From: an uncultured Phycisphaeraceae bacterium
GTDB lineage: Bacteria > Planctomycetota > Phycisphaerae > Phycisphaerales > UBA1924
Direction of reading: 5' to 3'
DNA length: 64,000 nt
Assembly (NCBI GenBank): GCA_937899905.1
Contig: CALCCF010000020.1
Location: 1 to 64,000 of the forward strand
The translations under genes were made by a program, and so were the position numbers. Shown in pieces: positions 1 through 64,000 of this stretch. The notes below the pieces were generated by a model that was not told the origin of the DNA, did not search any database, and saw only the letters and a program-made list of their open reading frames with translations. Each line of letters begins with the position of its first letter. The stretch's first letter is position 1.

Positions 1-182
1 GAGGAGAGAGAGAGATGCGTGTGGCTCCGGCCCATCCTGGGCGACCCCCCGGCCTCGCGTTCCCGATCGGGGCGGTCCACATAGAGCTATACGCCAGAAG
101 TACTTAATTGTTCGAATGCGGGTCAAAGAAGTGTTGTGTTTTCGCAACAAAACGGTCACGCAAGGCCACTGAGACCACGCGT
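1..182. other. Left-edge non-coding stretch
   Basis: No convincing gene. A 30-codon reading frame starts at 15 after a GAGGAGAGA stretch and stops at 107, but its composition (Pro/Gly/Ala) looks like chance. Bases 70-150 are unusually AT-rich for the window and may hold the leader or promoter of whatever lies to the left. No U-tract terminator is visible behind the leftward gene that ends at 183. Confidence 0.4.
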
Positions 183-686
183 TCAGGGGGTGGCAGGAAG
201 GACGAGGTCGCCGCTCTCGATCAGCTGCCGCGTGCCCTCGGCAAGCCCGACGCACACGGCGTTCGCGAGATTCAGGCTGCGTTCGCCATCTCGAAGTGGT
301 ATGGACACCAGGCGGTGGGCTTGCCCATCGACGATCGAATCGGGGAGGCTTCGCGTCTCTTTTCCGAACACAAGATGGTCGCCCGTACGCAGTGGCGTAT
401 CGAAGTGAGGGCGACCGATCCTCGGCTCGAAGTACCAGCGGTTCGCGTCGGGAAAGAGCTTCTCGTAGGCATCCCAGTCCGGATGCACGCTGGGGTTGAG
501 CCTGGGCCAATAGTCGAGCCCGGCCCTTCGGACGGCCTTCTCGTCGAGATCAAAGCCAAGCGGCTCGATCAGATGCAAGGCCGCACCCATCGCGAGACAG
601 GTGCGGCCGATGTTGCCCGTGTTGTTGGGGATCCGAGGCTCGTGGAGCACCACGTGGAACAACGGCGCACCGCTTGGCTCGCACAT
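183..686 (-). CDS. trmL: tRNA (cytidine(34)-2'-O)-methyltransferase TrmL
   Basis: A 167-residue SPOUT-class methyltransferase of the size of TrmL. The family uses S-adenosylmethionine to methylate the 2'-OH of the wobble nucleotide of tRNA-Leu isoacceptors. Visible motifs are the N-terminal HEPRIPNNTGNIGRTC, the central LVFGKETRSLP, and the C-terminal IPLRDGERSLNLANAV, which together form the knotted cofactor site. Start is ATG at 686. It lies 15 bp downstream of the cysteine-free thioredoxin-fold gene on the same strand, so co-transcription is likely. TrmL is favoured over other SpoU members because of the short length and absence of an N-terminal RNA-binding domain. Confidence 0.9.
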   Translation of the reverse strand: MCEPSGAPLFHVVLHEPRIPNNTGNIGRTCLAMGAALHLIEPLGFDLDEKAVRRAGLDYWPRLNPSVHPDWDAYEKLFPDANRWYFEPRIGRPHFDTPLRTGDHLVFGKETRSLPDSIVDGQAHRLVSIPLRDGERSLNLANAVCVGLAEGTRQLIESGDLVLPATP

Positions 687-701
687 GCCGCGGTCCGAGA
701 C

Positions 702-2045
702 TCAGTTGCCCTGGCGGGTGAGGAAGGCCGCGTCTCGCCTGCGGCGATCTTGCACGGCGGGGTCGACGTCCACCATCTGGTTGAGCGCTTGCTCAAAGAA
801 GTCGTGCAACGGCGACCCGAGCCAACGGACCTTGTTGTCAGAGCTGTAGAGCACGACAAGCGGTGCCGCGAACTTCTCAGACATCCGGTCGAACCGGGGG
901 TTTCGACCGACGCTGTTGCCCAAGGAGGTGCTGTGAAGCTCCCATTGTGAATCGAACACGATGGAATGGTTGATCTTGGTGCGGGTCATGATGTTCTGGA
1001 GATTGGTCGCGAATCGCTCGATGGCCTCGTCAACGAGGCCCGAGTCGCGACGTACTTCGTCTCTGTCGACGAAGATGACCGGAACGGCCGCACCGATGAC
1101 GGCGACGTCTCGGCCGTGCCGCCTTTGCACCTCGTCCATGAGCGGCTGAATGCGCTCGTAGCTCAGCGGGAAGTTGTGCGACCAGTAGTACACCACGCGC
1201 ACGCGGCCGTCGAGGTTCGGCTTGGGTGTGAGCCAACGCACCAGGCTGGAGTCCAGGTTGATTGTCGGCAGTTCGTTGCCGTCACGCCGCCGGAAGTCCG
1301 CGTCGAACTCTTCCTCAGCGAACAGCCAGCGCGCCGGCCAGTCGGCATCGTCGTACAGCAGCGCATCTGGCGTTGGGATGGTCCATTCGGGGATGTTGGC
1401 AACGTCTCCGCTGCTCACATCCATGATGACGCGGCCTTGCGGCTGGTTGGAAGCCATGCGGCGGCCCGAGGCGTTTTCGGCTTGTTCTCGGCTCTCTTCG
1501 GCGACGAGGCTCACCGCGCGACGGATGCTGCCGCGCTCCACGTCGGCGAAGCGGATCTGTCCGGCGCGATCGATGACGTAGAAGTTGGGATCCATGTCGG
1601 CCTTGATGGCCTTTCGGAACGCCGAACCGGCGTCGCGAGCGATCGGGAAGTTCAGACGCAAACGCTCGGCCGTTGCGGCGGCACCGTCGTATCCCTCGTC
1701 GGCGTGGACACCGATGACCACCAAGCCCTGCGCGCCGTACGACCGTGCCATCAGCTGCGCGGCGCGGGCGGAGGCGGTCGAGCCGGAATGCCAACTCGCC
1801 CAGGTCAGGATGAGCACGGGCTTGCCGTCGATGCTGTCGGCGGTGACCGGCTCACCGATCCAATCGGTCAGGCCCTCGAGCAACGAGCGGTCGAACGTGG
1901 AGAGTTCCATGGCGTTGAGGGCCTCGCGGCGTTCGCCCGAGCCCTCGCGCACGATCTGATCGCTCTGGGCCATGGCCGGGGTGGCAATAGCCGCCACGGT
2001 GGCCGCGAGCACGGCCGACGCCACGGAAAACACGCTCTGCTTCAT
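702..2045 (-). CDS. Exported tandem thioredoxin-fold protein lacking all cysteines
   Basis: 447 residues beginning with a signal peptide (MKQSVFSVASAV... cleaved near AMAQ, about residue 27). Residues about 65-180 look like a TlpA/AhpC-type redoxin domain and about 280-420 like a second thioredoxin-like fold (RVRVVYYWSHN). Where a CxxC would sit the first domain reads WASWHSGS (82-89) and the second YYWSHNFPLS (286-295); the whole protein has no cysteine, so thiol chemistry is impossible. I chose ATG 2045, preceded by a GAGGG site, over longer upstream frames because it begins the signal peptide. Role unknown; a binding or scaffold function in the periplasm is inference. It precedes trmL. Confidence 0.75.
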   Translation of the reverse strand: MKQSVFSVASAVLAATVAAIATPAMAQSDQIVREGSGERREALNAMELSTFDRSLLEGLTDWIGEPVTADSIDGKPVLILTWASWHSGSTASARAAQLMARSYGAQGLVVIGVHADEGYDGAAATAERLRLNFPIARDAGSAFRKAIKADMDPNFYVIDRAGQIRFADVERGSIRRAVSLVAEESREQAENASGRRMASNQPQGRVIMDVSSGDVANIPEWTIPTPDALLYDDADWPARWLFAEEEFDADFRRRDGNELPTINLDSSLVRWLTPKPNLDGRVRVVYYWSHNFPLSYERIQPLMDEVQRRHGRDVAVIGAAVPVIFVDRDEVRRDSGLVDEAIERFATNLQNIMTRTKINHSIVFDSQWELHSTSLGNSVGRNPRFDRMSEKFAAPLVVLYSSDNKVRWLGSPLHDFFEQALNQMVDVDPAVQDRRRRDAAFLTRQGN

Positions 2046-2226
2046 GGTTTGCAACCCTCGGTTCTTTGTTCGCATTCTGAACGGATGCCACTGCGTGTCC
2101 CACAACGGCCTCCAGTGGAGGATACCAGCCAAAGGCCGCTCCTGTTGCTCGCAAACGCCAGAACGGTCCCCAGCAACACGGTTTAGACGCTCCCGAGGGC
2201 CAGAAGTTCCCTTCCGGCGGTGACGA

Positions 2227-3084
2227 TCAGCCCGGCGTGCACAAGGTCGACATGGCCACCGCGGCCGAGACGGCGACGTTCAGCGAGTCCACGCCCTTGT
2301 TCATCTCGATGCGCACGCGGTGCTCGACCGCCGCCATCGCGACCTCGGTCAGGCCTGGCCCCTCGGCACCGAGCACCAGTGCGAGCCGATCGGGTGGGCA
2401 GCGCAGATCAACGGCACTGATGGCAGTCGCGCTGGCATCGGGTGTCAGGGCCAGTGTGCGGAAGCCCATCTCGCGGAGCCGCTGGAGGTCCTGGGGCCAA
2501 GCCGTGCTCCACGCCGTGGGCACGCGCAGGACGTGGCCCATCGAGACACGCAATGACTTGCGGTAGAACGGATCGGCGCACTGCGGCCCGAGCACAACGG
2601 CAGATGCCGCCGGTCCGAGCGCCGCCAAGCTCCGGTACAGCGAACCGATATTGTCGTGGTTGCTCAAGCCCTCGAGCACCAGCACGCACGAGGCACCAGC
2701 CACAACACCGTCCAGCGCTGGCACCTCTCCGCGCTCGCCGAGCGCGAGGATGCCGCGGTGCATGTCGAAGCCGACGATCGACTCGGCGATGCCGCGATCT
2801 GCCAGGTACACCGGCGTGCTCGCGGGCAGGGCCTCGATCGCGTCGCGCATGCCGAGCAGGCGCGTCGGCGTGATGAGTACCGAACGAACCCTAAACCGTG
2901 AGCCGAATAGCTCGTGGGCAACCAGCTCGCCCTCGGCTAGGAACAGCCCGCCGAGGCCGGTGCCTCCGTCGGCCTGGACACGAAGCCAGGCGTCCTTTTG
3001 ATTCCGGTAGGGCTCGAGCCCGGGGTCATCGAGGTTCTCGATGGGCGTGATGGTTGGGCCGCTGTGGGCCTGCGGTTGCTGCAC
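2227..3084 (-). CDS. TrmH/SpoU-family RNA 2'-O-methyltransferase
   Basis: 285 residues. The N-terminal 100 residues resemble the SpoU substrate-binding region (GLFLAEGELVAHELF). The C-terminal SPOUT domain shows the three motifs: LEGLSNHDNIGSLYRSLAALG near 140-160, LVLGAEGPGLT near 240, and IEMNKGVDSLNVAVSAAVAM at the end. These bind S-adenosylmethionine and methylate a ribose of rRNA or tRNA; the exact target cannot be told from sequence. The start is GTG at 3084, with GAGAAT ending 5 nt before it, a partial match to the leaderless promoter pattern seen elsewhere in this window. It is divergent from uppP. Confidence 0.85.
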   Translation of the reverse strand: MQQPQAHSGPTITPIENLDDPGLEPYRNQKDAWLRVQADGGTGLGGLFLAEGELVAHELFGSRFRVRSVLITPTRLLGMRDAIEALPASTPVYLADRGIAESIVGFDMHRGILALGERGEVPALDGVVAGASCVLVLEGLSNHDNIGSLYRSLAALGPAASAVVLGPQCADPFYRKSLRVSMGHVLRVPTAWSTAWPQDLQRLREMGFRTLALTPDASATAISAVDLRCPPDRLALVLGAEGPGLTEVAMAAVEHRVRIEMNKGVDSLNVAVSAAVAMSTLCTPG

Positions 3085-3207
3085 GGCTCATTCTCGCAGG
3101 CGAACGGCCCGATGGCTAACCTGACCGCCCGCGAACGAGCCGAGCGTGGCGGCGTATCGGACCCACCGGACCACACCCCAGATTCGCAAGCAAGGAACGC
3201 ACCGCCC

Positions 3208-4083
3208 GTGGAACTCTGGCAGGCCATCGTGCTCGGCATCGTCGAGGGCATCACCGAGTACCTGCCGGTGAGCTCCACGGGCCACCTGATCCTCGCGTCG
3301 GGGCTCATGGGCCTGAACGACACGCCCGAGCGCGCAAGCGCCGCCAACGCGTTCAACATCGTGATCCAGGGCGGGGCGATCCTCGCCGTGCTCGGGCTCT
3401 ATCGCCAGCGCGTGTGGCAGATGATCCGCGGGCTGATGGGTCGCGATCGCGATGGGTTGCGGCTGGCGATCAACATAGTCATCGCGTTCCTGCCGGCCGC
3501 GATCTTGGGCGTGCTGTTCGCCGACCTGATCGACAGCTACCTGTTCAACGCAGCGACCGTGCTCACGCTGCTCGCGCTGGGCGGGGTGTACATGATCGTG
3601 CTCGATCGAGCGCTCGTCGCGCCGCGTCGCAAGGCAGAGCGCGGCATGGACATCGATGAGCTGCGCCCGCACCAGGCGCTCATCATCGGCCTCTTGCAGT
3701 GCGTGGCGATGGTGCCGGGCACGAGTCGGTCGATGATGACCATCACCGGCGGCGTGATCGTCGGGCTCAAGCCCAAGGACGCGGCCGAATTCAGCTTCCT
3801 GCTGGGGCTGCCCACGCTGGGCGGGGCGTGCGTCTATACCCTGTTTAAGGACTTCCAAGAGAACGAAGGGTCCTCGACGATGGTCGCCCAATTCGGCTGG
3901 CTCAACATCATCGCTGGCATCGTCGTGTCGACGATCGCCGCCGCAATCGCGGTGAAGTGGCTCGTCGGATTCCTGAACAAGCACGGGCTGGAAGTCTTCG
4001 GCTGGTATCGCATCGCGCTCGCGGCGGTGCTCCTGATCGCCGTGCTCGCTGGCGTCGTGAGCTTCGCCCCCGAATCGGCGTAG
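3208..4083 (+). CDS. uppP: Undecaprenyl-diphosphatase UppP (BacA)
   Basis: 291-residue polytopic membrane enzyme that dephosphorylates undecaprenyl diphosphate so the lipid carrier can be reused for peptidoglycan and surface polysaccharide synthesis. The two signature motifs are present: EGITEYLPVSSTGH at residues 13-26 and PGTSRSMMTITGG near 170-182. Start chosen as GTG 3208, which gives the canonical MELWQAIVLG beginning and follows AAGGAA; in-frame upstream codons add a disordered 70-residue extension atypical of the family. Convergent with the small membrane protein at 4097, with only 13 bp between the stops. Confidence 0.92.
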   Translation: MELWQAIVLGIVEGITEYLPVSSTGHLILASGLMGLNDTPERASAANAFNIVIQGGAILAVLGLYRQRVWQMIRGLMGRDRDGLRLAINIVIAFLPAAILGVLFADLIDSYLFNAATVLTLLALGGVYMIVLDRALVAPRRKAERGMDIDELRPHQALIIGLLQCVAMVPGTSRSMMTITGGVIVGLKPKDAAEFSFLLGLPTLGGACVYTLFKDFQENEGSSTMVAQFGWLNIIAGIVVSTIAAAIAVKWLVGFLNKHGLEVFGWYRIALAAVLLIAVLAGVVSFAPESA

Positions 4084-4096
4084 GCGGGCCGCGTGG

Positions 4097-4390
4097 TCAT
4101 GGCCCGGCAAAGAGGCCGAGCACGATCATCACCAGCACGCCGCCGAAGAAGATGATGTCGATCCAGATCAGCACGGCGATCGAGCTGAGCACGAGGCCCG
4201 CAACCGCGTAGCCGTCCGGCTTCTTGATGAGCGAGAGGATGCACACCAGCAGCGCGATCGGGCTGAGCAGGCCAAAGGTGATGATGCCGGCGCACGAGAA
4301 GAGCAACGCGATGCGCCCGGGCGTGGTGGGCACTGCCTCGTGCTTCTGCATGGGCTTGTGCGGCATCTGAGCCGTGGGCAATCCGGCCAT
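4097..4390 (-). CDS. Small DUF4190-like membrane protein
   Basis: 97 residues with two or three hydrophobic segments (about 25-45, 52-70 and 76-95) and a loop containing KKPDGYAVAGLVLS. The pattern of a first helix, short basic loop and AGLVLSxIA helix is that of DUF4190 proteins, whose function is unknown. Start ATG 4390 is supported by a TACCAT hexamer ending 6 nt upstream and by the absence of a Shine-Dalgarno site, as in other apparently leaderless genes here. Longer starts upstream look like non-coding sequence. Confidence 0.6.
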   Translation of the reverse strand: MAGLPTAQMPHKPMQKHEAVPTTPGRIALLFSCAGIITFGLLSPIALLVCILSLIKKPDGYAVAGLVLSSIAVLIWIDIIFFGGVLVMIVLGLFAGP

Positions 4391-4396
4391 AGCAAG

Positions 4397-4402
4397 ATGG
4401 TA
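4397..4402 (-). promoter_or_regulatory. -10-like TACCAT, 6 nt before ATG 4390
   Basis: No Shine-Dalgarno site; fits a leaderless mRNA for the DUF4190-like gene. Confidence 0.5.
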
Positions 4403-4409
4403 GAGGCCT

Positions 4410-5378
4410 TCAGGCGAACTCGACCGCCACATAGAGCAACTCGGGCCGGGACAACACGCGGGGAGCCTCGCTGGCCCTCGTGCGGACCTCGATCAGCCCG
4501 GTGGTGTCGATCTCGCCCTCGGCGAGCATGGGCAGCACATCGGCGACCGGGCCGAAGCTCGCGCCGACCATCTCGATCTCACCGCGGACCACGGGCGCCA
4601 AATCCACGGGAGTCCCGGGATCGGGCTCGGCGGCCAGGATGAGCGTGCCGCGAGGTCGGAGCATCCCGAACGCGAGATCGAGCGAGGCCTCGCTGCCAAC
4701 ACAATCGACCACAACGGTCTGATCGCGGCGGCGGCCGACCTCCGTCGCATGGCGGTGCTGCACGCCCCACCGCTCCGCCCGGCCGAAGGCTTCGGCGTTC
4801 CAGCCGAGCAGCCGCACGGTGGCGTTGAGCTTGGCGATCGCCTGAACGGCGAGCAGCGCCGCGAGGTTATCGCCCAGCACGGTCACGTAGACCTTGCCCT
4901 CCATGCGGATCATGCGCGCGGCGGGGACGGCGCGGCCGAGTGGGCCGGCGAGCAACGCCACGGCGTCGTCGACGCCTTCGGGCACGAGCGCGAGGTTGCG
5001 CCACGGCACGGCGATGGTCTCGCCCAGGCTGCCGGGGATATCGCCGCGTCCCATCACGCCCCCGTGGCGGCAGTGCTGGCTCACGCCGGCGCGGCACATG
5101 TCGCACGTCCCGCGAGCGACGTATGGCGAGCAGACAACACGCGACTTCAGCAGGCGATCTCGCACGCCCTGCGGGGCATCGTCTGCGACCTCGCTCACCA
5201 GACCAACCACGTCGCGCCCGAGCAGCAGTCCATCTTCGGCCGTCGGCGACGCATCGAGGACTGACGCGGGCACATCGCCGGCCAAGCGGACACGCACTAG
5301 GGCCTCGCCCTCGCCGCACTCCGCAGGGTTGGCGTTGTCAAAAACAGGCTTTCCGTCACGAGCGATAATCGCGTCCAC
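4410..5378 (-). CDS. Zinc-type medium-chain dehydrogenase with lost metal ligands
   Basis: 322 residues of the medium-chain alcohol dehydrogenase (GroES-like plus Rossmann) superfamily. The structural-zinc loop is recognisable (CSPYVARGTCDMCRAG plus SQHC, residues 83-103), but Arg89 stands where the first cysteine is expected. The catalytic-zinc GHE motif is replaced by GRD at 54-56 and no cysteine lies in the usual early loop. The Rossmann part (VTVLGDNLAALLAVQAIAKL) is intact enough to bind a nucleotide. GTG 5378 is chosen because GAGGGAG precedes it at good spacing; GTG 5402 is in frame but has no such site. It may be a non-zinc reductase or inactive. Substrate unknown. Confidence 0.75.
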   Translation of the reverse strand: MDAIIARDGKPVFDNANPAECGEGEALVRVRLAGDVPASVLDASPTAEDGLLLGRDVVGLVSEVADDAPQGVRDRLLKSRVVCSPYVARGTCDMCRAGVSQHCRHGGVMGRGDIPGSLGETIAVPWRNLALVPEGVDDAVALLAGPLGRAVPAARMIRMEGKVYVTVLGDNLAALLAVQAIAKLNATVRLLGWNAEAFGRAERWGVQHRHATEVGRRRDQTVVVDCVGSEASLDLAFGMLRPRGTLILAAEPDPGTPVDLAPVVRGEIEMVGASFGPVADVLPMLAEGEIDTTGLIEVRTRASEAPRVLSRPELLYVAVEFA

Positions 5379-5413
5379 GCAAGACTCCCTCGGGCTGAAC
5401 ACACGTCATCGGC

Positions 5414-6208
5414 CTACCGCGGCGTGCGGGTCAACCCAACGGGCGTGGATGGCTCCTCGTTCGGGGGCAGGGGCAGCCAAGGGAGGTACTCGAACCACGC
5501 CCGCGACCGCTGGAACACGGGGTAGGTGTACTCCTGCTGTTGGGCGAACCAATCCGAGTTGGTGTCGATCCACTGCTGCCAGGCGATGAAGTCGAGCCCG
5601 AAGTCCTGGCCGGTCAGCAGCTCGAGCGAACGCACGACGGCGGAGTGGACGCCCAGGCTCTGCTCGGTATCGGACCGCAGCGAGGTGAGCAAGCCCACGA
5701 CAACGGCGTTTTCTGAGTATTGCCCGAGCGCGAGCGCCGCCTCGACGCGCACGTTCTGGTCGGGCTCGTTCTCCGGATCGAGCAAATCGAGCAAGCGACC
5801 CGTTGCGGACGGCTCGTGGATGCGCTGGAGGCCGAGCGCCGCGGCTCGACGCACGATGGGCTCGGGGTCGTCGAGCGCGCCGGCGAGCAGCACTCCATCC
5901 GCCGAGACGCCGTGGGTCGCCAGGCCGCGCGCGGCAGCGGCGCGCACGGACGCGTCGTCGTCGTTGAGGTTGATGCGGAAGATGTCGAGGATGCGGTCCT
6001 CGGGTTCGAGCAGCTCCACCGTGAGCCGCACCGTGCCGCGATACCGAGCGTCGGGGTCGTACGGATCTCGGGCGAGCTCGGCGGGGTTATCCTGCTGCGT
6101 GGGAAACAGGTTGTTGAACACGCTGTCCTCGCCGAAGCGAATGCCGCCACCCTGGCACCCGGCCAGGGCGAGCACCATCGGCCACGCAATCATGAGGATC
6201 GGACGCAT
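5414..6208 (-). CDS. HEAT-repeat lipoprotein
   Basis: 264 residues. The start MRPILMIAWPMVLALAGC gives a lipobox (LAGC, Cys18), so the product should be lipid-anchored. Residues about 60-200 contain HEAT/PBS-lyase-like repeats (NDDDASVRAAAARGLATHG, DPEPIVRRAAALGLQRI, NVRVEAALALGQY), usually protein-interaction scaffolds. The C-terminus is rich in aromatic and proline residues. ATG 6208 has TAGCAT ending 5 nt upstream. Its start codon overlaps that of the divergent lipoprotein at 6207. No enzymatic motif is seen. Confidence 0.75.
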   Translation of the reverse strand: MRPILMIAWPMVLALAGCQGGGIRFGEDSVFNNLFPTQQDNPAELARDPYDPDARYRGTVRLTVELLEPEDRILDIFRINLNDDDASVRAAAARGLATHGVSADGVLLAGALDDPEPIVRRAAALGLQRIHEPSATGRLLDLLDPENEPDQNVRVEAALALGQYSENAVVVGLLTSLRSDTEQSLGVHSAVVRSLELLTGQDFGLDFIAWQQWIDTNSDWFAQQQEYTYPVFQRSRAWFEYLPWLPLPPNEEPSTPVGLTRTPR

Positions 6209-6908
6209 GGCCCATGCTAGAGGCATCACCGCCCTCGTGTGCGGGGCGGGGCTCGCGGTCGGGTGCGCCACCGCACCACCCGCGCCCACTGGTGGTTTGG
6301 ATGGCCTCGAAGCAGAGTGGTTCTACGTGCCCGGGCCATACCGAACGCTCCAGAGCATCGGCGATGCCACACGTACGGCCGAGGTCGGACCGGAGAACGA
6401 CGGCAGGTGGACGGTCCGATTCGGCGATCCGGCGACCACGATCGTCGTGGCGCGGCTGGAGGACGGCCGGCCGGCGACCGCGCGAATCGCGGATCCTCGG
6501 CGCGACGAGACGGTTGTGTTCGACCCGCCGCTGGCGCTCGTTCCGCGGCCCGGACAGCAGGCGCCCGCGGCCGAGACCACGACCATCACGCTGTACCAGG
6601 GCCTCTGGCCCGAGGAAGACCTGGATGCAGCGCGCGTCAAGCGGCGAGGCGAGGCCGAACGGCGTTTCGTGGGCTTCGAGGCGGCATCCTGGGGTTTCGA
6701 GGGCCGTGAGTTTCCGGCGCAACAACTCACGCATGAGCTGGTGCTCAGCCTGAACCCGGCGACCGTGCGTCAGGTGTACGTCAGCGTGGCCGTCAAAGGG
6801 CGAGGCATCGTCGAGGAATCGATGGACGAGCGTGTGATCGTGCTCGGCGTGCGCATCGGCGGACGCGAGGAGCGTGTTGAGGTGATCGAGTTCATCGACG
6901 GGCGCTAG
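6207..6908 (+). CDS. Putative lipoprotein of unknown function
   Basis: 233 residues. MAHARGITALVCGAGLAVGC forms a short lipoprotein signal with Cys20 as acceptor. The rest is predicted beta-rich and has no family I recognise (segments such as DGRWTVRFGDPATTIVVARLEDGRP and VRQVYVSVAVKGRGIVEE). ATG 6207 follows AGGA by 8 nt; an in-frame ATG at 6192 would add five residues. Transcribed divergently from the HEAT-repeat lipoprotein with overlapping start codons, so the two are probably regulated together. Confidence 0.6.
   Translation: MAHARGITALVCGAGLAVGCATAPPAPTGGLDGLEAEWFYVPGPYRTLQSIGDATRTAEVGPENDGRWTVRFGDPATTIVVARLEDGRPATARIADPRRDETVVFDPPLALVPRPGQQAPAAETTTITLYQGLWPEEDLDAARVKRRGEAERRFVGFEAASWGFEGREFPAQQLTHELVLSLNPATVRQVYVSVAVKGRGIVEESMDERVIVLGVRIGGREERVEVIEFIDGR
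6214..6219 (-). promoter_or_regulatory. -10-like TAGCAT, 5 nt before ATG 6208
   Basis: Lies inside the first codons of the divergent lipoprotein gene; no Shine-Dalgarno site. Confidence 0.5.
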
Positions 6909-6929
6909 CCGACGGAGATACCTCGGGTG

Positions 6930-7712
6930 TCACCGGCCCGGATCGGTCGGGCCGCGCAGGCCGATCGGCTTATCGAGGATCTCTTGCATGATCACCGCCT
7001 GGCGGAGATCGAAGCCCGAGCCGAGCGCGGCCGCGATGCCCGGGCGGGCGCGGGTCGTCGTGGGCGCTGGGGAAGGCGTCGAGGGGCGCGGACGCCTCGA
7101 TTCGACGGCCGGCGCGACGACCGGCTCTGGTGTGGGGCGCGCCTGACGCTGCGGGCTGGACGGTGGCGCTGATCTGCGACGATCGGCCGGACGCTGCGCA
7201 GGCTGTGCTGCGGGACGCTGGACCGGGCGTTGGCGTGACGATGGCCGCTGGGCCTGCTGCTGGCGTTGGGGCTGTCGGCCGCCGGTCTGTGGCTGTTGTC
7301 GGCCGGTGCGCTTGGCTTCGAGCTGGCGGCGACGCTGCTCTTGCTGGCGCTGGCGTTGGGCGTCGATCGCTTCGCGACGCCGGCGGAGCTGTTCTTCGAG
7401 TTGGCTGCGCTGATCGACGGTCCGCTGGCGTTGTTCCTGCTGGCGACGCTTGGCGAGTTCTTCGAGGCGTTGCCTGGGCGTATCGGCGGCAACCGGCTGT
7501 GGACCCTGGCGCGTCTGCTGGGCCTGGACCTCAGCGGACGGTTCGGAGCGACCGGTCCTGAGCGACTCGAGTCGGGCCCGCTGGCGGAGTTGGTCTGCCT
7601 TCTTCTTTGCCTGGGCCTGCTTCAATTGCTGGATGAGCCAGCCGATGCCCGAGGCGCTGAAGGACACGATCACGATGATGAGCGGGATGTTGTTCTGGAT
7701 CCACTGCCACAT
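6930..7712 (-). CDS. Membrane-anchored Arg/Gln-rich coiled-coil protein
   Basis: 260 residues. MWQWIQNNIPLIIVIVSFSA is a single N-terminal membrane segment, followed by about 200 residues dominated by Arg, Gln, Ala and Pro, with a coiled-coil stretch near 80-150 (repeated QRQRQQEQRRRQLE). The last 40 residues are less biased (GSGFDLRQAVIMQEILDKP) and may be a short functional segment. No known family. ATG 7712 has TAACCT ending 6 nt upstream. The first 24 residues match the 41-residue protein encoded just upstream, pointing to a duplicated anchor. The strong cationic bias suggests nucleic-acid or acidic-polymer binding, as inference. Confidence 0.65.
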   Translation of the reverse strand: MWQWIQNNIPLIIVIVSFSASGIGWLIQQLKQAQAKKKADQLRQRARLESLRTGRSEPSAEVQAQQTRQGPQPVAADTPRQRLEELAKRRQQEQRQRTVDQRSQLEEQLRRRREAIDAQRQRQQEQRRRQLEAKRTGRQQPQTGGRQPQRQQQAQRPSSRQRPVQRPAAQPAQRPADRRRSAPPSSPQRQARPTPEPVVAPAVESRRPRPSTPSPAPTTTRARPGIAAALGSGFDLRQAVIMQEILDKPIGLRGPTDPGR

Positions 7713-7718
7713 GGTTGT

Positions 7719-7724
7719 AGGTTA
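7719..7724 (-). promoter_or_regulatory. -10-like TAACCT, 6 nt before ATG 7712
   Basis: Precedes the Arg/Gln-rich membrane protein gene. Confidence 0.45.
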
Positions 7725-7805
7725 GCCTCCGGTTCATTCTTCGACCGTTCGCTGGCGTTGGTTCGGGTCTGGCTCGTGCGGCTCATCGATCCCGCGCGAT
7801 TCGAG

Positions 7806-7931
7806 CTACTCGGGCTCTGTTTCGTTCCGTTGGTCGTTGCGCTTGGACCGCAGCATCCAGCCGAGGCTCGATACGCCGAAGGCAGCGATCAGGATGACGA
7901 GCGGGAGGTTGTTCTGGATCCACTGCCACAT
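7806..7931 (-). CDS. 41-residue membrane microprotein, paralogue of the next gene's anchor
   Basis: ATG 7931 to TAG 7806 encodes MWQWIQNNLPLVILIAAFGV followed by a basic tail with RSKRNDQRNETEPE at the end. The first ten residues differ from the anchor of the 260-residue protein only by Ile to Leu at position 9, and the hydrophobic pattern is kept to residue 26. It is expected to be a single-pass protein with a short charged cytoplasmic tail. Start support is TACCCT ending 5 nt upstream. It sits 14 bp after the ABC ATPase gene and 93 bp before the longer paralogue, all on one strand. Too short for default gene callers; function unknown. Confidence 0.6.
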   Translation of the reverse strand: MWQWIQNNLPLVILIAAFGVSSLGWMLRSKRNDQRNETEPE

Positions 7932-7936
7932 GGCGC

Positions 7937-7942
7937 AGGGTA
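7937..7942 (-). promoter_or_regulatory. -10-like TACCCT, 5 nt before ATG 7931
   Basis: Precedes the 41-residue microprotein, in the gap after the ABC ATPase gene, so the microprotein may have its own promoter. Confidence 0.45.
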
Positions 7943-7945
7943 GTC

Positions 7946-8767
7946 TCAGGCGTGCTCCGCGGAGTTGTAGCCCGGGAGGGCCACGACTCGGCCGCTCTCG
8001 CCCCGGAATTGCTCGAAAGACGCATCGAACACGCGTTGGAGCGCGGCTGGGTCCCTTAGGTCGTCCTTGGTCATGGGCTGGACCGTACCGTCGGGCCCGA
8101 TCGCCAGGCCCTCATCGGCCACCGCCGCGGCCCAGGGCAGATCGTGGGCGGCGACCATGATGGCGAGACCCTGGGTCGCCATCTCGCGCAGGATCCCTAC
8201 GAGCGCGGCAGCGTGGCGCGTGTCCAGGGCGCTGGCCGGCTCGTCTGCCAGCAGCACCTTGCCGCGCGGGCTGCCGGCACCAAGCTGGGCCAGGGATCGA
8301 GCGATGGCGGCGCGCTGCTGCTGCCCCACGCTCAGGCGCGGCATGGGCACGTCGGCGAGATCGGCCAGGTCGAGCCGGCTGATGGCCTCGTGCACGGAGT
8401 CTTGTCCGGCGCGGCCGCCGGATCCGTAGGCCCCGAAGCCCACGTACTCGCGCACGGTGAACGCGAACGCGAGGCTCGTGCGCTGGGGGCAGAGTGCGAG
8501 GCTGCGGGCCCGGGCCCGCTCGCCAAGGCTGGCGATGGCCGAACCGCAGAGTTCGACCGTGCCGCTGGTGGGCGTGAGCAGGCCGGCGAGCAGCCGCAGC
8601 AGCGTGGACTTGCCCGAGCCATTGGGGCCGACCAGGGCGACGATCTGGCCCGAGCGGAGCGCGACATCGGCAGGGCCGAGGGCACGGGCGTGGCCGCCAT
8701 AGCGGTGTCGCAGCCCTTGTGCGCTCAGCGCGAGATCGCCCTGGGAATCTGCCCCTGCTCCTGCCAT
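7946..8767 (-). CDS. ABC transporter ATP-binding protein (iron-siderophore/heme FecE-HmuV type)
   Basis: 273 residues with a full ABC ATPase core: Walker A GPNGSGKST (47-55), signature LSVGQQQR (145-152), Walker B KVLLADEP (170-177), and H-loop VAAHDL near 205. Layout and wording (SALDTRH after Walker B) resemble the FecCD-family partners that power iron-chelate, cobalamin or heme import. No permease or substrate-binding protein gene is nearby, so it would have to serve a transporter encoded elsewhere. ATG 8767 has TACGGT ending 5 nt upstream. The membrane microprotein follows immediately, which hints at an unusual partner. Confidence 0.85.
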   Translation of the reverse strand: MAGAGADSQGDLALSAQGLRHRYGGHARALGPADVALRSGQIVALVGPNGSGKSTLLRLLAGLLTPTSGTVELCGSAIASLGERARARSLALCPQRTSLAFAFTVREYVGFGAYGSGGRAGQDSVHEAISRLDLADLADVPMPRLSVGQQQRAAIARSLAQLGAGSPRGKVLLADEPASALDTRHAAALVGILREMATQGLAIMVAAHDLPWAAAVADEGLAIGPDGTVQPMTKDDLRDPAALQRVFDASFEQFRGESGRVVALPGYNSAEHA

Positions 8768-8772
8768 GACCT

Positions 8773-8778
8773 ACCGTA
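8773..8778 (-). promoter_or_regulatory. -10-like TACGGT, 5 nt before ATG 8767
   Basis: Precedes the ABC ATPase gene; the 5-nt gap contains AGG, too close to act as a normal Shine-Dalgarno site. Confidence 0.45.
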
Positions 8779-8833
8779 GAAGCCCCAACCGGACCCGGGT
8801 TGGCGAGACACGACACGTCGGAGAGCGGTATCG

Positions 8834-9868
8834 ATGGATAGCAGCAGCAACGGCAGCGCCCAGAGCACCACGAACGGAACCTCCAACCCAAACGCCAACC
8901 GCGGTACCGTGGCCGTGACTGGGGCGACCGGTTTCGTCGGCGGGCACATGGTGCGGACCTTGGTGGAGCGCGGCTGGAACGTCCGAGCGCTGTCCCGCTC
9001 TCGGGAGAAGGCGGCCGCCCTGCGTGAACGCGAGGGCGTGACCGTTGTGGCCGGCGACATCGGCGATGCCGATGCGCTGACACAGCTCGTGCGCGGGTGC
9101 GACGCGGTGATCCATCTCGTGGGCATCATCCGCGAGGCCAAGGGCCAGCGATTCGACGCGATGCACGTGGAGGCAACGCAGAGCGTGATCTCGGCATGCA
9201 AGCGTACTGGCGTGGCTCGCCTCGTGCACATGTCGGCGCTGGGTGTCGACGACGAGGGCACAACGAAGTACCAGAAGACAAAGTTCAAGGCCGAGCAGGC
9301 GGTTCGTTCCAGTGGGCTTGATTGGACGATCTTCCGCCCATCGCTCATCCATGGACCCGATGGCGAGTTCACGCAGATGCTTGCGCAGTGGTGCCGCGGT
9401 GAGATCGCGCCGTGGATCGGCATCCCCTACTTCCGTCGGCCGGAAACCGAGGATCGTGTGCCGCTCGGCGGTGTTGACTACATCGACCCCGAGGTTCAGC
9501 CGATCGTGGTGACCGACGTTGCGGCATACTTTGCCGACGCGCTGGAGCGGCCGGAGACCGTTGGCGAGATCTTCAACCTCGTGGGCTCGGAGCGTATGAC
9601 GTGGCCCGCGCTTCTTGAGCATGCGCACGAGCACGTGCCGCACGCGAAGGAGGGGCTGGCCCCGCTGTGGGCGCCCTCGGACATCTCGGCGCTGCAGGCC
9701 AAGGCGGCGGACTTCGTCGGGCTGGGCGGGTTGCTGCCCTTCGACGAAGGCATGGCGATCATGGGCGCGCAGGACTCTGTGTCGTCGCTCGAACGCGTCG
9801 AGGCGTTCTTTGACCGCCAGCCGATGGCGTTCCGCGATTCGTTTTCGGCCTATGCGGGGAAGCTGTAG
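8834..9868 (+). CDS. NAD(P)-binding SDR protein, NDUFA9/NmrA-like
   Basis: 344 residues of the atypical/extended short-chain dehydrogenase type. The glycine motif GATGFVGG lies at 30-37, and the YxxxK pair at Tyr146 and Lys150 (TKYQKTKFK). Sequence such as HLVGIIRE and FRPSLIHGP is characteristic of the complex-I NDUFA9-like and UDP-sugar epimerase-like bacterial proteins. Residues 1-22 are a Ser/Asn-rich leader without features. Substrate not predictable. GAGAG lies 8 nt before ATG 8834. Divergent from the ABC ATPase gene with 66 bp between them. Confidence 0.82.
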   Translation: MDSSSNGSAQSTTNGTSNPNANRGTVAVTGATGFVGGHMVRTLVERGWNVRALSRSREKAAALREREGVTVVAGDIGDADALTQLVRGCDAVIHLVGIIREAKGQRFDAMHVEATQSVISACKRTGVARLVHMSALGVDDEGTTKYQKTKFKAEQAVRSSGLDWTIFRPSLIHGPDGEFTQMLAQWCRGEIAPWIGIPYFRRPETEDRVPLGGVDYIDPEVQPIVVTDVAAYFADALERPETVGEIFNLVGSERMTWPALLEHAHEHVPHAKEGLAPLWAPSDISALQAKAADFVGLGGLLPFDEGMAIMGAQDSVSSLERVEAFFDRQPMAFRDSFSAYAGKL

Positions 9869-10059
9869 GACTCGTTTTCAATCCGGGGTATCGGACCGCG
9901 AAGCCGGGCGATCTGTAGGGATTGCTCGGCTTGTCTCGTGTGTGCGGGCGCGAATACGGAACGCTTTGGCGCTGTGAGTCACCCGCGGCGGTTGCCAATT
10001 CGAAACTCTGGGGTCAGCGCAATAGGTGCGCCAGCTTCAGCTTTCGAAGGAGAGTTCCG

Positions 10060-11046
10060 ATGTCGACGGGAGCCCACGTGGAGTGTGACACGCCGATCTC
10101 GCAGCTCAAATCGTCCACGCCCGCCGTGGTCATGAGCCTCAACAAGAAGGGCATCACGACCGTTGCCGAGTTGCTGGGCGCTTCGTTCGACGAAGTCGCG
10201 TACCAGCTCGACAGCTTCGATGACGCCGAGGTACTCATCGAGGAGGCCAAGCTGGTTGCTGAGGGTCAGGAGCGAGCGGAACCGGAGGACTCGGCCGATG
10301 ACGGCCGGGCGGAGGCCGCGGGTGGTATCGCCGGCGCGACCGGCGAGCAGGAGGAAGCCGATATGTCCGAGCACGGATCCGATCCGCAGTCTTCTCCCGA
10401 CCAACCCCAGGGCGTTCCCAGCGACTCGGCTCCATCGGCGCCGAAGCCGACCTCCGGACAGGTCGGGCTCGCGACGGCGATGCAGGCGGTGCTCAGCCTT
10501 GATGGCGGCGCATTCGCGTCCATGGAGGCGTCGTCGGCAGCGGCGCAGCGCCTTGCGGCGGCCGCGCTCATCATCGAGCACGGCGGCGGTGAGGACGAAT
10601 CGGTGGCGGCGGGCCTCCTCGACACGATCGACCCGAAGGCACCGAGCGTGGATCGTGAGGACGCGTCAGTACGCTTCGGCGAGCCGGCGGTCGATTTGCT
10701 CGAGCGAGCCGAGCTCTTGCTGACCGTCCCCATGAGTCCGAGCGGGAAGCCCTCCAACGTGCACGCCAAGCTGGTGGAAGTCGCCGACTCGTCGGCACTG
10801 CTCGTTGCCTCGTGCGGCGCGGTAGCTTCGGCCCGCGCCGTGCTCGCGCGATTCCAGAGTTCGGGCGACGCGGCTTGGGACCTGTTTACCGGCGGGCGTG
10901 AATTCGCCGTGTGGTACTTCGGCTCCATCTGTAAGGCGCTGGGCCCGGCCCTGAAGAAGGCCGGCAAGGAAGGCCTGAGCCACGAGCTGTGGTCGATCGT
11001 GCGAGCGCTCGAGGCCGCCGGCGGCGAGGATCGCAAGGCCGCGTAA
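10060..11046 (+). CDS. Degenerate HD_4-type (ppGpp hydrolase-like) protein with helical N-terminal domain
   Basis: 328 residues. Residues about 10-70 form a small helical domain resembling helix-hairpin-helix units (NKKGITTVAELLGASFDEV). Residues about 70-135 are acidic and disordered. Residues 136-320 align by eye with the HD_4/MESH1-like phosphohydrolase fold: DESVAAGLLDTID corresponds to the DExxxAAALLHDxxED segment, VASARAVLARF to ADKLHNARAIL, and WDLFTGGREFAVWYF to WxRFNxGRExxLWYY. The metal-binding His-Asp residues are gone at each site, so hydrolysis is unlikely. AAGGAGA precedes ATG 10060. It lies upstream of rnr on the same strand, 114 bp away. Confidence 0.65.
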   Translation: MSTGAHVECDTPISQLKSSTPAVVMSLNKKGITTVAELLGASFDEVAYQLDSFDDAEVLIEEAKLVAEGQERAEPEDSADDGRAEAAGGIAGATGEQEEADMSEHGSDPQSSPDQPQGVPSDSAPSAPKPTSGQVGLATAMQAVLSLDGGAFASMEASSAAAQRLAAAALIIEHGGGEDESVAAGLLDTIDPKAPSVDREDASVRFGEPAVDLLERAELLLTVPMSPSGKPSNVHAKLVEVADSSALLVASCGAVASARAVLARFQSSGDAAWDLFTGGREFAVWYFGSICKALGPALKKAGKEGLSHELWSIVRALEAAGGEDRKAA

Positions 11047-11160
11047 ACACTGGAACACGCCGGGAATCTCGGCGGATTGTCGGAGAATTGGTCGCTGGGT
11101 CGATACCGTTCGGGGCCCGCGGGGATGATCCTCGTGGGCCTTTAGGCCAGGAGGGCCCGA

Positions 11161-13641
11161 ATGCCGACCGCCAGCGAGGCCATCCTTAAGTACAAGACCG
11201 CGATCCTGCGCCACGTGGGGCACGAGAACTACTCGCCCAGCACGGTGGAGAAGCTCGCCGAAGATCTCCGCGCTGAGCCCGCAGAATTGAAGATCGCCGT
11301 CGAAGCGCTCGCGGCTGCGGGCGACGTGGCGTTAAGCAACGCGGACCAGGTCACGCTGCCGAGCCTGAGCAATGCGGGCGACGAAATCACCGGCACGTTC
11401 CAGCGTTCGCCGCGTGGGTTTGGGTTCATCAGGCCCGACACCAAGGTTCGCGAGGGCCAGGTCTACGTCCACGCCGAAGACACGCAAGGTGCGCTGACGG
11501 GCGACAAGGTTCGTGCGCACATCCGGCGTGATCGAAAGCGTGAGGCTTCGGGTCGTGGCGGATTTGGGCCGCAGTTCGTGGCGTCGATCATCGAGGTGCT
11601 GGAACGTAAGCGTTCGAGCTACGCGGCGACGATGCAGAAGCGCGGCACGACCTGGCTGGCCATGCCCGACGGCGACACGAGCATCGGCCCGGTAGTCATT
11701 GCCGACGCGGATAGCAAGTACGTGTCCGAGGGCGACAAGGTCGTCATCGACCTGACCGAGTATCCCGAGGGCAATGCGCTGGCCGAGGGCGTGATTACGC
11801 GTGTGCTTGGCGAGGCTGGCAAGCCGGACGTGGAGACGCAGGCGGTGATCGCCGCGTACGCGCTGCCGCCGGACGAGTTCCCCGATGCATGCCTGGAGCA
11901 CGCGCGAGAGTCGACTCGGGCGTTCGATGACGCGATCGGTCGGTTCCTTGGTGAAGGCGCGTCGGCCTTGCCGGACCGGCTGGACCTGACCGAGGACTAC
12001 ATCGCCACGATCGATCCGCCGGACGCGAAGGACTACGACGACGCGATCTCCGTGAAGCGGACCGACGATGGGTGGGAGCTTGGCATCCACATCGCTGATG
12101 TTGCCCACTTCATCGCGCCCGGCTCGGCGCTGGACGTCGAGGCTCGCGAGCGTGGCAACAGCGTGTACCTTCCGCGGCACGTCATCCCGATGCTGCCAGA
12201 GATCCTGAGCAACGGCATTTGTTCTCTGCAGCCGCAGGTCCCACGATTTGCCAAGAGCATCTTCATCCACTACGACCTCTCGGGCCGTGTGACCCGCACG
12301 GGCGCGGCCCAGACGATCATCAATAGCGCGAAGCGGATGACGTACCTGGAGGCCCAGGCGCTGATCGAGGGCAACGAGGAAGAAGCGAAGAAGCACGCTC
12401 GTACCGAGCCCGAGTACACGCCCAAGCTCAAGAACACGGTCAAGCTCATGAACGAGCTGGCACGCACGATCCGCGAGCGTCGGCGCGGGGCGGGCATGAT
12501 CCACCTGGACCTTCCCGACGTCGAGTTGATCTACGACGACAACGGGCACGTGGTCGATGCCGAGCCCGAGGACGACGCGTTCACGCACACGATCATCGAG
12601 ATGTTCATGGTCGAGGCGAACGAGGCGGTGGCGAGGCTGTTCGAGCGGATGGGCGTCCCGGTCATGCGTCGCGTGCACCCCGACCCGGCGCCGGCGGGCA
12701 TGGAAGAGGCGCAGAAGGTCGCCAAGGTCGCGGGCTACACGCTGCCGAAGAACCCGACGCGCGAGCAGTTGCAGAGCATCCTGGATGCCACACGTGGCAA
12801 GCCGTCGGCGCGGGCCGTCCATATGGCGGTGCTGCGGACGCTGAGCAAGGCCGAGTACTCGCCCGCGCCGATCGGGCACTTTGCGCTGGCGAGCGATGCG
12901 TACTCGCACTTCACGAGCCCGATCCGCCGCTACGCCGACTTGCTGACGCACCGATTGCTGCAGGACTACCTCGCGCTCACCGAGAACGGGCAGAAGCCAC
13001 CCAAGGGCGAGAAGGAGATGAAACTGCTGGGCCGGAGGCTGGCGGATGCTGGCTCGTTCATCCCCCAGGAAGACCTGGTGACGATCGGTCGGCACATTAG
13101 CGATACCGAGGCGAACGCCGCCGATGCCGAGCGTGAGCTGCGCAGCTTCCTGGTGCTGCAATTGCTCTCGAACAAGGTCGGTGAGGTGTTCGACGGCGTC
13201 GTCACCGGGCTCAACCCGCGAGGCCTGTTCATCCAGGTTGACAAGTACCTCGCCGACGGGTTCATCAAGGTCGAGGACCTGCCGGGCGACGTCACTCGCG
13301 GCGGGAAGGCCCCACGCTGGGTTACCGTGCGCGACACCGGCGGGCTCGTCGACAAGAACTCCGGGCGGAGCTTCAACTTCGGTGATCGCGTGCGCGTGCA
13401 GATCGGCTCGGTCGACTTGCCCAAGCGACGGCTGGAGTTGTTCATCGCCGACGCGGAGAGCCGAGCCGTGGGCATGAGCCTGGCGAAGGCCGGCGAGGGT
13501 TTGACGCGCGGTGGCGGCGGAGGCGGCCTGGAATCCGCCGGCGGCACCGGGTTTAAGAAGATGCCCGGTGGCACGCGACGCAGCCGCAAGAGCAAGGCGC
13601 GCGACCGCGGCAAGACGGACTATCGCCGCGACAAGAAGTAG
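11161..13641 (+). CDS. rnr: Ribonuclease R
   Basis: 826 residues, the usual size for RNase R, the processive 3'-5' exoribonuclease that degrades structured RNA. Order: N-terminal winged-helix region, cold-shock domain (TFQRSPRGFGFIRPD near 79-93), second OB domain, RNB catalytic domain with the acidic site DPPDAKDYDDAISV near 283-296 and HFTSPIRRYADL near 583, S1 domain near 670-760, and a Lys/Arg/Gly-rich tail from about 785 that is typical of RNase R rather than RNase II. An AGGAGGG site lies 5 nt before ATG 11161. The degenerate HD_4 gene precedes it. Confidence 0.95.
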   Translation: MPTASEAILKYKTAILRHVGHENYSPSTVEKLAEDLRAEPAELKIAVEALAAAGDVALSNADQVTLPSLSNAGDEITGTFQRSPRGFGFIRPDTKVREGQVYVHAEDTQGALTGDKVRAHIRRDRKREASGRGGFGPQFVASIIEVLERKRSSYAATMQKRGTTWLAMPDGDTSIGPVVIADADSKYVSEGDKVVIDLTEYPEGNALAEGVITRVLGEAGKPDVETQAVIAAYALPPDEFPDACLEHARESTRAFDDAIGRFLGEGASALPDRLDLTEDYIATIDPPDAKDYDDAISVKRTDDGWELGIHIADVAHFIAPGSALDVEARERGNSVYLPRHVIPMLPEILSNGICSLQPQVPRFAKSIFIHYDLSGRVTRTGAAQTIINSAKRMTYLEAQALIEGNEEEAKKHARTEPEYTPKLKNTVKLMNELARTIRERRRGAGMIHLDLPDVELIYDDNGHVVDAEPEDDAFTHTIIEMFMVEANEAVARLFERMGVPVMRRVHPDPAPAGMEEAQKVAKVAGYTLPKNPTREQLQSILDATRGKPSARAVHMAVLRTLSKAEYSPAPIGHFALASDAYSHFTSPIRRYADLLTHRLLQDYLALTENGQKPPKGEKEMKLLGRRLADAGSFIPQEDLVTIGRHISDTEANAADAERELRSFLVLQLLSNKVGEVFDGVVTGLNPRGLFIQVDKYLADGFIKVEDLPGDVTRGGKAPRWVTVRDTGGLVDKNSGRSFNFGDRVRVQIGSVDLPKRRLELFIADAESRAVGMSLAKAGEGLTRGGGGGGLESAGGTGFKKMPGGTRRSRKSKARDRGKTDYRRDKK

Positions 13642-13659
13642 TCGCAGCCGGACTCCGAA

Positions 13660-15138
13660 CTAGTTCTGGTCTCGCATCCACGGCGGCTCGCCGAAGCTGA
13701 CGCGGCCGGGCCGCTGCTGCTGCCACGGCGCGTCCTCGGTGATCGAACGCGCGGTGTTCACGCCCTGGCGTCCCGCGTGCCCGTCGACCTGAGGCGGCAC
13801 GGGCGGCTGTTCCTGCTGCACGTGAAGCGTCTGCGTGGGGAAGGCGAACTGCACATTCAGCCGCTCGGTGACACGCATGATGTCCAGAAGGAATCGCTCG
13901 CGCTCACGCAGCTCGACCGCCCAGTCTGGGCACGCGTGGAACATGTACACCAGCACGTCGATGCTCGAGGGCCCGAAGCGATTCAGGTAGACGTGGTACG
14001 TGTCCTTGCGCGTGTAGGGGTGCTGGCGGATCAGCTCGCGCACGGCCTCGCAGAACGCCTCGACGGCCTCGGGCGGCGTGCCGTAGGTCAGGCCGATGTG
14101 CGTTGTGAAGCGCCGGTATCGCCTACGCCCGTAGTTGTCGACGGTCGCGCGCACCAGCGTCGAGTTGGGCACGGTGACGACCGAGTCGTAGAACGTGCGG
14201 ATGCGTGTCGAGCGGATACCCAACTCTTCGACGGTGCCCTCGACGTTGTCGACCACGACCCAATCGCCGACCTCGAACGGGCGATCGGCGATGACGGCGA
14301 TGGAGCCGAAGAAGTTCTCGATCGTGTCCTTGGCGGCGAAGGCGACGGCGAGGCCGCCGATGCCCAGGCCTGTGAGCAAGGGAAGGATCTCGTAGTCGAG
14401 CGCGCTCGCGACGTAGATGACGCCGAAGACGGTGACGAGGACCTTGGCGGTCTTTCGCGCAAGCGGGAGCAGCAGGTCGTCGATCTTGGTCGCGGTCGCC
14501 TTGGCCTTCTTCTCCAAGACATCGCACACGAGGTCGACCACGCGGTACGCCGCCCAGATCGCCGCGAGCGTGAGGATCGATAGCACGGCCACGCGGATGA
14601 TCGCCTCGGGCACGGGTGGGAGGCCGAGCAGAAATTGGCCCGCATACCACACCGAAGCGCCGGCGAGTAGCGCGAACGGGCGCGCGGCTCGGCGAACGAC
14701 CTTGGGATCGGCCTCGACGCCGCGGCGGGCGAAGAACACCCACCACAAGAATCGCATGAGCAGGCCCGCCAGCAGATCGGCGAGGAAGCCCGCGAAGATG
14801 ATCGTGATGATCAGGAGCCACTTCCAGACCGGGATGCCGGCGAGCTTGCCCCACACGACGCGCTCGGGCAGGATGGGCTCGAGGCTCTGGGCCACCCACT
14901 GCTCGATGCGCAATGGCAGCGTCAGCTCTCCGCTCTCTTCGCCCCAGCGCACCGGGAGGCGGCTCAGCTTGCGGAAGAGTTCTTCGGAGCCGTCGACCGT
15001 GGCGGTCGAAAAGACCCACGCGTTGTCGGCCGTGCGCGTGAGGGTGATCTCGTGCTCGCCGGCGATCTCGTTGGCCCATCGCGACGAAGCCTTCGTCTTG
15101 GTACGGGAAGTAGGTGAATCGATCGATCGGGGCTCCAC
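13660..15138 (-). CDS. Mechanosensitive channel, MscS family (channel-forming part, frameshifted gene)
   Basis: This reading frame encodes the channel of a small-conductance mechanosensitive (MscS-type) protein. Membrane helices are visible at about IPVWKWLLIITIIFAGFLAD, FALLAGASVWYAGQFLLGL, and RVAVLSILTLAAIWAAYRVV; the pore region GLGIGGLAVAFAAKDTIENF and the beta domain FEVGDWVVVDNVEGTVEELG follow. The first 20 codons up to about 15080 are probably not the natural start: the true N-terminus with a signal peptide lies in another frame (15077-15517) and the two join by a +1 shift. The full protein would be about 620 residues. It lies downstream of the PhoX-like gene, same strand. Confidence 0.82.
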   Translation of the reverse strand: MEPRSIDSPTSRTKTKASSRWANEIAGEHEITLTRTADNAWVFSTATVDGSEELFRKLSRLPVRWGEESGELTLPLRIEQWVAQSLEPILPERVVWGKLAGIPVWKWLLIITIIFAGFLADLLAGLLMRFLWWVFFARRGVEADPKVVRRAARPFALLAGASVWYAGQFLLGLPPVPEAIIRVAVLSILTLAAIWAAYRVVDLVCDVLEKKAKATATKIDDLLLPLARKTAKVLVTVFGVIYVASALDYEILPLLTGLGIGGLAVAFAAKDTIENFFGSIAVIADRPFEVGDWVVVDNVEGTVEELGIRSTRIRTFYDSVVTVPNSTLVRATVDNYGRRRYRRFTTHIGLTYGTPPEAVEAFCEAVRELIRQHPYTRKDTYHVYLNRFGPSSIDVLVYMFHACPDWAVELRERERFLLDIMRVTERLNVQFAFPTQTLHVQQEQPPVPPQVDGHAGRQGVNTARSITEDAPWQQQRPGRVSFGEPPWMRDQN

Positions 15139-15517
15139 GCTGCCGGGCGGCCTCGAGCCCTTCGAGGTCCGGCAACGCGTACCGCGACACGGGGCCCATG
15201 CGCTTGAGCGACTCGTGCAGGCGGATGGCGGTGTTGATCGCGGTGACGGCTTCCGGACCCGAGAGACCCAAGGCGCGGGCGAGTTCGTCCTCGGCCAATG
15301 CCCGTTCGCGGCTGAAGGCCTGGCTATCGCGATACCGGCTCACCGCGCGGAGGAAAGTCATCATCGTGGCGCGCGGGCTGTCGAACAGCGGATCGACGGC
15401 GGGCACCGCCTGTTCCGCAGCCGGCACGGGATCGCCAGCCGGCAGGGACTCGGGGCCCTGGGCCCACGAGCACGGCGCGAACGAAAGAACAACGCACAGG
15501 ACCACGAGGCGGAGCAT
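15077..15517 (-). CDS. N-terminal exported part of the MscS-family protein (out of frame with the channel part)
   Basis: ATG 15517 begins a clear signal peptide (MLRLVVLCVVLSFAPCSWAQ) followed by about 125 residues of a periplasmic region ending in APIDRFTYFPYQDEGFV. Beyond about 15080 this frame turns into Arg-rich antisense-like sequence, while the next frame continues with RWANEIAGEHEITLTR and the MscS channel. Moving one nucleotide forward restores one protein. Either a one-base insertion (mutation or assembly error) or a recoding site explains it. TAGCAT ends 5 nt before the ATG. Large N-terminal periplasmic domains are known in some MscS-superfamily members. Confidence 0.65.
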
Positions 15518-15522
15518 CGGCC

Positions 15523-15528
15523 ATGCTA
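15523..15528 (-). promoter_or_regulatory. -10-like TAGCAT, 5 nt before ATG 15517
   Basis: Precedes the true N-terminus of the MscS-family gene and supports it. Confidence 0.5.
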
Positions 15529-15565
15529 GTGCGGCGGTCCGTGCTCGGGGCGATGAAACGCGGCC

Positions 15566-17041
15566 TTAGCTGGTTCGGCGGCTCTCCCACGGGCCGGTGA
15601 TGGCAAGCGTGATGCCGACGCTCTGGACGTTCACGAACAGTGTGGTGCCATCGGGGCTGAAGCAGACGCCGGCGAGTTCGCTGTTGTTCCAGGCGTTGCG
15701 CCCGAGCTTGTAGATGCGGCCCTCGGGCGTGACGCCGACGAGGTAGTCCTCGCCCGACCCGTCCTCGCAGACAATCAGGTCGCCGAACGGGGCGACGGTG
15801 ATGTTGTCGGCGTTGTCGATGAGGCCCGGGTTGTTCGGCTCGATGAAGAGTTCGAGTATGCCTGGTTCACGGTGCTCGTCGGCGGTGCCCTCGGCGGGCG
15901 AGGGCGTGTAGCGCCAGATCTGGCCCTTATAAAGTCGGCCGCCGCTGGTGCATGCGAAATAGGCCGAGGCGGGCGAATCGTCTGCCAGCGCGCCCCACCA
16001 CATGCCCTCGCCGCGGGCGAAGCGGGCGGCACCTTTCGCGAAGCCGCGCTTGCGGAGGTCGTCGTTGGGAGACTCAATGTTGTCGATGTCGAGCCACTCG
16101 ACCTCGAGCCGCTCGCCCACGGCGACGGTTCGGCCTTCCCAGTTGCGGGTGTCCAGGCTGAGCTTGCGCTTGGCGCTCAAGACCTGCAACCTGCCACCCT
16201 CGTGCAGCTTGCCGGGGACGTTGGGCACGAAGCGGTAGACGAGGCCATCGTGGCGATCCTCGGTCTGGTAGACGATGCCCGTTGACGGATCGACGCAGAT
16301 CGCCTCGTGCATGAATCGGCCCATGCCGCGGATGGGCTTGGGCTCGGCAAGGCTTGGCGTTGCGGTCGCGGGCACCTCGAAGTTGTACCCGTGGTCGCGT
16401 TCATAGATCCGATCCTCGGACCAGCGGTTGCTAGCGCGCTCGACGGTCTCTTCGCACGTGATCCATGTGCCCCACGGTGTTGGGCCGCCAGCGCAGTTGC
16501 GGATCGTGCCGGCCAGCGAGAGGAACTCCTTCTCGACCGTGCCGCGGCGTGTGTCGTACACGATGTTGGTGGTGCCGCCGTAGGAGTGGTATCCGCCGAA
16601 GCCGGCGTCGTAGAACTTGGAGCGTGGGAGGCGGCTGGCCAGTTTCTGGCCGTCGCCGTATGGGCTGCCGTTCTTCTTGCTCGGGTCGAGCTCGTGGTTG
16701 CGCACGATGACGGTCGTGCCATCGGGGCCCTCGAACGCGGCCATCGCGTCGGGCAAGCCGGGCACGAGCAGGCCGTCGCTCATGGTCTCGCCGACGCGGC
16801 TGATGACCTGGTAGTTGAAGCCCTCGGGCAGATCGAACACGCCCTTGGGATCTGGCACGAGCGGCCCAAAGCCGAGCCCGATGTCCTCGCTCGCCGGCGT
16901 GGCGGAGGCGTTGCGGGCGAAGAGCGACTGCAGGCCTCCGAAGCCCATGGTGACCGCGGCGGCCGACTGCATGAACGCCCGGCGCGTGGGCTGGACCGCG
17001 GTGCTCGGAGTGGCGTCGATGGTCTCAGCCTGCGTGGTCAT
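15566..17041 (-). CDS. PhoX-like (DUF839) Tat-exported protein
   Basis: 491 residues. A twin-arginine signal is visible (TRRAFMQSAAAVTMGFGG, Arg20-Arg21), so the protein is exported folded. The body has the DUF839/PhoX beta-propeller pattern: NHELDPSKKNGSPYGDG, GGPTPWGTWITCEETVER, HEAICVDPSTGIVYQTEDR and the late DNITVAPFGDLIVCEDGSG. PhoX enzymes are calcium/iron alkaline phosphatases, but many DUF839 members are uncharacterised, so phosphatase activity is only likely. ATG 17041 has TACATT ending 6 nt upstream; longer frames upstream add non-homologous sequence. The MscS gene follows 48 bp downstream. Confidence 0.82.
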   Translation of the reverse strand: MTTQAETIDATPSTAVQPTRRAFMQSAAAVTMGFGGLQSLFARNASATPASEDIGLGFGPLVPDPKGVFDLPEGFNYQVISRVGETMSDGLLVPGLPDAMAAFEGPDGTTVIVRNHELDPSKKNGSPYGDGQKLASRLPRSKFYDAGFGGYHSYGGTTNIVYDTRRGTVEKEFLSLAGTIRNCAGGPTPWGTWITCEETVERASNRWSEDRIYERDHGYNFEVPATATPSLAEPKPIRGMGRFMHEAICVDPSTGIVYQTEDRHDGLVYRFVPNVPGKLHEGGRLQVLSAKRKLSLDTRNWEGRTVAVGERLEVEWLDIDNIESPNDDLRKRGFAKGAARFARGEGMWWGALADDSPASAYFACTSGGRLYKGQIWRYTPSPAEGTADEHREPGILELFIEPNNPGLIDNADNITVAPFGDLIVCEDGSGEDYLVGVTPEGRIYKLGRNAWNNSELAGVCFSPDGTTLFVNVQSVGITLAITGPWESRRTS

Positions 17042-17047
17042 CACGGA

Positions 17048-17053
17048 AATGTA
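17048..17053 (-). promoter_or_regulatory. -10-like TACATT, 6 nt before ATG 17041
   Basis: Precedes the PhoX-like gene; no Shine-Dalgarno site. Confidence 0.45.
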
Positions 17054-17143
17054 CGACCCATTCGGCGAATCGGCCGTATCGAAGGGCAGAAGAGCGGCAG
17101 ATTTCACGCCAACTTTGCGCTCTCGGACGGGGAGGCCCGTGGC

Positions 17144-17938
17144 ATGGTCGGGACGGCCAGAAAGACAAGAGGCGGGCTGATTGGTCCAGGCCGGCGATGG
17201 TTTGGGCATCCGGTGATTGTGGCCCTGCTTACAGGACTGCTGATCAGTGACTACATCTCAATTCCCGCTGGCTACAAGCGCAGCGGCTCGACGGTGAAGA
17301 GGACGGTCGAGCACCTTACCGGCAGGTGGACGAATGTCATGGTCAGCTTCGTCCACTTTCCAGGATTCTTCATGGAGGACGGCGAGTCCATCGAACTCGT
17401 CTGGGAGACCGCGACCCCAATTGCCGGACACGCGACGTACGCAGACCTCGCACAGCCGGGAGGAAGAATCGATGACTCATGGGAGTATCTGGCGAGCCCG
17501 AGCTTTCGCCAAGGCGAGCCACGCGGCTTCTATCACATCACGCATCGGTACACCTCGTACGCGCTCGATCCAAATCTGACTCCCGATCAAGTCTCGCGTA
17601 TGAAGGCACTGTTCATCGAGCGCTCCGAGTCCATACCTCGAACCCACGAACTCGCGTATTGGTCCGCCGACTTCGCGGACATGTGCCGCCTCTACTTGCA
17701 GGGCAAGAGTCTCGAACGAACGCCCGTTCCCATCGGCTACTACCGCAACGGGATAGCGTTGGTTTTGCTGAGCCTCTTTTGCGTTGGAGTTCTTCGCGGC
17801 CGCACCGACCTGTGGCTCGGGTTGTGGATTGGTCGACTCCTCAGGCGTCGTCCGCTCGGGCACTGCCCCGCCTGCGGCTATGACTCCGAGGGACTCCACA
17901 CGTGCCCCGAGTGCGGCTCGAAGCAACCCACCAGCTAA
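17144..17938 (+). CDS. Membrane protein with C-terminal zinc ribbon
   Basis: 264 residues. Two hydrophobic segments are seen, near 17-35 (GHPVIVALLTGLLISDYI) and near 205-225 (NGIALVLLSLFCVGVL). They flank an extracytoplasmic region of about 170 residues with no recognised family. The tail is a zinc ribbon, CPACGYDSEG then CPECGS, found at the end of many planctomycete membrane proteins. ATG 17144 is chosen since GGAGG precedes it by about 9 nt. It overlaps the convergent dehydrogenase gene by 4 bp at the stops. Confidence 0.65.
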   Translation: MVGTARKTRGGLIGPGRRWFGHPVIVALLTGLLISDYISIPAGYKRSGSTVKRTVEHLTGRWTNVMVSFVHFPGFFMEDGESIELVWETATPIAGHATYADLAQPGGRIDDSWEYLASPSFRQGEPRGFYHITHRYTSYALDPNLTPDQVSRMKALFIERSESIPRTHELAYWSADFADMCRLYLQGKSLERTPVPIGYYRNGIALVLLSLFCVGVLRGRTDLWLGLWIGRLLRRRPLGHCPACGYDSEGLHTCPECGSKQPTS

Positions 17939-18939
17939 GCCAGCATCGCCGTGGTGACGGCGTTCTCCGGGTCCAGCCCGCCGCCCTCGAAGTCTGTGAG
18001 GTTCTGGATCGTTGTGTCGGCGATGTTTGCTAGTGCCTCGCGCGTGAAAAAGCCCTGGTGGCCGGTGACGAGCACGTTTGGGAAGGTCAGCAGGCGAGCG
18101 AACACCTCGTCGTCGAGGATCTCGCTGGAGAGGTCCTTGAAGAAGAGGTCGCCCTCTTCCTCGTACACGTCGATGCCCAGCGAGCCGAGCGTGCGCGCCT
18201 TGAGCGCCGCGATGACGGCGCTCGTGTCCACCACCGCGCCGCGGCTGGTGTTGATGAGCATGGCGCCGTCCTTCATCATGGCCAGTGCGTCGGCATCGAT
18301 GAGGTGCCTGGTCTTGGGCGTTAGTGGGCAGTGCAGGCTGACGATGTCGCTGGCGCATAGCAGCTCGTCGAGCGTAGCGTACTCGACGCCCAGGGCGCGG
18401 GCCTCTTTGCTTGGCTCGACATCGAAGGCCAAGACCCGGCAGCCGAAGCCCAACAGGATCCGGCACGCCGCGATGCCGATGCGGCCCGTGCCCACCACGC
18501 CGGCGGTCTTGCCCTTCATGTCGAAGCCCATGAGCCCATCGAGCGCAAAGTTGCGCTCGCGTACGCGGTTGTAGGCCCGGTGGATCTTGCGGTTCAGGCA
18601 CAGCATGAGCGCGACCGCGTGCTCGGCGACGGCTTCGGGCGAGTACGCCGGCACGCGGGCCACTGCGATACCCAGCCGCTGGGCGGCTTGGAGATCAACC
18701 TGGTTGAAGCCGGCCGCCCGGAGCGTCACCAGCTTGATGCCGCAGCTGTAGAGCGTCTTGAGGACCGCGGACGACGCGTCGTCCTGGCTGAAGATGACCA
18801 CGGCCTCAAAGCTTTCGGCCAAGCCGGCCGTGCGTTCGCGGAGCGAGGCCTCGACGAATTCCAGATCGTGACGCCCGGCGTTGGCAACTTCCAGTGCGCG
18901 GCGATCAAACGCTCGGGTGCTGTAGACCAATGCTCTCAT
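17935..18939 (-). CDS. ldhA: D-2-hydroxyacid dehydrogenase (D-lactate dehydrogenase type)
   Basis: 334 residues of the D-isomer-specific 2-hydroxyacid dehydrogenase family, close in wording to fermentative LdhA: RAAGFNQVDLQAAQRLGI, VPAYSPEAVAEHAVALML, NAD-binding GVVGTGRIG (147-155), INTSRGAVVD carrying the substrate-binding Arg, GIDVYEEEGDLFF, and VTGHQGFFTREAL with the catalytic His. LdhA reduces pyruvate to D-lactate with NADH under fermentation. Start ATG 18939 is preceded by TTGGAT ending 5 nt upstream and lacks a ribosome-binding site. It sits between two zinc-ribbon membrane-protein genes. Confidence 0.9.
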   Translation of the reverse strand: MRALVYSTRAFDRRALEVANAGRHDLEFVEASLRERTAGLAESFEAVVIFSQDDASSAVLKTLYSCGIKLVTLRAAGFNQVDLQAAQRLGIAVARVPAYSPEAVAEHAVALMLCLNRKIHRAYNRVRERNFALDGLMGFDMKGKTAGVVGTGRIGIAACRILLGFGCRVLAFDVEPSKEARALGVEYATLDELLCASDIVSLHCPLTPKTRHLIDADALAMMKDGAMLINTSRGAVVDTSAVIAALKARTLGSLGIDVYEEEGDLFFKDLSSEILDDEVFARLLTFPNVLVTGHQGFFTREALANIADTTIQNLTDFEGGGLDPENAVTTAMLA

Positions 18940-19053
18940 GCCGAATCCAACGCGATCTGCGGCGTTCGGGCAACCTCACTATGCGCAACCTTCGTGCAGC
19001 CGCGTGAGTCGAGCATCGATACGAAAGTCTGGAACCAAAACTCTAATTGCCAC

Positions 19054-19059
19054 TACCAT
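19054..19059 (+). promoter_or_regulatory. -10-like TACCAT, 7 nt before ATG 19067
   Basis: Supports ATG 19067 as the start of the zinc-ribbon protein. Confidence 0.45.
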
Positions 19060-19066
19060 AGTGTTG

Positions 19067-20344
19067 ATGGGGGACTGGATCTTCACGCTGCTCATGTGGC
19101 TCTTGCTCGCCGTTGGCCTGGCCGGCTTGGGATGGGCGTTGTTGTGGGATCGGCCGGGGGGTCGGCAACGCTGCCCGAAGTGCTGGTACGACATGGCCGG
19201 CATCGAGCGCACGGGGGCGGATGGCCCCTGGACCTGTCCCGAGTGTGGGCACCAGACGACGAGGGAACGCCGGCTTCGCAGAACGCGCCGCCGATGGGGG
19301 ATTGCGGCGCTTGCTGGATTGGTGTTGTTGGGCTCCTACGCGAGCTACGGCTACCCGGTCGTCCGCGACCACGGCTGGTGGCGCCTGCCGCCCGACATCG
19401 TGCTCATTACGCTGCTACCGCACATCGACCGGTTCGGGGTTGTGCCCGACAACGATGCTCCGCAGAACGATATGTTCGTCGAGGTCTATTTCGAGCGGAG
19501 CACGACGAATCCCTCATCGCAGCACCATCCGTGGTGGACCCGCGGCGGGCTCTGGCCGTGGGAGCGCTGGCTGCTCAAGCATCAGAGCCTGCATTTGCTC
19601 GAGACCACCAGCCAGGCTCGCGTGAAGGTGCTGGCCGCGCGGCTGCTGGCAGCGAGCGTCGATCACCCCGTACCGCTTGTCTCCGAGGAGAACAAGGGCT
19701 ATGCGGCGATTGCCCAAGCCGTCCATGCCTACGAGACGTGCGAAAGCTACATCGACTACGGCGTCATGTTCAAACCGGGAGGCTTCGGTCGATACACGAT
19801 GTTCGTCACCGCGTACGAGAGATCGGGCAGGTTCCACCAGGAATCGCGCTACCGGGTGACGCCCACGGCAAGGCGCTGGTCGCACCGCGTTGCGTGGACG
19901 GACGCCGACGGAAACCACTTCGAATGGGATGATTTCAGAAGGGCCACGACTTCGAAGCAGCGGCAGTTCGGCGCGGTGCAGTTCGGAGATATGTACGAGG
20001 CGCTCATGCCGGCGCAGACCTTCTTCTCACCGCTCACCGGGATCAGAGGGCCCCAGTTGTGGGCCGAGGAGGACGTGCGCGGCCGCTCGTGCTACGTCGT
20101 GAGTGGGCGGGACGGCATCGGTCGATCGATGACGTTCCACATCGATCAGGACACGGGCCTGGTTCTCCGTCACGAGCACGACGGGATGGTCGAGCATCTG
20201 GAACCCCAGTTCAACACCGCAATCGATCCGCATTGGTGGAACTTCGCCCCCGATCGCCTGGACGACTCGCCACTGCTGGAACGGCTCGACGACATCAACG
20301 CCATCCTGCCGGACGTCGACTTGCTTGCGGACCCGGGCGGCTAA
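19067..20344 (+). CDS. Membrane protein with N-terminal zinc ribbon and LolA/RseB-like C-terminal region
   Basis: 425 residues. A first membrane helix (WIFTLLMWLLLAVGLAGLGW) is followed by a zinc ribbon (CPKCWYDMAG, then CPECGH) and a second helix near 90-108. The remaining 310 residues are extracytoplasmic; the last 100 (RGRSCYVVSGRDGIGRSMTF, DTGLVLRHEHD) resemble the beta sheet of LolA/RseB-type proteins, as inference. ATG 19067 is chosen because it starts the helix; TACCAT ends 7 nt upstream. A longer frame from 18938 adds an implausible leader. A perfect hairpin lies 70 bp after the stop. Confidence 0.62.
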   Translation: MGDWIFTLLMWLLLAVGLAGLGWALLWDRPGGRQRCPKCWYDMAGIERTGADGPWTCPECGHQTTRERRLRRTRRRWGIAALAGLVLLGSYASYGYPVVRDHGWWRLPPDIVLITLLPHIDRFGVVPDNDAPQNDMFVEVYFERSTTNPSSQHHPWWTRGGLWPWERWLLKHQSLHLLETTSQARVKVLAARLLAASVDHPVPLVSEENKGYAAIAQAVHAYETCESYIDYGVMFKPGGFGRYTMFVTAYERSGRFHQESRYRVTPTARRWSHRVAWTDADGNHFEWDDFRRATTSKQRQFGAVQFGDMYEALMPAQTFFSPLTGIRGPQLWAEEDVRGRSCYVVSGRDGIGRSMTFHIDQDTGLVLRHEHDGMVEHLEPQFNTAIDPHWWNFAPDRLDDSPLLERLDDINAILPDVDLLADPGG

Positions 20345-20411
20345 CTCGAACGAGCGGACCTTCCGAGGATTGCGCAGGCAGCGTCCCACCCTGAGTCATG
20401 CGTAGAACAAG

Positions 20412-20450
20412 AAAAATCCGCGCCGATCGCTCGGATCGGCGCGGATTTCC
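20412..20450 (-). terminator. Strong hairpin terminator, usable from both sides
   Basis: A perfect 15-bp stem (20414-20428 with 20434-20448) around the 5-nt loop GCTCG. Read on the minus strand it is followed by TTTTT, so it ends the subtilase transcript 25 bp after its stop. On the plus strand only TTT follows, but the stem is strong enough to help end the zinc-ribbon gene as well. Confidence 0.85.
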
Positions 20451-20474
20451 GTATTGAATCTCAGCCACTCGGCC

Positions 20475-23400
20475 TTAGGCGATATCGCTCTCGATGCCCA
20501 GCGGTACGCCAAGCGTGCCGAAGGAGCCGCCGAAGAACTGATCGGTGCGGCCTTGGTAGGCCACGATGCCGCTCGAGCTCTTGACGGTGAAGCCGTAGAA
20601 CACGCCGGTGGCGCCGTCGGTCTCGGCCGCCTCGAAGCGCGTCTCGCTGATGAACTGCCGCAGGCCGAACTCGCTGATCCGCGCGGCACCGGCTACGCGG
20701 CGGAACGTTTCGGTGCTGCCGTCGGTGAAGCGGAACGTGATCTCGACCAGCGTGTCCGAGGTGCTGGGGTTGTAGACCCGCAGGTACTCGTCGACCTGGC
20801 CGCCCTGCAGCGGGGCGAAGCCCGCGCTGAAGCCCCAGAGGCTGTGGGCGTTGTTGGCGGCGCTGGTGGAGAGCACCTCGCCCAAGCCGCGGGTGCTGCT
20901 GGCGACGACGACCGGCTGGTCGCTCACGTAGAACACGCCGTAGGCCTCGCCGCTCGGGAAGAGGGCGATGTCCTCGACATTGAGCGTGGTCACGCGACCC
21001 GAGGCAACGTCCAAGGCCTGGCGGATCGAGCCGCCGGTCTCGAAGATGAACTGGAGCTCAACGGTCGCCTCATCGGAAGACGAGTTGAACACGCTGATGG
21101 TCTCGGCCTCGCTGCTCAGGCCGATCTGGCCTTCGGCGATGGCACCCTGGGTCGCGCCCAGGTTCGGCTCGCCGATGCGGGCGGAGCCGCCGGTGTTGTC
21201 GAAGCTGCTGGCTGCGGCCACGATGGGCTCGCTGGCGATGAGTGTCACGCCGTACTCGCCGGGCTGGATCCGTCCGGCGAGGAGACCTGAGCTGAGCTCG
21301 GCGTTGAGGTTCCAACCACCGCGGCGGTAGCCCTCAAGCGTGTACACGATCTCGGTGGCCTGGCCGGCACCGCTGCCGCCGCCCGATCCGGTGAGCGGGA
21401 ACAGGAACATGCTGACCTTCGTGACCTCGTCGGTGGTGTTCACGAACGTGACGAAGTCGTTGCTGCCCTGGCCGATCGAGACGCTGGCGAAGCTCCAGAG
21501 CTCGCTGGCGTTGCCACTGAAGGCCTCGCCGGTCGAGAAACCGAAGTCGAAGTGGCTCATGGTGGCCGTGACGGGCACGGACGAGCGGATCTCCAGGGCG
21601 TAGGGCGTGTCCTTGAACACGCCGTCGGTCAGGCCGCTGACCGGGTTGAAGACGTTGGTCTCGCTGCCATCGGCGTACAGCTCGGGCGTGGTGATGGTCA
21701 GCGCGTCGGGGCTGCGTGTGTTGGCGGCGACCGTGCCGTCGAAGATGACCTGATCGCGGATCGGGATGCTCGGATCCTCGTAGCGAACGATCACCACGAC
21801 GCGGGCGTCCTGGTGGGTGAAGTTGGTGATCGGCACGAAGGTGCTCGCACGATCGTTGGCAAAGCCCTCGGGGTAGTACTGGCGGTACGCCAGGTCGACC
21901 AAGCCCTCCGAGTCGTCGGCCGACGCGGTCGGGTCGTAGGTAAGCAAGCCGAAGTCGAGGCGCTGGGCATCGGCCCGGGTTGCCGTCGCGGTGGCTTGCA
22001 GGCCGTTGGGGCCAGAGATGCCCTCTTGGCCCTCGTCGCTCAGGAACACGAAGTACCGCAGGGTGGTGCTCGCGCCAGGATCGATCGTGCCAAGGTCGTA
22101 GCTGAGCGCCATGGTCAGGTCGCTGGATGCCCCATCGGGATCGGGCAGCATGCGATCGATCACGCTCTGCGGGTTGCGCACGTCGCCCTCGATGGAGGAG
22201 AAGAACGCCGTCGCGCGGGCGTCTGCCGGATCGGCGGCGAGGCCGATCGAGAGCCCGTTGGCGCCCGTCGCCACGGCCACGGCCTGGCCATCGATCACGT
22301 CGTTGATCGTGAACCGCGAGCCGGTGCCGAAGAAGTCCTGATCGGGATTCAGGCCCTCGGACCAGAGCACGTTGCCGATCAGGCGATCGGTGGTGTTGGT
22401 CAGGGTGACGTCGATCGCGACGAAGCTATCGCCCAGAGCGTAGCTCATGGTGCGGTCAACCAAGAAGCCGTTGGTCACGCCACTGATCGCGACGCGGTTG
22501 ACGTTCGGAGTCGACTGGCTGGTGACGTTGAACGGGACGTCCTGGCTGCTGCCCAGGCCGTCGTTGACGAACGAGCCGAGGTCCGAGCCCAGTGCGAAGA
22601 ACGCCGGCTGACCATCGTCGATGCTGGGCAGGAACTCGGTGCCGTTGAACGCAAGGGCTGTGCCCGAGAAGCCCCAGGCGCCGCTGGCCGAGAGGCCGAC
22701 GTCGAGGTTGTCGCCCGTCAGCGAGACGCCCGGGTCGCTCACACCGTTGGCAAGCTGGACCTGCAGGCTGTAGGTGCCCACGGTTGCGCCCGCACCGCCC
22801 GAGCCAACCACGGTGGGGTCGTACGCCGTCGGCGAGACCGCGCGGACCGAGTCGCTGATGCCCACGATGTACGTGCCGCCATCGACGAAGACGAAACCGT
22901 CGATCGCCGCGTCGAGCTCGCCGGCGGGGTTCGAGGACTGGAGCTCGTTGCCCTCGTCGTCGAACAGGCGGATGGCCAGGTCGACCACGCCGCCGGACGT
23001 CGCCTCGATGTTGAACGTGCTGCCGGCGGCGGCCTCGAACTGGAAGAGGTCGACGTCCAGGGCACCGAAGCCGCCGTCACCGATGAACGCATCAAGGTTC
23101 ACGACGCCCTGGGCCGGCTCGATCAAGCGAGCCGTCGTAAGCGTGTCGTTGAGCTCGAAGGGGCCGAAGATGTCGTTCTCGAGAACGAGATCGAGCGACC
23201 AGCTCAGCAAGCTGCCGACGTCGTTGCCCTTCGTGTCGCGGATGATCAGCTGCCATGCGCCGGCGGCCGACTCATTGTTGTAGACACTCAGAGACTCTTG
23301 CGGGATCCAGTCGCCGGTGAACGGCGCGTCGGCTGCGGTCGCGCTGAGGATGGTGCGGGTGGCGTCGTCATCGAATCGCGCGCCGAGCATGTCGTCGGCG

Positions 23401-25925
23401 GATGAGCCGATGCTGTTGAACAGCTGGATCTGCTGGCCCTGCGGGCCGACGAGGCTCACCGAGAGATCGCTGATGAAGCCGTGGTTGATGTTGAGCGTCA
23501 CATCGACGTCGCGCACCTCGCGGGCATCGTCGATGAAAATGGTGTCGATGAGGATGCTCTGGTCGGGGATGGTTGCACCCGAACCGCCGAAGGAACTCCC
23601 AACGCTGACCGAGGAATCGCCGATCAGGGCCACGTCGATCTGGAAGTTGTAGTTGCCGGTCGACTGGGTCTGTCCACTGGCCGGGACGAGAGGCAGGTAG
23701 CTCTCGTTGCCGAATCCGCTCACGCCCAGGTAGTACACGCCCGCGCTGGGCACGAAGAAGTCGATGAACGGATCGTTCCCGAAGAACTGATCGTTGATCG
23801 CCAGTTCCTGGCCGGCTGCGTCGAACAGGCGGAGGACGCCGTCGAGCGTGCTGGGCGTGGGCAGCTGCTGGGCCACGACACGGGCCGAGATCAGGCCGCC
23901 GCGCGGCAGATCGAGGCGATACAGGTCGACATCCAGCGGGCCCTGCACGCCGTCGCCGATCGTTCGGCCGTTGAACGTGACCGTTCCGTCGCCGCCGCCT
24001 GGAATCACAACGGGAGTAGCAGTGCCGAGCCGGTCGTTCGGCTCACCAACACCGGGGGCCGAGATGAGCTCGAACTCGTAGACCTCATCCTCGCCACCAG
24101 TCGCGTCACCGTTGAGGAAATTACCGTCGAGGTCACGGATCGCGGTGTTGTCGATCGTCAGGCGGTAGTCGTCGAACGCGCTGAGCGTGCCTACCGGCTG
24201 GATGGTCATGACCGTGCTGGACGCGTCGAGCGTCACGTTGAAGATCGGCACCGTGACTTCGTTGCCGTCGAAGAAGCTGCCGTCGCCGCCCGCACGGATG
24301 AGCGAGATGCGGCTTGAGATGTCCACAGGCAGGGACTGCACCGGCTCGCTGAAGGACACCTGGATCTGGCTCTGTGGCGAGCCCGCGGTCTCGGCCGGGC
24401 TGATCTGCAGCACCAGCGGGCCCGCGGTCGTGATGATCTCGAGCGCCCGCGCGGCGTTGATGCGGCCGTCGGCGACGACGCGATCTTGCAACGCGGCGAT
24501 GGGATCGGAGGAATCGATGAGTGCTTGCGCAACCTCGAGCGGGGTGAGGTCGGGGCGGATGGTCTTCATCAGGCCAACAACGCCGGCGGTGATCGGGCCG
24601 GAGAAGCTGGTGCCGTCGATGAAGGTGTAGCTGTTGTTGGTGTTGGTCGTCAGGATGGCCACGCCCGGAGCGGCCACATCGACCGTCGTCTCGCCGAAGC
24701 TGGAGAAGCCGGCGAGCTCGTCGCGGTTGTTCGTTGCAGCAACGGACACGAGGCCCGGCAGGTTGTACGCCGCGGGGAACGACGTGAACACGTCGTCGTT
24801 GTCGTTGCTCTCGTTGCCGGCCGAGGCGACGAACGTGGCGCCGGCGGCGATGAAGTCCTCGATGGCCTCACGCTCGAAGTCGAACTCCTCGAACTCCTCG
24901 AAGAAGCCCGGGGCAAAGGCGCCGTAGCTGTTGTTGCTGGCGACGATGTTGACGCCGCGGAGGATGAGGTCGGTCAGGTAGTTGTGGGCGGCGATGATCG
25001 CACCACCGACGAGGGCACCTTCTTCGTTGGCGATCTTCATGGGCAGGATCGAGACGTCCCAGTTGACGCCGGCGATGCCGATGCCGTTGTTGCCCACCGC
25101 GCCGATCGTGCCAGCCACGGCCGTGCCGTGCCCGCCGCCGATTGCGGTATCGTCTGGGTTGTTGTCACCGCCGAACTGGCCGGTGCCGCCCGGCTCGAAC
25201 GTCGCGGTGCCGAAGTCCCAGCCGCGGATGTCGTCGACGAAGCCGTTGCCGTCGTCATCGACGCCATTGCCGGGGATCTCGCCGGCGTTGGACCAGATGT
25301 TATCGGCGAGGTCCTCGTGGTACCACTCGACGCCGGTGTCGATGACGGCGATGACTACGCCGCTCGAGCCGGTAGTGATCTCCCAAGCCTCTTCCAGGCT
25401 GATGTCGGCGCCCGGCGTGCCTTGGGGCTGGCCCGGGATGGGCTGGCCCACGTTGTCGATCCACCAGGCCTCGCCGTTCTGCTCGTCGTTGGCCACGCGG
25501 TTGGGCTTGTAGGCGACATTGGGCTCGATGTTGATCAAATTGCCGATGCGGTCCTTGGCGAAGTCGATCGCGCGCTCGTTGAGCGGATCGGGCGTGAGGA
25601 ACTCGATGAAGCGCTGGCCGCGGGCGATGTACCCGTCGAGCTCGATGCCCAGCTCGCCGATGACCTTGCTGAACTCGGCCGTCAGCGTCTCCTTGGACAC
25701 CGAGCGGTCGAACGTGGCGATCCACGAGTCCTCGATGGCGGCGACCTGGCCGCCGTTCCAGTCTCGCATCTCCACGCCCGTGGGAAGCTCGAGCGTCGCC
25801 GACAGGAGCACGCGTGGCTCGAGCGCTTCGAATGCCGTCGGCGTCTGGTGCGCCGAAGACGGCGCGGAGCCCGCGCGGCGGAACAGTTCGAACAGGCGAC
25901 GGCTGGTTGGGCGGCTGGTGGTCAT
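20475..25925 (-). CDS. Giant multidomain subtilisin-like protease with LEPRVLLSA motif
   Basis: 1816 residues. LEPRVLLSA at 35-43 is the planctomycete-type N-terminal motif of large exported proteins. The peptidase S8 triad is complete: Asp196 (VIAVIDTG), His266 (GGGHGTAVAG), Ser440 (FIDGTSFSGP), with oxyanion Asn371 (ASAGN). After it come a bacterial Ig-like region (about 500-625), a prepeptidase C-terminal-like domain (about 628-770), a P/Homo-B domain (about 785-910, NHGFISDLSVSLVGP), a second PPC-like domain (about 923-1060) and some 750 residues of repetitive beta-rich sequence. No dockerin. GGAG precedes ATG 25925. Probably a surface or secreted protease. Confidence 0.88.
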   Translation of the reverse strand: MTTSRPTSRRLFELFRRAGSAPSSAHQTPTAFEALEPRVLLSATLELPTGVEMRDWNGGQVAAIEDSWIATFDRSVSKETLTAEFSKVIGELGIELDGYIARGQRFIEFLTPDPLNERAIDFAKDRIGNLINIEPNVAYKPNRVANDEQNGEAWWIDNVGQPIPGQPQGTPGADISLEEAWEITTGSSGVVIAVIDTGVEWYHEDLADNIWSNAGEIPGNGVDDDGNGFVDDIRGWDFGTATFEPGGTGQFGGDNNPDDTAIGGGHGTAVAGTIGAVGNNGIGIAGVNWDVSILPMKIANEEGALVGGAIIAAHNYLTDLILRGVNIVASNNSYGAFAPGFFEEFEEFDFEREAIEDFIAAGATFVASAGNESNDNDDVFTSFPAAYNLPGLVSVAATNNRDELAGFSSFGETTVDVAAPGVAILTTNTNNSYTFIDGTSFSGPITAGVVGLMKTIRPDLTPLEVAQALIDSSDPIAALQDRVVADGRINAARALEIITTAGPLVLQISPAETAGSPQSQIQVSFSEPVQSLPVDISSRISLIRAGGDGSFFDGNEVTVPIFNVTLDASSTVMTIQPVGTLSAFDDYRLTIDNTAIRDLDGNFLNGDATGGEDEVYEFELISAPGVGEPNDRLGTATPVVIPGGGDGTVTFNGRTIGDGVQGPLDVDLYRLDLPRGGLISARVVAQQLPTPSTLDGVLRLFDAAGQELAINDQFFGNDPFIDFFVPSAGVYYLGVSGFGNESYLPLVPASGQTQSTGNYNFQIDVALIGDSSVSVGSSFGGSGATIPDQSILIDTIFIDDAREVRDVDVTLNINHGFISDLSVSLVGPQGQQIQLFNSIGSSADDMLGARFDDDATRTILSATAADAPFTGDWIPQESLSVYNNESAAGAWQLIIRDTKGNDVGSLLSWSLDLVLENDIFGPFELNDTLTTARLIEPAQGVVNLDAFIGDGGFGALDVDLFQFEAAAGSTFNIEATSGGVVDLAIRLFDDEGNELQSSNPAGELDAAIDGFVFVDGGTYIVGISDSVRAVSPTAYDPTVVGSGGAGATVGTYSLQVQLANGVSDPGVSLTGDNLDVGLSASGAWGFSGTALAFNGTEFLPSIDDGQPAFFALGSDLGSFVNDGLGSSQDVPFNVTSQSTPNVNRVAISGVTNGFLVDRTMSYALGDSFVAIDVTLTNTTDRLIGNVLWSEGLNPDQDFFGTGSRFTINDVIDGQAVAVATGANGLSIGLAADPADARATAFFSSIEGDVRNPQSVIDRMLPDPDGASSDLTMALSYDLGTIDPGASTTLRYFVFLSDEGQEGISGPNGLQATATATRADAQRLDFGLLTYDPTASADDSEGLVDLAYRQYYPEGFANDRASTFVPITNFTHQDARVVVIVRYEDPSIPIRDQVIFDGTVAANTRSPDALTITTPELYADGSETNVFNPVSGLTDGVFKDTPYALEIRSSVPVTATMSHFDFGFSTGEAFSGNASELWSFASVSIGQGSNDFVTFVNTTDEVTKVSMFLFPLTGSGGGSGAGQATEIVYTLEGYRRGGWNLNAELSSGLLAGRIQPGEYGVTLIASEPIVAAASSFDNTGGSARIGEPNLGATQGAIAEGQIGLSSEAETISVFNSSSDEATVELQFIFETGGSIRQALDVASGRVTTLNVEDIALFPSGEAYGVFYVSDQPVVVASSTRGLGEVLSTSAANNAHSLWGFSAGFAPLQGGQVDEYLRVYNPSTSDTLVEITFRFTDGSTETFRRVAGAARISEFGLRQFISETRFEAAETDGATGVFYGFTVKSSSGIVAYQGRTDQFFGGSFGTLGVPLGIESDIA

Positions 25926-26271
25926 CTGCAATCTCCAACGGCGGCGCTGCGAAGCGGGTCTTCGGTCGGTGTTGACGGGTCGACGGTCGCTTCCAAAACG
26001 GTCTGTGGCCCCGGCTCGCGCGGGCGGGGCCGATGGGTGGGTCGGTGGGCCGTCTGCGGGCTTCCGCGAGACGGGGGAGGCTCGCAGGGGCTGCGGGCCT
26101 GTGGCAGCGGCCCCCCGGTGGTGGTCACCCCGGGGAGACGCATTGGCGGCGTGCCAAAGCACTGCACCCGTGGGGCATACGACCGCAGGGGCCGTGCTGT
26201 TGCTCGAATCGCGGTTAGTGTAGCCGCAAGGCCCGCCCACGAGCGCACCAATCTGGCCGCCAACACCGGGG
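25926..26271. other. Leader region between the subtilase and Kdo-transferase genes
   Basis: No gene is supported. It must hold the subtilase promoter: on the minus strand TACACT occurs at 26217-26222, like the -10 hexamer proposed for a dockerin gene at 52096, but no matching -35 is seen. A GC-rich hairpin (arms 26113-26118 and 26130-26135, extended by inner pairs) would lie in the long subtilase leader. A long open frame here in line with the subtilase is Pro/Arg-rich and not convincing. Confidence 0.4.
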
Positions 26272-27516
26272 CTAGCCCGGCGTTCTCGCTTGGGCCAGTC
26301 GGAGCAGCATCGACGCGTGGCGAGCGCTCGAGCCTCGGTGCTCGGCCACACACTCAAGGGCAGCCCTCGCCATGGAAGCCCGCTCCTCACCATTCCCGAA
26401 CAGATCAGCGATCGCCGCCCCGAGCGACTCCCGAGCCACAACACGCAGGGCGCCGGCCGCCTGGAGCGCCGAGACCACCGTTGCGAAGTTGGCGTGGGCC
26501 GGTCCGGTCAGTACGGGCTTGCCCAGGGCCGCGGGTTCCATCGGGTCGCTGCCTTGCACCGATCCATCAACCGGCCCGAAGCTCCGCCCCACCACCACCG
26601 CGTCGGCCAGCTCGTACGCCGCCCCGAGTTCGCCGAGAGTGTCGAGAAGGAACACATCGCCCGAGCCGCGGGACTCGCTGGAGCGGCGGACGCACCCTGG
26701 CATCGCGGCGGCGGCCTCGTCGAAGCGTTCCGGCTTGCGGGGGGCGCACAGGAGTTGCACCCCATCGGGCGTCGCCTCGCGGATGAGGGCCTCCTCGCCC
26801 GGCCCGGTGCTGCCGGCCACCAGAAGAGGGCGATCGCGATCTATCCCCATCGCGTCGGCCAGTGCGTTCGCTCGGTCCGAGACACCCCCAGTCGCGGGAT
26901 CCGGCGCAGAGTCCCATTTCATGGAGCCGGCGACCGAAACGCGATCGGCGGGCACGCCAAGGGCGGCAAACCGACCCGCGTAGGCCTCGTCCTGGGCGGC
27001 CACCGCCGAGAGCGACGCGAAGGACCGCTTGAGCAGGGGGCGCAGCTTTCGATACCCGCCGAACGACCGCGCGCTGATGCGTCCGTTGATCACGGCGACA
27101 GGGATCCCGCGGCTCCGGCACGCGGCAACAAAGTTCGGCCATAGCTCTAGCTCAGCGAGCCCCACGACATCGGGCTGCACGGCATCAAGGAACCGTCGCA
27201 CGGCAAATGTCGCGTCGAGCGGATAGCGGCGCACCTCGCACTGCTCACCATAGAGCTCGCGGGCACGGGCCAGCCCCGTATCGGTGGTCGCAGTGACGAT
27301 CACACGGGCGTGCGGCGTGAGCAGCGGGACGAGCGCGCGGATCGCGTTGGTCTCGCCGACCGAGACCGTGTGCAGCATGACACGCGGCCTGGCGTCAGAA
27401 TCCTTAGAAGCGACCGGCTCGATCCGGCCAAACCGCTCGGGCCATCCGCCTCGGGTCTTCCGGCTCCACCACGGGGCCGTGGCCACGGCCGTGACCAGAT
27501 AGAGCGCATTCGTCAT
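26272..27516 (-). CDS. waaA: 3-deoxy-D-manno-octulosonic acid (Kdo) transferase
   Basis: 414 residues, a membrane-anchored GT-B glycosyltransferase that moves Kdo from CMP-Kdo to lipid A precursor. Motifs: N-terminal hydrophobic MTNALYLVTAVATAPWW, HTVSVGE with the proposed catalytic Glu (near 50), VTATTDTG, LAELELWPNF, NGRISARSFGGYRKL, VAAQDEAYAGRFAALGV, VAGSMKWD, and the C-terminal sugar-nucleotide region DAVVVGRSFGP. ATG 27516 is chosen since it starts the anchor helix. It implies this planctomycete makes a Kdo-containing lipopolysaccharide. Standalone here, with no other lipid A gene nearby. Confidence 0.9.
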   Translation of the reverse strand: MTNALYLVTAVATAPWWSRKTRGGWPERFGRIEPVASKDSDARPRVMLHTVSVGETNAIRALVPLLTPHARVIVTATTDTGLARARELYGEQCEVRRYPLDATFAVRRFLDAVQPDVVGLAELELWPNFVAACRSRGIPVAVINGRISARSFGGYRKLRPLLKRSFASLSAVAAQDEAYAGRFAALGVPADRVSVAGSMKWDSAPDPATGGVSDRANALADAMGIDRDRPLLVAGSTGPGEEALIREATPDGVQLLCAPRKPERFDEAAAAMPGCVRRSSESRGSGDVFLLDTLGELGAAYELADAVVVGRSFGPVDGSVQGSDPMEPAALGKPVLTGPAHANFATVVSALQAAGALRVVARESLGAAIADLFGNGEERASMARAALECVAEHRGSSARHASMLLRLAQARTPG

Positions 27517-27716
27517 GGCACCAATCACGATGCACGGTAGGAAAGTTGGCCGATGGCTTGCGTGCGCCCCAGAGCTTCCTCGCACTACCCCACATCAGGG
27601 CGATGCGCGACGTAGCCGTCGCCAATGAGATGCCGTTGGCATAACCTGACACTCCCTGCAGGCCCGGGAGCATCGTGGGGCCGAAGTTGTACCGCTCAAG
27701 ACGTAAGGAGTCCGAG

Positions 27717-28562
27717 ATGAATCGCTGGATCCAGAAAGCCGCCCTGACCGCCGCCTTGGCGTGCGGCATCGCCTCTATGAGCACCATGACCGGCTGCACG
27801 GCCGCCGCCCGCGGGCTTGGAAAGATCACGGCAAACAAGTACGCCAATGCCAACAGTGGCTCTGTGTGGATCGTGCCGCCGCCCCAGCTGGAGCCGCCCG
27901 CCCCCGAGGACAAGACCGTCTACATCTCCCATAGCAACATCTCCGACGCCGACGTGGATCTGAGCGACCTGCTCCGCGAGGCCGCCATCGCCCAGGGCTG
28001 GCAGGTCGTCACCAGCTCACAGGACGCGACGTACCGGCTGCGAGCACGCACGCGGTTCTTCGGCGAGGTCGAGCCCGAGTCGGGCGGCGAGAGCGCGGCC
28101 CGTGCCATGGGCTGGATCACCGGTGCCGCCGTCGGCGTCGGGACATATGGGCTCGTGGAGAGTGCCACCGACAGCTGGGCCGCGGGTGCGGCAACCGGCA
28201 CCGCCGCGGGCGGCCTCGTCGGCCTCGGCATGATGAACGCCTCGAAGGTGCGTGAGTGGGCCATGATCACCGACTTCGTGCTCGAGGAGTTCAGCGACAC
28301 CCCGGTCGAGTTTGAGTTGCTCTCGTCGAGTGATGCCGCGGGCACGACGACCGCGGGCGTCGGCAGCAGCCGGTCGGCCGATGGCGGCGCGACCAGCCAA
28401 CGCAACGAGACGACCGGCGCGATGAAGCGCTCGAGCAACTACTTCCCCCACGGCGTGCGCCTGAGCGCCTGGGCCAACCAGATGAACATGAGCGAAGAAG
28501 AGGCCATGCCCCTCATCAACGAGCGTGTTGAGCGCGTCGTGAAGCAGATGCTCCCGCAGTAA
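27717..28562 (+). CDS. TraT-like outer-membrane lipoprotein (complement resistance family)
   Basis: 281 residues. Signal peptide with lipobox MTGC (Cys27). The body matches TraT: VYISHSNISDADVDLSDLLREA, AAIAQGWQVV, ATYRLRARTRFFGE, a Gly/Ala-rich hydrophobic segment (TGAAVGVGTYGLVESA and AGGLVGLGMM), then MITDFVLEE and a C-terminal part. Plasmid TraT mediates surface exclusion and serum resistance; chromosomal copies in environmental bacteria have no known role. AAGGAG sits 6 nt before ATG 27717. A hairpin follows the gene. No conjugation genes are nearby. Confidence 0.85.
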   Translation: MNRWIQKAALTAALACGIASMSTMTGCTAAARGLGKITANKYANANSGSVWIVPPPQLEPPAPEDKTVYISHSNISDADVDLSDLLREAAIAQGWQVVTSSQDATYRLRARTRFFGEVEPESGGESAARAMGWITGAAVGVGTYGLVESATDSWAAGAATGTAAGGLVGLGMMNASKVREWAMITDFVLEEFSDTPVEFELLSSSDAAGTTTAGVGSSRSADGGATSQRNETTGAMKRSSNYFPHGVRLSAWANQMNMSEEEAMPLINERVERVVKQMLPQ

Positions 28563-28585
28563 GCCCGATCACGACCCACAAGCCT

Positions 28586-28620
28586 GGCCCGGCCGCGCTC
28601 ACGCGCAGCCGGGCCTTCTC
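28586..28620 (+). terminator. Probable terminator after the traT-like gene
   Basis: Arms GGCCCGGC (28586-28593) and GCCGGGCC (28608-28615), extended inside by CGCG pairs, followed by TTCTCCTT. Stem strong, T-tract weak. Confidence 0.55.
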
Positions 28621-28634
28621 CTTGCGCACTCCGC

Positions 28635-28640
28635 TAGCCT
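28635..28640 (+). promoter_or_regulatory. -10-like TAGCCT, 5 nt before ATG 28646
   Basis: Lies just past the terminator of the traT-like gene; no Shine-Dalgarno site. Confidence 0.5.
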
Positions 28641-28645
28641 GAGCC

Positions 28646-29455
28646 ATGAGTGATGCCGCATCTGATAGCCGCGTTGCCGTCCTACACCCCGGTGCCATGG
28701 GCGCCGCGATCGCCCGCGCGCTCCACGACAACGGCCATCCGGTGGCGTGGTGCTCAGTTGGCCGTAGCGAAGCGACCGCTTCCCGCGCGGAGCGATTCCA
28801 GAAGTTCGAGCAGCTCCACGAGCTCGCGGCCTGGGCAACGACAGTCGTCAGCGTAATCCCACCGCACGCAGCAGCGGAGACTGCCGAGAGCGTCGTCCAG
28901 GCGGGGTTCCAAGGCTGCTATGTTGACGCCAACGCGATCGCGCCGCAGACCGCGGCAACGGTGCAAGGAATCGCGGAACGTGGCGGCTGTTCATACGTCG
29001 ATGGCGGCATCATCGGCCCGCCGCCCAAAAAGACTGCGGGCAGCCGGTTGTATCTCTCAGATGGTGGCGACGGAACAGCCGCGAGGCGGATCTCGACCCT
29101 GTTCGAGGGCTCGATCTTCGAGGCCCCGGTCCTCGTCGGCTTGGGCCCGCACGCCGCTAGCGCGCTGAAGATCGTGTTCGCCGCGTGGACCAAGGGCAGC
29201 GCGGCGATGCTGCTGGCCACCGCGCGCTCGGCCGAGGGCCTGGGCGTTATGGACGCGCTGCGAAGCGAGTGGGAGCAATCGATCCCCGAGATGGCCGCGA
29301 GGCTGGAACGCACCAACGGGGCCGTTGGGTCAAAGGCGTGGCGCTACATCGGCGAGATGCTGGAGATCGCCAGCGCGTTCGAGTCGGCCGGCCAACCCGG
29401 TGGCTTCCATCGCGCGGCGGCGGAGGTTTACCAACAGATCGCCGACGAGCAGTAG
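28646..29455 (+). CDS. NAD(P)-dependent 6-phosphogluconate dehydrogenase-like protein (DUF1932)
   Basis: 269 residues. The Rossmann start VAVLHPGAMGAAIARALHD is the beta-hydroxyacid dehydrogenase cofactor motif, with GNGHPVAW-like continuation. VSVIPPHAA and YVDANAIAPQTA fit the family. The C-terminal helical domain (GPHAASALKIVFAAWTKGSA) corresponds to DUF1932, found in 6-phosphogluconate dehydrogenase-like proteins of unknown substrate. ATG 28646 has TAGCCT ending exactly 5 nt upstream and no Shine-Dalgarno site. Confidence 0.8.
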   Translation: MSDAASDSRVAVLHPGAMGAAIARALHDNGHPVAWCSVGRSEATASRAERFQKFEQLHELAAWATTVVSVIPPHAAAETAESVVQAGFQGCYVDANAIAPQTAATVQGIAERGGCSYVDGGIIGPPPKKTAGSRLYLSDGGDGTAARRISTLFEGSIFEAPVLVGLGPHAASALKIVFAAWTKGSAAMLLATARSAEGLGVMDALRSEWEQSIPEMAARLERTNGAVGSKAWRYIGEMLEIASAFESAGQPGGFHRAAAEVYQQIADEQ

Positions 29456-29491
29456 GAACGCTGAACGCGCGTTGCTCGGCCCAGAGTGCCC

Positions 29492-30376
29492 CTACATGGG
29501 CCGGCGCAGTGGGTTACCAGGCGACGAATCACCGAGGCCACGATCGCGATCGCTGACCCAAGCCCGAGACTTCGGCTGCGCGCTTTCGCCCGTGTCGCCC
29601 ATCGGTCGATCGACGGCACCGACGGAACGCTGGCCGTGGTTGCTCGAGATGCCGGCGGTGCGGATGGTCTCCAGTTCCTTGTCGAGCTTGCGGTCGAGCT
29701 CGCTCACAGACTGCACGATTACGCCGGCCTCGACGCCCTCACGGAAGCAGTGCAGCGCGTAGCCCGCCAGCACGGCGGCAACGAGTGGCAGGGCCAGGTG
29801 CGAGGCCAGCAGCGACACCGTGTCGGCGTGTCGCGACCCCTCGCTGGAAAGCAACAGAGTCTGATAGCTGACGAACGCGCCATCCAGCGGCAATCCGGGC
29901 AGGGCCACGACGAGCGGAACCGCCGAGAGCGCGAGCACAGTTGCCCATGTGCTCGCCCGGACCGCGTGCTCCACGCCTGGCACGCTCCCGCCACCGGCCA
30001 CGATCACACCGAGCATGATCGCCAGCCAGAATGTCGCCACCGAGATAAGGCCAATTGACGCCGACGCGTCCGTGAACGTCCGGAGCGTGCTGTCCCAGCG
30101 GCTCAGCACACGTTCGGGCTCGGTCTTCACCTGCCGTGCACCGCGGCCTGCCCGCCCAACCCGCTCTGCCTTGGCCTCCTCGGGCCCGACAACGGTCAGC
30201 TGCTGAGCCGCCGGCGGAGTCTCCACGAGCGTCCAACGCACGTCGGTGAAGTGCACGAATCCGAAGGAGAGCATCTGCAGCACGGCGGCCACGATGACGG
30301 CCAGAGCCGACCACGTGACCGTCGTTCGGAGCTGCACCAGTGCACCGGAAACGTGCGGGCGAGCATCAGGCTGCAT
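29492..30376 (-). CDS. Four-helix membrane protein of unknown function
   Basis: 294 residues with about four membrane helices: near 20-42 (TWSALAVIVAAVLQMLSFGF), 106-128 (GLISVATFWLAIMLGVIV), 143-163 (WATVLALSAVPLVVALPGL) and 190-208 (LALPLVAAVLAGYALHCF). A charged loop lies between helices 1 and 2. The cytoplasmic tail has a short coiled-coil-like segment (VSELDRKLDKELETIR) and ends basic and disordered. No family recognised. AGGAGGG precedes ATG 30376. Divergent from mqnC. Confidence 0.6.
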   Translation of the reverse strand: MQPDARPHVSGALVQLRTTVTWSALAVIVAAVLQMLSFGFVHFTDVRWTLVETPPAAQQLTVVGPEEAKAERVGRAGRGARQVKTEPERVLSRWDSTLRTFTDASASIGLISVATFWLAIMLGVIVAGGGSVPGVEHAVRASTWATVLALSAVPLVVALPGLPLDGAFVSYQTLLLSSEGSRHADTVSLLASHLALPLVAAVLAGYALHCFREGVEAGVIVQSVSELDRKLDKELETIRTAGISSNHGQRSVGAVDRPMGDTGESAQPKSRAWVSDRDRGLGDSSPGNPLRRPM

Positions 30377-30628
30377 AGGGACATCCCTCCTGGCGAGCGC
30401 GAGTCGCCTCGGTAGAGATATCGAATCCGGTGTGGATCGAGCCCACCGGTTTCGCGCGCCTGCCGAGGACGGCCAGGGAACGCAAGCCGGTCGATCGCTC
30501 GCACCCTCCCAATCCGCATCAGACGCCCGCTACTCGGACGTGGCGGGAATTTTCAAAGATTTCTGAAAGCTTGCTGTTCATACCGCCAATCTGATGGAAC
30601 AATGAGGGAGGTTCACAGGGAGGACCGC

Positions 30629-32083
30629 ATGCCCGCGATTTACAGCCCGCCAGCCGAGCATCCAGACCTCGCCGCGACCGATCGCGGCCTGCTCCGCGCG
30701 GTGGTCGAGGGCCAAGCCCGCCTGACCCCCGAGCAGGCGCTCGACATCCTCAACGGCATGCCCCTCGCCGAGCTCGGTCGCTGGGCCGACGCCCGTTGCC
30801 GAGCCGTGCACGGCAACACCTATCGCACCTATGTCATCGATCGCAACATCAACTACACGAACGTGTGCAGCGCAAAGTGCACGTTCTGCGCGTTTCGGCG
30901 CGACGCCGTCGATCACGACTCCTACACGCTCGAGTACCAGGAGATCTTCGACAAGATCGCCGAGCTCAGCGACATCGGCGGCACGCAGATCCTCATGCAG
31001 GGCGGCATGAACCCCGACCTGCCGCTCGACTGGTACCTCGAGCTGCTCAATGGCATTAAGGAACGCTTCCCGCACATCCACATCCACGCGTTCAGCCCGC
31101 CGGAGTTCATCGAGTTTGTGAACTTTTTCGATCCGCCCGGCTCGACACTGGAAGACAAGATCCGCTGGGTCATGGTGCGGCTGCGTGAGGCGGGGCTCGA
31201 CAGCCTGCCCGGCGGCGGCGGCGAGATCTTCGCCGACGCGGTCCGCGCGAAGATCGGGCTTGGCAAGTGCACCGCCGAGGCATGGCTGACGTGCATGTAC
31301 GTTGCGCACTCGCTGGGCATGTTTACGAGCGCGACCATGATGTTTGGCCACATTGAAGGCCTGGGCGATCGCGTGCACCACATGCGGCTCGTTCGCGAGT
31401 GGCAGGATCGCGCGTTGCTGGAAGGCGGCGCACAGAACCCGCTGGACGCAGGCCCCGGGGAGCCAATCGCCACGCCCAGTTTCGGGCACTACAAGGCGTT
31501 CATCAGCTGGCCCTTCCAGCGCGAGAACACCCCGCTCGGCCGCCTCAAGGAATGGGGCCAAGACAAGGGCGATTCGGGCGAGTTTCCTGGCGACGTTGTC
31601 GCAAAGCTCGACGGCAGCGGCACCAAGGCCGACCACCCCGAGTTCGGCCGCCGCCTGCGCATGGCCGGGGCGACGCAGTACCTTCGCACACAGGCACTCA
31701 GCCGCCTCATGCTCGACAACATCTACTCGATCGGCAGCAGCTGGGTCACAATGGGCCCGCACATCGGCCAGGTGGGGCTGAAGTTCGGCGCAAACGACAT
31801 GGGCAGCGTGATGATGGAAGAGAATGTCGTGTCGTCCGCCGGCACGACCTACTGCCTCAACGAGCCCGTGCTCTGCAAGCTCATCCGCGATGCTGGGTAC
31901 ATCCCGTCGCAGCGTGACAACACGTACGACGTCATCCGCACGCACGACGGGGCCCAAAGCCCGGACCTCAAGGTCGAAGACTGGAGCCAGCACCGCGCGA
32001 GCAAGCTGCACACGCAGAACGAGTCGGAGATGGCCGCCGAGAACGCCGCAACGCTAACCGTGAGTGCCGGCTCGCGCGACTAG
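30629..32083 (+). CDS. mqnC: Cyclic dehypoxanthinyl futalosine synthase MqnC (menaquinone, futalosine pathway)
   Basis: 484 residues, a radical SAM enzyme. The [4Fe-4S] ligands are Cys80, Cys84 and Cys87 (NVCSAKCTFCAF) right after the family motif DRNINYTN. Others: ILMQGGMNPDLPLDWY, HIHAFSPPEFIEF, AGLDSLPGGGGEI, MFGHIEG and FGANDMGSVMMEENVV. MqnC closes the ring of dehypoxanthine futalosine on the way to menaquinone. The protein is longer than typical (about 370-400) because of an insert near 275-350 and a C-terminal tail. ATG 30629 follows GGGAGG; ATG 30602 upstream has a poorer site. Stops overlap the XRE-tail gene by 4 bp. Confidence 0.9.
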   Translation: MPAIYSPPAEHPDLAATDRGLLRAVVEGQARLTPEQALDILNGMPLAELGRWADARCRAVHGNTYRTYVIDRNINYTNVCSAKCTFCAFRRDAVDHDSYTLEYQEIFDKIAELSDIGGTQILMQGGMNPDLPLDWYLELLNGIKERFPHIHIHAFSPPEFIEFVNFFDPPGSTLEDKIRWVMVRLREAGLDSLPGGGGEIFADAVRAKIGLGKCTAEAWLTCMYVAHSLGMFTSATMMFGHIEGLGDRVHHMRLVREWQDRALLEGGAQNPLDAGPGEPIATPSFGHYKAFISWPFQRENTPLGRLKEWGQDKGDSGEFPGDVVAKLDGSGTKADHPEFGRRLRMAGATQYLRTQALSRLMLDNIYSIGSSWVTMGPHIGQVGLKFGANDMGSVMMEENVVSSAGTTYCLNEPVLCKLIRDAGYIPSQRDNTYDVIRTHDGAQSPDLKVEDWSQHRASKLHTQNESEMAAENAATLTVSAGSRD

Positions 32084-32448
32084 TCCGGCTTGTCCTTCAC
32101 AGCGTATGTCGAGATCTTCTGCTCGACGAACCCCTCGCGCTGTTCGGGTGGGTGCTCGACGTTCACCGTTCGCTCGCTCTGCGTTTCGTTGCTCAAATAG
32201 AGCTCGGCCATGCGTTGCTCGACCGAACGAACGATCACCTCGCGCTCGGCTTCGGGCGCGAGCATCAGGCAGGCGATCCAGCGGCGGGCCAGCTCTGCCC
32301 CGGCGGGCCGGAGGATCTCAACCAGCATCTGGACATGGTCGCTCGGGGAGAGCGTCGGCGACGCGCTCGGCGCGGTCGCCGGCGGACTCTTGCCGGGCTC
32401 GCTCAGGCTCTGCGGTTGTCGCTGCGGGCTGCTCACCTTGGCCACCAC
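32080..32448 (-). CDS. Likely C-terminal continuation of the XRE regulator (other frame)
   Basis: A 122-codon frame opening with GTG 32448. After a Ser/Pro/Gln-rich start, residues about 35-90 form a coherent helical segment (DHVQMLVEILRPAGAELARR, APEAEREVIVRSVEQRMAEL). It overlaps the 3' part of the XRE gene by 131 bp in the +1 frame, and the XRE frame in that overlap is only biased filler. The simplest reading is one protein split by a +1 shift; an overlapping second gene with its own GTG start is the alternative. No known family. Confidence 0.5.
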   Translation of the reverse strand: MVAKVSSPQRQPQSLSEPGKSPPATAPSASPTLSPSDHVQMLVEILRPAGAELARRWIACLMLAPEAEREVIVRSVEQRMAELYLSNETQSERTVNVEHPPEQREGFVEQKISTYAVKDKPD

Positions 32449-32866
32449 CCTCGGGCTTTGGCTCGACCGCCGACACGGGCTGCCGACCCTCGCGAATCAT
32501 GATCTCGAGAACCTGAGTGTAGCGTTCCAGCCGATCGACCTTGGTCTCCAGTCGCTCGATGGCGAGCGCGACGTGCGTCAGCAGGTCGGTCGCGTTGGCA
32601 TCGCGCAGCACATGCGGCTTGACCTCGGCCATGCGCATCGGGCCACGACCGGTGAGGATCCAATTGAGGTTCAAGCCCAGCGCGTCAGCCAAGCGCGACA
32701 CAAAGTCGACGCTCGGGGCGTGGCCGTTGAGGTACCGGCGGACCGTCTCGGGATGGGTGTTGGTAATCTCGCCGACACGCTTGAGCGTGCGATCGCCGGT
32801 GGCTTGCAACAGGCGGTCGTGCAGGCGTTCGCCGCCGTGGTTGTCGAGTCCGCCCATCGTTCTCAC
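32318..32866 (-). CDS. XRE-type helix-turn-helix regulator
   Basis: 182 codons in this frame. Residues about 15-70 form a Cro/C1-type helix-turn-helix (LKRVGEITNTHPETVRRYLN, followed by DFVSRLADALGLNLNWILTG). Then comes a short coiled coil near 95-120 (LETKVDRLERYTQVLEIMI). The tail after about 130 is Ala/Glu/Arg filler and the real continuation is probably in the next frame. The start is taken as GTG 32866 because CATAAT ends 5 nt upstream; ATG 32857 is the alternative. It is 17 bp after recG on the same strand. Target genes unknown. Confidence 0.7.
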   Translation of the reverse strand: MRTMGGLDNHGGERLHDRLLQATGDRTLKRVGEITNTHPETVRRYLNGHAPSVDFVSRLADALGLNLNWILTGRGPMRMAEVKPHVLRDANATDLLTHVALAIERLETKVDRLERYTQVLEIMIREGRQPVSAVEPKPEGGGQGEQPAATTAEPERARQESAGDRAERVADALPERPCPDAG

Positions 32867-32871
32867 CGGCG

Positions 32872-32877
32872 ATTATG
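32872..32877 (-). promoter_or_regulatory. -10-like CATAAT, 5 nt before GTG 32866
   Basis: Five of six matches to TATAAT, in the gap after recG; favours the GTG start of the XRE regulator. Confidence 0.45.
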
Positions 32878-32883
32878 CTCTCG

Positions 32884-35076
32884 TCAGCCGACGTCGGCAA
32901 GGCCGAGCCAGGCACCAACGGTGCGCAGCACGCGACGACGCAGCACGGCGTCCTCGACATTCCCCAGTTTCGGGGATCTCTCGACCCAGTCCTGGGCGTC
33001 GCGTCGGGCCAGCTCCAGCAGCTCCGAGTCGCGAACGAGATCCGCCACACGCAACGGAAGCGCACCGGACTGCCGAGAGCCGAATAGCTCCCCCGGTCCA
33101 CGCAGCGCGAAGTCTGCCTCGGCGAGCTTGAACCCGTCGCTCGTCCTTGTGATCGCCTTCATGCGTTGATGGCCGATGTCCGTTGTCGGCTCGGCTACCA
33201 GCAAGCACTCCGGCTGCAAGCCTTCGGGCACGCGCCCTCGACCGACGCGCCCGCGCAGCTGGTGGAGCTGCGCTAGCCCGAATCGGTCGGCCTGCTCGAT
33301 GACCATGCACGTCGCGCCCGGGACATCGACGCCGACCTCGACGATGGTCGTCGCGACAAGTACCTGTGTCTCGCCCGAACGGAATCGCTCCATCGCGGCC
33401 TCGCGCGCGTCGCTCGCCATCCGGCCGTGGAGCAGGCCGACGCGCACGCCGGCAAGCCGGCCCGCCTCCAGCTCTGCCATGAGCTCGAGCACGCCAACGA
33501 GCGGTTCCTTCTCGATCGAAGGCTCAGCCGGTGTGTCGCTCGCGTTGATCAGATCGAGTTGTTGCGATGTCCCGCCGATCGCTGGCGCAACGACGAACCC
33601 CAATCCTCCATGCTGGACGTGGTGGATGAGGCGTTCGTAGGCCCAGGCACGCGTCTCGCGAGGTACGTGCTCGGTCGTGACCTGCGCACGGCCTGGTGGC
33701 ATGTCGCCGATCGTCGTCACGTCGAGGTCACCCAGCACGCTGATCGCGATGGTCCGTGGAATTGGCGTCGCGGTCATGACGAGCGTGTGCGGGATGGCGT
33801 CCTCGGCCTTGTCACGCAAAGCCGCGCGCTGCTCGACACCGAAGCGGTGCTGCTCGTCGATGATGGCAACCGCGAGCGACTTGAATCGGACCGACTCGGT
33901 CAAGAGTGCGTGGGTGCCGATCACGATGTCGGCGTGCCCCATCTGGATCTCGGCCAGCACGCGGTTGCGATCGGCTTGGGACATCGCGCCGGTGAGCAGC
34001 GCGACCCGAACCTCGGCCTTGGCAAGCATCGCATTGAGCGAACGCTCGTGCTGCTCGGCGAGGATCTCGGTGGGCGCCATGAGCGCGGCCTGGTGACCGG
34101 TCGCGGCGGCCATCAGCATCGCGTACGCGGCGACCATGGTCTTGCCGGAGCCGACGTCGCCCTGGATCAGCCGATTCGCCGGCGTCGTTTGCCCGAGGTC
34201 TTGGGCGATCTCTGCCATCGCCTCGAGCTGGCCCGGCGTGGGCGTGTACGGCAATCTGGAGAGGATGCGCTCGTGCAGGGCCTCGTCGGCTCGCAACGCA
34301 AGGGCGGCGCCCTCTTGTCGGAGCTCGGCCCGGCGAAGCTGAACGCCCAGCTGGAGCATGAGCAACTCGTCGTACGCCAGGCGACGACGGGACTTGAGCA
34401 CCTCGTCCTCGTCAACCGGTGCGTGCTGCATGCGGTACGCATCGCGCAACACCGGCAGCGCACGATCCTCGCGGAACGGCTCGGGAAGGTGATCGTCGAT
34501 GTGCTCCAACGCGCCCGCTGAGAGCGCGGCTTCGATCGCGAGTGCAATCGCGCGGCTCTTGAGGCCCTCGCCGGCTGGGTACACAGGCACCAACCGGCGC
34601 TCGGCAAGTACGGCCGGTGGCAACTTGCCCCCGGTCTCGTCTTCGCTCTCTTCGGCAAGGACATCGAACGCGGGGTTGGCAAACTGCAGCTTGTGGTTGA
34701 ACGAGGCGAGCTTGCCCTGAACGCGCAGCCGCACGCCCGGCTGGATCTGTCGGCGAAGGTAACCTCCGTTGAACCACACGAGGTCGACTGATCCGGTATC
34801 GTCGGTCAGCCGCGCTTCGAGCCGCTGTTTCGGGTACCGTCCGGCCAGGCGTGTCGACGTGACCTCACCAACAGCAGACACCTGCGTCGCTTCTGTGAGA
34901 TCGCCGATCGACTGCGCGGGCTCGTGCCACTCGTGGCGGCTGGGGAGGTGCGCGACCAGCTTGCCAACGTTCGTCAGCCCGAGTCCAGCGAGCTGCTTGG
35001 CCTTGCGCGGCCCGACACCGTTGAGCTCGATGAGCCCTTGAGTGAGCTCGATTCGCTGGCCGCTGTGTGGGGTCAT
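32884..35076 (-). CDS. recG: ATP-dependent DNA helicase RecG
   Basis: 730 residues, full length for RecG, which remodels stalled replication forks and branch-migrates Holliday junctions. Residues 1-150 are the wedge OB domain (GVGPRKAKQLAGLGL, LVAHLPSRHEW). The helicase motifs follow: TPGQLEAMAEI, Walker A GDVGSGKT (306-313), MAPTEILAEQH, DEQH (407-410), VMTATPIPRT, ATTIVEVGVDVPGAT, QLRGRVGRG, then FALRGPGELFGSRQSG. ATG 35076 overlaps the stop of the DUF971 gene (ATGA), which implies translational coupling. Confidence 0.95.
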   Translation of the reverse strand: MTPHSGQRIELTQGLIELNGVGPRKAKQLAGLGLTNVGKLVAHLPSRHEWHEPAQSIGDLTEATQVSAVGEVTSTRLAGRYPKQRLEARLTDDTGSVDLVWFNGGYLRRQIQPGVRLRVQGKLASFNHKLQFANPAFDVLAEESEDETGGKLPPAVLAERRLVPVYPAGEGLKSRAIALAIEAALSAGALEHIDDHLPEPFREDRALPVLRDAYRMQHAPVDEDEVLKSRRRLAYDELLMLQLGVQLRRAELRQEGAALALRADEALHERILSRLPYTPTPGQLEAMAEIAQDLGQTTPANRLIQGDVGSGKTMVAAYAMLMAAATGHQAALMAPTEILAEQHERSLNAMLAKAEVRVALLTGAMSQADRNRVLAEIQMGHADIVIGTHALLTESVRFKSLAVAIIDEQHRFGVEQRAALRDKAEDAIPHTLVMTATPIPRTIAISVLGDLDVTTIGDMPPGRAQVTTEHVPRETRAWAYERLIHHVQHGGLGFVVAPAIGGTSQQLDLINASDTPAEPSIEKEPLVGVLELMAELEAGRLAGVRVGLLHGRMASDAREAAMERFRSGETQVLVATTIVEVGVDVPGATCMVIEQADRFGLAQLHQLRGRVGRGRVPEGLQPECLLVAEPTTDIGHQRMKAITRTSDGFKLAEADFALRGPGELFGSRQSGALPLRVADLVRDSELLELARRDAQDWVERSPKLGNVEDAVLRRRVLRTVGAWLGLADVG

Positions 35077-35423
35077 GATCGGGCGGTGTCGCCGGGTTTG
35101 TCTTGGGTCTGGGGATCGATCGAGCGCAGGTAGTCCCAGCTGAAGATGCCGGTGCGATGGCCATCCGAGAACGTGACGCGCAAGGCGTAGCGGCCAACGA
35201 GCTCCGCATTCGTCGCGGTCAACGGCCCCGAAGAACCCGAATCTGGCAAGATCACCAGCGGGTTGGTTTGCATCTCTTCGCGGAGTTGTCGCATGTCGGC
35301 CGACGGGCTCATGCGACGCAGGTACTGGATCGGGTAGAACGACTCCTCGCCGTCGTGCCAGCGGACGGACAGGCCCTTCTGCTTGTCGAGATCCAGGCTC
35401 TGAGGAGCGGGTTCCTGATTCAT
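35073..35423 (-). CDS. DUF971-domain protein
   Basis: 116 residues. The pattern KGLSVRWHDGEESFYPIQYLRR, VGRYALRVTFSDGHRTGIFSW and DYLRSID is that of DUF971, the N-terminal domain of gamma-butyrobetaine hydroxylases found alone in many bacteria, where it has been linked to iron-sulfur cluster and Mrp-type proteins. Function of the standalone form is not established. ATG 35423 follows GGAG. First gene of an apparent operon with recG (4-bp overlap) and the XRE regulator; divergent from pyrF. Confidence 0.85.
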   Translation of the reverse strand: MNQEPAPQSLDLDKQKGLSVRWHDGEESFYPIQYLRRMSPSADMRQLREEMQTNPLVILPDSGSSGPLTATNAELVGRYALRVTFSDGHRTGIFSWDYLRSIDPQTQDKPGDTARS

Positions 35424-35480
35424 GGTGGGCTCCGCGAAGCACACAAGACACACACAACAGGAAGCGCCAACGCCGATGCT

Positions 35481-35508
35481 CTATCGTGCTGTGTATGGCA
35501 CACGATAG
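35481..35508 (+). promoter_or_regulatory. Inverted repeat spanning the pyrF start codon
   Basis: CTATCGTG (35481-35488) and its exact complement CACGATAG (35501-35508), 12 nt apart, enclose the pyrF ATG at 35495. The left arm also contains the proposed -10 hexamer TATCGT. It could be an operator or an RNA hairpin hiding the start codon; which one cannot be told from sequence. Confidence 0.4.
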
Positions 35509-36385
35509 CACGCCCAGCGAGTTCGACCGCATCCTTCGTACAACGACCGAGCGCTGCGGCGCACCGTTGTGCGTGGGCATCGACCCCGTGATGGAGCGCA
35601 TGCCCGAGCCGCTCGCGGTGTTGCCGCCGCATGAGGCGTTCGCCCGGTTCTCGACCGGCATCGTCGATGCCGTTCAGCCCTTCGCAGCCACGGTGAAGTT
35701 CCAGTCGGCGTGCTTCGAGCGTTTCGGTGCCCGCGGCCTTGAAGCGCTGGAGTCGGGCATCTCGCACGCGCGCGAAGCCGGACTGGCTGTTATCCTGGAC
35801 GCGAAGCGAGGGGACATCGGCATCTCGGCGACGCACTACGCCGCCGCGACGGCATCTCTCGGGGCGCACGCCGTCACCGTCAACGCGTACCTCGGCATGG
35901 AGACGGTCGAACCGTACCTCGATGCAGGCCTGGCGATCTTCGTTCTGGTTCGCACCAGCAACCCGGGATCGACGGACGTCCAGGACGTCACCGTTCGTGG
36001 CGGCGGCACAGTCGCGATGCACATGGGTCGGCTGGTCGCGGAGCTTGGGACAAAGCGGCCGGGCGTGCACGCGGTCGTCGGCGCGACACAGCATGAGCAG
36101 GCCCACGTGCTTCGCGCGGTGATGCCCGATCAGGTCTTCCTGCTGCCGGGCCTGGGAGCACAGGGCGCAAGCGCAGCGGACATCGCCGAGTTTGCTCGGC
36201 CCGCCGAGCACGCCGCGGACGATCCGACCCGCGGCCTCCTCCCCACCGCCAGCCGATCCGTGACCTACCCGGACGCAGCCCCCGGCGACCCATCCGGCTG
36301 GACAGAGCGGGTCTCAAAGGCGGCGTCGGCACTCCAAGGCCAGCTCGTCGATGCCCTTGCAACCTCGTCTAACGCCGGCGCATGA
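35495..36385 (+). CDS. pyrF: Orotidine 5'-phosphate decarboxylase (type 2)
   Basis: 296 residues, the longer type-2 form of OMP decarboxylase, which makes UMP from OMP in pyrimidine synthesis. The catalytic Lys-Asp network is DAKRGDIG at 102-109; APLCVGIDP, TVNAYLGMETVEPYL, and LLPGLGAQGA (phosphate site) support it. ATG 35495 is used; TATCGT ends 7 nt upstream. An 8-bp inverted repeat (35481-35488 with 35501-35508) spans the start codon. Standalone, divergent from DUF971-recG. Confidence 0.92.
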   Translation: MAHDSTPSEFDRILRTTTERCGAPLCVGIDPVMERMPEPLAVLPPHEAFARFSTGIVDAVQPFAATVKFQSACFERFGARGLEALESGISHAREAGLAVILDAKRGDIGISATHYAAATASLGAHAVTVNAYLGMETVEPYLDAGLAIFVLVRTSNPGSTDVQDVTVRGGGTVAMHMGRLVAELGTKRPGVHAVVGATQHEQAHVLRAVMPDQVFLLPGLGAQGASAADIAEFARPAEHAADDPTRGLLPTASRSVTYPDAAPGDPSGWTERVSKAASALQGQLVDALATSSNAGA

Positions 36386-36446
36386 GCCGCGAGTCGTAGG
36401 AAAACTGGATCTGAGCCGAACGCCTGGCGTGCCGGACGATGTCAAA

Positions 36447-36483
36447 ATAAAAAAGCACCGACCGCTCTGTGCGAGAGGTCGGC
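36447..36483 (-). terminator. Terminator of the PEP-CTERM-like gene
   Basis: Arms CCGACC (36458-36463) and GGTCGG (36477-36482) with extra inner pairs; read on the minus strand the stem is followed by a run of T. A second perfect 8-bp hairpin (36499-36506 with 36514-36521) lies between it and the gene's stop. Confidence 0.75.
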
Positions 36484-36537
36484 GGAGGGTCCGCTAGTGC
36501 GGGTCGAGGGAGGCGACCCGCAAGAGTTTGTTTGGCC

Positions 36538-37188
36538 TTAGCGGCGGCGACGCGTGGCGGCGAGGCCACCGATGCCGAGCAGAGCCAGGCTGGCTGGGGC
36601 GGGAACCACCAGACCGCTGACCTGCGTCGAAATGCCGTCGAAGTCCGAGTCGAAGAAGCCACCGGTGTCATCCAGGAACAGCTGGACAACGGCGCCGGAG
36701 AACGGGCCACCGCCGGGCAGGTCGGTGCCGAACGAGCCTGAGGTCGGGCCATCGAACGTGCCGTCGCCGCTCACGTCGCTGAAGACCACGTTCGTGAGCG
36801 TGCCGAGGAAGCCGATCGACAGGCCGCCGATGAGGCTGAACTCGCCATCGATGTCACCGGTAAGCGTCTCGCCGTGAACGTCGACGATCGTGAACGTACC
36901 GGTGCCGTCGGCGGTGTCCGCGCCGGTCAGCATGACGTCGAGGTCAAAACTGAAGTCGGAAGCGCCGGTGCCAACGAATCCGGGATCGAACACCGCGGTG
37001 CCGCCCGGAGCGACCAAACGCGTGACATCACCGGAAGTGATGGCGTTGGAAACACCGCTGAACGAGCCGTCACTGGCCGTGAACGAGCTGTCGACATCGG
37101 TGAAGCCGAACGTCAAGATGGCTTGAGCGTTGGCCACGGTGGCGGTGGCAGCGAGGCCAGCCGCGGCGATAAGCATGGTGCGACCCAT
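36538..37188 (-). CDS. Secreted PEP-CTERM-like protein
   Basis: 216 residues: signal peptide (MGRTMLIAAAGLAATATVANA), a Gly/Asp/Thr/Ser-rich beta-type body, and a C-terminal sorting tail VPAPASLALLGIGGLAATRRRR-like in layout (short Pro motif, hydrophobic helix, four basic residues). In PEP-CTERM proteins this tail is cut by exosortase; here the motif is VPAPAS rather than VPEPAS and no exosortase gene lies in the window. ATG 37188 follows GGAG. Terminated by a clear hairpin. Function of the body unknown. Confidence 0.8.
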   Translation of the reverse strand: MGRTMLIAAAGLAATATVANAQAILTFGFTDVDSSFTASDGSFSGVSNAITSGDVTRLVAPGGTAVFDPGFVGTGASDFSFDLDVMLTGADTADGTGTFTIVDVHGETLTGDIDGEFSLIGGLSIGFLGTLTNVVFSDVSGDGTFDGPTSGSFGTDLPGGGPFSGAVVQLFLDDTGGFFDSDFDGISTQVSGLVVPAPASLALLGIGGLAATRRRR

Positions 37189-37541
37189 CTCTGCGTCTCC
37201 TCTCGGGCCATCCAGGCCCGTCTCGTCTTCGTTCTGCCCTGCCAAACGGATACACCGTTCTCCCAGGCGGGGCAGAAAACTCCTCTAAGGTACAGGCTAA
37301 CGGAAGAGTGGCGAGGAATCCAGCCTTTTTTTCCACTTTTGGGCTCAATTTTATTGGTCGTAGGCGGCAAATTACCCATCTTGCCGAAACAGACCAACAC
37401 TCCCCCGTCCGGATGCCTTATGGGACACCGAAGCAGTGTCCTTTCGAGATCCTGCGTCAGGAACCGATGCGCATCGCATCCGTGCGGGGACAGACTATTC
37501 GATTTTTGTAAGGGTGGCAGCGAATCTCGCTGGCAGGACGG
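37189..37541. other. AT-rich intergenic region upstream of the PEP-CTERM-like gene
   Basis: No gene. Bases 37315-37380 are unusually AT-rich for this genome (TTTTTTT and ATTTTATT runs), suiting a promoter or leader for the PEP-CTERM-like gene on the minus strand, though I cannot assign boxes. A small hairpin (CAGCGA 37518-37523 with TCGCTG 37527-37532) lies just past the nuoI stop but has no T-tract on the correct side. Confidence 0.4.
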
Positions 37542-38105
37542 TCACATCGGCTTCTTGTCGATGGTCACGTCGTAGACGTGCAGGAGCTTCTCTTTGTCGA
37601 AGATCATCTCCTGACGGCTCTGGCCCGTGATGTCGTACTCGGGGGTCAGCTCGATGGCGTCCACCGGGCAGGCCTCCTCGCACATCCCACAGAAGATGCA
37701 CCGAAGCTCGTCGATCTCGAACTTCTTGGGATACTTCTCGCGGTCGTCCCAGGGGCTTTCCTCGGCCACGATGTGGATGCAGTTGGCCGGGCAGATGGTC
37801 GGGCACATCATGCAGGCCACGCACTTGACGCGGCCTTCCTCGTCGCGGTTCAGGCGGTGAACTCCCCGGAAGTTGCTGGCGTTGATGCCGCCTTCCTCGA
37901 CGGGCAGGTCCTCGCGACGCTCCTCGGGGTACTGCAGGGCCCGGGTCGTGTTCTTGCCCGGAAAGACCTTGCCCTGGCCAAAGCTCGTGAAGAAGTGGCG
38001 GAGCGTGGTACCAAAACCGCTGACGACCTCGCGAACGTACAGGCGCTCTGTACCGGAGGTCGGGGGCGGGGCGATCCGGAGGATGTCCTGTTCTGGCACG
38101 GTCAT
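37542..38105 (-). CDS. nuoI: NADH-quinone oxidoreductase subunit I (NuoI-like 2[4Fe-4S] protein)
   Basis: 187 residues with two CxxCxxCxxxCP-type clusters: Cys95, 98, 101, 105 (CVACMMCPTICP) and Cys136, 139, 142, 146 (CIFCGMCEEACP). Flanking sequence (YPEERREDLP, FEIDELRC, ELTPEYD) is that of complex I subunit I, which relays electrons in the peripheral arm. No other nuo gene is adjacent, unusual for a subunit normally encoded in the nuo cluster. ATG 38105 has TATCAT ending 7 nt upstream. Divergent from the single-span protein at 38230. Confidence 0.9.
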   Translation of the reverse strand: MTVPEQDILRIAPPPTSGTERLYVREVVSGFGTTLRHFFTSFGQGKVFPGKNTTRALQYPEERREDLPVEEGGINASNFRGVHRLNRDEEGRVKCVACMMCPTICPANCIHIVAEESPWDDREKYPKKFEIDELRCIFCGMCEEACPVDAIELTPEYDITGQSRQEMIFDKEKLLHVYDVTIDKKPM

Positions 38106-38112
38106 GGGGCCG

Positions 38113-38118
38113 ATGATA
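38113..38118 (-). promoter_or_regulatory. -10-like TATCAT, 7 nt before ATG 38105
   Basis: Precedes nuoI; no Shine-Dalgarno site. Confidence 0.45.
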
Positions 38119-38216
38119 GGGCATAGGTTGATCGGATCGAAGACACCGCCGCGGTAACCGACAGGAACCCCGCAGACTCTGGGATTGCCGATGCCCTACC
38201 GGCCAAAGGGCCGAGA

Positions 38217-38222
38217 TAGACT
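38217..38222 (+). promoter_or_regulatory. -10-like TAGACT, 7 nt before ATG 38230
   Basis: Precedes the single-span membrane protein; no Shine-Dalgarno site. Confidence 0.45.
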
Positions 38223-38229
38223 TTGAGCC

Positions 38230-39279
38230 ATGGCCAACCGCCGACCCCCACTCTTTGAACTCCTCCAGAAGGAAAGCGAAGCCCGCCAGAAGGGAGACGC
38301 CCAAGAGGGCCGTCCCGGCGTGCTCAGTGGCGGGCAGACCATGAGCACGAGCGCCCCTGTGAAACCTAACGGCCAGGCCGAGGGTGCCGTGGAATCCAAG
38401 CCTGCCGCGGCGACGCAGAACGGCTCGGCGACGTCCACGATCGATGATCTGTCCGAGCGCGCCGACAAGGCGGAGCGCTCCACCGCGACCGCACCGGCGG
38501 CACCCCCAAAGCCGCCCGTCCGGCAAGCCAAACCCAAGGCGGCCCCAAAGCCAAAGCCAAAGCACGCCGAAGCGAAGCCGCAGCCCGACAAGGGTGGCGG
38601 TGCCGCCGACTGGTCGGCCATGCACCCCAAACGCACGGTCAGCTTCCCGATGCTCTGGGTCTACGGCGCGATCGTGATCGGATTCGCCGCAGTCGTCTCT
38701 GTATGGGCCCTCGCGTACAGCATGGGCGTCCACAGTGAGGAAGCGAAGTTCGAGGAGTACTTGCGCCAGTCTGACCAGTCCACGCTGATCCGCGACCCAA
38801 TCGCGGGCGGCGCAGCGACGACTGCCAGCCAACCCGGCGGCGAGCGGCTCGCTGGCCAGGATACAGGCGGCGCGCCACGCGTCGAGCCGGCACCGACGAC
38901 CCCGGACCGAGACGAACCCGCGCCGCCCCCAGTCGAGCAGCAGCAGCAGGCGGCCATCCCGGCGATCGATGTTTTTGAGGACGTTCGCCAGACGGGCAAC
39001 AACTACCTCAAGCTGGCCAGCGGCATGACCAGGGAGCGGGCCCAGGGCCTGGCCGAGCACCTGACCGCCAACGGCGTGCACGCGATGGCACTGGACGAGA
39101 TACGGCAGGGCTTCGGCCTGTACACGGCCTTCCCGGTGCCGAGCAACCAGTACAGCCGTTTGGCGCCAGAGCGCCGAGACCTCCAAGCCAGGGTCATCGC
39201 CCTGCTCGGCGAGGTGCCCAGCGATCTCGGCGGCCCCTTCGTCCCGCGAAATCCGATCTGGATCCGCTTCGACGGCTGA
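38230..39279 (+). CDS. Single-span membrane protein with low-complexity linkers
   Basis: 349 residues. About 130 cytoplasmic residues rich in Ala, Pro and Lys (KPKAAPKPKPKHAEAKPQPD) are followed by one membrane helix near 140-162 (MLWVYGAIVIGFAAVVSVWA), a second disordered linker, and an extracytoplasmic C-terminal domain near 255-330 (NNYLKLASGMTRERAQGLAE, LYTAFPVPSN). The ordering resembles SPOR-type cell-envelope proteins, but I cannot confirm a SPOR fold. ATG 38230 has TAGACT ending 7 nt upstream. Confidence 0.6.
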   Translation: MANRRPPLFELLQKESEARQKGDAQEGRPGVLSGGQTMSTSAPVKPNGQAEGAVESKPAAATQNGSATSTIDDLSERADKAERSTATAPAAPPKPPVRQAKPKAAPKPKPKHAEAKPQPDKGGGAADWSAMHPKRTVSFPMLWVYGAIVIGFAAVVSVWALAYSMGVHSEEAKFEEYLRQSDQSTLIRDPIAGGAATTASQPGGERLAGQDTGGAPRVEPAPTTPDRDEPAPPPVEQQQQAAIPAIDVFEDVRQTGNNYLKLASGMTRERAQGLAEHLTANGVHAMALDEIRQGFGLYTAFPVPSNQYSRLAPERRDLQARVIALLGEVPSDLGGPFVPRNPIWIRFDG

Positions 39280-39358
39280 GTTGCCGCCGGCTGGGGATCC
39301 TGTCTATCATCTCCGCCCGGATCCGGACAGGGTCCGCTGTTTCAACGGAGGATCGGCC

Positions 39359-39511
39359 ATGAGTCTTCACAGCTCGCTACGTACCGGCGGCGCCTTGGTC
39401 CAGAAGCGGTCTGTCCTGACCCGGGCCGAGCGGGTGGCTAAGCTGCTCGCCCAGAAGAAGATGACCGAGGACAACAAGAAGTCGCTCGGCCTGCCCAAGG
39501 TCCGCGTCTGA
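39359..39511 (+). CDS. Small basic protein of the PVC superphylum
   Basis: 50 residues, strongly basic, with the family layout MSLHSSL... RSVLTRAERVAKLL... GLPKVRV. This matches the short 'small basic protein' family shared by Planctomycetes, Verrucomicrobia and Chlamydiae, thought from its character to be ribosome- or RNA-associated; no function is proven. ATG 39359 follows GGAGGA. A factor-independent terminator lies 36 bp after the stop, so it is a single-gene, probably highly expressed transcript. Useful as a lineage marker. Confidence 0.8.
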   Translation: MSLHSSLRTGGALVQKRSVLTRAERVAKLLAQKKMTEDNKKSLGLPKVRV

Positions 39512-39547
39512 GCTCTGGCGGCAATTTCGGGCATCGAAGGAGGAACG

Positions 39548-39576
39548 GCCGCGAGACTTGATGCTCGCGGCTTTTT
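39548..39576 (+). terminator. Factor-independent terminator after the small basic protein gene
   Basis: Perfect 8-bp stem GCCGCGAG (39548-39555) with CTCGCGGC (39564-39571), 8-nt loop, followed by TTTTT. Confidence 0.88.
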
Positions 39577-39614
39577 GTTGCGCCCCGGTGTTCGGCGAGC
39601 GCAACGATGGTGTC

Positions 39615-40796
39615 ATGGACATAAGCCGCCTCATTGCCGATCGCGCCCAGGCCGTTGACGCCTCGGGCATCCGCCGCATCTTCCAGCTCGGCGCACAGAT
39701 CGAGAACCCGATCAACCTGAGCATCGGCCAGCCCGACTTCCCGGTGCCCGAGCCGATCAAGCGCGCCGCCATCGACGCCATCGAGAACGACCAGAACGGC
39801 TACACGCAGACCCAGGGCATCGCGCCGCTTCGAGAGAAGCTCGAGGCGTGGCTGAGCACCGATCTGGGTTGGAGCTTCGGGTCCGCCGGCGATCCAGAGG
39901 TCTTGGTGACGACCGGCACCAGCGGAGCCTTGTTCTTGGCATTCCTCGCGCTCATGGGGCCGGGCGACGAGGCGATCATCCCCGATCCCTACTTCGTAAT
40001 GTACCCCCATATCGCGACCATGTGCGGCGGCAAGGCCATCCGGTGCGATACGTATCCCGACTTCCGCATGACCGCCGAGCGCGTTGAGCCGTTGATCACC
40101 GAGCGCACGAAGCTGGTCCTCTACAACGCGCCCTCGAATCCCGCCGGCGTCGTGGGCAGCGTTGATGAGTGTCGGGAATTGCTGGAGCTGTGCCGCCGCA
40201 AGGGCGTGCTGCTCATCAGCGACGAGATCTACGACGAGTTCACGTTCGATGACTTCGAGAGCGATACGACCGTGGGCGAACCCAAGAAGCCGCGATGCCC
40301 GTCGCCGGCTCGATTCCCGGGCGCCGAGGAAGACGTGCTGGTGATCCGCGGTTTCGGCAAGACCTACGGCGTGACCGGCTGGCGCATGGGGTATGCCGTT
40401 GGGCCGGCTGAGCTCATTGGGCACATCGCGAAGTTCCAGCAATACACCTACGTGTGCGCGCCTTCGATCGCGCAGCACGGGTGCATCGCGGCGATGGATG
40501 TCGACATGCAGCCGACCGTCGCGAAGTACAAGCAACGGCGTGACCACCTAGTCGAAGCGCTGCGGCAGTGGACCGACGTCGCGGTACCCGGCGGCGCGTT
40601 CTACCTGTTTCCCCGAGCGCCCGAGGGAATCACCGGCACCGCCTTCGTCGAGAGAGCGATCGAGCGCAAGCTGCTGGTCATCCCAGGTGGCATCTTCAGC
40701 GAGCGGGACACGCACTTCCGGATCAGTTTTGCCGCGTCTGAAGACAACATCGCGCGCGGCATCGAGGTGCTGGGAGACCTCTTCTCGGGCATCTGA
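39615..40796 (+). CDS. Class I/II PLP-dependent aminotransferase
   Basis: 393 residues, fold-type I aminotransferase close to aspartate/alanine/aromatic transaminases of class I. Landmarks: SIGQPDFPVP, NGYTQTQGI, YNAPSNPAG (PLP phosphate and substrate region, near 170-178), SDEIYDEFTF with Asp203 and Tyr206, and the Schiff-base Lys249 in GFGKTYGVTGWRMGY. Substrate cannot be fixed by eye; a short insert (residues about 213-238) is atypical. ATG 39615 is chosen because the family starts here; the region just upstream is the terminator. Confidence 0.88.
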   Translation: MDISRLIADRAQAVDASGIRRIFQLGAQIENPINLSIGQPDFPVPEPIKRAAIDAIENDQNGYTQTQGIAPLREKLEAWLSTDLGWSFGSAGDPEVLVTTGTSGALFLAFLALMGPGDEAIIPDPYFVMYPHIATMCGGKAIRCDTYPDFRMTAERVEPLITERTKLVLYNAPSNPAGVVGSVDECRELLELCRRKGVLLISDEIYDEFTFDDFESDTTVGEPKKPRCPSPARFPGAEEDVLVIRGFGKTYGVTGWRMGYAVGPAELIGHIAKFQQYTYVCAPSIAQHGCIAAMDVDMQPTVAKYKQRRDHLVEALRQWTDVAVPGGAFYLFPRAPEGITGTAFVERAIERKLLVIPGGIFSERDTHFRISFAASEDNIARGIEVLGDLFSGI

Positions 40797-40850
40797 GCGA
40801 ACGGCTCGAATAGCATTGCTGCCGACTGCGGAAACCCTTGGAGACCGTTC

Positions 40851-42248
40851 ATGCTCGCTCGCAAACTGACACTGTGCACGATCACCTTTGCCATTGCCGG
40901 CACCGCCCTGGCCGACCCGGAGCAGCTGAGCCGGTGGGCCGAGGAGGGCAAGGCGAGAGCCGAGAAGATGCGCGGCCTCGACTTCCTGAAGAACGTCCCG
41001 GTTGAGACCATGACGCGCGGCGAGATCGAGGAGGCCATCCTCGAGGTCGTCGAGCGCGACATGCCGCCCGAGTGGCGCATCCGCGTCGATCGCGGGTACA
41101 AGGCGTTCGGTCTCGTGCCCATGGATTCGGACGTCATCGGCGACATGATCAGCCTCGTGGTTTCGCAGGCCGGCGGGTTCTACGACCCCGAAGCCGAACA
41201 CATCATCCTGCCCGATGATCTCGAGGAATTCATGGGGCAGATGGTCGGCGAGATGGCCACACAAGCGCCGGGGTTCATGGAACAGCTGATGCGCAACATC
41301 CTGACGCACGAGTTCACCCACGCGTTGCAGGACCAGCATCACGACCTGAACGGGATGCTCGACGTCACGCTGGACGATGACGATGTGCGGATGGCCATCA
41401 CCGCCCTGGTCGAGGGTGACGCCACGCTCATCGGCACCGGCGCGATGATGAGCCCCGAGGGCGATCTCTCCGGCTTGCTCGAGCAAGACCCCGCCGCGAT
41501 GGGTGCCATGATGGGCGCGGGCGGCGGCATGATGGGCGCCGAGGCCATGGCGATGCCCGAGATCCTCAAAGAGACGCTGCTGTTCCCCTACGTCCACGGC
41601 TACGTGCTGGTGACGACCATGGTGCAGCGGGACGGCTTCGAGAGCGTCGATGCGGCCTTCGCCGACCCGCCGCTGTCAACCGAGCAGATCCTGCACATCG
41701 ACAAGTACCTTGGTGACGAGCGCGATGATCCAACAGCCATCACGCTCGCCGAAGTGAACCTGACCGAACTCGGGTGGTCGACCGTCAGCGAGAACACGCT
41801 GGGCGAGTTCCAGATCCGTGTCTTGCTGGGCAACTCGCCCGACGCCATCCTGGCGGCTGAGGGCTGGGACGGCGACCGATTCCGCGTGTGGGAGCACGAG
41901 GATGGGCGGCTGGGCCTGGCCTGGATGAGCGTGTGGGACAGCGATGCCGATGCGCGGCAGTTCGCCGACGAGCTGATCTACCACGAGGGCCGGCGATTCG
42001 ATGGTGAGGACGCGCGGGCGAGGCGAACGACCGCGGGCGAGCGGCTGGAGATCGCCGTCGGTGGGCGCGACGACATGACGTGGGCGACGGTCGAGGGGGA
42101 CACCGTCGTAGTCACCCGCGGGTTTCCGGCTGGCACGGTTGGCGTTGTGGAGCAGGCTATCCGAGGATTGTCTACGACTCGCGTGAAGACTTGGGAGGAC
42201 ATCCGAGCGGTGGCCGAAGCCGACTCGGTGCTCACACCCGATCGCTAG
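40851..42248 (+). CDS. Putative exported zinc metallopeptidase (HEFTH motif)
   Basis: 465 residues with a signal peptide (MLARKLTLCTITFAIAGTAL, cleaved near ALA). The motif THEFTHALQDQHHD places HExxH at 153-157, and ALVEGDAT supplies a likely third ligand Glu188, a gluzincin arrangement. A Met/Gly-rich loop follows (about 200-235). The C-terminal 200 residues are unassigned. No known named family; peptidase activity is inferred from the metal site alone. GGAG precedes ATG 40851. First of three same-strand genes with MoxR and a SpoIIE phosphatase. Confidence 0.68.
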   Translation: MLARKLTLCTITFAIAGTALADPEQLSRWAEEGKARAEKMRGLDFLKNVPVETMTRGEIEEAILEVVERDMPPEWRIRVDRGYKAFGLVPMDSDVIGDMISLVVSQAGGFYDPEAEHIILPDDLEEFMGQMVGEMATQAPGFMEQLMRNILTHEFTHALQDQHHDLNGMLDVTLDDDDVRMAITALVEGDATLIGTGAMMSPEGDLSGLLEQDPAAMGAMMGAGGGMMGAEAMAMPEILKETLLFPYVHGYVLVTTMVQRDGFESVDAAFADPPLSTEQILHIDKYLGDERDDPTAITLAEVNLTELGWSTVSENTLGEFQIRVLLGNSPDAILAAEGWDGDRFRVWEHEDGRLGLAWMSVWDSDADARQFADELIYHEGRRFDGEDARARRTTAGERLEIAVGGRDDMTWATVEGDTVVVTRGFPAGTVGVVEQAIRGLSTTRVKTWEDIRAVAEADSVLTPDR

Positions 42249-42286
42249 ACTCCTCCGGCTAACTACTACACCGTTTCGGAGACTCC

Positions 42287-43330
<1,044 letters not shown>

Positions 43331-43357
43331 GGCTCTCAGCCGGGGCTCGGGGGGACC

Positions 43358-45355
43358 ATGCTGGGACGCATCTCGATCAGGTTTCTCGTGCCCGTGCTCA
43401 TGGGCCTGCCCGTCGCGGTTGCAGCGGTCTGGCTGGTGGTGCTGTGGAGCGGTCATGCCCAGCGCACTGCGCGCACCCTCAGTGCCGCCGAGGTCGAACA
43501 GATCCACGGCCGAATCAACGAGCGTCTGAACGCTCTGCTCACCATGCCGGCGCGTGCGACGGCGATCCAACGCGGCCACATCCTGTCGGGCCGGCTCGAT
43601 CGAGAAGACCTGCGTGCGTGGCGACAACCGTTGTACGAGTTCGTCACCGCGATGGACGCCTTCCGCGGCATGACCTTTGGCGCCGCCGACGGCGACGTCG
43701 TGTGGGTGTTTCGCTATCCCGGCAAGCCGCGGCCAGAACTCGGCATCTCGGACGAGCAGACCTCTCGCGACGGCGTTCGTTTCATCGAGGAATATGCCTT
43801 GGAGGATGGCGGCTCGATCGCCGAGCAAGTCGGCGCGTACGCCTACGACCCACGCCAGCGTCCCTGGTACACCGGTGCGATCGAGGCCGGCGAGGGCACG
43901 TTCCTCGACCCGTACGCCTGGGTGAACATCAATGGGCAGACGACAACACTCGGCGTGCCGTTCGTTGAACCCATCTACGACGGCTCAGGCGAGGCCCTCG
44001 GCGTGCTGACCGCCGAGTTCAGCCTGGCGCGGCTGGCAAACTTCCTGCGTTCGCTTCGCGTCGGCGACGCGGGCTACGTGCTCATCCTCGATGCCGAAGG
44101 TCAGTTGCTGGCGCACTCGCTCCCACCGGGTGACGTGCCGGTTTCGGTTGAGCGAGATGGCGTGCCGAGCGTCGCGCTCGCGTCCGAGTCGGCCGACCCG
44201 CGCGTTCGGCTGGCCGCCGGCGAGGTCGAGCGCTCACTCGCAGGCGAGTTGATCGGGAGCGGCGAGGTCACGGTCGACGGCGAGCCGATGCTCCTGCGTG
44301 TGTCGGCATATCGCGGCGCCCCCGGCTTGGACTGGCGCGTCATCACCGCCGTCCCAGAATCCGAGTTGCTCGCTCCAGTCGCCGAAGCAAGGGCGAGCAG
44401 CGACCGCGCGACGGCATGGGCGGTTGGGCTCACGATCCTGCTCGGCCTCGCGCTCGGCATCGTCGCCACACGCCCGATCTCCCGCCTCGTCGGAGAGATC
44501 CGGCAGGTCGGTCGCGGCGAGCTCGACGAGCGTGTCGGAGCCGCGCCAAGCCGCGAGCTGCGCGAGATCGGCGAGGCCGTGAACGCGATGGCCGAGGATC
44601 TGCAGGACCGCGTACGCATGCGCGAGAGCCTGATGGTGGCGATGGAGGTGCAGAAGAACCTGCTACCGCAGCAGCCGCCGAAGGTGCGTGGCGTGGATAT
44701 CGCCGGCCATAGCACGTACTGCGATGAGACCGGCGGTGATTACTACGACTACCTCGACATCGACGGACTGGGCGAATCGAGCGTGGCGCTGGCTATCGGC
44801 GATGTCATGGGACACGGCGTAGCCGCGGCCATGCTCATGGCCACCGCACGCGGCATCCTCCGCAGCCGGAGCGACGAACCCGCATCGCTCGGCGAGCTGC
44901 TCACCCACATGAACGAGTTGCTCGTTGGCGACACCGATGGCAAACGCTTCATGACCATGCAGCTCGTCGTACTCGATGGCCACGACGGGTCGATGGCATG
45001 GGCAAGCGCCGGGCATGACCCGCCCATGGTGTATCGCGCCGAGAGCGACACATTCGAGTCGCTCGACGGCGGCGGGATCCCGCTCGGCTTGTTCGGTGGC
45101 CAGAAGTACGAAACCGAGCACTCCGGACCGTGGAGCCGCGGAGACATCGTCGTGCTGGCGACCGATGGGTTGTGGGAGGCTCGGCTGCCGGACCGGGACT
45201 TCTACGGAAAGGAGCGAGTCGAGGCCGTGGTCCGCAAGGCCGCCGCAGGCTCCGCCGACGAGATCGCCGCTGCAATCCGGGCCGACCATCGTGCGGCGTG
45301 CGCCGGCCACGCCCAGGACGACGACATCACGTTTGTGGTTGCCAAGATCGTGTGA
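43358..45355 (+). CDS. Cache-HAMP-SpoIIE (PP2C) membrane phosphatase
   Basis: 665 residues. Membrane helix near 8-30, extracytoplasmic dCache-like sensor (about 35-345, with AYDPRQRPWYTGAIE typical of Cache), second helix near 352-372, HAMP linker (ISRLVGEIRQVGRGELDERV), then a SpoIIE/RsbU-type PP2C phosphatase (about 425-665) with AIGDVMGHGVAAAM, WASAGHDPP, LATDGLWEA and the final DDDITFVV. Such proteins dephosphorylate anti-sigma-factor antagonists in response to an external signal. No partner (STAS or anti-sigma kinase) is seen nearby. Third gene of the metallopeptidase-MoxR group. Confidence 0.9.
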   Translation: MLGRISIRFLVPVLMGLPVAVAAVWLVVLWSGHAQRTARTLSAAEVEQIHGRINERLNALLTMPARATAIQRGHILSGRLDREDLRAWRQPLYEFVTAMDAFRGMTFGAADGDVVWVFRYPGKPRPELGISDEQTSRDGVRFIEEYALEDGGSIAEQVGAYAYDPRQRPWYTGAIEAGEGTFLDPYAWVNINGQTTTLGVPFVEPIYDGSGEALGVLTAEFSLARLANFLRSLRVGDAGYVLILDAEGQLLAHSLPPGDVPVSVERDGVPSVALASESADPRVRLAAGEVERSLAGELIGSGEVTVDGEPMLLRVSAYRGAPGLDWRVITAVPESELLAPVAEARASSDRATAWAVGLTILLGLALGIVATRPISRLVGEIRQVGRGELDERVGAAPSRELREIGEAVNAMAEDLQDRVRMRESLMVAMEVQKNLLPQQPPKVRGVDIAGHSTYCDETGGDYYDYLDIDGLGESSVALAIGDVMGHGVAAAMLMATARGILRSRSDEPASLGELLTHMNELLVGDTDGKRFMTMQLVVLDGHDGSMAWASAGHDPPMVYRAESDTFESLDGGGIPLGLFGGQKYETEHSGPWSRGDIVVLATDGLWEARLPDRDFYGKERVEAVVRKAAAGSADEIAAAIRADHRAACAGHAQDDDITFVVAKIV

Positions 45356-45403
45356 GGCCGCCCAAAACAGAGCGTTTTTCGGCGTCTTCGTTGCGTTCAG
45401 GCT

Positions 45404-45431
45404 TTGAGATCAGGCCCGATTCCTCTACGCT
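45404..45431 (+). promoter_or_regulatory. Proposed promoter of the first dockerin gene
   Basis: TTGAGA (45404-45409), a 16-nt spacer, TACGCT (45426-45431), then 54 nt to the ATG at 45486. The same arrangement (TTGAGA, 16 nt, TACACT) precedes the dockerin gene at 52235. Confidence 0.45.
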
Positions 45432-45485
45432 ATTCGATGCTCGGCCGCGAAGTCGGGCCCCGATCCCTTGCCGAGGAGATAGAGA

Positions 45486-46541
45486 ATGACCAACCGCACC
45501 CTCATTGCAATGTCTGCCCTGCTCGCCGCCGCCGGCTCGTCGATCGCCCAGTCCGACGCGTTGCTGCTCATCCCCAACTCGAGCGACGACGTCGTGCTCG
45601 CGTTCGACGCGTTCGATGGTTCGCTGGTGGATGCATCGTTCATCGACCTCACCGTGCTCGATGCTGGCACGCCCAAGCAGGCCACCCCTGTGGGCGATGA
45701 GATCTGGGTCAGCGATCAGATTCGTGATCGCGTCGACCGGTTCACGCTTGACGGCGACTTCATCGGCGCGATCGGTGGGCAGGTGCCCGATGGTGGCCTC
45801 GACAACATCCGCGGCGTCAACGTCATCGGCGACGAGGTCTGGGTGTTCAACGACGGGACGAACAACGGTGCGCCGGGTGAGGCGATCGTTCGAATCGACC
45901 CCGATACCGCAACCATCATCGGCAACTACCCGCTGACCGCCTCGCCGTGGTTCGCGCTGCCCTTCGGCGGCGACAACCTCGTGAGCTACAGCGGAACGGG
46001 CGATACCCGCATCGATCGCTTCGATGACGCGGGCGTGTTGCAGGGCCCGTTCCTTGGAACGGGTGAGCTGAACTTCATCCAGCAGCTGAATCAGACATCA
46101 AGCGGCACTGTTCTCGCGGCGGCGTTCTCCACGCAGAGCGCCTCCGGTCGTGCACCGGGTGTGTACGAGCTCAACACGTCGGGAGAGATCATCGGCGTCG
46201 TGTCTGGGACCGAGTCCTCGGGCCCGCGCGCCGCGTGGGAACTGGGCAATGGCAACATCATGTGGACCAACGGCGGCGGCGTGAACATCACCGACGTTTC
46301 CACGGGCATCGCCACCGAGGTGTTCGACGGCAGCTCGCAGTTCATCAGCCTGCTGGGCGACACCAGCACCCCTTGCTTCGCCGACTTCGACGGCGACGGC
46401 GACCTGACCATCTTCGACTTCCTGGCGTTCCAGAACGCGTTCGACGCGGGCGATGCCGCGGCCGATTGCGATGGCGACGGCAGCCTGACGCTGTTCGACT
46501 TCCTCTGCTTCCAGAATGAATTCGACGCCGGCTGCGACTAA
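45486..46541 (+). CDS. Secreted propeller-like protein with GC-type dockerin
   Basis: 351 residues. Signal peptide (MTNRTLIAMSALLAAAGSSIAQ), then about 270 residues of NHL/beta-propeller-like sequence (VLAFDAFDGSLVDASF, VDRFTLDGDFIGAIGG, RIDRFDDAGVLQGPF). Residues about 294-351 are a dockerin with two calcium-loop repeats (DFDGDGDLTIFDFLAFQNAF and DCDGDGSLTLFDFLCFQ), framed by a Cys before the first loop and GCD at the very end. GAGGAG precedes ATG 45486. Terminated by a clear hairpin. Likely a cell-surface protein; ligand unknown. Confidence 0.82.
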   Translation: MTNRTLIAMSALLAAAGSSIAQSDALLLIPNSSDDVVLAFDAFDGSLVDASFIDLTVLDAGTPKQATPVGDEIWVSDQIRDRVDRFTLDGDFIGAIGGQVPDGGLDNIRGVNVIGDEVWVFNDGTNNGAPGEAIVRIDPDTATIIGNYPLTASPWFALPFGGDNLVSYSGTGDTRIDRFDDAGVLQGPFLGTGELNFIQQLNQTSSGTVLAAAFSTQSASGRAPGVYELNTSGEIIGVVSGTESSGPRAAWELGNGNIMWTNGGGVNITDVSTGIATEVFDGSSQFISLLGDTSTPCFADFDGDGDLTIFDFLAFQNAFDAGDAAADCDGDGSLTLFDFLCFQNEFDAGCD

Positions 46542-46570
46542 GCCAAACAACACCAGAGACTTGCGAGAGT

Positions 46571-46597
46571 ACGGCCGGCTGCATGCTGGCCGTTTTT
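46571..46597 (+). terminator. Terminator of the first dockerin gene
   Basis: Stem ACGGCC (46571-46576) with GGCCGT (46588-46593), further inner pairs, followed by TTTTT. Confidence 0.82.
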
Positions 46598-46747
46598 CGT
46601 TGCTCCCAGCAATCCAAACATTCTCCAAAAATGCAGCTCGACAGCAGGCCTCGCTATGGGTATCCTCCCTTTCGGGCCCCAGGAAAGCCCGACACTCACC
46701 CCGCGCCCGCTGGTGGCACCACGTGGGCACCCAGGAGGACGAAACCA

Positions 46748-47203
46748 ATGACCACTATTGCAACCACCGTCGACAAGAGCAAGACCGCGGAGTCTCTGAA
46801 AGTGGGCAAGCGGCTCGTCGATCTCCTAGACCAGGGCGAGAGCCTGAAGGCGATCGAGGAGCTGTACGCCGACATGGTCAACGTCCATGAGGCGATGGGC
46901 CCGAGCGACGCCCCCGACGACCTGCCCGCCGAGGCCCAGGCCGCGCACAAGGAAGGTCTGGTCTCCAAGGCCGACGTGCTCAAGAGCAACCAGTGGTTCC
47001 TCGACAACCACGAGATGCACGGCGGCAGCCAGGACGGCCCTTATCCGCTGGGCGACGAGTTCGTTGTGTTTATGCATCTCGATTGCACTCCGAAGGTCGG
47101 ACCCATGGCCGGCCAGCGCATGGACATGAAGGAAGCCTGCATCTACAAGGTCGACAACGGCAAGATTGTCGAGAGCCGATTCTGCTATTGGATGGAGTTC
47201 TGA
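46748..47203 (+). CDS. SnoaL/NTF2-like protein
   Basis: 151 residues. The helix-sheet pattern VGKRLVDLLDQGESLKAIEE LYADMVNVHEA, followed by WFLDNHEMHG, FVVFMHLDCTP and KEACIYKVDNGKIVESRFCY, fits the SnoaL-like NTF2 fold, a small cone that binds hydrophobic ligands or acts as an isomerase or hydrolase; the reaction is unknown. ATG 46748 is preceded by AGGAGG. Followed by a terminator that separates it from the convergent ClC gene. Confidence 0.78.
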   Translation: MTTIATTVDKSKTAESLKVGKRLVDLLDQGESLKAIEELYADMVNVHEAMGPSDAPDDLPAEAQAAHKEGLVSKADVLKSNQWFLDNHEMHGGSQDGPYPLGDEFVVFMHLDCTPKVGPMAGQRMDMKEACIYKVDNGKIVESRFCYWMEF

Positions 47204-47234
47204 TTCGGCCTTCTTGAGCTGAGAAAGGACAATG

Positions 47235-47259
47235 ACCCACGAAGACTCGCGTGGGTTTT
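47235..47259 (+). terminator. Terminator after the SnoaL-like gene
   Basis: Stem ACCCACG (47235-47241) with CGTGGGT (47250-47256), followed by TTT and C. Confidence 0.75.
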
Positions 47260-47270
47260 CTGTTGGTGCC

Positions 47271-49007
47271 TTAGAGCTCTTCTTCGAGCGCTCGCCGATA
47301 CCGGTCGAGCACCGCCGCACGAGTAATGAGGCCAAGCGGGCGGCGGTGGCCGGTGAGGTCCGGCGGGCCGAGCAACGGCAGGCTGGCGATCTCGTCATCC
47401 TCGAATCGCTCGAGCGCGATATCGAGCGTGTCCGTTGTCAGAACGGCGGGAAGGTCGTCACGCATCAGCTCGGCGACGAGCAAGAGCGGGATGGCCTCGC
47501 GATCGATGAGCGCCGTTCGCATGTCGCGGCCGGTGACCATGCCGATGAAGTCGCCCTGCGTGTCCACGACCACGAAGTCGGGCACATGGCTATGGGCATG
47601 CAGCGTGATGAGCTTGCTGAGCGGGTCGCTGGGATAGACAGGCTCGGGTGGCAGCGGCACAACAGGGACGCTCGTGGCCGAGATCTTGCGCAATATCGCG
47701 AGGTCGCCGGTTCGACCGATGCGCAGGCCGGCCTTGCGCAGCGGGTGCGTGTAGATGTTGTCGCGGTCGAGGGCTTGGGCGACTAGCGTGGCGATGACCG
47801 CCGCGAGCATGATCGGCAGCAGCACGTACGGATCGCGCGTGAGCTCGAAAAGCATGAGGATCGCCGTCAGCGTCGCGTGCGTGCTTCCCGCGATCACCGC
47901 AGCCATGCCCACCAGCGCGTACGCGGCCGGCGAGCCATTCTCGGGCAACAAGCCGAGGCGTTGGAGCGTGATGCCCAGGGCGGCTCCGCCTGCGGCACCG
48001 ATGAACAGGCTGGGCGCGAACACACCCCCGCTGCCGCCGCTGGCAAGCGTCACGCTCGTGGCCACGGCCTTGAAGAGCACGAGCAACGCGATGAGCCAAA
48101 TGGCCAGCGGCAACGCCGCCTCGGGGTGCTTCTGTGCACCGAACGCGGCGTCGTAGCTGGCCGGGTCGAGCAACCAGCGGATGGACTCGTAGCCGTTGCT
48201 GAAGAAGCTGGGGATCGTGCTCGCCTCGTTGCCACTACCACCTGCGGCCCGCACGAGGAGGATCCATCCGACGCCCAGCGCGCCCAGGAGCACGCCGCCG
48301 GTGATCGGCGCCACCAGCCAGTGCAGCTTGAGCCTCGCGTACCCGGCCTCGAACGCGTGCAGCATCCGATTGAACCCGACGGCAAGCAGGCCGCAAAGCA
48401 GCCCGAGCACGACGTAGTTTGGCAGCTCCCAGCCCGTGAACTGGACCTTCTGCAGCGCCTCGCTGGCGGCGAAGATGGCCTCGTTCTCGCCGGTGAAGAT
48501 ATGCGTCACCGCCGCGGCGAACACGGCCGATACGACGATGGGTGTGAAGGTCTTGAGCGAAAAATCTCGCAGCAGGATCTCCAGTGCGAAGAACACACCG
48601 GCGATGGGCGCGTTGAAGATCGCGCTAATGCCGGCCGCGGCGCCGCAGCCGACCAGCGTCATCATCTGGTCGCGGTTCACACCCAGCCGCTGGGCGACCA
48701 CCGAACCGGCTGTGGCTCCGATCTGGACGATCGGGCCCTCGGTACCCGCCGAACCACCGCTGGCGACCGTCGCGATGCTTGCGGCGACCTTTGTGAGCCC
48801 AACCCGCGCGGGGATGTGCCCGCCCTTCTCGATCAGCGCCCGCATGACCTGGGGCACGCCGTGGCCGCGGGCGTCGCTGGCGAAGAGCCGCACGAGCACG
48901 CTCGTCAGCATGAGGCCGATGACCGGCCCAAGAAACAACAGCGAGCTGGACATCGCGGACGAAGTACTCGACCTCATGCAACGCCCAGGCAAAGCCCAGC
49001 GTGCCAA
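47271..49007 (-). CDS. ClC-family chloride channel/transporter with CBS domains (main part, frameshifted gene)
   Basis: ClC membrane domain with the three selectivity elements: GHGVP, GGSAGTEGPIVQIGA (gating Glu in GTEGP) and GSGGVFAPSLFIG. About ten membrane helices are visible. The last 140 residues are a CBS pair (VPDFVVVDTQGDFIGMVTGR and IASLPLLGPPDL) that usually senses nucleotides. The first 25 codons of this frame (to about 48940) look like filler; the natural N-terminus lies in another frame, from ATG 49116, joined by a +1 shift. The full protein would be about 618 residues. Convergent with the SnoaL-like gene. Confidence 0.85.
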   Translation of the reverse strand: MARWALPGRCMRSSTSSAMSSSLLFLGPVIGLMLTSVLVRLFASDARGHGVPQVMRALIEKGGHIPARVGLTKVAASIATVASGGSAGTEGPIVQIGATAGSVVAQRLGVNRDQMMTLVGCGAAAGISAIFNAPIAGVFFALEILLRDFSLKTFTPIVVSAVFAAAVTHIFTGENEAIFAASEALQKVQFTGWELPNYVVLGLLCGLLAVGFNRMLHAFEAGYARLKLHWLVAPITGGVLLGALGVGWILLVRAAGGSGNEASTIPSFFSNGYESIRWLLDPASYDAAFGAQKHPEAALPLAIWLIALLVLFKAVATSVTLASGGSGGVFAPSLFIGAAGGAALGITLQRLGLLPENGSPAAYALVGMAAVIAGSTHATLTAILMLFELTRDPYVLLPIMLAAVIATLVAQALDRDNIYTHPLRKAGLRIGRTGDLAILRKISATSVPVVPLPPEPVYPSDPLSKLITLHAHSHVPDFVVVDTQGDFIGMVTGRDMRTALIDREAIPLLLVAELMRDDLPAVLTTDTLDIALERFEDDEIASLPLLGPPDLTGHRRPLGLITRAAVLDRYRRALEEEL

Positions 49008-49116
49008 GGCCGGTCAGTGCCCCCACGCCCGCGCCGGCGGCCAGCATGAACCAGTCCTTGCGTAGCCGCAGCCGCGAGGTCAGCGTGGAGGCGATATCGG
49101 AAGGGCTTTGGGCCAT
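48951..49116 (-). CDS. N-terminal part of the ClC protein (other frame)
   Basis: ATG 49116 opens a frame with a typical ClC beginning: a hydrophilic start, RLRLRKDWFMLAAGAGVGAL and TGLGTLGFAWALHEVEYFV. Past about 48950 the frame becomes Arg-rich filler, while the +1 frame continues with SLLFLGPVIGLMLTSVLVRL. So about 55 residues of the N-terminus are separated from the channel by one nucleotide. TATATT lies 10 nt before the ATG. Mutation, assembly error or recoding are all possible. Confidence 0.65.
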
Positions 49117-49301
49117 GGGAATCGTCAATATAGCGGGGCTGGGATGCCAGGGGGCCTCATTCCGACCCCAAGAGCGTGGCCACGCCCCAGATCCTGGCCC
49201 CTGGCGGATCGCATCTGGTAACGATGCCGCCTCGAAGTCCTCTTTATCGCCCGCGGACAGGGGAGTTCGCGAGCGGCAAACCACCCTCGGGGATGTCAAA
49301 C

Positions 49302-50705
49302 ATGACCAACGGACGCAACACTTCGATCGGCCTGCTCGCGCTCACCACGTGCGCGGGCATCGCAGTCGCACAAGACACCTATCGCCAGATCCAGGACCTC
49401 GAGTCGCCCGCGCCCGCCGTCGGCGATGCGTTCGGAACCGCGGTCGGGCTCTTCGGTGAAGACGCCGCGGTCGCCACGTTCCTGAGCGAGACCGTGTACA
49501 CCTATGAGAGCGGCCCAGATGGGCAGCTCGTACCCCTGGACACCCTCACCGTGCCCGATCCTGGAGCGTTCGGCGAGTCACTTTCGATCGGTGGCGAGTT
49601 CCTCGTCGTCGGCGCACCGGCGACGGACATCACCGACTTCAACCAGGGCGTCGTGTACGTCTACCAACGCACCTCGGGCGGATGGCGCGATCGGGGCTGG
49701 CTGACTTCGAGCGACGTGCAGCAGCTCGATAACTTCGGCACGGATGTCGACCTCACCGACGACGGCGAGTACTTCATCGTCGGTGCGAAGTTCGACGACG
49801 ATGCGGGCACGAGTAGCGGCGGTGTCTACATCTTCGAGCGCAGCGGCTCGTTCTTCTTCGAGGACCAGAAGCTCGTGCCGAGCACGCTCCAGCAGGGCGA
49901 TCAGCTCGGTCGGGCGGTCGCGATAGACGGTGACATCGCGGTCGTCGGCGCCCCATTCGCCACGCGTCGCGGTGATCGAGTCTTTGAGGGCCGCGTGTGG
50001 GTTTATCGCCGAGAAGGCTCGGGCTGGGTCGAGGCCGCCGAGCTCTCGGTTGACGTGCCCGGACGCGACCTGTACTACGGCGTCTCGGTCGATGTGAAGC
50101 ACGGGTGGATCGCCGTGGGCACCGGGCGCGCCCGCGCATTCGTGTACCGGCCCGAGGGCGACGGTTGGGTGCAGGACGCCGCCGTGCAGCCCGACCCAGG
50201 CGGTTCGGGACAATTCGGCACGCAGGTCCACCTTGATCTCTCGGCGGCCAGCGCGGGCGAGGGCGTACGCCTCATCGTCGGCGACCAGACCGCGAGCTTC
50301 GACGGGCTGTTCGAGCTCGGCGCGGTGTACGTGTTCGAGCGTGAGCTCGGCCTGAGCGGCGAGATCCTGTGGCCACAGACCCAGCGGCTGGGCATTGAGC
50401 GGCCCGACACGAGCGACCGTCTGGGCCTGGGCCTCGCCGTCGACGATGGTCGCGTGCTGGCCGGCGCCCGATTCCGCGACGTGGATGGGCTCTCGAGCGC
50501 CGGCACCGCGTTCGTGTTCGAGTCTGGGCAGGCAGGCTGCCGGGTCGACTTCGACGGCGACGATGAGCTGACGATCTTCGACTTCCTGGCCTTCCAGACG
50601 GCCTTCGACGCCGGCGATACCGCGGCCGACTTCGATGGCGACGGCCGGCTGACCATCTTCGACTTCCTGGGGTTCCAGAGCGAGTTCGACGAAGGCTGCG
50701 AGTAG
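49302..50705 (+). CDS. Secreted FG-GAP-like propeller protein with GC-type dockerin
   Basis: 467 residues. Signal peptide (NTSIGLLALTTCAGIAVAQ), then repeats of the form GDAFGTAVGLFGEDAAVAT, FGTDVDLTDDGEYFIVGAKF and GDQLGRAVAIDGDIAVVGAP, the FG-GAP beta-propeller pattern. Residues about 410-467 are the dockerin (DFDGDDELTIFDFLAFQTAF and DFDGDGRLTIFDFLGFQ), framed by GCR before and GCE at the end. Part of the dockerin DNA (50565-50670) is identical to that of the gene at 52235. ATG 49302 has GGGGAT upstream; ATG 49293 is possible. Confidence 0.82.
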   Translation: MTNGRNTSIGLLALTTCAGIAVAQDTYRQIQDLESPAPAVGDAFGTAVGLFGEDAAVATFLSETVYTYESGPDGQLVPLDTLTVPDPGAFGESLSIGGEFLVVGAPATDITDFNQGVVYVYQRTSGGWRDRGWLTSSDVQQLDNFGTDVDLTDDGEYFIVGAKFDDDAGTSSGGVYIFERSGSFFFEDQKLVPSTLQQGDQLGRAVAIDGDIAVVGAPFATRRGDRVFEGRVWVYRREGSGWVEAAELSVDVPGRDLYYGVSVDVKHGWIAVGTGRARAFVYRPEGDGWVQDAAVQPDPGGSGQFGTQVHLDLSAASAGEGVRLIVGDQTASFDGLFELGAVYVFERELGLSGEILWPQTQRLGIERPDTSDRLGLGLAVDDGRVLAGARFRDVDGLSSAGTAFVFESGQAGCRVDFDGDDELTIFDFLAFQTAFDAGDTAADFDGDGRLTIFDFLGFQSEFDEGCE

Positions 50706-50733
50706 GCTCCTCAGAGCACGTGCGCAGTCGCTC

Positions 50734-52017
50734 TCAACGCCGATCGAGTGGCATCCACACGCGATATTGCATGCCTGGGAGTGGATACTCCATCGAAATG
50801 CGGTACGCACGAAACTCGTGGATTGTGGTATCGAGCTTCTGAAGCCCAAAGCCGACAAAGTCCCGTACGCGTGGCACAAGCGGGCTGGCGAGCGCTTCCA
50901 TACCCGGACCTAATCGTCGCAACTCGGCCGAGGAGGCGATCGGGTCGTACTCGCTGAACAACGGCTTGCCATCAGGCGAATGCGCGATTCTAGGTGGAGG
51001 TGGCGCCTCGCCATACAACCGGGTCGTGAGCTCGGGCTCGCCCGTGACGAACATGGACTTATGGACCAAGAGATCCATCACGAGCGCGCGAGTCGGCTTG
51101 CGAAGTGCCATCGCAAAGTGCTCGTACTCCAGTTCGTCCGTGGCATACCTCGGGCATATCCCACGAACGCGCAACGCGGTCGCAACATCGACCGGCTCAC
51201 CAAGATCAGGTGAAGCGCTCCCGATCGCGAACATCCAGCCGCGTCCACGTGGCATGACATCAAAGTTGGGCAAGGGATCACTGCTGAATTCGCGCACGAC
51301 CGCCTTCAGAGGATCGTCATCGTACGGCTCTCCGTCAAGCGTTGACATTGTGAGACCCGGGTAGTCGTTGGCAACCGACGGCAGTCCCGATACGATGTGT
51401 CGCGAACCAAGGCGAAGACGCCTGAACCCCAGACGCATTGCGAGCGTGATGGAGTCGCACCAGCCGTCGTTTTGGCCTGGCATATAGATCTCGCACTCGT
51501 ACGCCGCCTCTAGCGAAGTACCCGCAAGAAAGACGGCTGATCGATGTGCTGCAAGTCTTGCACGCCGCTCACCCCGCGACATTTCTTGCGGAAACCATCC
51601 TGCGAGGGTCGCCTCGAGGTCGGCCTTGCCATCGGGGAGAGCGGCAATGATCGCGTCAAGCTCGCGTGCCCGCTCCACCAGCGCGTCGCACAGCGTTGCC
51701 GCCACGCCCGCCCGGCGCGCGGATCGGGCAATCATCGAGAGGCCTTGGGCCCCCGGCAGCACCAGCAGGGCTGCGAGCGGGTCCTCCGTTTGGGCAGCCC
51801 GTATCGCCTTGCTGGCGAGAGACTTATCCAGTTTCAGCCGAGCAGTCAGTGCGGTGGAGCGCCCAGCGTGCCCCGCCAGGCTCTCGGCCTGTTCGAGCAA
51901 CTGACGCAGGACCTGTACAACGGCCGCCGCACCCTGAGACAGGCCGCCGATGAAATGGCTGTCGCCCGTCTCCAAGGGCCTCGATGTGGGGGCAGTCTTC
52001 GCGGTCCGAACGGTCAT
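50734..52017 (-). CDS. Hypothetical cytoplasmic protein with possible HTH-like N-terminal segment
   Basis: 427 residues, no signal peptide or membrane helix. Residues about 60-95 (ARLKLDKSLASKAIRAAQ then PLAALLVLPGAQGL) resemble a helical region I recall from planctomycete-restricted proteins, possibly helix-turn-helix-like; the other 330 residues are unassigned. ATG 52017 has TATGAT ending 5 nt upstream, one of the best leaderless-type promoters here. It lies convergent to one dockerin gene and divergent from another. Function unknown. Confidence 0.6.
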   Translation of the reverse strand: MTVRTAKTAPTSRPLETGDSHFIGGLSQGAAAVVQVLRQLLEQAESLAGHAGRSTALTARLKLDKSLASKAIRAAQTEDPLAALLVLPGAQGLSMIARSARRAGVAATLCDALVERARELDAIIAALPDGKADLEATLAGWFPQEMSRGERRARLAAHRSAVFLAGTSLEAAYECEIYMPGQNDGWCDSITLAMRLGFRRLRLGSRHIVSGLPSVANDYPGLTMSTLDGEPYDDDPLKAVVREFSSDPLPNFDVMPRGRGWMFAIGSASPDLGEPVDVATALRVRGICPRYATDELEYEHFAMALRKPTRALVMDLLVHKSMFVTGEPELTTRLYGEAPPPPRIAHSPDGKPLFSEYDPIASSAELRRLGPGMEALASPLVPRVRDFVGFGLQKLDTTIHEFRAYRISMEYPLPGMQYRVWMPLDRR

Positions 52018-52022
52018 CAGTC

Positions 52023-52028
52023 ATCATA
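52023..52028 (-). promoter_or_regulatory. -10-like TATGAT, 5 nt before ATG 52017
   Basis: Five of six matches to TATAAT; precedes the 427-residue hypothetical gene. Confidence 0.5.
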
Positions 52029-52073
52029 CGATGGGGACTGCAGGACCGTTGCAGAGTACTCTTTGAAAGATCT

Positions 52074-52101
52074 TTGAGAGAATTGCATCCGCCGCTACAC
52101 T
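52074..52101 (+). promoter_or_regulatory. Proposed promoter of the HAF-repeat dockerin gene
   Basis: TTGAGA (52074-52079), a 16-nt spacer, TACACT (52096-52101), then 133 nt to the ATG at 52235. Same -35 hexamer and spacing as upstream of the dockerin gene at 45486. Confidence 0.45.
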
Positions 52102-52234
52102 CTTTGCGAAAAAGGATCGAGCAACACGACCCAAGCCACCAGGCCGCGCACCGCCGCTCGACCGGATCCGCGACTCGTGAATGCGGATTCGAACCCCCGC
52201 CCAGCGGGCGGCCCAATCAATCAAGGAGATCAGA

Positions 52235-53506
52235 ATGACCCCTACATTCCAACCACGAATCGTGGTTGCCGCCAGCTTGGCCCTCCCCGTTGCCGCAATG
52301 GCGCAAGACGCTCGCTTCTTCGCGCTCGGCAACGTTGATGGCGAGCCAGGATGTAATGACAATGGGTGCTATCTCAGCGATGCCCCGCGAGTCAGCGCCG
52401 ATGGCCGAGTGGTGTATGGCGCCAGCTTCATCGAGGGATTCTGGTCTGCGGTGCCGAATGTGCCATTTCGATGGACAATCGGTGCCGGAATCGAGGCCAT
52501 CGGTCCCGAGTTCGGTCCGGGGCGACTAATCCAATCGGTGAACTCCGATGGCTCGCGAGTGCTTGGACAGACGTGGCAGTGGACGGCAATCGACGGCTTC
52601 GAGGACATTTCTGCAAGACTGCCGGCCTTTGGGACGGGAATCGTCGGCGCATCCGCCGACACCGGCACAGTGGTGTACCTCGAAGGCCTCATTGTCGATG
52701 AGCGCCCGTTTGTGCTCGAGCTCGACTCAAGCGATCCCCCTCGGGAACTCATCACTCCCGATATCGGACAGGAGCGTACGGGCCTGGACTTCGCGGTCAG
52801 CCGCGATGGCTCTACCGTGGGCGGCCGACTCGAACTTCCCGACTTCAAGGCCACACCCGCGATCTGGCCTCTTGATGGCGACTTCTTCCTTCCCGGAGAC
52901 CTTGACCCGGGCGAGCGTTCGGGCGGAGTTGTAGACTTCTCCGACGATGGCTCCGTGGCAGTCGGATTCAGCCGTCAGAGCGGCTTCGGCTGGGCTGGAT
53001 TCCGCTGGACTGCCGACACGGGCATCGTGTCTCTGGCCGAAACCAGCGACCAGGAGACTTTTAGCCCGGCGCGTGCCGTGAACGCTGATGGCTCGATCAT
53101 CGTCGGCCAGACACGCACGTTCGGCACCGGGAGCGGCGATGCGTACCTGTGGACTGAGGACCTTGGCCTCACGATCCTGCAAGACTATCTCATCGCGGAG
53201 TTCGGCCTTGGTTCCGATCTTGCGGGGTGGTCGCTCGAAGAAGCTACTGATGTATCGGCCGATGGACGCGTCATTGTCGGCAACGGCTTAAACCCAGACG
53301 GAATCCTCGAGGCATGGGTCGTTGTACTGCCAGGCTCATGCCGCGCCGACTTCGACGGCGACGGCGAGCTGACGATCTTCGACTTCCTGGCCTTCCAGAC
53401 GGCCTTCGACGCCGGCGATACCGCGGCCGACTTCGATGGCGACGGCCGGCTGACCATCTTCGACTTCCTGGCCTTCCAGAGCGAGTTCGACGAGGGCTGT
53501 GTCTAG
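52235..53506 (+). CDS. Secreted HAF-repeat protein with GC-type dockerin
   Basis: 423 residues. Signal peptide (RIVVAASLALPVAAMAQ). Repeats such as APRVSADGRVVYGASF, FSDDGSVAVGFSRQSG, AVNADGSIIVGQT and ATDVSADGRVIVGNG with FRWTADTGIVSL are the HAF-type extracellular repeat. Residues about 366-423 are the dockerin (DFDGDGELTIFDFLAFQTAF and DFDGDGRLTIFDFLAFQ) framed by SCR and GCV. AAGGAG precedes ATG 52235. Its dockerin shares 106 identical nucleotides with that of the gene at 49302, while the rest of the protein is unrelated. Confidence 0.82.
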   Translation: MTPTFQPRIVVAASLALPVAAMAQDARFFALGNVDGEPGCNDNGCYLSDAPRVSADGRVVYGASFIEGFWSAVPNVPFRWTIGAGIEAIGPEFGPGRLIQSVNSDGSRVLGQTWQWTAIDGFEDISARLPAFGTGIVGASADTGTVVYLEGLIVDERPFVLELDSSDPPRELITPDIGQERTGLDFAVSRDGSTVGGRLELPDFKATPAIWPLDGDFFLPGDLDPGERSGGVVDFSDDGSVAVGFSRQSGFGWAGFRWTADTGIVSLAETSDQETFSPARAVNADGSIIVGQTRTFGTGSGDAYLWTEDLGLTILQDYLIAEFGLGSDLAGWSLEEATDVSADGRVIVGNGLNPDGILEAWVVVLPGSCRADFDGDGELTIFDFLAFQTAFDAGDTAADFDGDGRLTIFDFLAFQSEFDEGCV

Positions 53507-53731
53507 CCACAGACGATCTTGACAATCGATCGCGTACTTGAGTACCGCTCGGTGGGCAGCACGCTCGCCGAGCGATTCGCGTTCTGGACTCTCGTCCTGA
53601 TCGCTCGAGCACGACCGACATGCACGATTCGTGCTCGAAGCGGCTGGAGCGCACGAGTCGCCGCAACTGCCGACTCGTGGATGCTTATCGCCTGGGTACG
53701 AGTACACGCCCCGGAATCCCAGGAGGCCGAC

Positions 53732-54733
53732 ATGACCAAGCGCCCAGCCCGTTGCACTTACTTACAATCCGTCCCGGTGATTGCCGCGCTCGCCGTCGCT
53801 TGTACAACGGCAACGGCCCAGCGCGGCTTAGTCTTCTCGGGGGGGTGCGGTTCGAGGTTCGCGACCGATCGCCTGTACGAGGTCGATCTGCGGACCGGGA
53901 CCATGACCGACCTGGGCGAATGGGTCGAGTGCGACGTCGAGGCGCTCGAATTCGTCGGCGATCGGCTCATCGCGTCCAGTGAGACCTCGGCGGCGACACC
54001 TGGCGGCTTCTTCGACTTTTCGGAGTCTCCGGGCGTCCCGATCGGCTCGCCCGCCAGACGCAGCGGCGTCGATCACGACCTGGCCGTCGACCCGACGACG
54101 GGCATCCTGTACGCGTTGCACGGTGCCGAACTCTCCGATCCGTCGGCATCCTGGCTGTACACCATCTCGCTGGATACGTGGCTGCCGTCGCTGTTGGGCA
54201 GCGACCGCTCGGCGTTCGCGGACAGCATCGCCATCAACCGCCGCGGCGAGGCGTACGCGGTCGATTCGGTGTTCCTGCAGCGGCTGTACGCGGTCGATCT
54301 CCAGACGGGCGACCTGTCGCTGATCGCCCCGATGGACATCCCCTTCTGCTGCGGCGTGACCGGCCTGAACGCGGCGATCGACTTCGACGACCAGGACGAC
54401 GACCTGCTGTGGATGGTCATTGGGGGCTTCGGCTCAAACTTCAGCCGCGTGTTCACGATCGACGTTACGACCGGCGAGACCACGTTCATCGCCAACCTCG
54501 ACCCGGTGCTGCCGGGCCGCAACGGCTTCGACGTCGACTCGCTGGCGATCATCCCCACGCCGCCGTGCGTGGCGGACTTCGACCGCGACGGCTCGCTGAC
54601 GGTGTTCGACTTCCTGGCCTTCCAGACCGCCTTCGACGCGGGCATCACCTCGGCAGACCTCGACGAAGACGGCCAACTGACCATTTTCGACTTCCTGGCG
54701 TTCCAGACGGCCTTCGACGCGGGATGCCCGTAG
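53732..54733 (+). CDS. Secreted propeller-like protein with GC-type dockerin
   Basis: 333 residues. Signal peptide (YLQSVPVIAALAVACTTATA), then a WD40/NHL-like body (RLYEVDLRTGTMTDLGEW, DLAVDPTTGILYALHG, RLYAVDLQTGDLSLIAP, RVFTIDVTTGETTFIANL). Residues about 277-333 are the dockerin (DFDRDGSLTVFDFLAFQTAF and DLDEDGQLTIFDFLAFQ) framed by PCV and GCP. AGGAGG is 5 nt before ATG 53732; a longer frame from 53519 lacks a signal peptide. Ends at a strong terminator. Confidence 0.8.
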   Translation: MTKRPARCTYLQSVPVIAALAVACTTATAQRGLVFSGGCGSRFATDRLYEVDLRTGTMTDLGEWVECDVEALEFVGDRLIASSETSAATPGGFFDFSESPGVPIGSPARRSGVDHDLAVDPTTGILYALHGAELSDPSASWLYTISLDTWLPSLLGSDRSAFADSIAINRRGEAYAVDSVFLQRLYAVDLQTGDLSLIAPMDIPFCCGVTGLNAAIDFDDQDDDLLWMVIGGFGSNFSRVFTIDVTTGETTFIANLDPVLPGRNGFDVDSLAIIPTPPCVADFDRDGSLTVFDFLAFQTAFDAGITSADLDEDGQLTIFDFLAFQTAFDAGCP

Positions 54734-54774
54734 CGGCAGCCGGCCGACACCGTGGGCCAGAAGCACTAGACTGG

Positions 54775-54807
54775 CACGCTGCGTGGCGCTCACGCGGCGT
54801 GTTTTTT
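54775..54807 (+). terminator. Strong terminator after the dockerin gene
   Basis: An 11-pair stem with one G-U (CACGCTGCGTG 54775-54785 with CACGCGGCGTG 54791-54801), 5-nt loop, followed by TTTTTT. Confidence 0.9.
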
Positions 54808-54861
54808 GTTGTTTCTGACCCGCCAGCGATCCGAACCGCCAGACCGCCTTGAAGGACCCCC

Positions 54862-56271
54862 ATGGCCGACCACCCGACCAGCCCCCACTACCCAATCGAC
54901 GAGACCCACGACCCGAGCCTGGAGAGCTGGGTCGAGAGCGCCAACGACCCGGGGACGGACTTTCCGATCCAGAATCTGCCGCTGTGTCGCTTCGCACCGC
55001 CCGGCGAGTGGGGCTTGTCCGACCATCTCGGCGTCAGGATCGGCGATCACGTTCTTGATCTGTCCGATGTCGCCTACACGGTCGCGATCCACTCGGACTC
55101 TGGCGGGCCAGCCGAAGCCGAGATCTACGAGGGCGAGAACGAATCACAACTCCTCGAAGAGTGGTCGGGGCCATTGGGCCGCAGGATTCGCAAGCGTGTC
55201 CAAGAGCTGCTTGGTACGTCGATCGATGCCGAGACTCGCAAGAAGCTTGAGTCTCATCTTCACGACGCATCGGAGTGTGAGTTCGCGCCTCCGGCGACCA
55301 TCCACGACTATACCGACTTCTACGCCTCCCTCTACCACGCCACCAGCGTCGGCAGCATGTTCCGCCCCGACAACCCGCTGCTGCCCAACTACAAGCACAT
55401 CCCCATCGGCTACCACGGCCGGGCGTCGAGCGTCGTCGCCAGCGGCACCGATATCCGCCGGCCCGTCGGCCAGCAAGCGCCAGCCGAAGACGGTGGTGCG
55501 CCGAGCTTCGGGCCTTGCAAGCTGTTCGACTACGAGCTGGAAATGGGCTTCGTCGTCGGCCGCGGCAACGAGCTCGGCGAGACGATCGACATCGCCGACG
55601 CCGAGAAGCACATGCTGGGGCTGTGCCTGGTCAACGACTGGTCGGCCCGCGACCTACAGAAGTGGGAGTACCAGCCGCTGGGCCCGTTCCTGGCCAAGAG
55701 CTTCGCGACGACGGTGAGCCCGTACATCGTGACGATGGAAGCGCTCGCACCATTCCGGACCGCAGCCTTCACGCGCGACGCCGGCGATCCGTCGCCGCTG
55801 CCATACCTGACCAGCGAGGCCAACAGCTCCGCTGGGGGTTTCGACATCACGCTGGAGGTCTACCTCGCCAGCGAGCAGATGCGCACGAAGGGCATGGACC
55901 CGCTGAAGATCAGCAGCGGCAACTTCAGGGACATGTACTGGACGCTCGCCCAGATGCTGACCCACCACAGCAGCAACGGCTGCAACATGCAGCCGGGTGA
56001 TTTGCTTGCATCAGGAACGGTTTCCGGTAAAGACAAGTCCAGCCGCGGCTGCCTGCTCGAGCTCACCTGGAACGGCGACGCCTTCGCCAGCCCGCCCAAA
56101 CTCGTGCCTGGCACCGACCGCACACCCATCACCCTGCCCACCGGCGAAGAACGCAAGTTCCTGGCCGACGGAGACGAGGTCATCATCAAGGGCTTCTGCG
56201 AGCGTGAGGGCTTCCGACGCATCGGCTTCGGCGAGTGCCGGGGCATCGTGACGCCCGCGCGGACGGTGTAA
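54862..56271 (+). CDS. fahA: Fumarylacetoacetase
   Basis: 469 residues. This enzyme hydrolyses 4-fumarylacetoacetate to fumarate and acetoacetate, the last step of tyrosine/homogentisate breakdown. Landmarks: RFAPPGEWGLSDHLGVRIGD, DFYASLYHATSVGSMFRP (metal and catalytic region), GRASSVVASGTDIRRPVGQ, FDYELEMGFVVGRGNELG with the calcium-site acids, and DWSARDLQKWEYQPLGPFLA. It is about 50 residues longer than the usual 420, mostly from an N-terminal extension and an insert near 80-130. No homogentisate dioxygenase gene is adjacent. AAGGA precedes ATG 54862. Confidence 0.92.
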   Translation: MADHPTSPHYPIDETHDPSLESWVESANDPGTDFPIQNLPLCRFAPPGEWGLSDHLGVRIGDHVLDLSDVAYTVAIHSDSGGPAEAEIYEGENESQLLEEWSGPLGRRIRKRVQELLGTSIDAETRKKLESHLHDASECEFAPPATIHDYTDFYASLYHATSVGSMFRPDNPLLPNYKHIPIGYHGRASSVVASGTDIRRPVGQQAPAEDGGAPSFGPCKLFDYELEMGFVVGRGNELGETIDIADAEKHMLGLCLVNDWSARDLQKWEYQPLGPFLAKSFATTVSPYIVTMEALAPFRTAAFTRDAGDPSPLPYLTSEANSSAGGFDITLEVYLASEQMRTKGMDPLKISSGNFRDMYWTLAQMLTHHSSNGCNMQPGDLLASGTVSGKDKSSRGCLLELTWNGDAFASPPKLVPGTDRTPITLPTGEERKFLADGDEVIIKGFCEREGFRRIGFGECRGIVTPARTV

Positions 56272-56439
56272 TCGCCGGCTGATCGGATCCGGTTTCCTGG
56301 GAATCCCCTCGCCGATGCAACCCGTCATGGATCCCGACGGATCAGTCTCAAGAGCGATTCTGGTGTCGGGCGCGATCCGTCTCGCCGCGCTTGTCGCTCG
56401 ATTCGACCGAACTCGAGACCGAACTCAAGGGGGCAAACG

Positions 56440-58905
56440 ATGCACATCGCCGGTTCGACGCGGATCTCTACACGCGGGACGCCAACGGCCTGCGGGCTGA
56501 TGGGCGTGGTGCTCGGCCAAATGCTCGGCCTGGGCGCGATCGCGCTCGCCGCCCATGAGGCACACGGACAGGCCTGCTCGTTCGAGCAGGAGATCATCGA
56601 ATTCGGTGGCCCGGGACTCTCGAAGACCGCGCCGGCGGCCATCTTCGACGACGGTGACGGCCCGGCCCTCTACACGGTTGCAACCTTCGAGGAGGTGATC
56701 TGCGCCTGTGATTCGCACCTGCTGCGATTCGATGGCGAGCGGTGGATCTCCGTTGGCGCGTTTGCAGCGCCCACAAGCACCACCGGGCCCGTGCTTGACA
56801 TGCAGGTGTTCGATCTGGGCGACGGTCCGGCGTTGTACATCGGCGGGCGGTTCGACCGGGCGGGCGGGGTAGCCGCGCGCAACATCGTTCGGTACGACCG
56901 GGACGGATTCAGCTCGCTTGGCATCGGCATCGGCAGCCCCGGCGGATCGGATGGCTCGGTGCATTCGCTCGAGCGCTTCGACGACGGCTCGGGGCCGGCG
57001 CTCATCGCGGGCGGCACGTTCCAGGATGCGGGCGGCGTCGCGGTCAACAACGTCGCCCGATGGGACGGCTCGGGTTGGTCCGCGCTCGGACCGGGTGTCG
57101 GCTTCACCAGCACCACCGTCACGGACTTGACGGTCTTCGACGACGGCTCGGGGCCGGCCATCTTTGCCGCGGGGCGTATCAGGCTTTCGGCCCGGGACTG
57201 GCTCGCGGCTCGCTTCGACGGCTCGAGGTGGACGCTCGTCGGACCGCCGAACTCGAGACAGTTCCAGCGCGCCGAGGCGATCGAGGTCTTCGACGACAGC
57301 ACGGGGCCGGCGGTCTACGTTGGCGGCAACTTCACGCAGGTCGGCTCGGGTGGCGACGCGTCGTTCATCGCCCGGCTCGAAGACAATGACTGGGTCGGGA
57401 TCGGTGATGGCCTGGATGGCGTGGTGACCGACCTTGTGTCGGCCGAGCAGCCCGAGGACGGCATGTATGTCGCCGGCGAGTTTGCGACGGCCTCTTCCGG
57501 TGGTGCCGCGCTCAACGGCGTGGCACTCTGGGATGGCGAACGGCTTGAGCCGCTGGCCGCCGGCTTGGATGCCGGCGTGGAACAGGTGATTGTGGGTGAC
57601 ATCGGCGCCGGGACACAGCTGATCGCCCTTGGTGACTTCGAGAGCGAGGCACAGGAAGGCGGCATCGCCACTCCGGGCATCGCCCGCTGGGATGGTGCCG
57701 CATGGGCTCCGCTCGCGACGCCCGCGCCAAGCGAGGTGCGGGCTCTGGCCGTCATCGATGGCGCCGCCGGCCCGGAGGTGTACGTCGGCGGTACGTTTAC
57801 CGCCACGCCCTTCGGACCCGCCCAGGGCATCGCCCGATTTGCAGATGGTCGATTCGAACCACTCGGAACCGCATGGTCGGGCGGCGTGAATGCCATCGAG
57901 GCGTTCGATGACGGCTCCAGCCACGCGACCTACGCGGCCGGCGCCGCCGGCACGATCAACCTTGTTGGCCGCTGGGACGGTTCGCGGTGGCTCCCCGTTG
58001 GCGATGCGTTCGACGCGCCCGTACGCGCCCTGCGTTCCTTCGAGGACACAACCGGACCGGCGCTGTTCGCGGGCGGCGAGTTCGGCCGCGTGGGATCGGC
58101 ACCAGCATCTGCCGTTGCCCGCTTCGACGGCGCCACATGGAGCGCGGTTCCGGGATTGACCGGCACGGTGCAGGCCTTGGCCGTGTTCGACGATGGATTT
58201 GGTGGAGCGCTCTACGCCGGCGGCACGCTGACGGACATTGATGGCATGGGCCCCGGCGCGGTCGCCCGCTGGGACGGCGTATCGTGGACGCGCGTGGCCG
58301 TCGACGGCGCGCCCGCGTTCGCGGGCAGCGTGCTCGACCTCGGGGTGGCCCGGATCGCCGGTGATGACGTGTTGGTGGCGGGCGGTGCGTTCGCCCGCAG
58401 CGGCACGGTTGCCGCTGAGAACATCGCGGTGTGGGACGGAGTGTCGTGGTCGTCGATCGGCTCCGGCCTGCCCGGCCGCGTGACGGCGCTCGCTCCGTTC
58501 ATCGAGGAAGGCCTCCCGCTGGCGGCAGCGTACGAGATCCCGGCGATCGGGCGCTCCACATCCAGCGTGCAAACGTGGGACGGCAGGCAGTGGCGGGAAC
58601 GGACCGGTTCGGACGGTCCGGTGCTGGCGATGGCGCGGCTGGAGAGCCCCACCGAACTTTCCACCTACTACGGCGGCGGCTTTGTCGACACCGGCTCGAT
58701 CGCGAGCGCCACGCTCGGCAGGCTCGTGTGCGGCACGTGCGAGGCGGACCTCGACGGCGACGGCATGCTCACGTTCTTCGACTTCCTCGTATTCCAGTCC
58801 CTGTTCGATCAGAGGGATCCGAGGGCCGACCTCGACGGTGACGGGAGCTTCACGATCCTCGATTTCTTGGTGTTCCAGACCTTCTTCGACGACGGCTGCC
58901 CGTAG
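56440..58905 (+). CDS. Large secreted Kelch-like repeat protein with GC-type dockerin
   Basis: 821 residues. Signal-like N-terminus with a hydrophobic stretch (MGVVLGQMLGLGAIALAAHE). The body is roughly ten imperfect repeats of about 50-60 residues with the core FDDGSGPALIAGGTF followed by VARWDGSGWSALG, as in Kelch/galactose-oxidase-like propellers. Residues about 764-821 are a divergent dockerin (DLDGDGMLTFFDFLVFQSLF and DLDGDGSFTILDFLVFQ) framed by TCE and GCP. GGGGG precedes ATG 56440. The most diverged dockerin of the five. Ligand unknown. Confidence 0.8.
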   Translation: MHIAGSTRISTRGTPTACGLMGVVLGQMLGLGAIALAAHEAHGQACSFEQEIIEFGGPGLSKTAPAAIFDDGDGPALYTVATFEEVICACDSHLLRFDGERWISVGAFAAPTSTTGPVLDMQVFDLGDGPALYIGGRFDRAGGVAARNIVRYDRDGFSSLGIGIGSPGGSDGSVHSLERFDDGSGPALIAGGTFQDAGGVAVNNVARWDGSGWSALGPGVGFTSTTVTDLTVFDDGSGPAIFAAGRIRLSARDWLAARFDGSRWTLVGPPNSRQFQRAEAIEVFDDSTGPAVYVGGNFTQVGSGGDASFIARLEDNDWVGIGDGLDGVVTDLVSAEQPEDGMYVAGEFATASSGGAALNGVALWDGERLEPLAAGLDAGVEQVIVGDIGAGTQLIALGDFESEAQEGGIATPGIARWDGAAWAPLATPAPSEVRALAVIDGAAGPEVYVGGTFTATPFGPAQGIARFADGRFEPLGTAWSGGVNAIEAFDDGSSHATYAAGAAGTINLVGRWDGSRWLPVGDAFDAPVRALRSFEDTTGPALFAGGEFGRVGSAPASAVARFDGATWSAVPGLTGTVQALAVFDDGFGGALYAGGTLTDIDGMGPGAVARWDGVSWTRVAVDGAPAFAGSVLDLGVARIAGDDVLVAGGAFARSGTVAAENIAVWDGVSWSSIGSGLPGRVTALAPFIEEGLPLAAAYEIPAIGRSTSSVQTWDGRQWRERTGSDGPVLAMARLESPTELSTYYGGGFVDTGSIASATLGRLVCGTCEADLDGDGMLTFFDFLVFQSLFDQRDPRADLDGDGSFTILDFLVFQTFFDDGCP

Positions 58906-58989
58906 CCATCTGGCTGCACGCGCGAGAAGCGGAGCAGCGGTGCAAGAGAGTGGATCGTCTCGAGGACCCTACCGCCGCACGGTCGCGGC

Positions 58990-60543
58990 TTACGGCAAGC
59001 TCTCGTAGAACGCGTCGAGATCCGCCTTCATCTTCTCCAGCGAGGGCTGGTGCACGTACATCATGTGGCCGGCGGGGTAGTACGCCAGGTCGATGCGGTC
59101 GCGGTAGCCGGGGTCGAGCTTCATGCGATTGAGCGTGGTCTCGGCGGCGAAGAACGGCGTGGCCAGGTCGTGGTGGCCCATCGCGACGTACACACGCGCG
59201 TGCGGCTGGCGGTGCATGGCGTCCCGCAGGCGGTCGGCCACGCTGACGTAGCGATCACGGCCAGCGCTGCCGTAATCCCACGGCCACACGCTGGTGAGGA
59301 TCTCGTAGGGCAGGTCGCTCTCGTACCGCAGCTCCTCACGGATGTACGCATTGAGCGCCTCGGTGTAGTTGCTACGGATGGCCTCGTAGCTGGCGTCGTA
59401 GGTGTACCGCTCGCCGACGTGATCGCCGTCGATGCCGATGAATCGGGCGTCCAGGCGGCCGACCGTCTGGTTGCGGTGTCGGAGCAGCTCCTTGCTGAAC
59501 CTCCCCTGCGTGAGGCGAAGGCCCGCGTCCTCGAGGTACTGCGGGTCAATACCGGTCATCTCGCTGAGCGTGGTACGAACGCTGTTGCGCTCGGCGGCGG
59601 ACAGGGCCGCGCCTCTGAGAAGCGCTGGCAGATACTCGTCAAGCGCAAAACGCCGGGCCTCCGTGATCGCTTCATCGACCGGGCGGCTCTGCCACTTCTC
59701 GGGTAGTGCGTTGTGGTAGTGGGCGGTGGCGGTATAGCTGGGCAGGAACATCGGGAAGGGCAGGTCGTTGCCCTCACCGAAACGGATGGTCTGGAACTCG
59801 AGCACGGGGCTGACAAGCAGCACGCCCGTGGTCGCGATGCCGTGGCGGCTATGCAGTCGCTGCATGAGGCCGGCAGCCCGCGTCGTGCCATAGCTCTCGC
59901 CCGCGATGATCTTCGGGCTGCTCCACCGCTCCTCTCGTGTGAGATAGAGGCGGATGAAGTCGGCGACAGCGTCGAGGTCGCTCTCCAGGCCGTGGAACTC
60001 CTTCTCGCTCGTGTCGCCCTCGGCCCGCGAGTATCCGGTCGAGACCGGATCGATGAAAACGAAGTCGCTCTTGTCCAGCAGGCTGTGGGCGTTGGGAATC
60101 ACGGTGTACGGCGGCGCGCCGGGGTTGCCCACCTCGTCGACGTACTGGACGCGACGCGGGCCGAAGATGCCAAGGTGCAGCCACACGCTGCTGGAGCCCG
60201 GGCCTCCGTTGAAGCTGAACGTGATGGGCCGCTCGGTCGCGGCCGGGAAGCGAGCGCTGTCCATGCCGCCGTCGATCTTGCGATAGGCCATGTAGAACAG
60301 CTTGGCCCGCGGCTCGCCCTCATCGTCGACGAGCGTCAGGGTGTCGGCCGTTGCCTCGTAGTTGATGGTCTGGCCGTTGATCTCAACGCTGTGCCGCGTG
60401 ACGCTGGGCGCATCGGGGTATCGCTGGAACGCGGACCGGGGGGTCTGGGATCCTGCTTCCATGTCTTGGGCCGGCGTGAGGCCCGGGAACATGAGGAGCG
60501 TGGCCGAGAGAACCGCGACGACGGTGGGCACTTTCAAGTTCAT
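58990..60543 (-). CDS. Serine carboxypeptidase-like exported peptidase (S10 family)
   Basis: 517 residues. Signal peptide (VVAVLSATLLMFPGLTPAQ). S10 alpha/beta-hydrolase features: oxyanion NGGPGSSS (112-119), FIDPVSTGYSR (165-173), nucleophile Ser217 in AGESYGT, later GHHDLATP with the probable Asp, and YPAGHMMYV with the His. The family cleaves C-terminal residues of peptides at acid pH. ATG 60543 has TATCCT ending 5 nt upstream although the gene also follows closely on 60559-62659, so an internal promoter is possible. Confidence 0.9.
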   Translation of the reverse strand: MNLKVPTVVAVLSATLLMFPGLTPAQDMEAGSQTPRSAFQRYPDAPSVTRHSVEINGQTINYEATADTLTLVDDEGEPRAKLFYMAYRKIDGGMDSARFPAATERPITFSFNGGPGSSSVWLHLGIFGPRRVQYVDEVGNPGAPPYTVIPNAHSLLDKSDFVFIDPVSTGYSRAEGDTSEKEFHGLESDLDAVADFIRLYLTREERWSSPKIIAGESYGTTRAAGLMQRLHSRHGIATTGVLLVSPVLEFQTIRFGEGNDLPFPMFLPSYTATAHYHNALPEKWQSRPVDEAITEARRFALDEYLPALLRGAALSAAERNSVRTTLSEMTGIDPQYLEDAGLRLTQGRFSKELLRHRNQTVGRLDARFIGIDGDHVGERYTYDASYEAIRSNYTEALNAYIREELRYESDLPYEILTSVWPWDYGSAGRDRYVSVADRLRDAMHRQPHARVYVAMGHHDLATPFFAAETTLNRMKLDPGYRDRIDLAYYPAGHMMYVHQPSLEKMKADLDAFYESLP

Positions 60544-60548
60544 GGGAG

Positions 60549-60554
60549 AGGATA
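60549..60554 (-). promoter_or_regulatory. -10-like TATCCT, 5 nt before ATG 60543
   Basis: Sits in the 15-bp gap before the S10 peptidase gene, so that gene may be transcribed separately from citrate synthase. Confidence 0.45.
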
Positions 60555-60558
60555 TGGC

Positions 60559-61524
60559 CTATGCCCCGCACCATTTGCGGGACGCCTTGAAGCCCCGCTC
60601 GCTGCCCAGCAGGAACCAAGACCGATCGTGGTAAAAGCCCTGCACGAGCTGGTGAGCCCTATGGCATCGATCGCGGTCCTTCAGGCGGTGAAAGACACCC
60701 GCGAATGTACCGGCGGCGACGGGCGTCAGCGCGTCGCCGTGGAACCCTGGCCTGCCAATGCCCCGGTCAAAAGAGTCGGCGATCTCCGTGGCGACCTCTG
60801 GTTGCCTCCAGTGGGCATTGCTCGCCCCAACAGACTCGAAGAGTGTCCGCTCGAGGTGAGCCATGGGGATCAGGACGCCGAGGTTTTCCCGGCCAGGCTT
60901 GGCGAGGTTTGGTGATCGCGCCAGTTGGAACATCTGCTCGTGGCTCCCGCACCACTTGTCGCAACACATCGACAGCAGGTTGGTGTAGCCGTAGAAGTGT
61001 GTGGGATCGACCTTGCGGATCTTCGCCATGCGGCCCATCGCAACATCGGTGGAGCGCCCCATGCCGCAATCCACAACGACCAGGCTGGCATGGGTCATCG
61101 GCTCGTCAGGAGCCAGTTGCAACGCGTGTTCGAGGATCTCTTCTGCGAGGTAGAGGTACTCGGCAAAGCCCTGCCACTGGTCCTTTCGGACATCGTTCGC
61201 CCGTGCGCCGCTACGGGCCCGCCACGCAAGCCGGACAGCCTGCAACCCGGCGACGACGTGCGCGTTGGGATCGTCGGGGTGCTCCTGTGCCCAACGCGTG
61301 ATGATCTCGTGGCGCGGAGTGTCGCGCGCCACGACCTCGATGCAGAGCTGCCGCGAAGCGGAGTCGGTCTCGCTGGCCAGGTAGCGACGGAGCGCTTGAT
61401 AGCTGCCATTGTTCTGGAGGTCGTCCAGTGATTCGATCGTGGGATCATGCCCCACCGCATCAGACAAAGTGGATTCGTACCGAATCGGATCGCCGAGAAG
61501 CCGCAGGACGAGCTTCAGTAACAT
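60559..61524 (-). CDS. Hypothetical helical protein between citrate synthase and S10 peptidase genes
   Basis: 321 residues, no signal peptide. The repeated helical wording (CIEVVARDTPRHEIITRWAQ, AEEILEHALQLAPDEPMTHA, FARDRGIGRPG-like) and Trp/His-rich C-terminus recall TPR-like proteins such as DUF4034, but I cannot assign a family. Starts 4 bp after the citrate synthase stop and ends 15 bp before the S10 gene, so it is surely co-transcribed. Function unknown. Confidence 0.6.
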   Translation of the reverse strand: MLLKLVLRLLGDPIRYESTLSDAVGHDPTIESLDDLQNNGSYQALRRYLASETDSASRQLCIEVVARDTPRHEIITRWAQEHPDDPNAHVVAGLQAVRLAWRARSGARANDVRKDQWQGFAEYLYLAEEILEHALQLAPDEPMTHASLVVVDCGMGRSTDVAMGRMAKIRKVDPTHFYGYTNLLSMCCDKWCGSHEQMFQLARSPNLAKPGRENLGVLIPMAHLERTLFESVGASNAHWRQPEVATEIADSFDRGIGRPGFHGDALTPVAAGTFAGVFHRLKDRDRCHRAHQLVQGFYHDRSWFLLGSERGFKASRKWCGA

Positions 61525-61528
61525 GGGA

Positions 61529-62659
61529 TCACCGGTTGGCGATGTCCGTGTACGCCACGCCGTGCGGGCCCACGTAGTTCGTCGTCGGACGGAACAAGCG
61601 GTTGTCCTCGAGCTGCTCGATAACGTGGCCGCTCCAGCCGGCCAGGCGGCTGAGGGCGAACATCGGGGTGAAGAGGTCGAGCTTCAGGCCGATGCAGTGG
61701 TACGTGGTGGCGCTGTAGAAATCGACGTTGGGGTAGATGCCCTTCTTGGCAACCTCGCGCTCCATGACCACCTCGATGGCGTGGCTCTTGTCATAGAGGT
61801 CCATGTTGCCCGTGTCCTCGGCAAGCTGCTTGGCGAGGGTCTGCAGCTCGCTCGCGCGCGGGTCCTTGGACTTGTACACCCGGTGGCCAAAGCCCATGAT
61901 GCGGTCCTTGTTGGCCAGCTTGTCCTGGACGTACTTCTCGGCTGCTTCGACCGAATCCAGCTCGTTGAGCATGACCATGACCCCCTCGTTAGCGCCGCCG
62001 TGCAGCGGGCCGCGGAGGCTACCGATGGCCGCCGTCATCGCGCTGTACAAGTCGCTCAGCGTCGAGATGACCACACGGGCGGTGAACGTCGAGTTGTTCA
62101 GCCCGTGGTCGGCATGGGTGATCATGCAGATGTCGAACGCGCGGGTCATGGCGTCGGTCGGCTTCTCGCCGTTGAGCATGTACAGGAAGTTCGCGCTGAA
62201 GCCCAAGGACTTGTCGGGGGCGACGAACGCCTCACCGCGGCGGTGGCGGTCGAACGCGGCCACGATCGCCGGCGTCGCGGCCAGGATCTTCAGGGCCTTC
62301 TCGCGGGCCGCGGGCACGTCGTTCGCGTTCGGGTTGTCGTCGAAGAGCGACAACGCGCTCACCAGCGATCGCAACGCGTGCATCGGCTGGGCGTCCTTGG
62401 GCATGCCCTTGACCATGTCGAGCACGCCCTGGGGCGGGTCGTAGTTGGCGCGGAGATCCTTCGTGAAGGCGTCCAGCTCGGCCTGCGTCGGCAGCTTCTT
62501 GTTCCACAGGAGGTAGACGGTCTCCTCAAAGGTCGAGGAGCTGGCAAGGTCGCCGATGGCGATGCCCACGTACTCGAGGACGCCCTGCTGACCATCGATG
62601 AAGGACATCTGCGTCTCGGCGGCGACGACGCCTTCCAGGCCTTTACTGAACTCGGGCAT
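61529..62659 (-). CDS. gltA: Citrate synthase
   Basis: 376 residues, the short dimeric type. Active-site residues are in place: His220 (LRGPLHGGANEGV), His259 (IMGFGHRVYK) and Asp313 (NVDFYSATTYH). It condenses oxaloacetate and acetyl-CoA to citrate; a 2-methylcitrate synthase activity cannot be excluded from sequence. AGGAGG is upstream of ATG 62659. First gene of an operon with the hypothetical protein and the S10 peptidase. Confidence 0.93.
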   Translation of the reverse strand: MPEFSKGLEGVVAAETQMSFIDGQQGVLEYVGIAIGDLASSSTFEETVYLLWNKKLPTQAELDAFTKDLRANYDPPQGVLDMVKGMPKDAQPMHALRSLVSALSLFDDNPNANDVPAAREKALKILAATPAIVAAFDRHRRGEAFVAPDKSLGFSANFLYMLNGEKPTDAMTRAFDICMITHADHGLNNSTFTARVVISTLSDLYSAMTAAIGSLRGPLHGGANEGVMVMLNELDSVEAAEKYVQDKLANKDRIMGFGHRVYKSKDPRASELQTLAKQLAEDTGNMDLYDKSHAIEVVMEREVAKKGIYPNVDFYSATTYHCIGLKLDLFTPMFALSRLAGWSGHVIEQLEDNRLFRPTTNYVGPHGVAYTDIANR

Positions 62660-62824
62660 CTTCTACGTTCCTCCTGCGACAAAAAAGCGGCTCGGGCGCT
62701 CCGGCCAGCGGTGTTTTTGGAGTGCAGTTTAGCCGGCCAATTCGCCCCAGGACGCCGGCTCGGGCCCGTCCGGGGGCCAACCGCGGCACCGCCCACAAAC
62801 CGGGCTCCCACGGGCCCTTGCGGG

Positions 62825-62830
62825 TACCAT
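62825..62830 (+). promoter_or_regulatory. -10-like TACCAT, 5 nt before GTG 62836
   Basis: Decides the GTG start of the rhomboid gene; no Shine-Dalgarno site. Confidence 0.5.
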
Positions 62831-62835
62831 CGGCC

Positions 62836-64000
62836 GTGCTGATCCCCCTGGGCACGGACCGTCCGCTCCGCCGAACGCCGGTGGTGACCTACGCGTTGCT
62901 GACGCTGAACGTTCTCGCGTATCTGGCCCAGTTGATCGCCACCAAGAACCTCCCGAACGAAACGCTGGGCCCGGTCGACATGTTCGTCCTCGACCCCGGC
63001 AACAGCGGCTGGTGGACGTGGCTCACCTACGCCTTCCTCCACGGCGGGCCCATGCACCTGCTGGGCAACATGCTGTTCTTCTGGGTGTTCGCCCAAGCGG
63101 TCGAAGATCGGCTCGGGCACTTCGGATTCGCGGCGTTCTACCTCGTTGGTGCCGTCGCGACGGCCCTGGCCCACGCCCTCTTCCGGGACGCGTCTGTCGT
63201 CGGAGCATCGGGAGCCGTCGCCTGCTGCACCGGCGCGTACCTCGTCATGTTCCCGCGCGCGGGCGTTCGCGTGCTCCTGTTCTTCATCCTCATCGGGATC
63301 TTCGTGCTCCCCGCCTGGGTGTTCATCGCGCTGGCCATCGCCAAGGACCTGTTCCTGTTTGGCGCGGGCAGCGGCCGGATCGCTGTGGAAGCCCACCTCG
63401 CCGGGTACGCCTACGGCTTCGCGGTCGGCTTCACGCTCATCGCCACCGGGCTCGTGCAGCGCGAGCCGTACGACCTGTTCACCACGATCAACCAGAGGCG
63501 GCGACGCGGCCAGATCCGAAGCGCCGTACGCAGCGCAGGGCTCGACAACCCGATGGCCGCCAAGCCCGAGCGAGGCGCCAGGCGAGAGAAGAAGCCAACA
63601 CCGGAAGAAGCCGCGGCGCAGCTCGCCCAGAGCATCAAACGCGCAATCGGCGATCGACGACTTGGGTCGGCGGCCTCGATGTACCGCCGGCTCACGAGCG
63701 AGCATGCTGAGCATGCCCGCCCGTTCGATCGAAACACGCAGCTCGACCTGGCAAACGCGATGTACCAGAAGTCCGAGCACACGCTGGCAGCGCGGGCCTA
63801 CCAGGGGTTCCTCGATGCCCACGGCGATGACAGAGAGGCCCCAATGGTGCGCGTTCTCCTCGCTCGGATCCTCATCGAAGAGGCCGGCGATCGCAGGCAC
63901 GCCGAGAAACTTCTCCGAGAAGCACTGCGAGATCTCGACGACCCCCAGCTGCGCACCGTGGCCGAAGAACAACTGGACGCCCTCTCGGCGGAGCGATCGT
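62836..64000 (+). CDS. Rhomboid-family intramembrane protease, cut by the window edge
   Basis: At least 388 residues, open to the last base. Starts MLIPLGTDRPLRRTP. Six membrane helices carry the rhomboid elements: HGGPMHLLGNM (His74, Asn78), GASG with nucleophile Ser125, and the catalytic His187 in AHLAGYAYGF. After about residue 205 comes a long cytoplasmic extension: a basic linker and a helical part (about 290-388: RRLGSAASMYRRL, YQKSEHTLAARAYQGFL) that looks TPR-like. GTG 62836 has TACCAT ending 5 nt upstream, supporting this start. Divergent from citrate synthase. Confidence 0.85.
   Translation, partial: MLIPLGTDRPLRRTPVVTYALLTLNVLAYLAQLIATKNLPNETLGPVDMFVLDPGNSGWWTWLTYAFLHGGPMHLLGNMLFFWVFAQAVEDRLGHFGFAAFYLVGAVATALAHALFRDASVVGASGAVACCTGAYLVMFPRAGVRVLLFFILIGIFVLPAWVFIALAIAKDLFLFGAGSGRIAVEAHLAGYAYGFAVGFTLIATGLVQREPYDLFTTINQRRRRGQIRSAVRSAGLDNPMAAKPERGARREKKPTPEEAAAQLAQSIKRAIGDRRLGSAASMYRRLTSEHAEHARPFDRNTQLDLANAMYQKSEHTLAARAYQGFLDAHGDDREAPMVRVLLARILIEEAGDRRHAEKLLREALRDLDDPQLRTVAEEQLDALSAERS

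Follow-up and report, generated by a model that had tools for sequence, protein, structure and literature searches.

Near-identical GC-type dockerin cassettes in unrelated neighbouring genes of an uncultured Phycisphaeraceae bacterium: probable exchange by gene conversion

GC-type dockerin cassettes and related systems

The dockerin type I domain of cellulosomes (PF00404) contains two repeats with DxDGDG loops, and a cohesin-dockerin 'planctosome' is proposed for freshwater planctomycetes (PMC6461901). The cassettes described here resemble the former in their two repeats and loops and the latter as planctomycete dockerins that lie outside cellulose degradation. They differ from both with respect to cohesins, which the planctosome model includes: no PF00963 match was found at E 0.01 in any of seven congeneric genomes, or at E 0.1 in the one searched at that cut-off, by a search that could miss a remote cohesin and with the genome under study (G000) 95% complete. 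Among 14 control genomes, PF00963 matched in two and exceeded the cut-off in one. A further difference from the cellulosome lies in the protein bodies. Those of the five dockerin genes (D1-D5) in the window, i.e. the whole 64,000-nucleotide stretch that was analysed, have Pfam matches to repeat or uncharacterised families and not to glycosidases, and two of the bodies have no match. In the domain itself, no difference was seen from the family NF041540 (dockerin_GC, 'GC-type dockerin domain-anchored protein'); the new element is the evidence that copies undergo exchange. Such exchange has its own precedents in the gene conversion and concerted evolution of neighbouring paralogs, which the present case resembles in its dependence on distance and, in one conserved pair, in a greater identity within than between species; here, however, a 162-nt domain alone is shared and the rest of the genes is unrelated. 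Both the domain family and gene conversion are already known, but a literature search with partial coverage of subscription journals returned no paper in which dockerins undergo gene conversion or evolve in concert and no use of the phrase 'GC-type dockerin'.

Domains of the NF041540 type are expected at the C-terminus, with Gly-Cys as their end. All five window genes end in this way, and all five proteins match NF041540 with 33.5 to 42.5 bits (curated cut-off, 29 bits). All 73 cassettes that were scanned (72 of the 150 listed for G000 and D5) match the family at E 0.001 or better. The first and last residues of the GC-type cassettes are cysteines. Among the 150 listed cassettes, 149 end in Cys and one in Gly-Arg; 145 are followed by a stop within five codons, and five continue into further protein. 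In three proteins that resemble one another by eye (L070:14252-16477, L070:16492-18672, and L072:1-1590, all on the minus strand), the cassette sits close to the N-terminus and not at the C-terminus, and the remaining part has a GHSRGGEG stretch that, again by eye, is like that of a hydrolase. Against PF00404, the D3 cassette alone scored 23.8 bits, 0.9 bits above the gathering threshold of 22.9 (47.6 bits for NF041540), all 73 scanned cassettes gave a PF00404 match at E up to 1, the comparison with the threshold being for the D3 cassette alone, and none of the whole window proteins matched PF00404 at E 0.001. The cassette was modelled with two helices (mean pLDDT, 96.5), and the best PDB matches of the model were dockerins, although weak ones (Foldseek E 0.74 or worse; VIA Z at most 5.2).

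The G000 genome (3.63 Mb) contains at least 150 cassettes; D5 is absent from the 150 listed, and the true number is therefore higher. The congeners G004 and G005 (genomes of 3.3-3.6 Mb) also contain at least 150 each, and NF041540 hits were obtained in 43 of the 61 genomes searched. Cassette pairs in G000 have a median identity of 0.759, and 64 of the 66 adjacent pairs less than 5 kb apart lie on the same strand.

The D2 and D3 cassettes

D2 (49302-50705, plus strand; ATG start chosen, listed ORF from 49176) has a body of FG-GAP repeats, and D3 (52235-53506, plus strand; ATG start chosen, listed ORF from 52181) has a body with a HAF-repeat hit. Their cassettes, 54 amino acids from Cys to Cys, occupy 50538-50699 and 53339-53500 on the plus strand, 2.8 kb apart; each begins at a TGC codon and finishes one codon ahead of the stop. 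The 106-nt identity between them that the first-pass annotation had reported is exact (50565-50670 and 53366-53471, plus strand; 106 of 106 positions, with a mismatch immediately flanking each end), and it represents the unbroken core of the common 162-nt cassette, of which 154 nt are identical. Of the eight differences, four fall within the first 27 nt and four within the last 29 nt. That the other three dockerins differ also proved correct: the cassettes of D1 (46374-46535), D4 (54566-54727), and D5 (58738-58899), all on the plus strand, are 82, 80, and 71% identical to that of D2, respectively. The bodies of D2 and D3 are unrelated, as had been claimed, the top BLASTP segment between them scoring 22.3 bits over 30 amino acids. 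Identity upstream of the cassettes is 0.20-0.30 over 15-60 nt, and downstream it is 0.67 in the first 6 nt, which include the stop codon, 0.37 over 30 nt, and 0.33 over 60 nt. The flanking DNA is thus at background level on either side past the stop codon.

Breakpoints common to both cassettes at the cysteine codon upstream, for which the annotation had suggested a search, were not demonstrated. Just past the right-hand mismatches, both cassettes carry the 20-nt sequence TTCCAGAGCGAGTTCGACGA, which among the 150 cassettes listed occurs in D2 and D3 only; the copied unit was therefore longer than the 106-nt run, whose ends are not its breakpoints. Three amino acids differ between the two cassettes, and each time it is D3 that carries the consensus residue and D2 that deviates, which suggests that later mutations, largely in D2, broke an identity that was probably longer at first. 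The alternative of an internal conversion tract bounded by the edge-clustered mismatches was ruled out by the presence of TTCCAGAGCGAGTTCGACGA beyond the run together with a GENECONV-like internal-tract test of all pairs, in which no G000 pair fell below 0.05 after Bonferroni correction (best, 0.14) and D2/D3 was not among the 14 rows listed. In G005, one pair did so (0.024), and its members are distant. The outcome of this tract test also weighs against gene conversion. The clustering of the D2/D3 mismatches taken alone gives p 0.0014, but the eight mismatches fall in six codons and the statistic was picked post hoc; among nine near pairs with at least 90% identity, three have a clustering p below 0.01. 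The direction of copying has no usable vertical signal, since in similarity to the cassette of the G005 D2 ortholog, D3 ranks 10th and D2 24th of the 150 listed. Ortholog cassettes are in general 0.815 identical (53 pairs) against 0.762 for random cross-species pairs, and the ortholog is the best cassette match in 11 of 53 cases.

We consider that the D2/D3 identity is probably the footprint of a recent homologous recombination within the genome, most likely non-reciprocal (gene conversion), between the two cassettes. The 150 or more copies of a cassette about 76% alike, many of them in same-strand clusters, would supply the homology; a break or stalled fork in one cassette would be repaired from a nearby copy, and the exchange would halt where homology halts, i.e. 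at the cassette ends. Short-range homologous recombination is favoured over illegitimate grafting because the shared unit ends where homology ends. We infer that both D2 and D3 had cassettes before the exchange and that the copying was a conversion of the repair type rather than another homology-driven step.

Two other origins can be weighed at the level of the locus. The first is a whole-gene tandem duplication after which one of the two bodies was replaced, as might be imagined from the several long-run neighbours with related bodies in G000 (a C40 pair, 53%; a C19 pair, 86% over 104 amino acids; and the C17 pairs). It is very unlikely for D2 and D3, whose bodies and flanks are unrelated and which are separated by a reverse-strand ORF of 427 amino acids (50734-52017, minus strand), for which neither a Pfam family at E 0.01 nor a counterpart in the syntenic G005 region was found. 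The C19 pair itself (L047; G000:C19:69409-69570 and 71686-71847) has cassettes that are identical over 164 nt and different DNA beside them, so that it represents either partial duplication or repeated exchange. The second is an assembly artefact. Assemblies from short reads are known to be mis-joined at repeats, and the G000 genome is in 113 contigs; this origin is nevertheless highly improbable, given that the two copies differ at eight sites on the same contig and that the same pattern is seen in G004 (one contig) and G005 (two contigs).

Codon constraint and physical proximity

A highly conserved domain might reach such identity through codon constraint without any copying. The cassette is indeed strongly conserved, shared residues being encoded by the same codon in about 67% of cases, and codon identity is as high as 0.94 in a few distant pairs, on fewer residues than D2/D3. 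When codons were sampled according to the usage at each position in the other cassettes, with both proteins fixed (20,000 draws), however, the mean run was 22.6 nt and the maximum 81 nt, as compared with the 106 nt observed, and codon identity reached at most 0.88, as compared with 0.94 (48 of the 51 shared residues) in D2/D3. Equal identity among pairs whose proteins are as similar, which had been named in advance as evidence against copying, was not found either: in 58 distant pairs with protein identity of at least 0.925, the longest run was 51 nt. Codon constraint alone is therefore rejected by the simulation and retains next to no plausibility, and the first reading of the identity as recent copying of the cassette is supported. 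Regional codon usage was likewise discarded as the main cause. In G000, near pairs scarcely exceed pairs on different contigs in mean codon identity (0.686 vs 0.673), and in G004 they do not exceed them (0.676 vs 0.687). In G005, near pairs lie somewhat above distant ones (0.757 vs 0.724), and there regional usage may make a small contribution. The effect is carried by a minority of the neighbour pairs.

The comparison was extended to all cassettes of three genomes, with all 150 listed cassettes of G000, 137 of the 150 of G005, and 114 of the 150 of G004 (seven of these 114 were dropped because they do not start with Cys and are probably out of register). The candidates numbered 250, 238, and 233 in G000, G005, and G004, respectively, 150 being listed per genome. 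Bodies were taken as unrelated when BLASTP gave no match at E 1e-3, with bodies cut about 1.2-1.3 kb upstream. In the all-against-all comparison of the 150 listed G000 cassettes (11,175 pairs), the five longest runs are all between neighbours on the same contig: 252 nt in a tandem duplicate, 164 nt in neighbours with partly related bodies, and then D2/D3, which ranks third of all pairs, is the only one of the five without a BLASTP match between its bodies, and has the longest run among the pairs of listed cassettes that lack such a match.

Among pairs with unrelated bodies, runs of at least 45 nt were found in 3 of 41 same-strand pairs less than 3 kb apart in G000, as compared with 23 of 10,672 others (Fisher, 1.3e-4; label permutation, 4e-4), in 4 of 30 vs 21 of 9,060 in G005 (Fisher, 1.2e-6; 0 of 20,000 permutations), and in 2 of 25 vs 7 of 5,522 in G004 (6.9e-4). 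The 3-kb and run thresholds were chosen after G000 had been seen, and G004 was tested with both fixed. With the three species pooled, cassettes at least 90% identical make up 9 of 96 such neighbour pairs and 31 of 25,254 others, a cut that was chosen last, when all three genomes were known. The effect persists when D2/D3 is left out (runs of at least 50 nt, 8 of 95 vs 17 of 25,244). None of 10 opposite-strand neighbour pairs has a run of at least 50 nt, a sample too small to conclude from. Near-identity of cassettes thus depends on physical distance in three genomes.

Resident cassettes, gene arrival, and locus turnover

One adjacent pair conserved between G004 and G005 (G4_814041/813246 and G5_C2:15616/16376) bears directly on exchange between established genes. 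Its two bodies are unrelated to each other and are 66 and 73% identical between the species. Identity between the two cassettes is 0.97 in G004 and 0.91 in G005, whereas orthologous cassettes are 0.86 and 0.86 identical and cross-paralogs 0.85 and 0.87, the shared variant being a different one in each species. This is the pattern that concerted evolution by gene conversion predicts, and it points to exchange between resident cassettes. Paralogs closer than orthologs are clear in this conserved pair and suggested in another. When all neighbours conserved at less than 5 kb in both species were considered (related bodies included; quartets with a cassette of a length other than 162 nt left out, as also in the G000-G004 set), 3 of 33 comparisons had a delta above 0.05, as compared with 20 of 3,594 others (Fisher, 0.001). 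Taken as wholes, the two distributions did not differ significantly (Mann-Whitney, p 0.12), no excess was present in the G000-G004 conserved-neighbour set (0.0019 vs 0.0037), and none was present at synonymous codons alone in 12 G000-G005 quartets (p 0.64). Most conserved neighbours are not homogenised, and this weighs against gene conversion. The largest delta (0.145) belongs to a distant G005 pair with dissimilar bodies (G5_C1:1181139 and 550186); exchange is favoured by proximity and perhaps reaches beyond it too, or some ortholog calls are wrong. The cassettes at G005:C1:1181139, 550186, and 551245, which lie up to 630 kb apart, are 0.91-0.95 identical, and their G000 counterparts are 0.81-0.88 identical; the bodies at 1181139 and 551245 are 48% alike and that at 550186 is unrelated. 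Long-range exchange among these three cassettes is possible.

The surroundings of D2 and D3 differ among species. On the left lies a ClC-type chloride channel gene (47271-49007, minus strand) and on the right a fumarylacetoacetase gene (54862-56271, plus strand), both conserved flanks of a variable interval. In G005, the order of the ClC gene, D2, a dockerin gene X, fumarylacetoacetase, S10 peptidase, and citrate synthase is kept, and the D2 ortholog adjoins the same ClC gene; the bodies of D3, D4, and D5 have no match in this syntenic region. In G004, X is present (83% identical over 430 amino acids) and D2 is absent between the same flanks. The ClC and fumarylacetoacetase genes face each other across a short interval without a cassette match in G002, G003, and G006, and in G001, where that side only was seen, the fumarylacetoacetase gene is immediately preceded by a cassette. 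The dockerin genes within the interval (49007-54862 of the window) thus vary among G000, G004, and G005 and are missing from it in G002, G003, and G006, and the interval appears to be a place where genes turn over.

For D3, the 60 related genomes gave no close relative and the G004 and G005 sets no ortholog. Its best body match in the 60 relatives is 38% identical (G037), and by eye that protein (L107) has a dockerin-like tail without cysteines; similar bodies may thus carry different types of tail in different families. Searches of genome contigs with the D2 and D3 bodies, in a set that possibly lacks their own or very near genomes, and of viral contigs with D3 gave no confirmed relative. As far as the sampling extends, D2 looks like the older resident and D3 like the newer gene, although loss elsewhere is possible.

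These observations raise the alternative that D3, or its body, arrived recently beside D2 and that its tail was copied from the D2 cassette in the same event. The missing relatives of D3 and the syntenic ortholog of D2 in G005 fit such an arrival, as does a shared unit that reaches nearly to the cassette end, and in seven of the nine unrelated-body neighbour pairs with runs of at least 45 nt in the three genomes, a member gene lacks an ortholog in the other two sets. The corresponding proportions, 7 of 46 pairs with an ortholog-less gene against 2 of 50 with orthologs for both members (one-sided Fisher, 0.06), are however not significantly different, and the two pairs with both orthologs are a single gene pair that is alike within each of two species. 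Genes whose best partner is a neighbour number 4 of 44 without and 3 of 31 with an ortholog in G000, and 8 of 40 without and 2 of 27 with one in G005, so that the comparison is not decisive as to whether genes lacking orthologs copy their neighbours more often. Non-homologous grafting should, moreover, have brought downstream DNA along, whereas identity downstream of D2 and D3 is at background. We regard this alternative as somewhat unlikely. Conversion after the arrival of D3 and copying at its arrival are not separable, since neither the G004 nor the G005 set contains a D3 ortholog. The features observed, namely the excess over codon constraint, the restriction to the cassette, the dependence on proximity in three species, and one pair with a species-specific shared cassette, support homologous recombination, most likely gene conversion, as the process. 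For D2 and D3, such copying may also, as the first-pass annotation suggested, have been a means of passing the tail on to a new protein, since D3 lacks a close relative among the 60 relatives.

A wider and more doubtful proposal is that the cassettes serve as homology handles for gene turnover. New genes for secreted proteins would enter same-strand clusters by recombination at a resident cassette and so gain a neighbour-like tail, and deletions between cassettes would remove bodies but spare an in-frame tail. One landing site would then be the interval flanked by the ClC and fumarylacetoacetase genes. We consider it unlikely.

Among unrelated genes that lie close together, a tag common to many proteins appears to undergo local homogenisation. 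If the tag of at least 150 mostly unrelated proteins is homogenised in this way, its sequence can reflect the neighbours of a gene more than the history of that gene, and similarity between cassettes is therefore not to be read as shared specificity or descent. The pairs described here would also provide natural cases of short-tract recombination in this bacterial group, in which exact runs of about 50-160 nt stand out from a background identity of about 76%, as well as a testable way in which a protein tag might spread.
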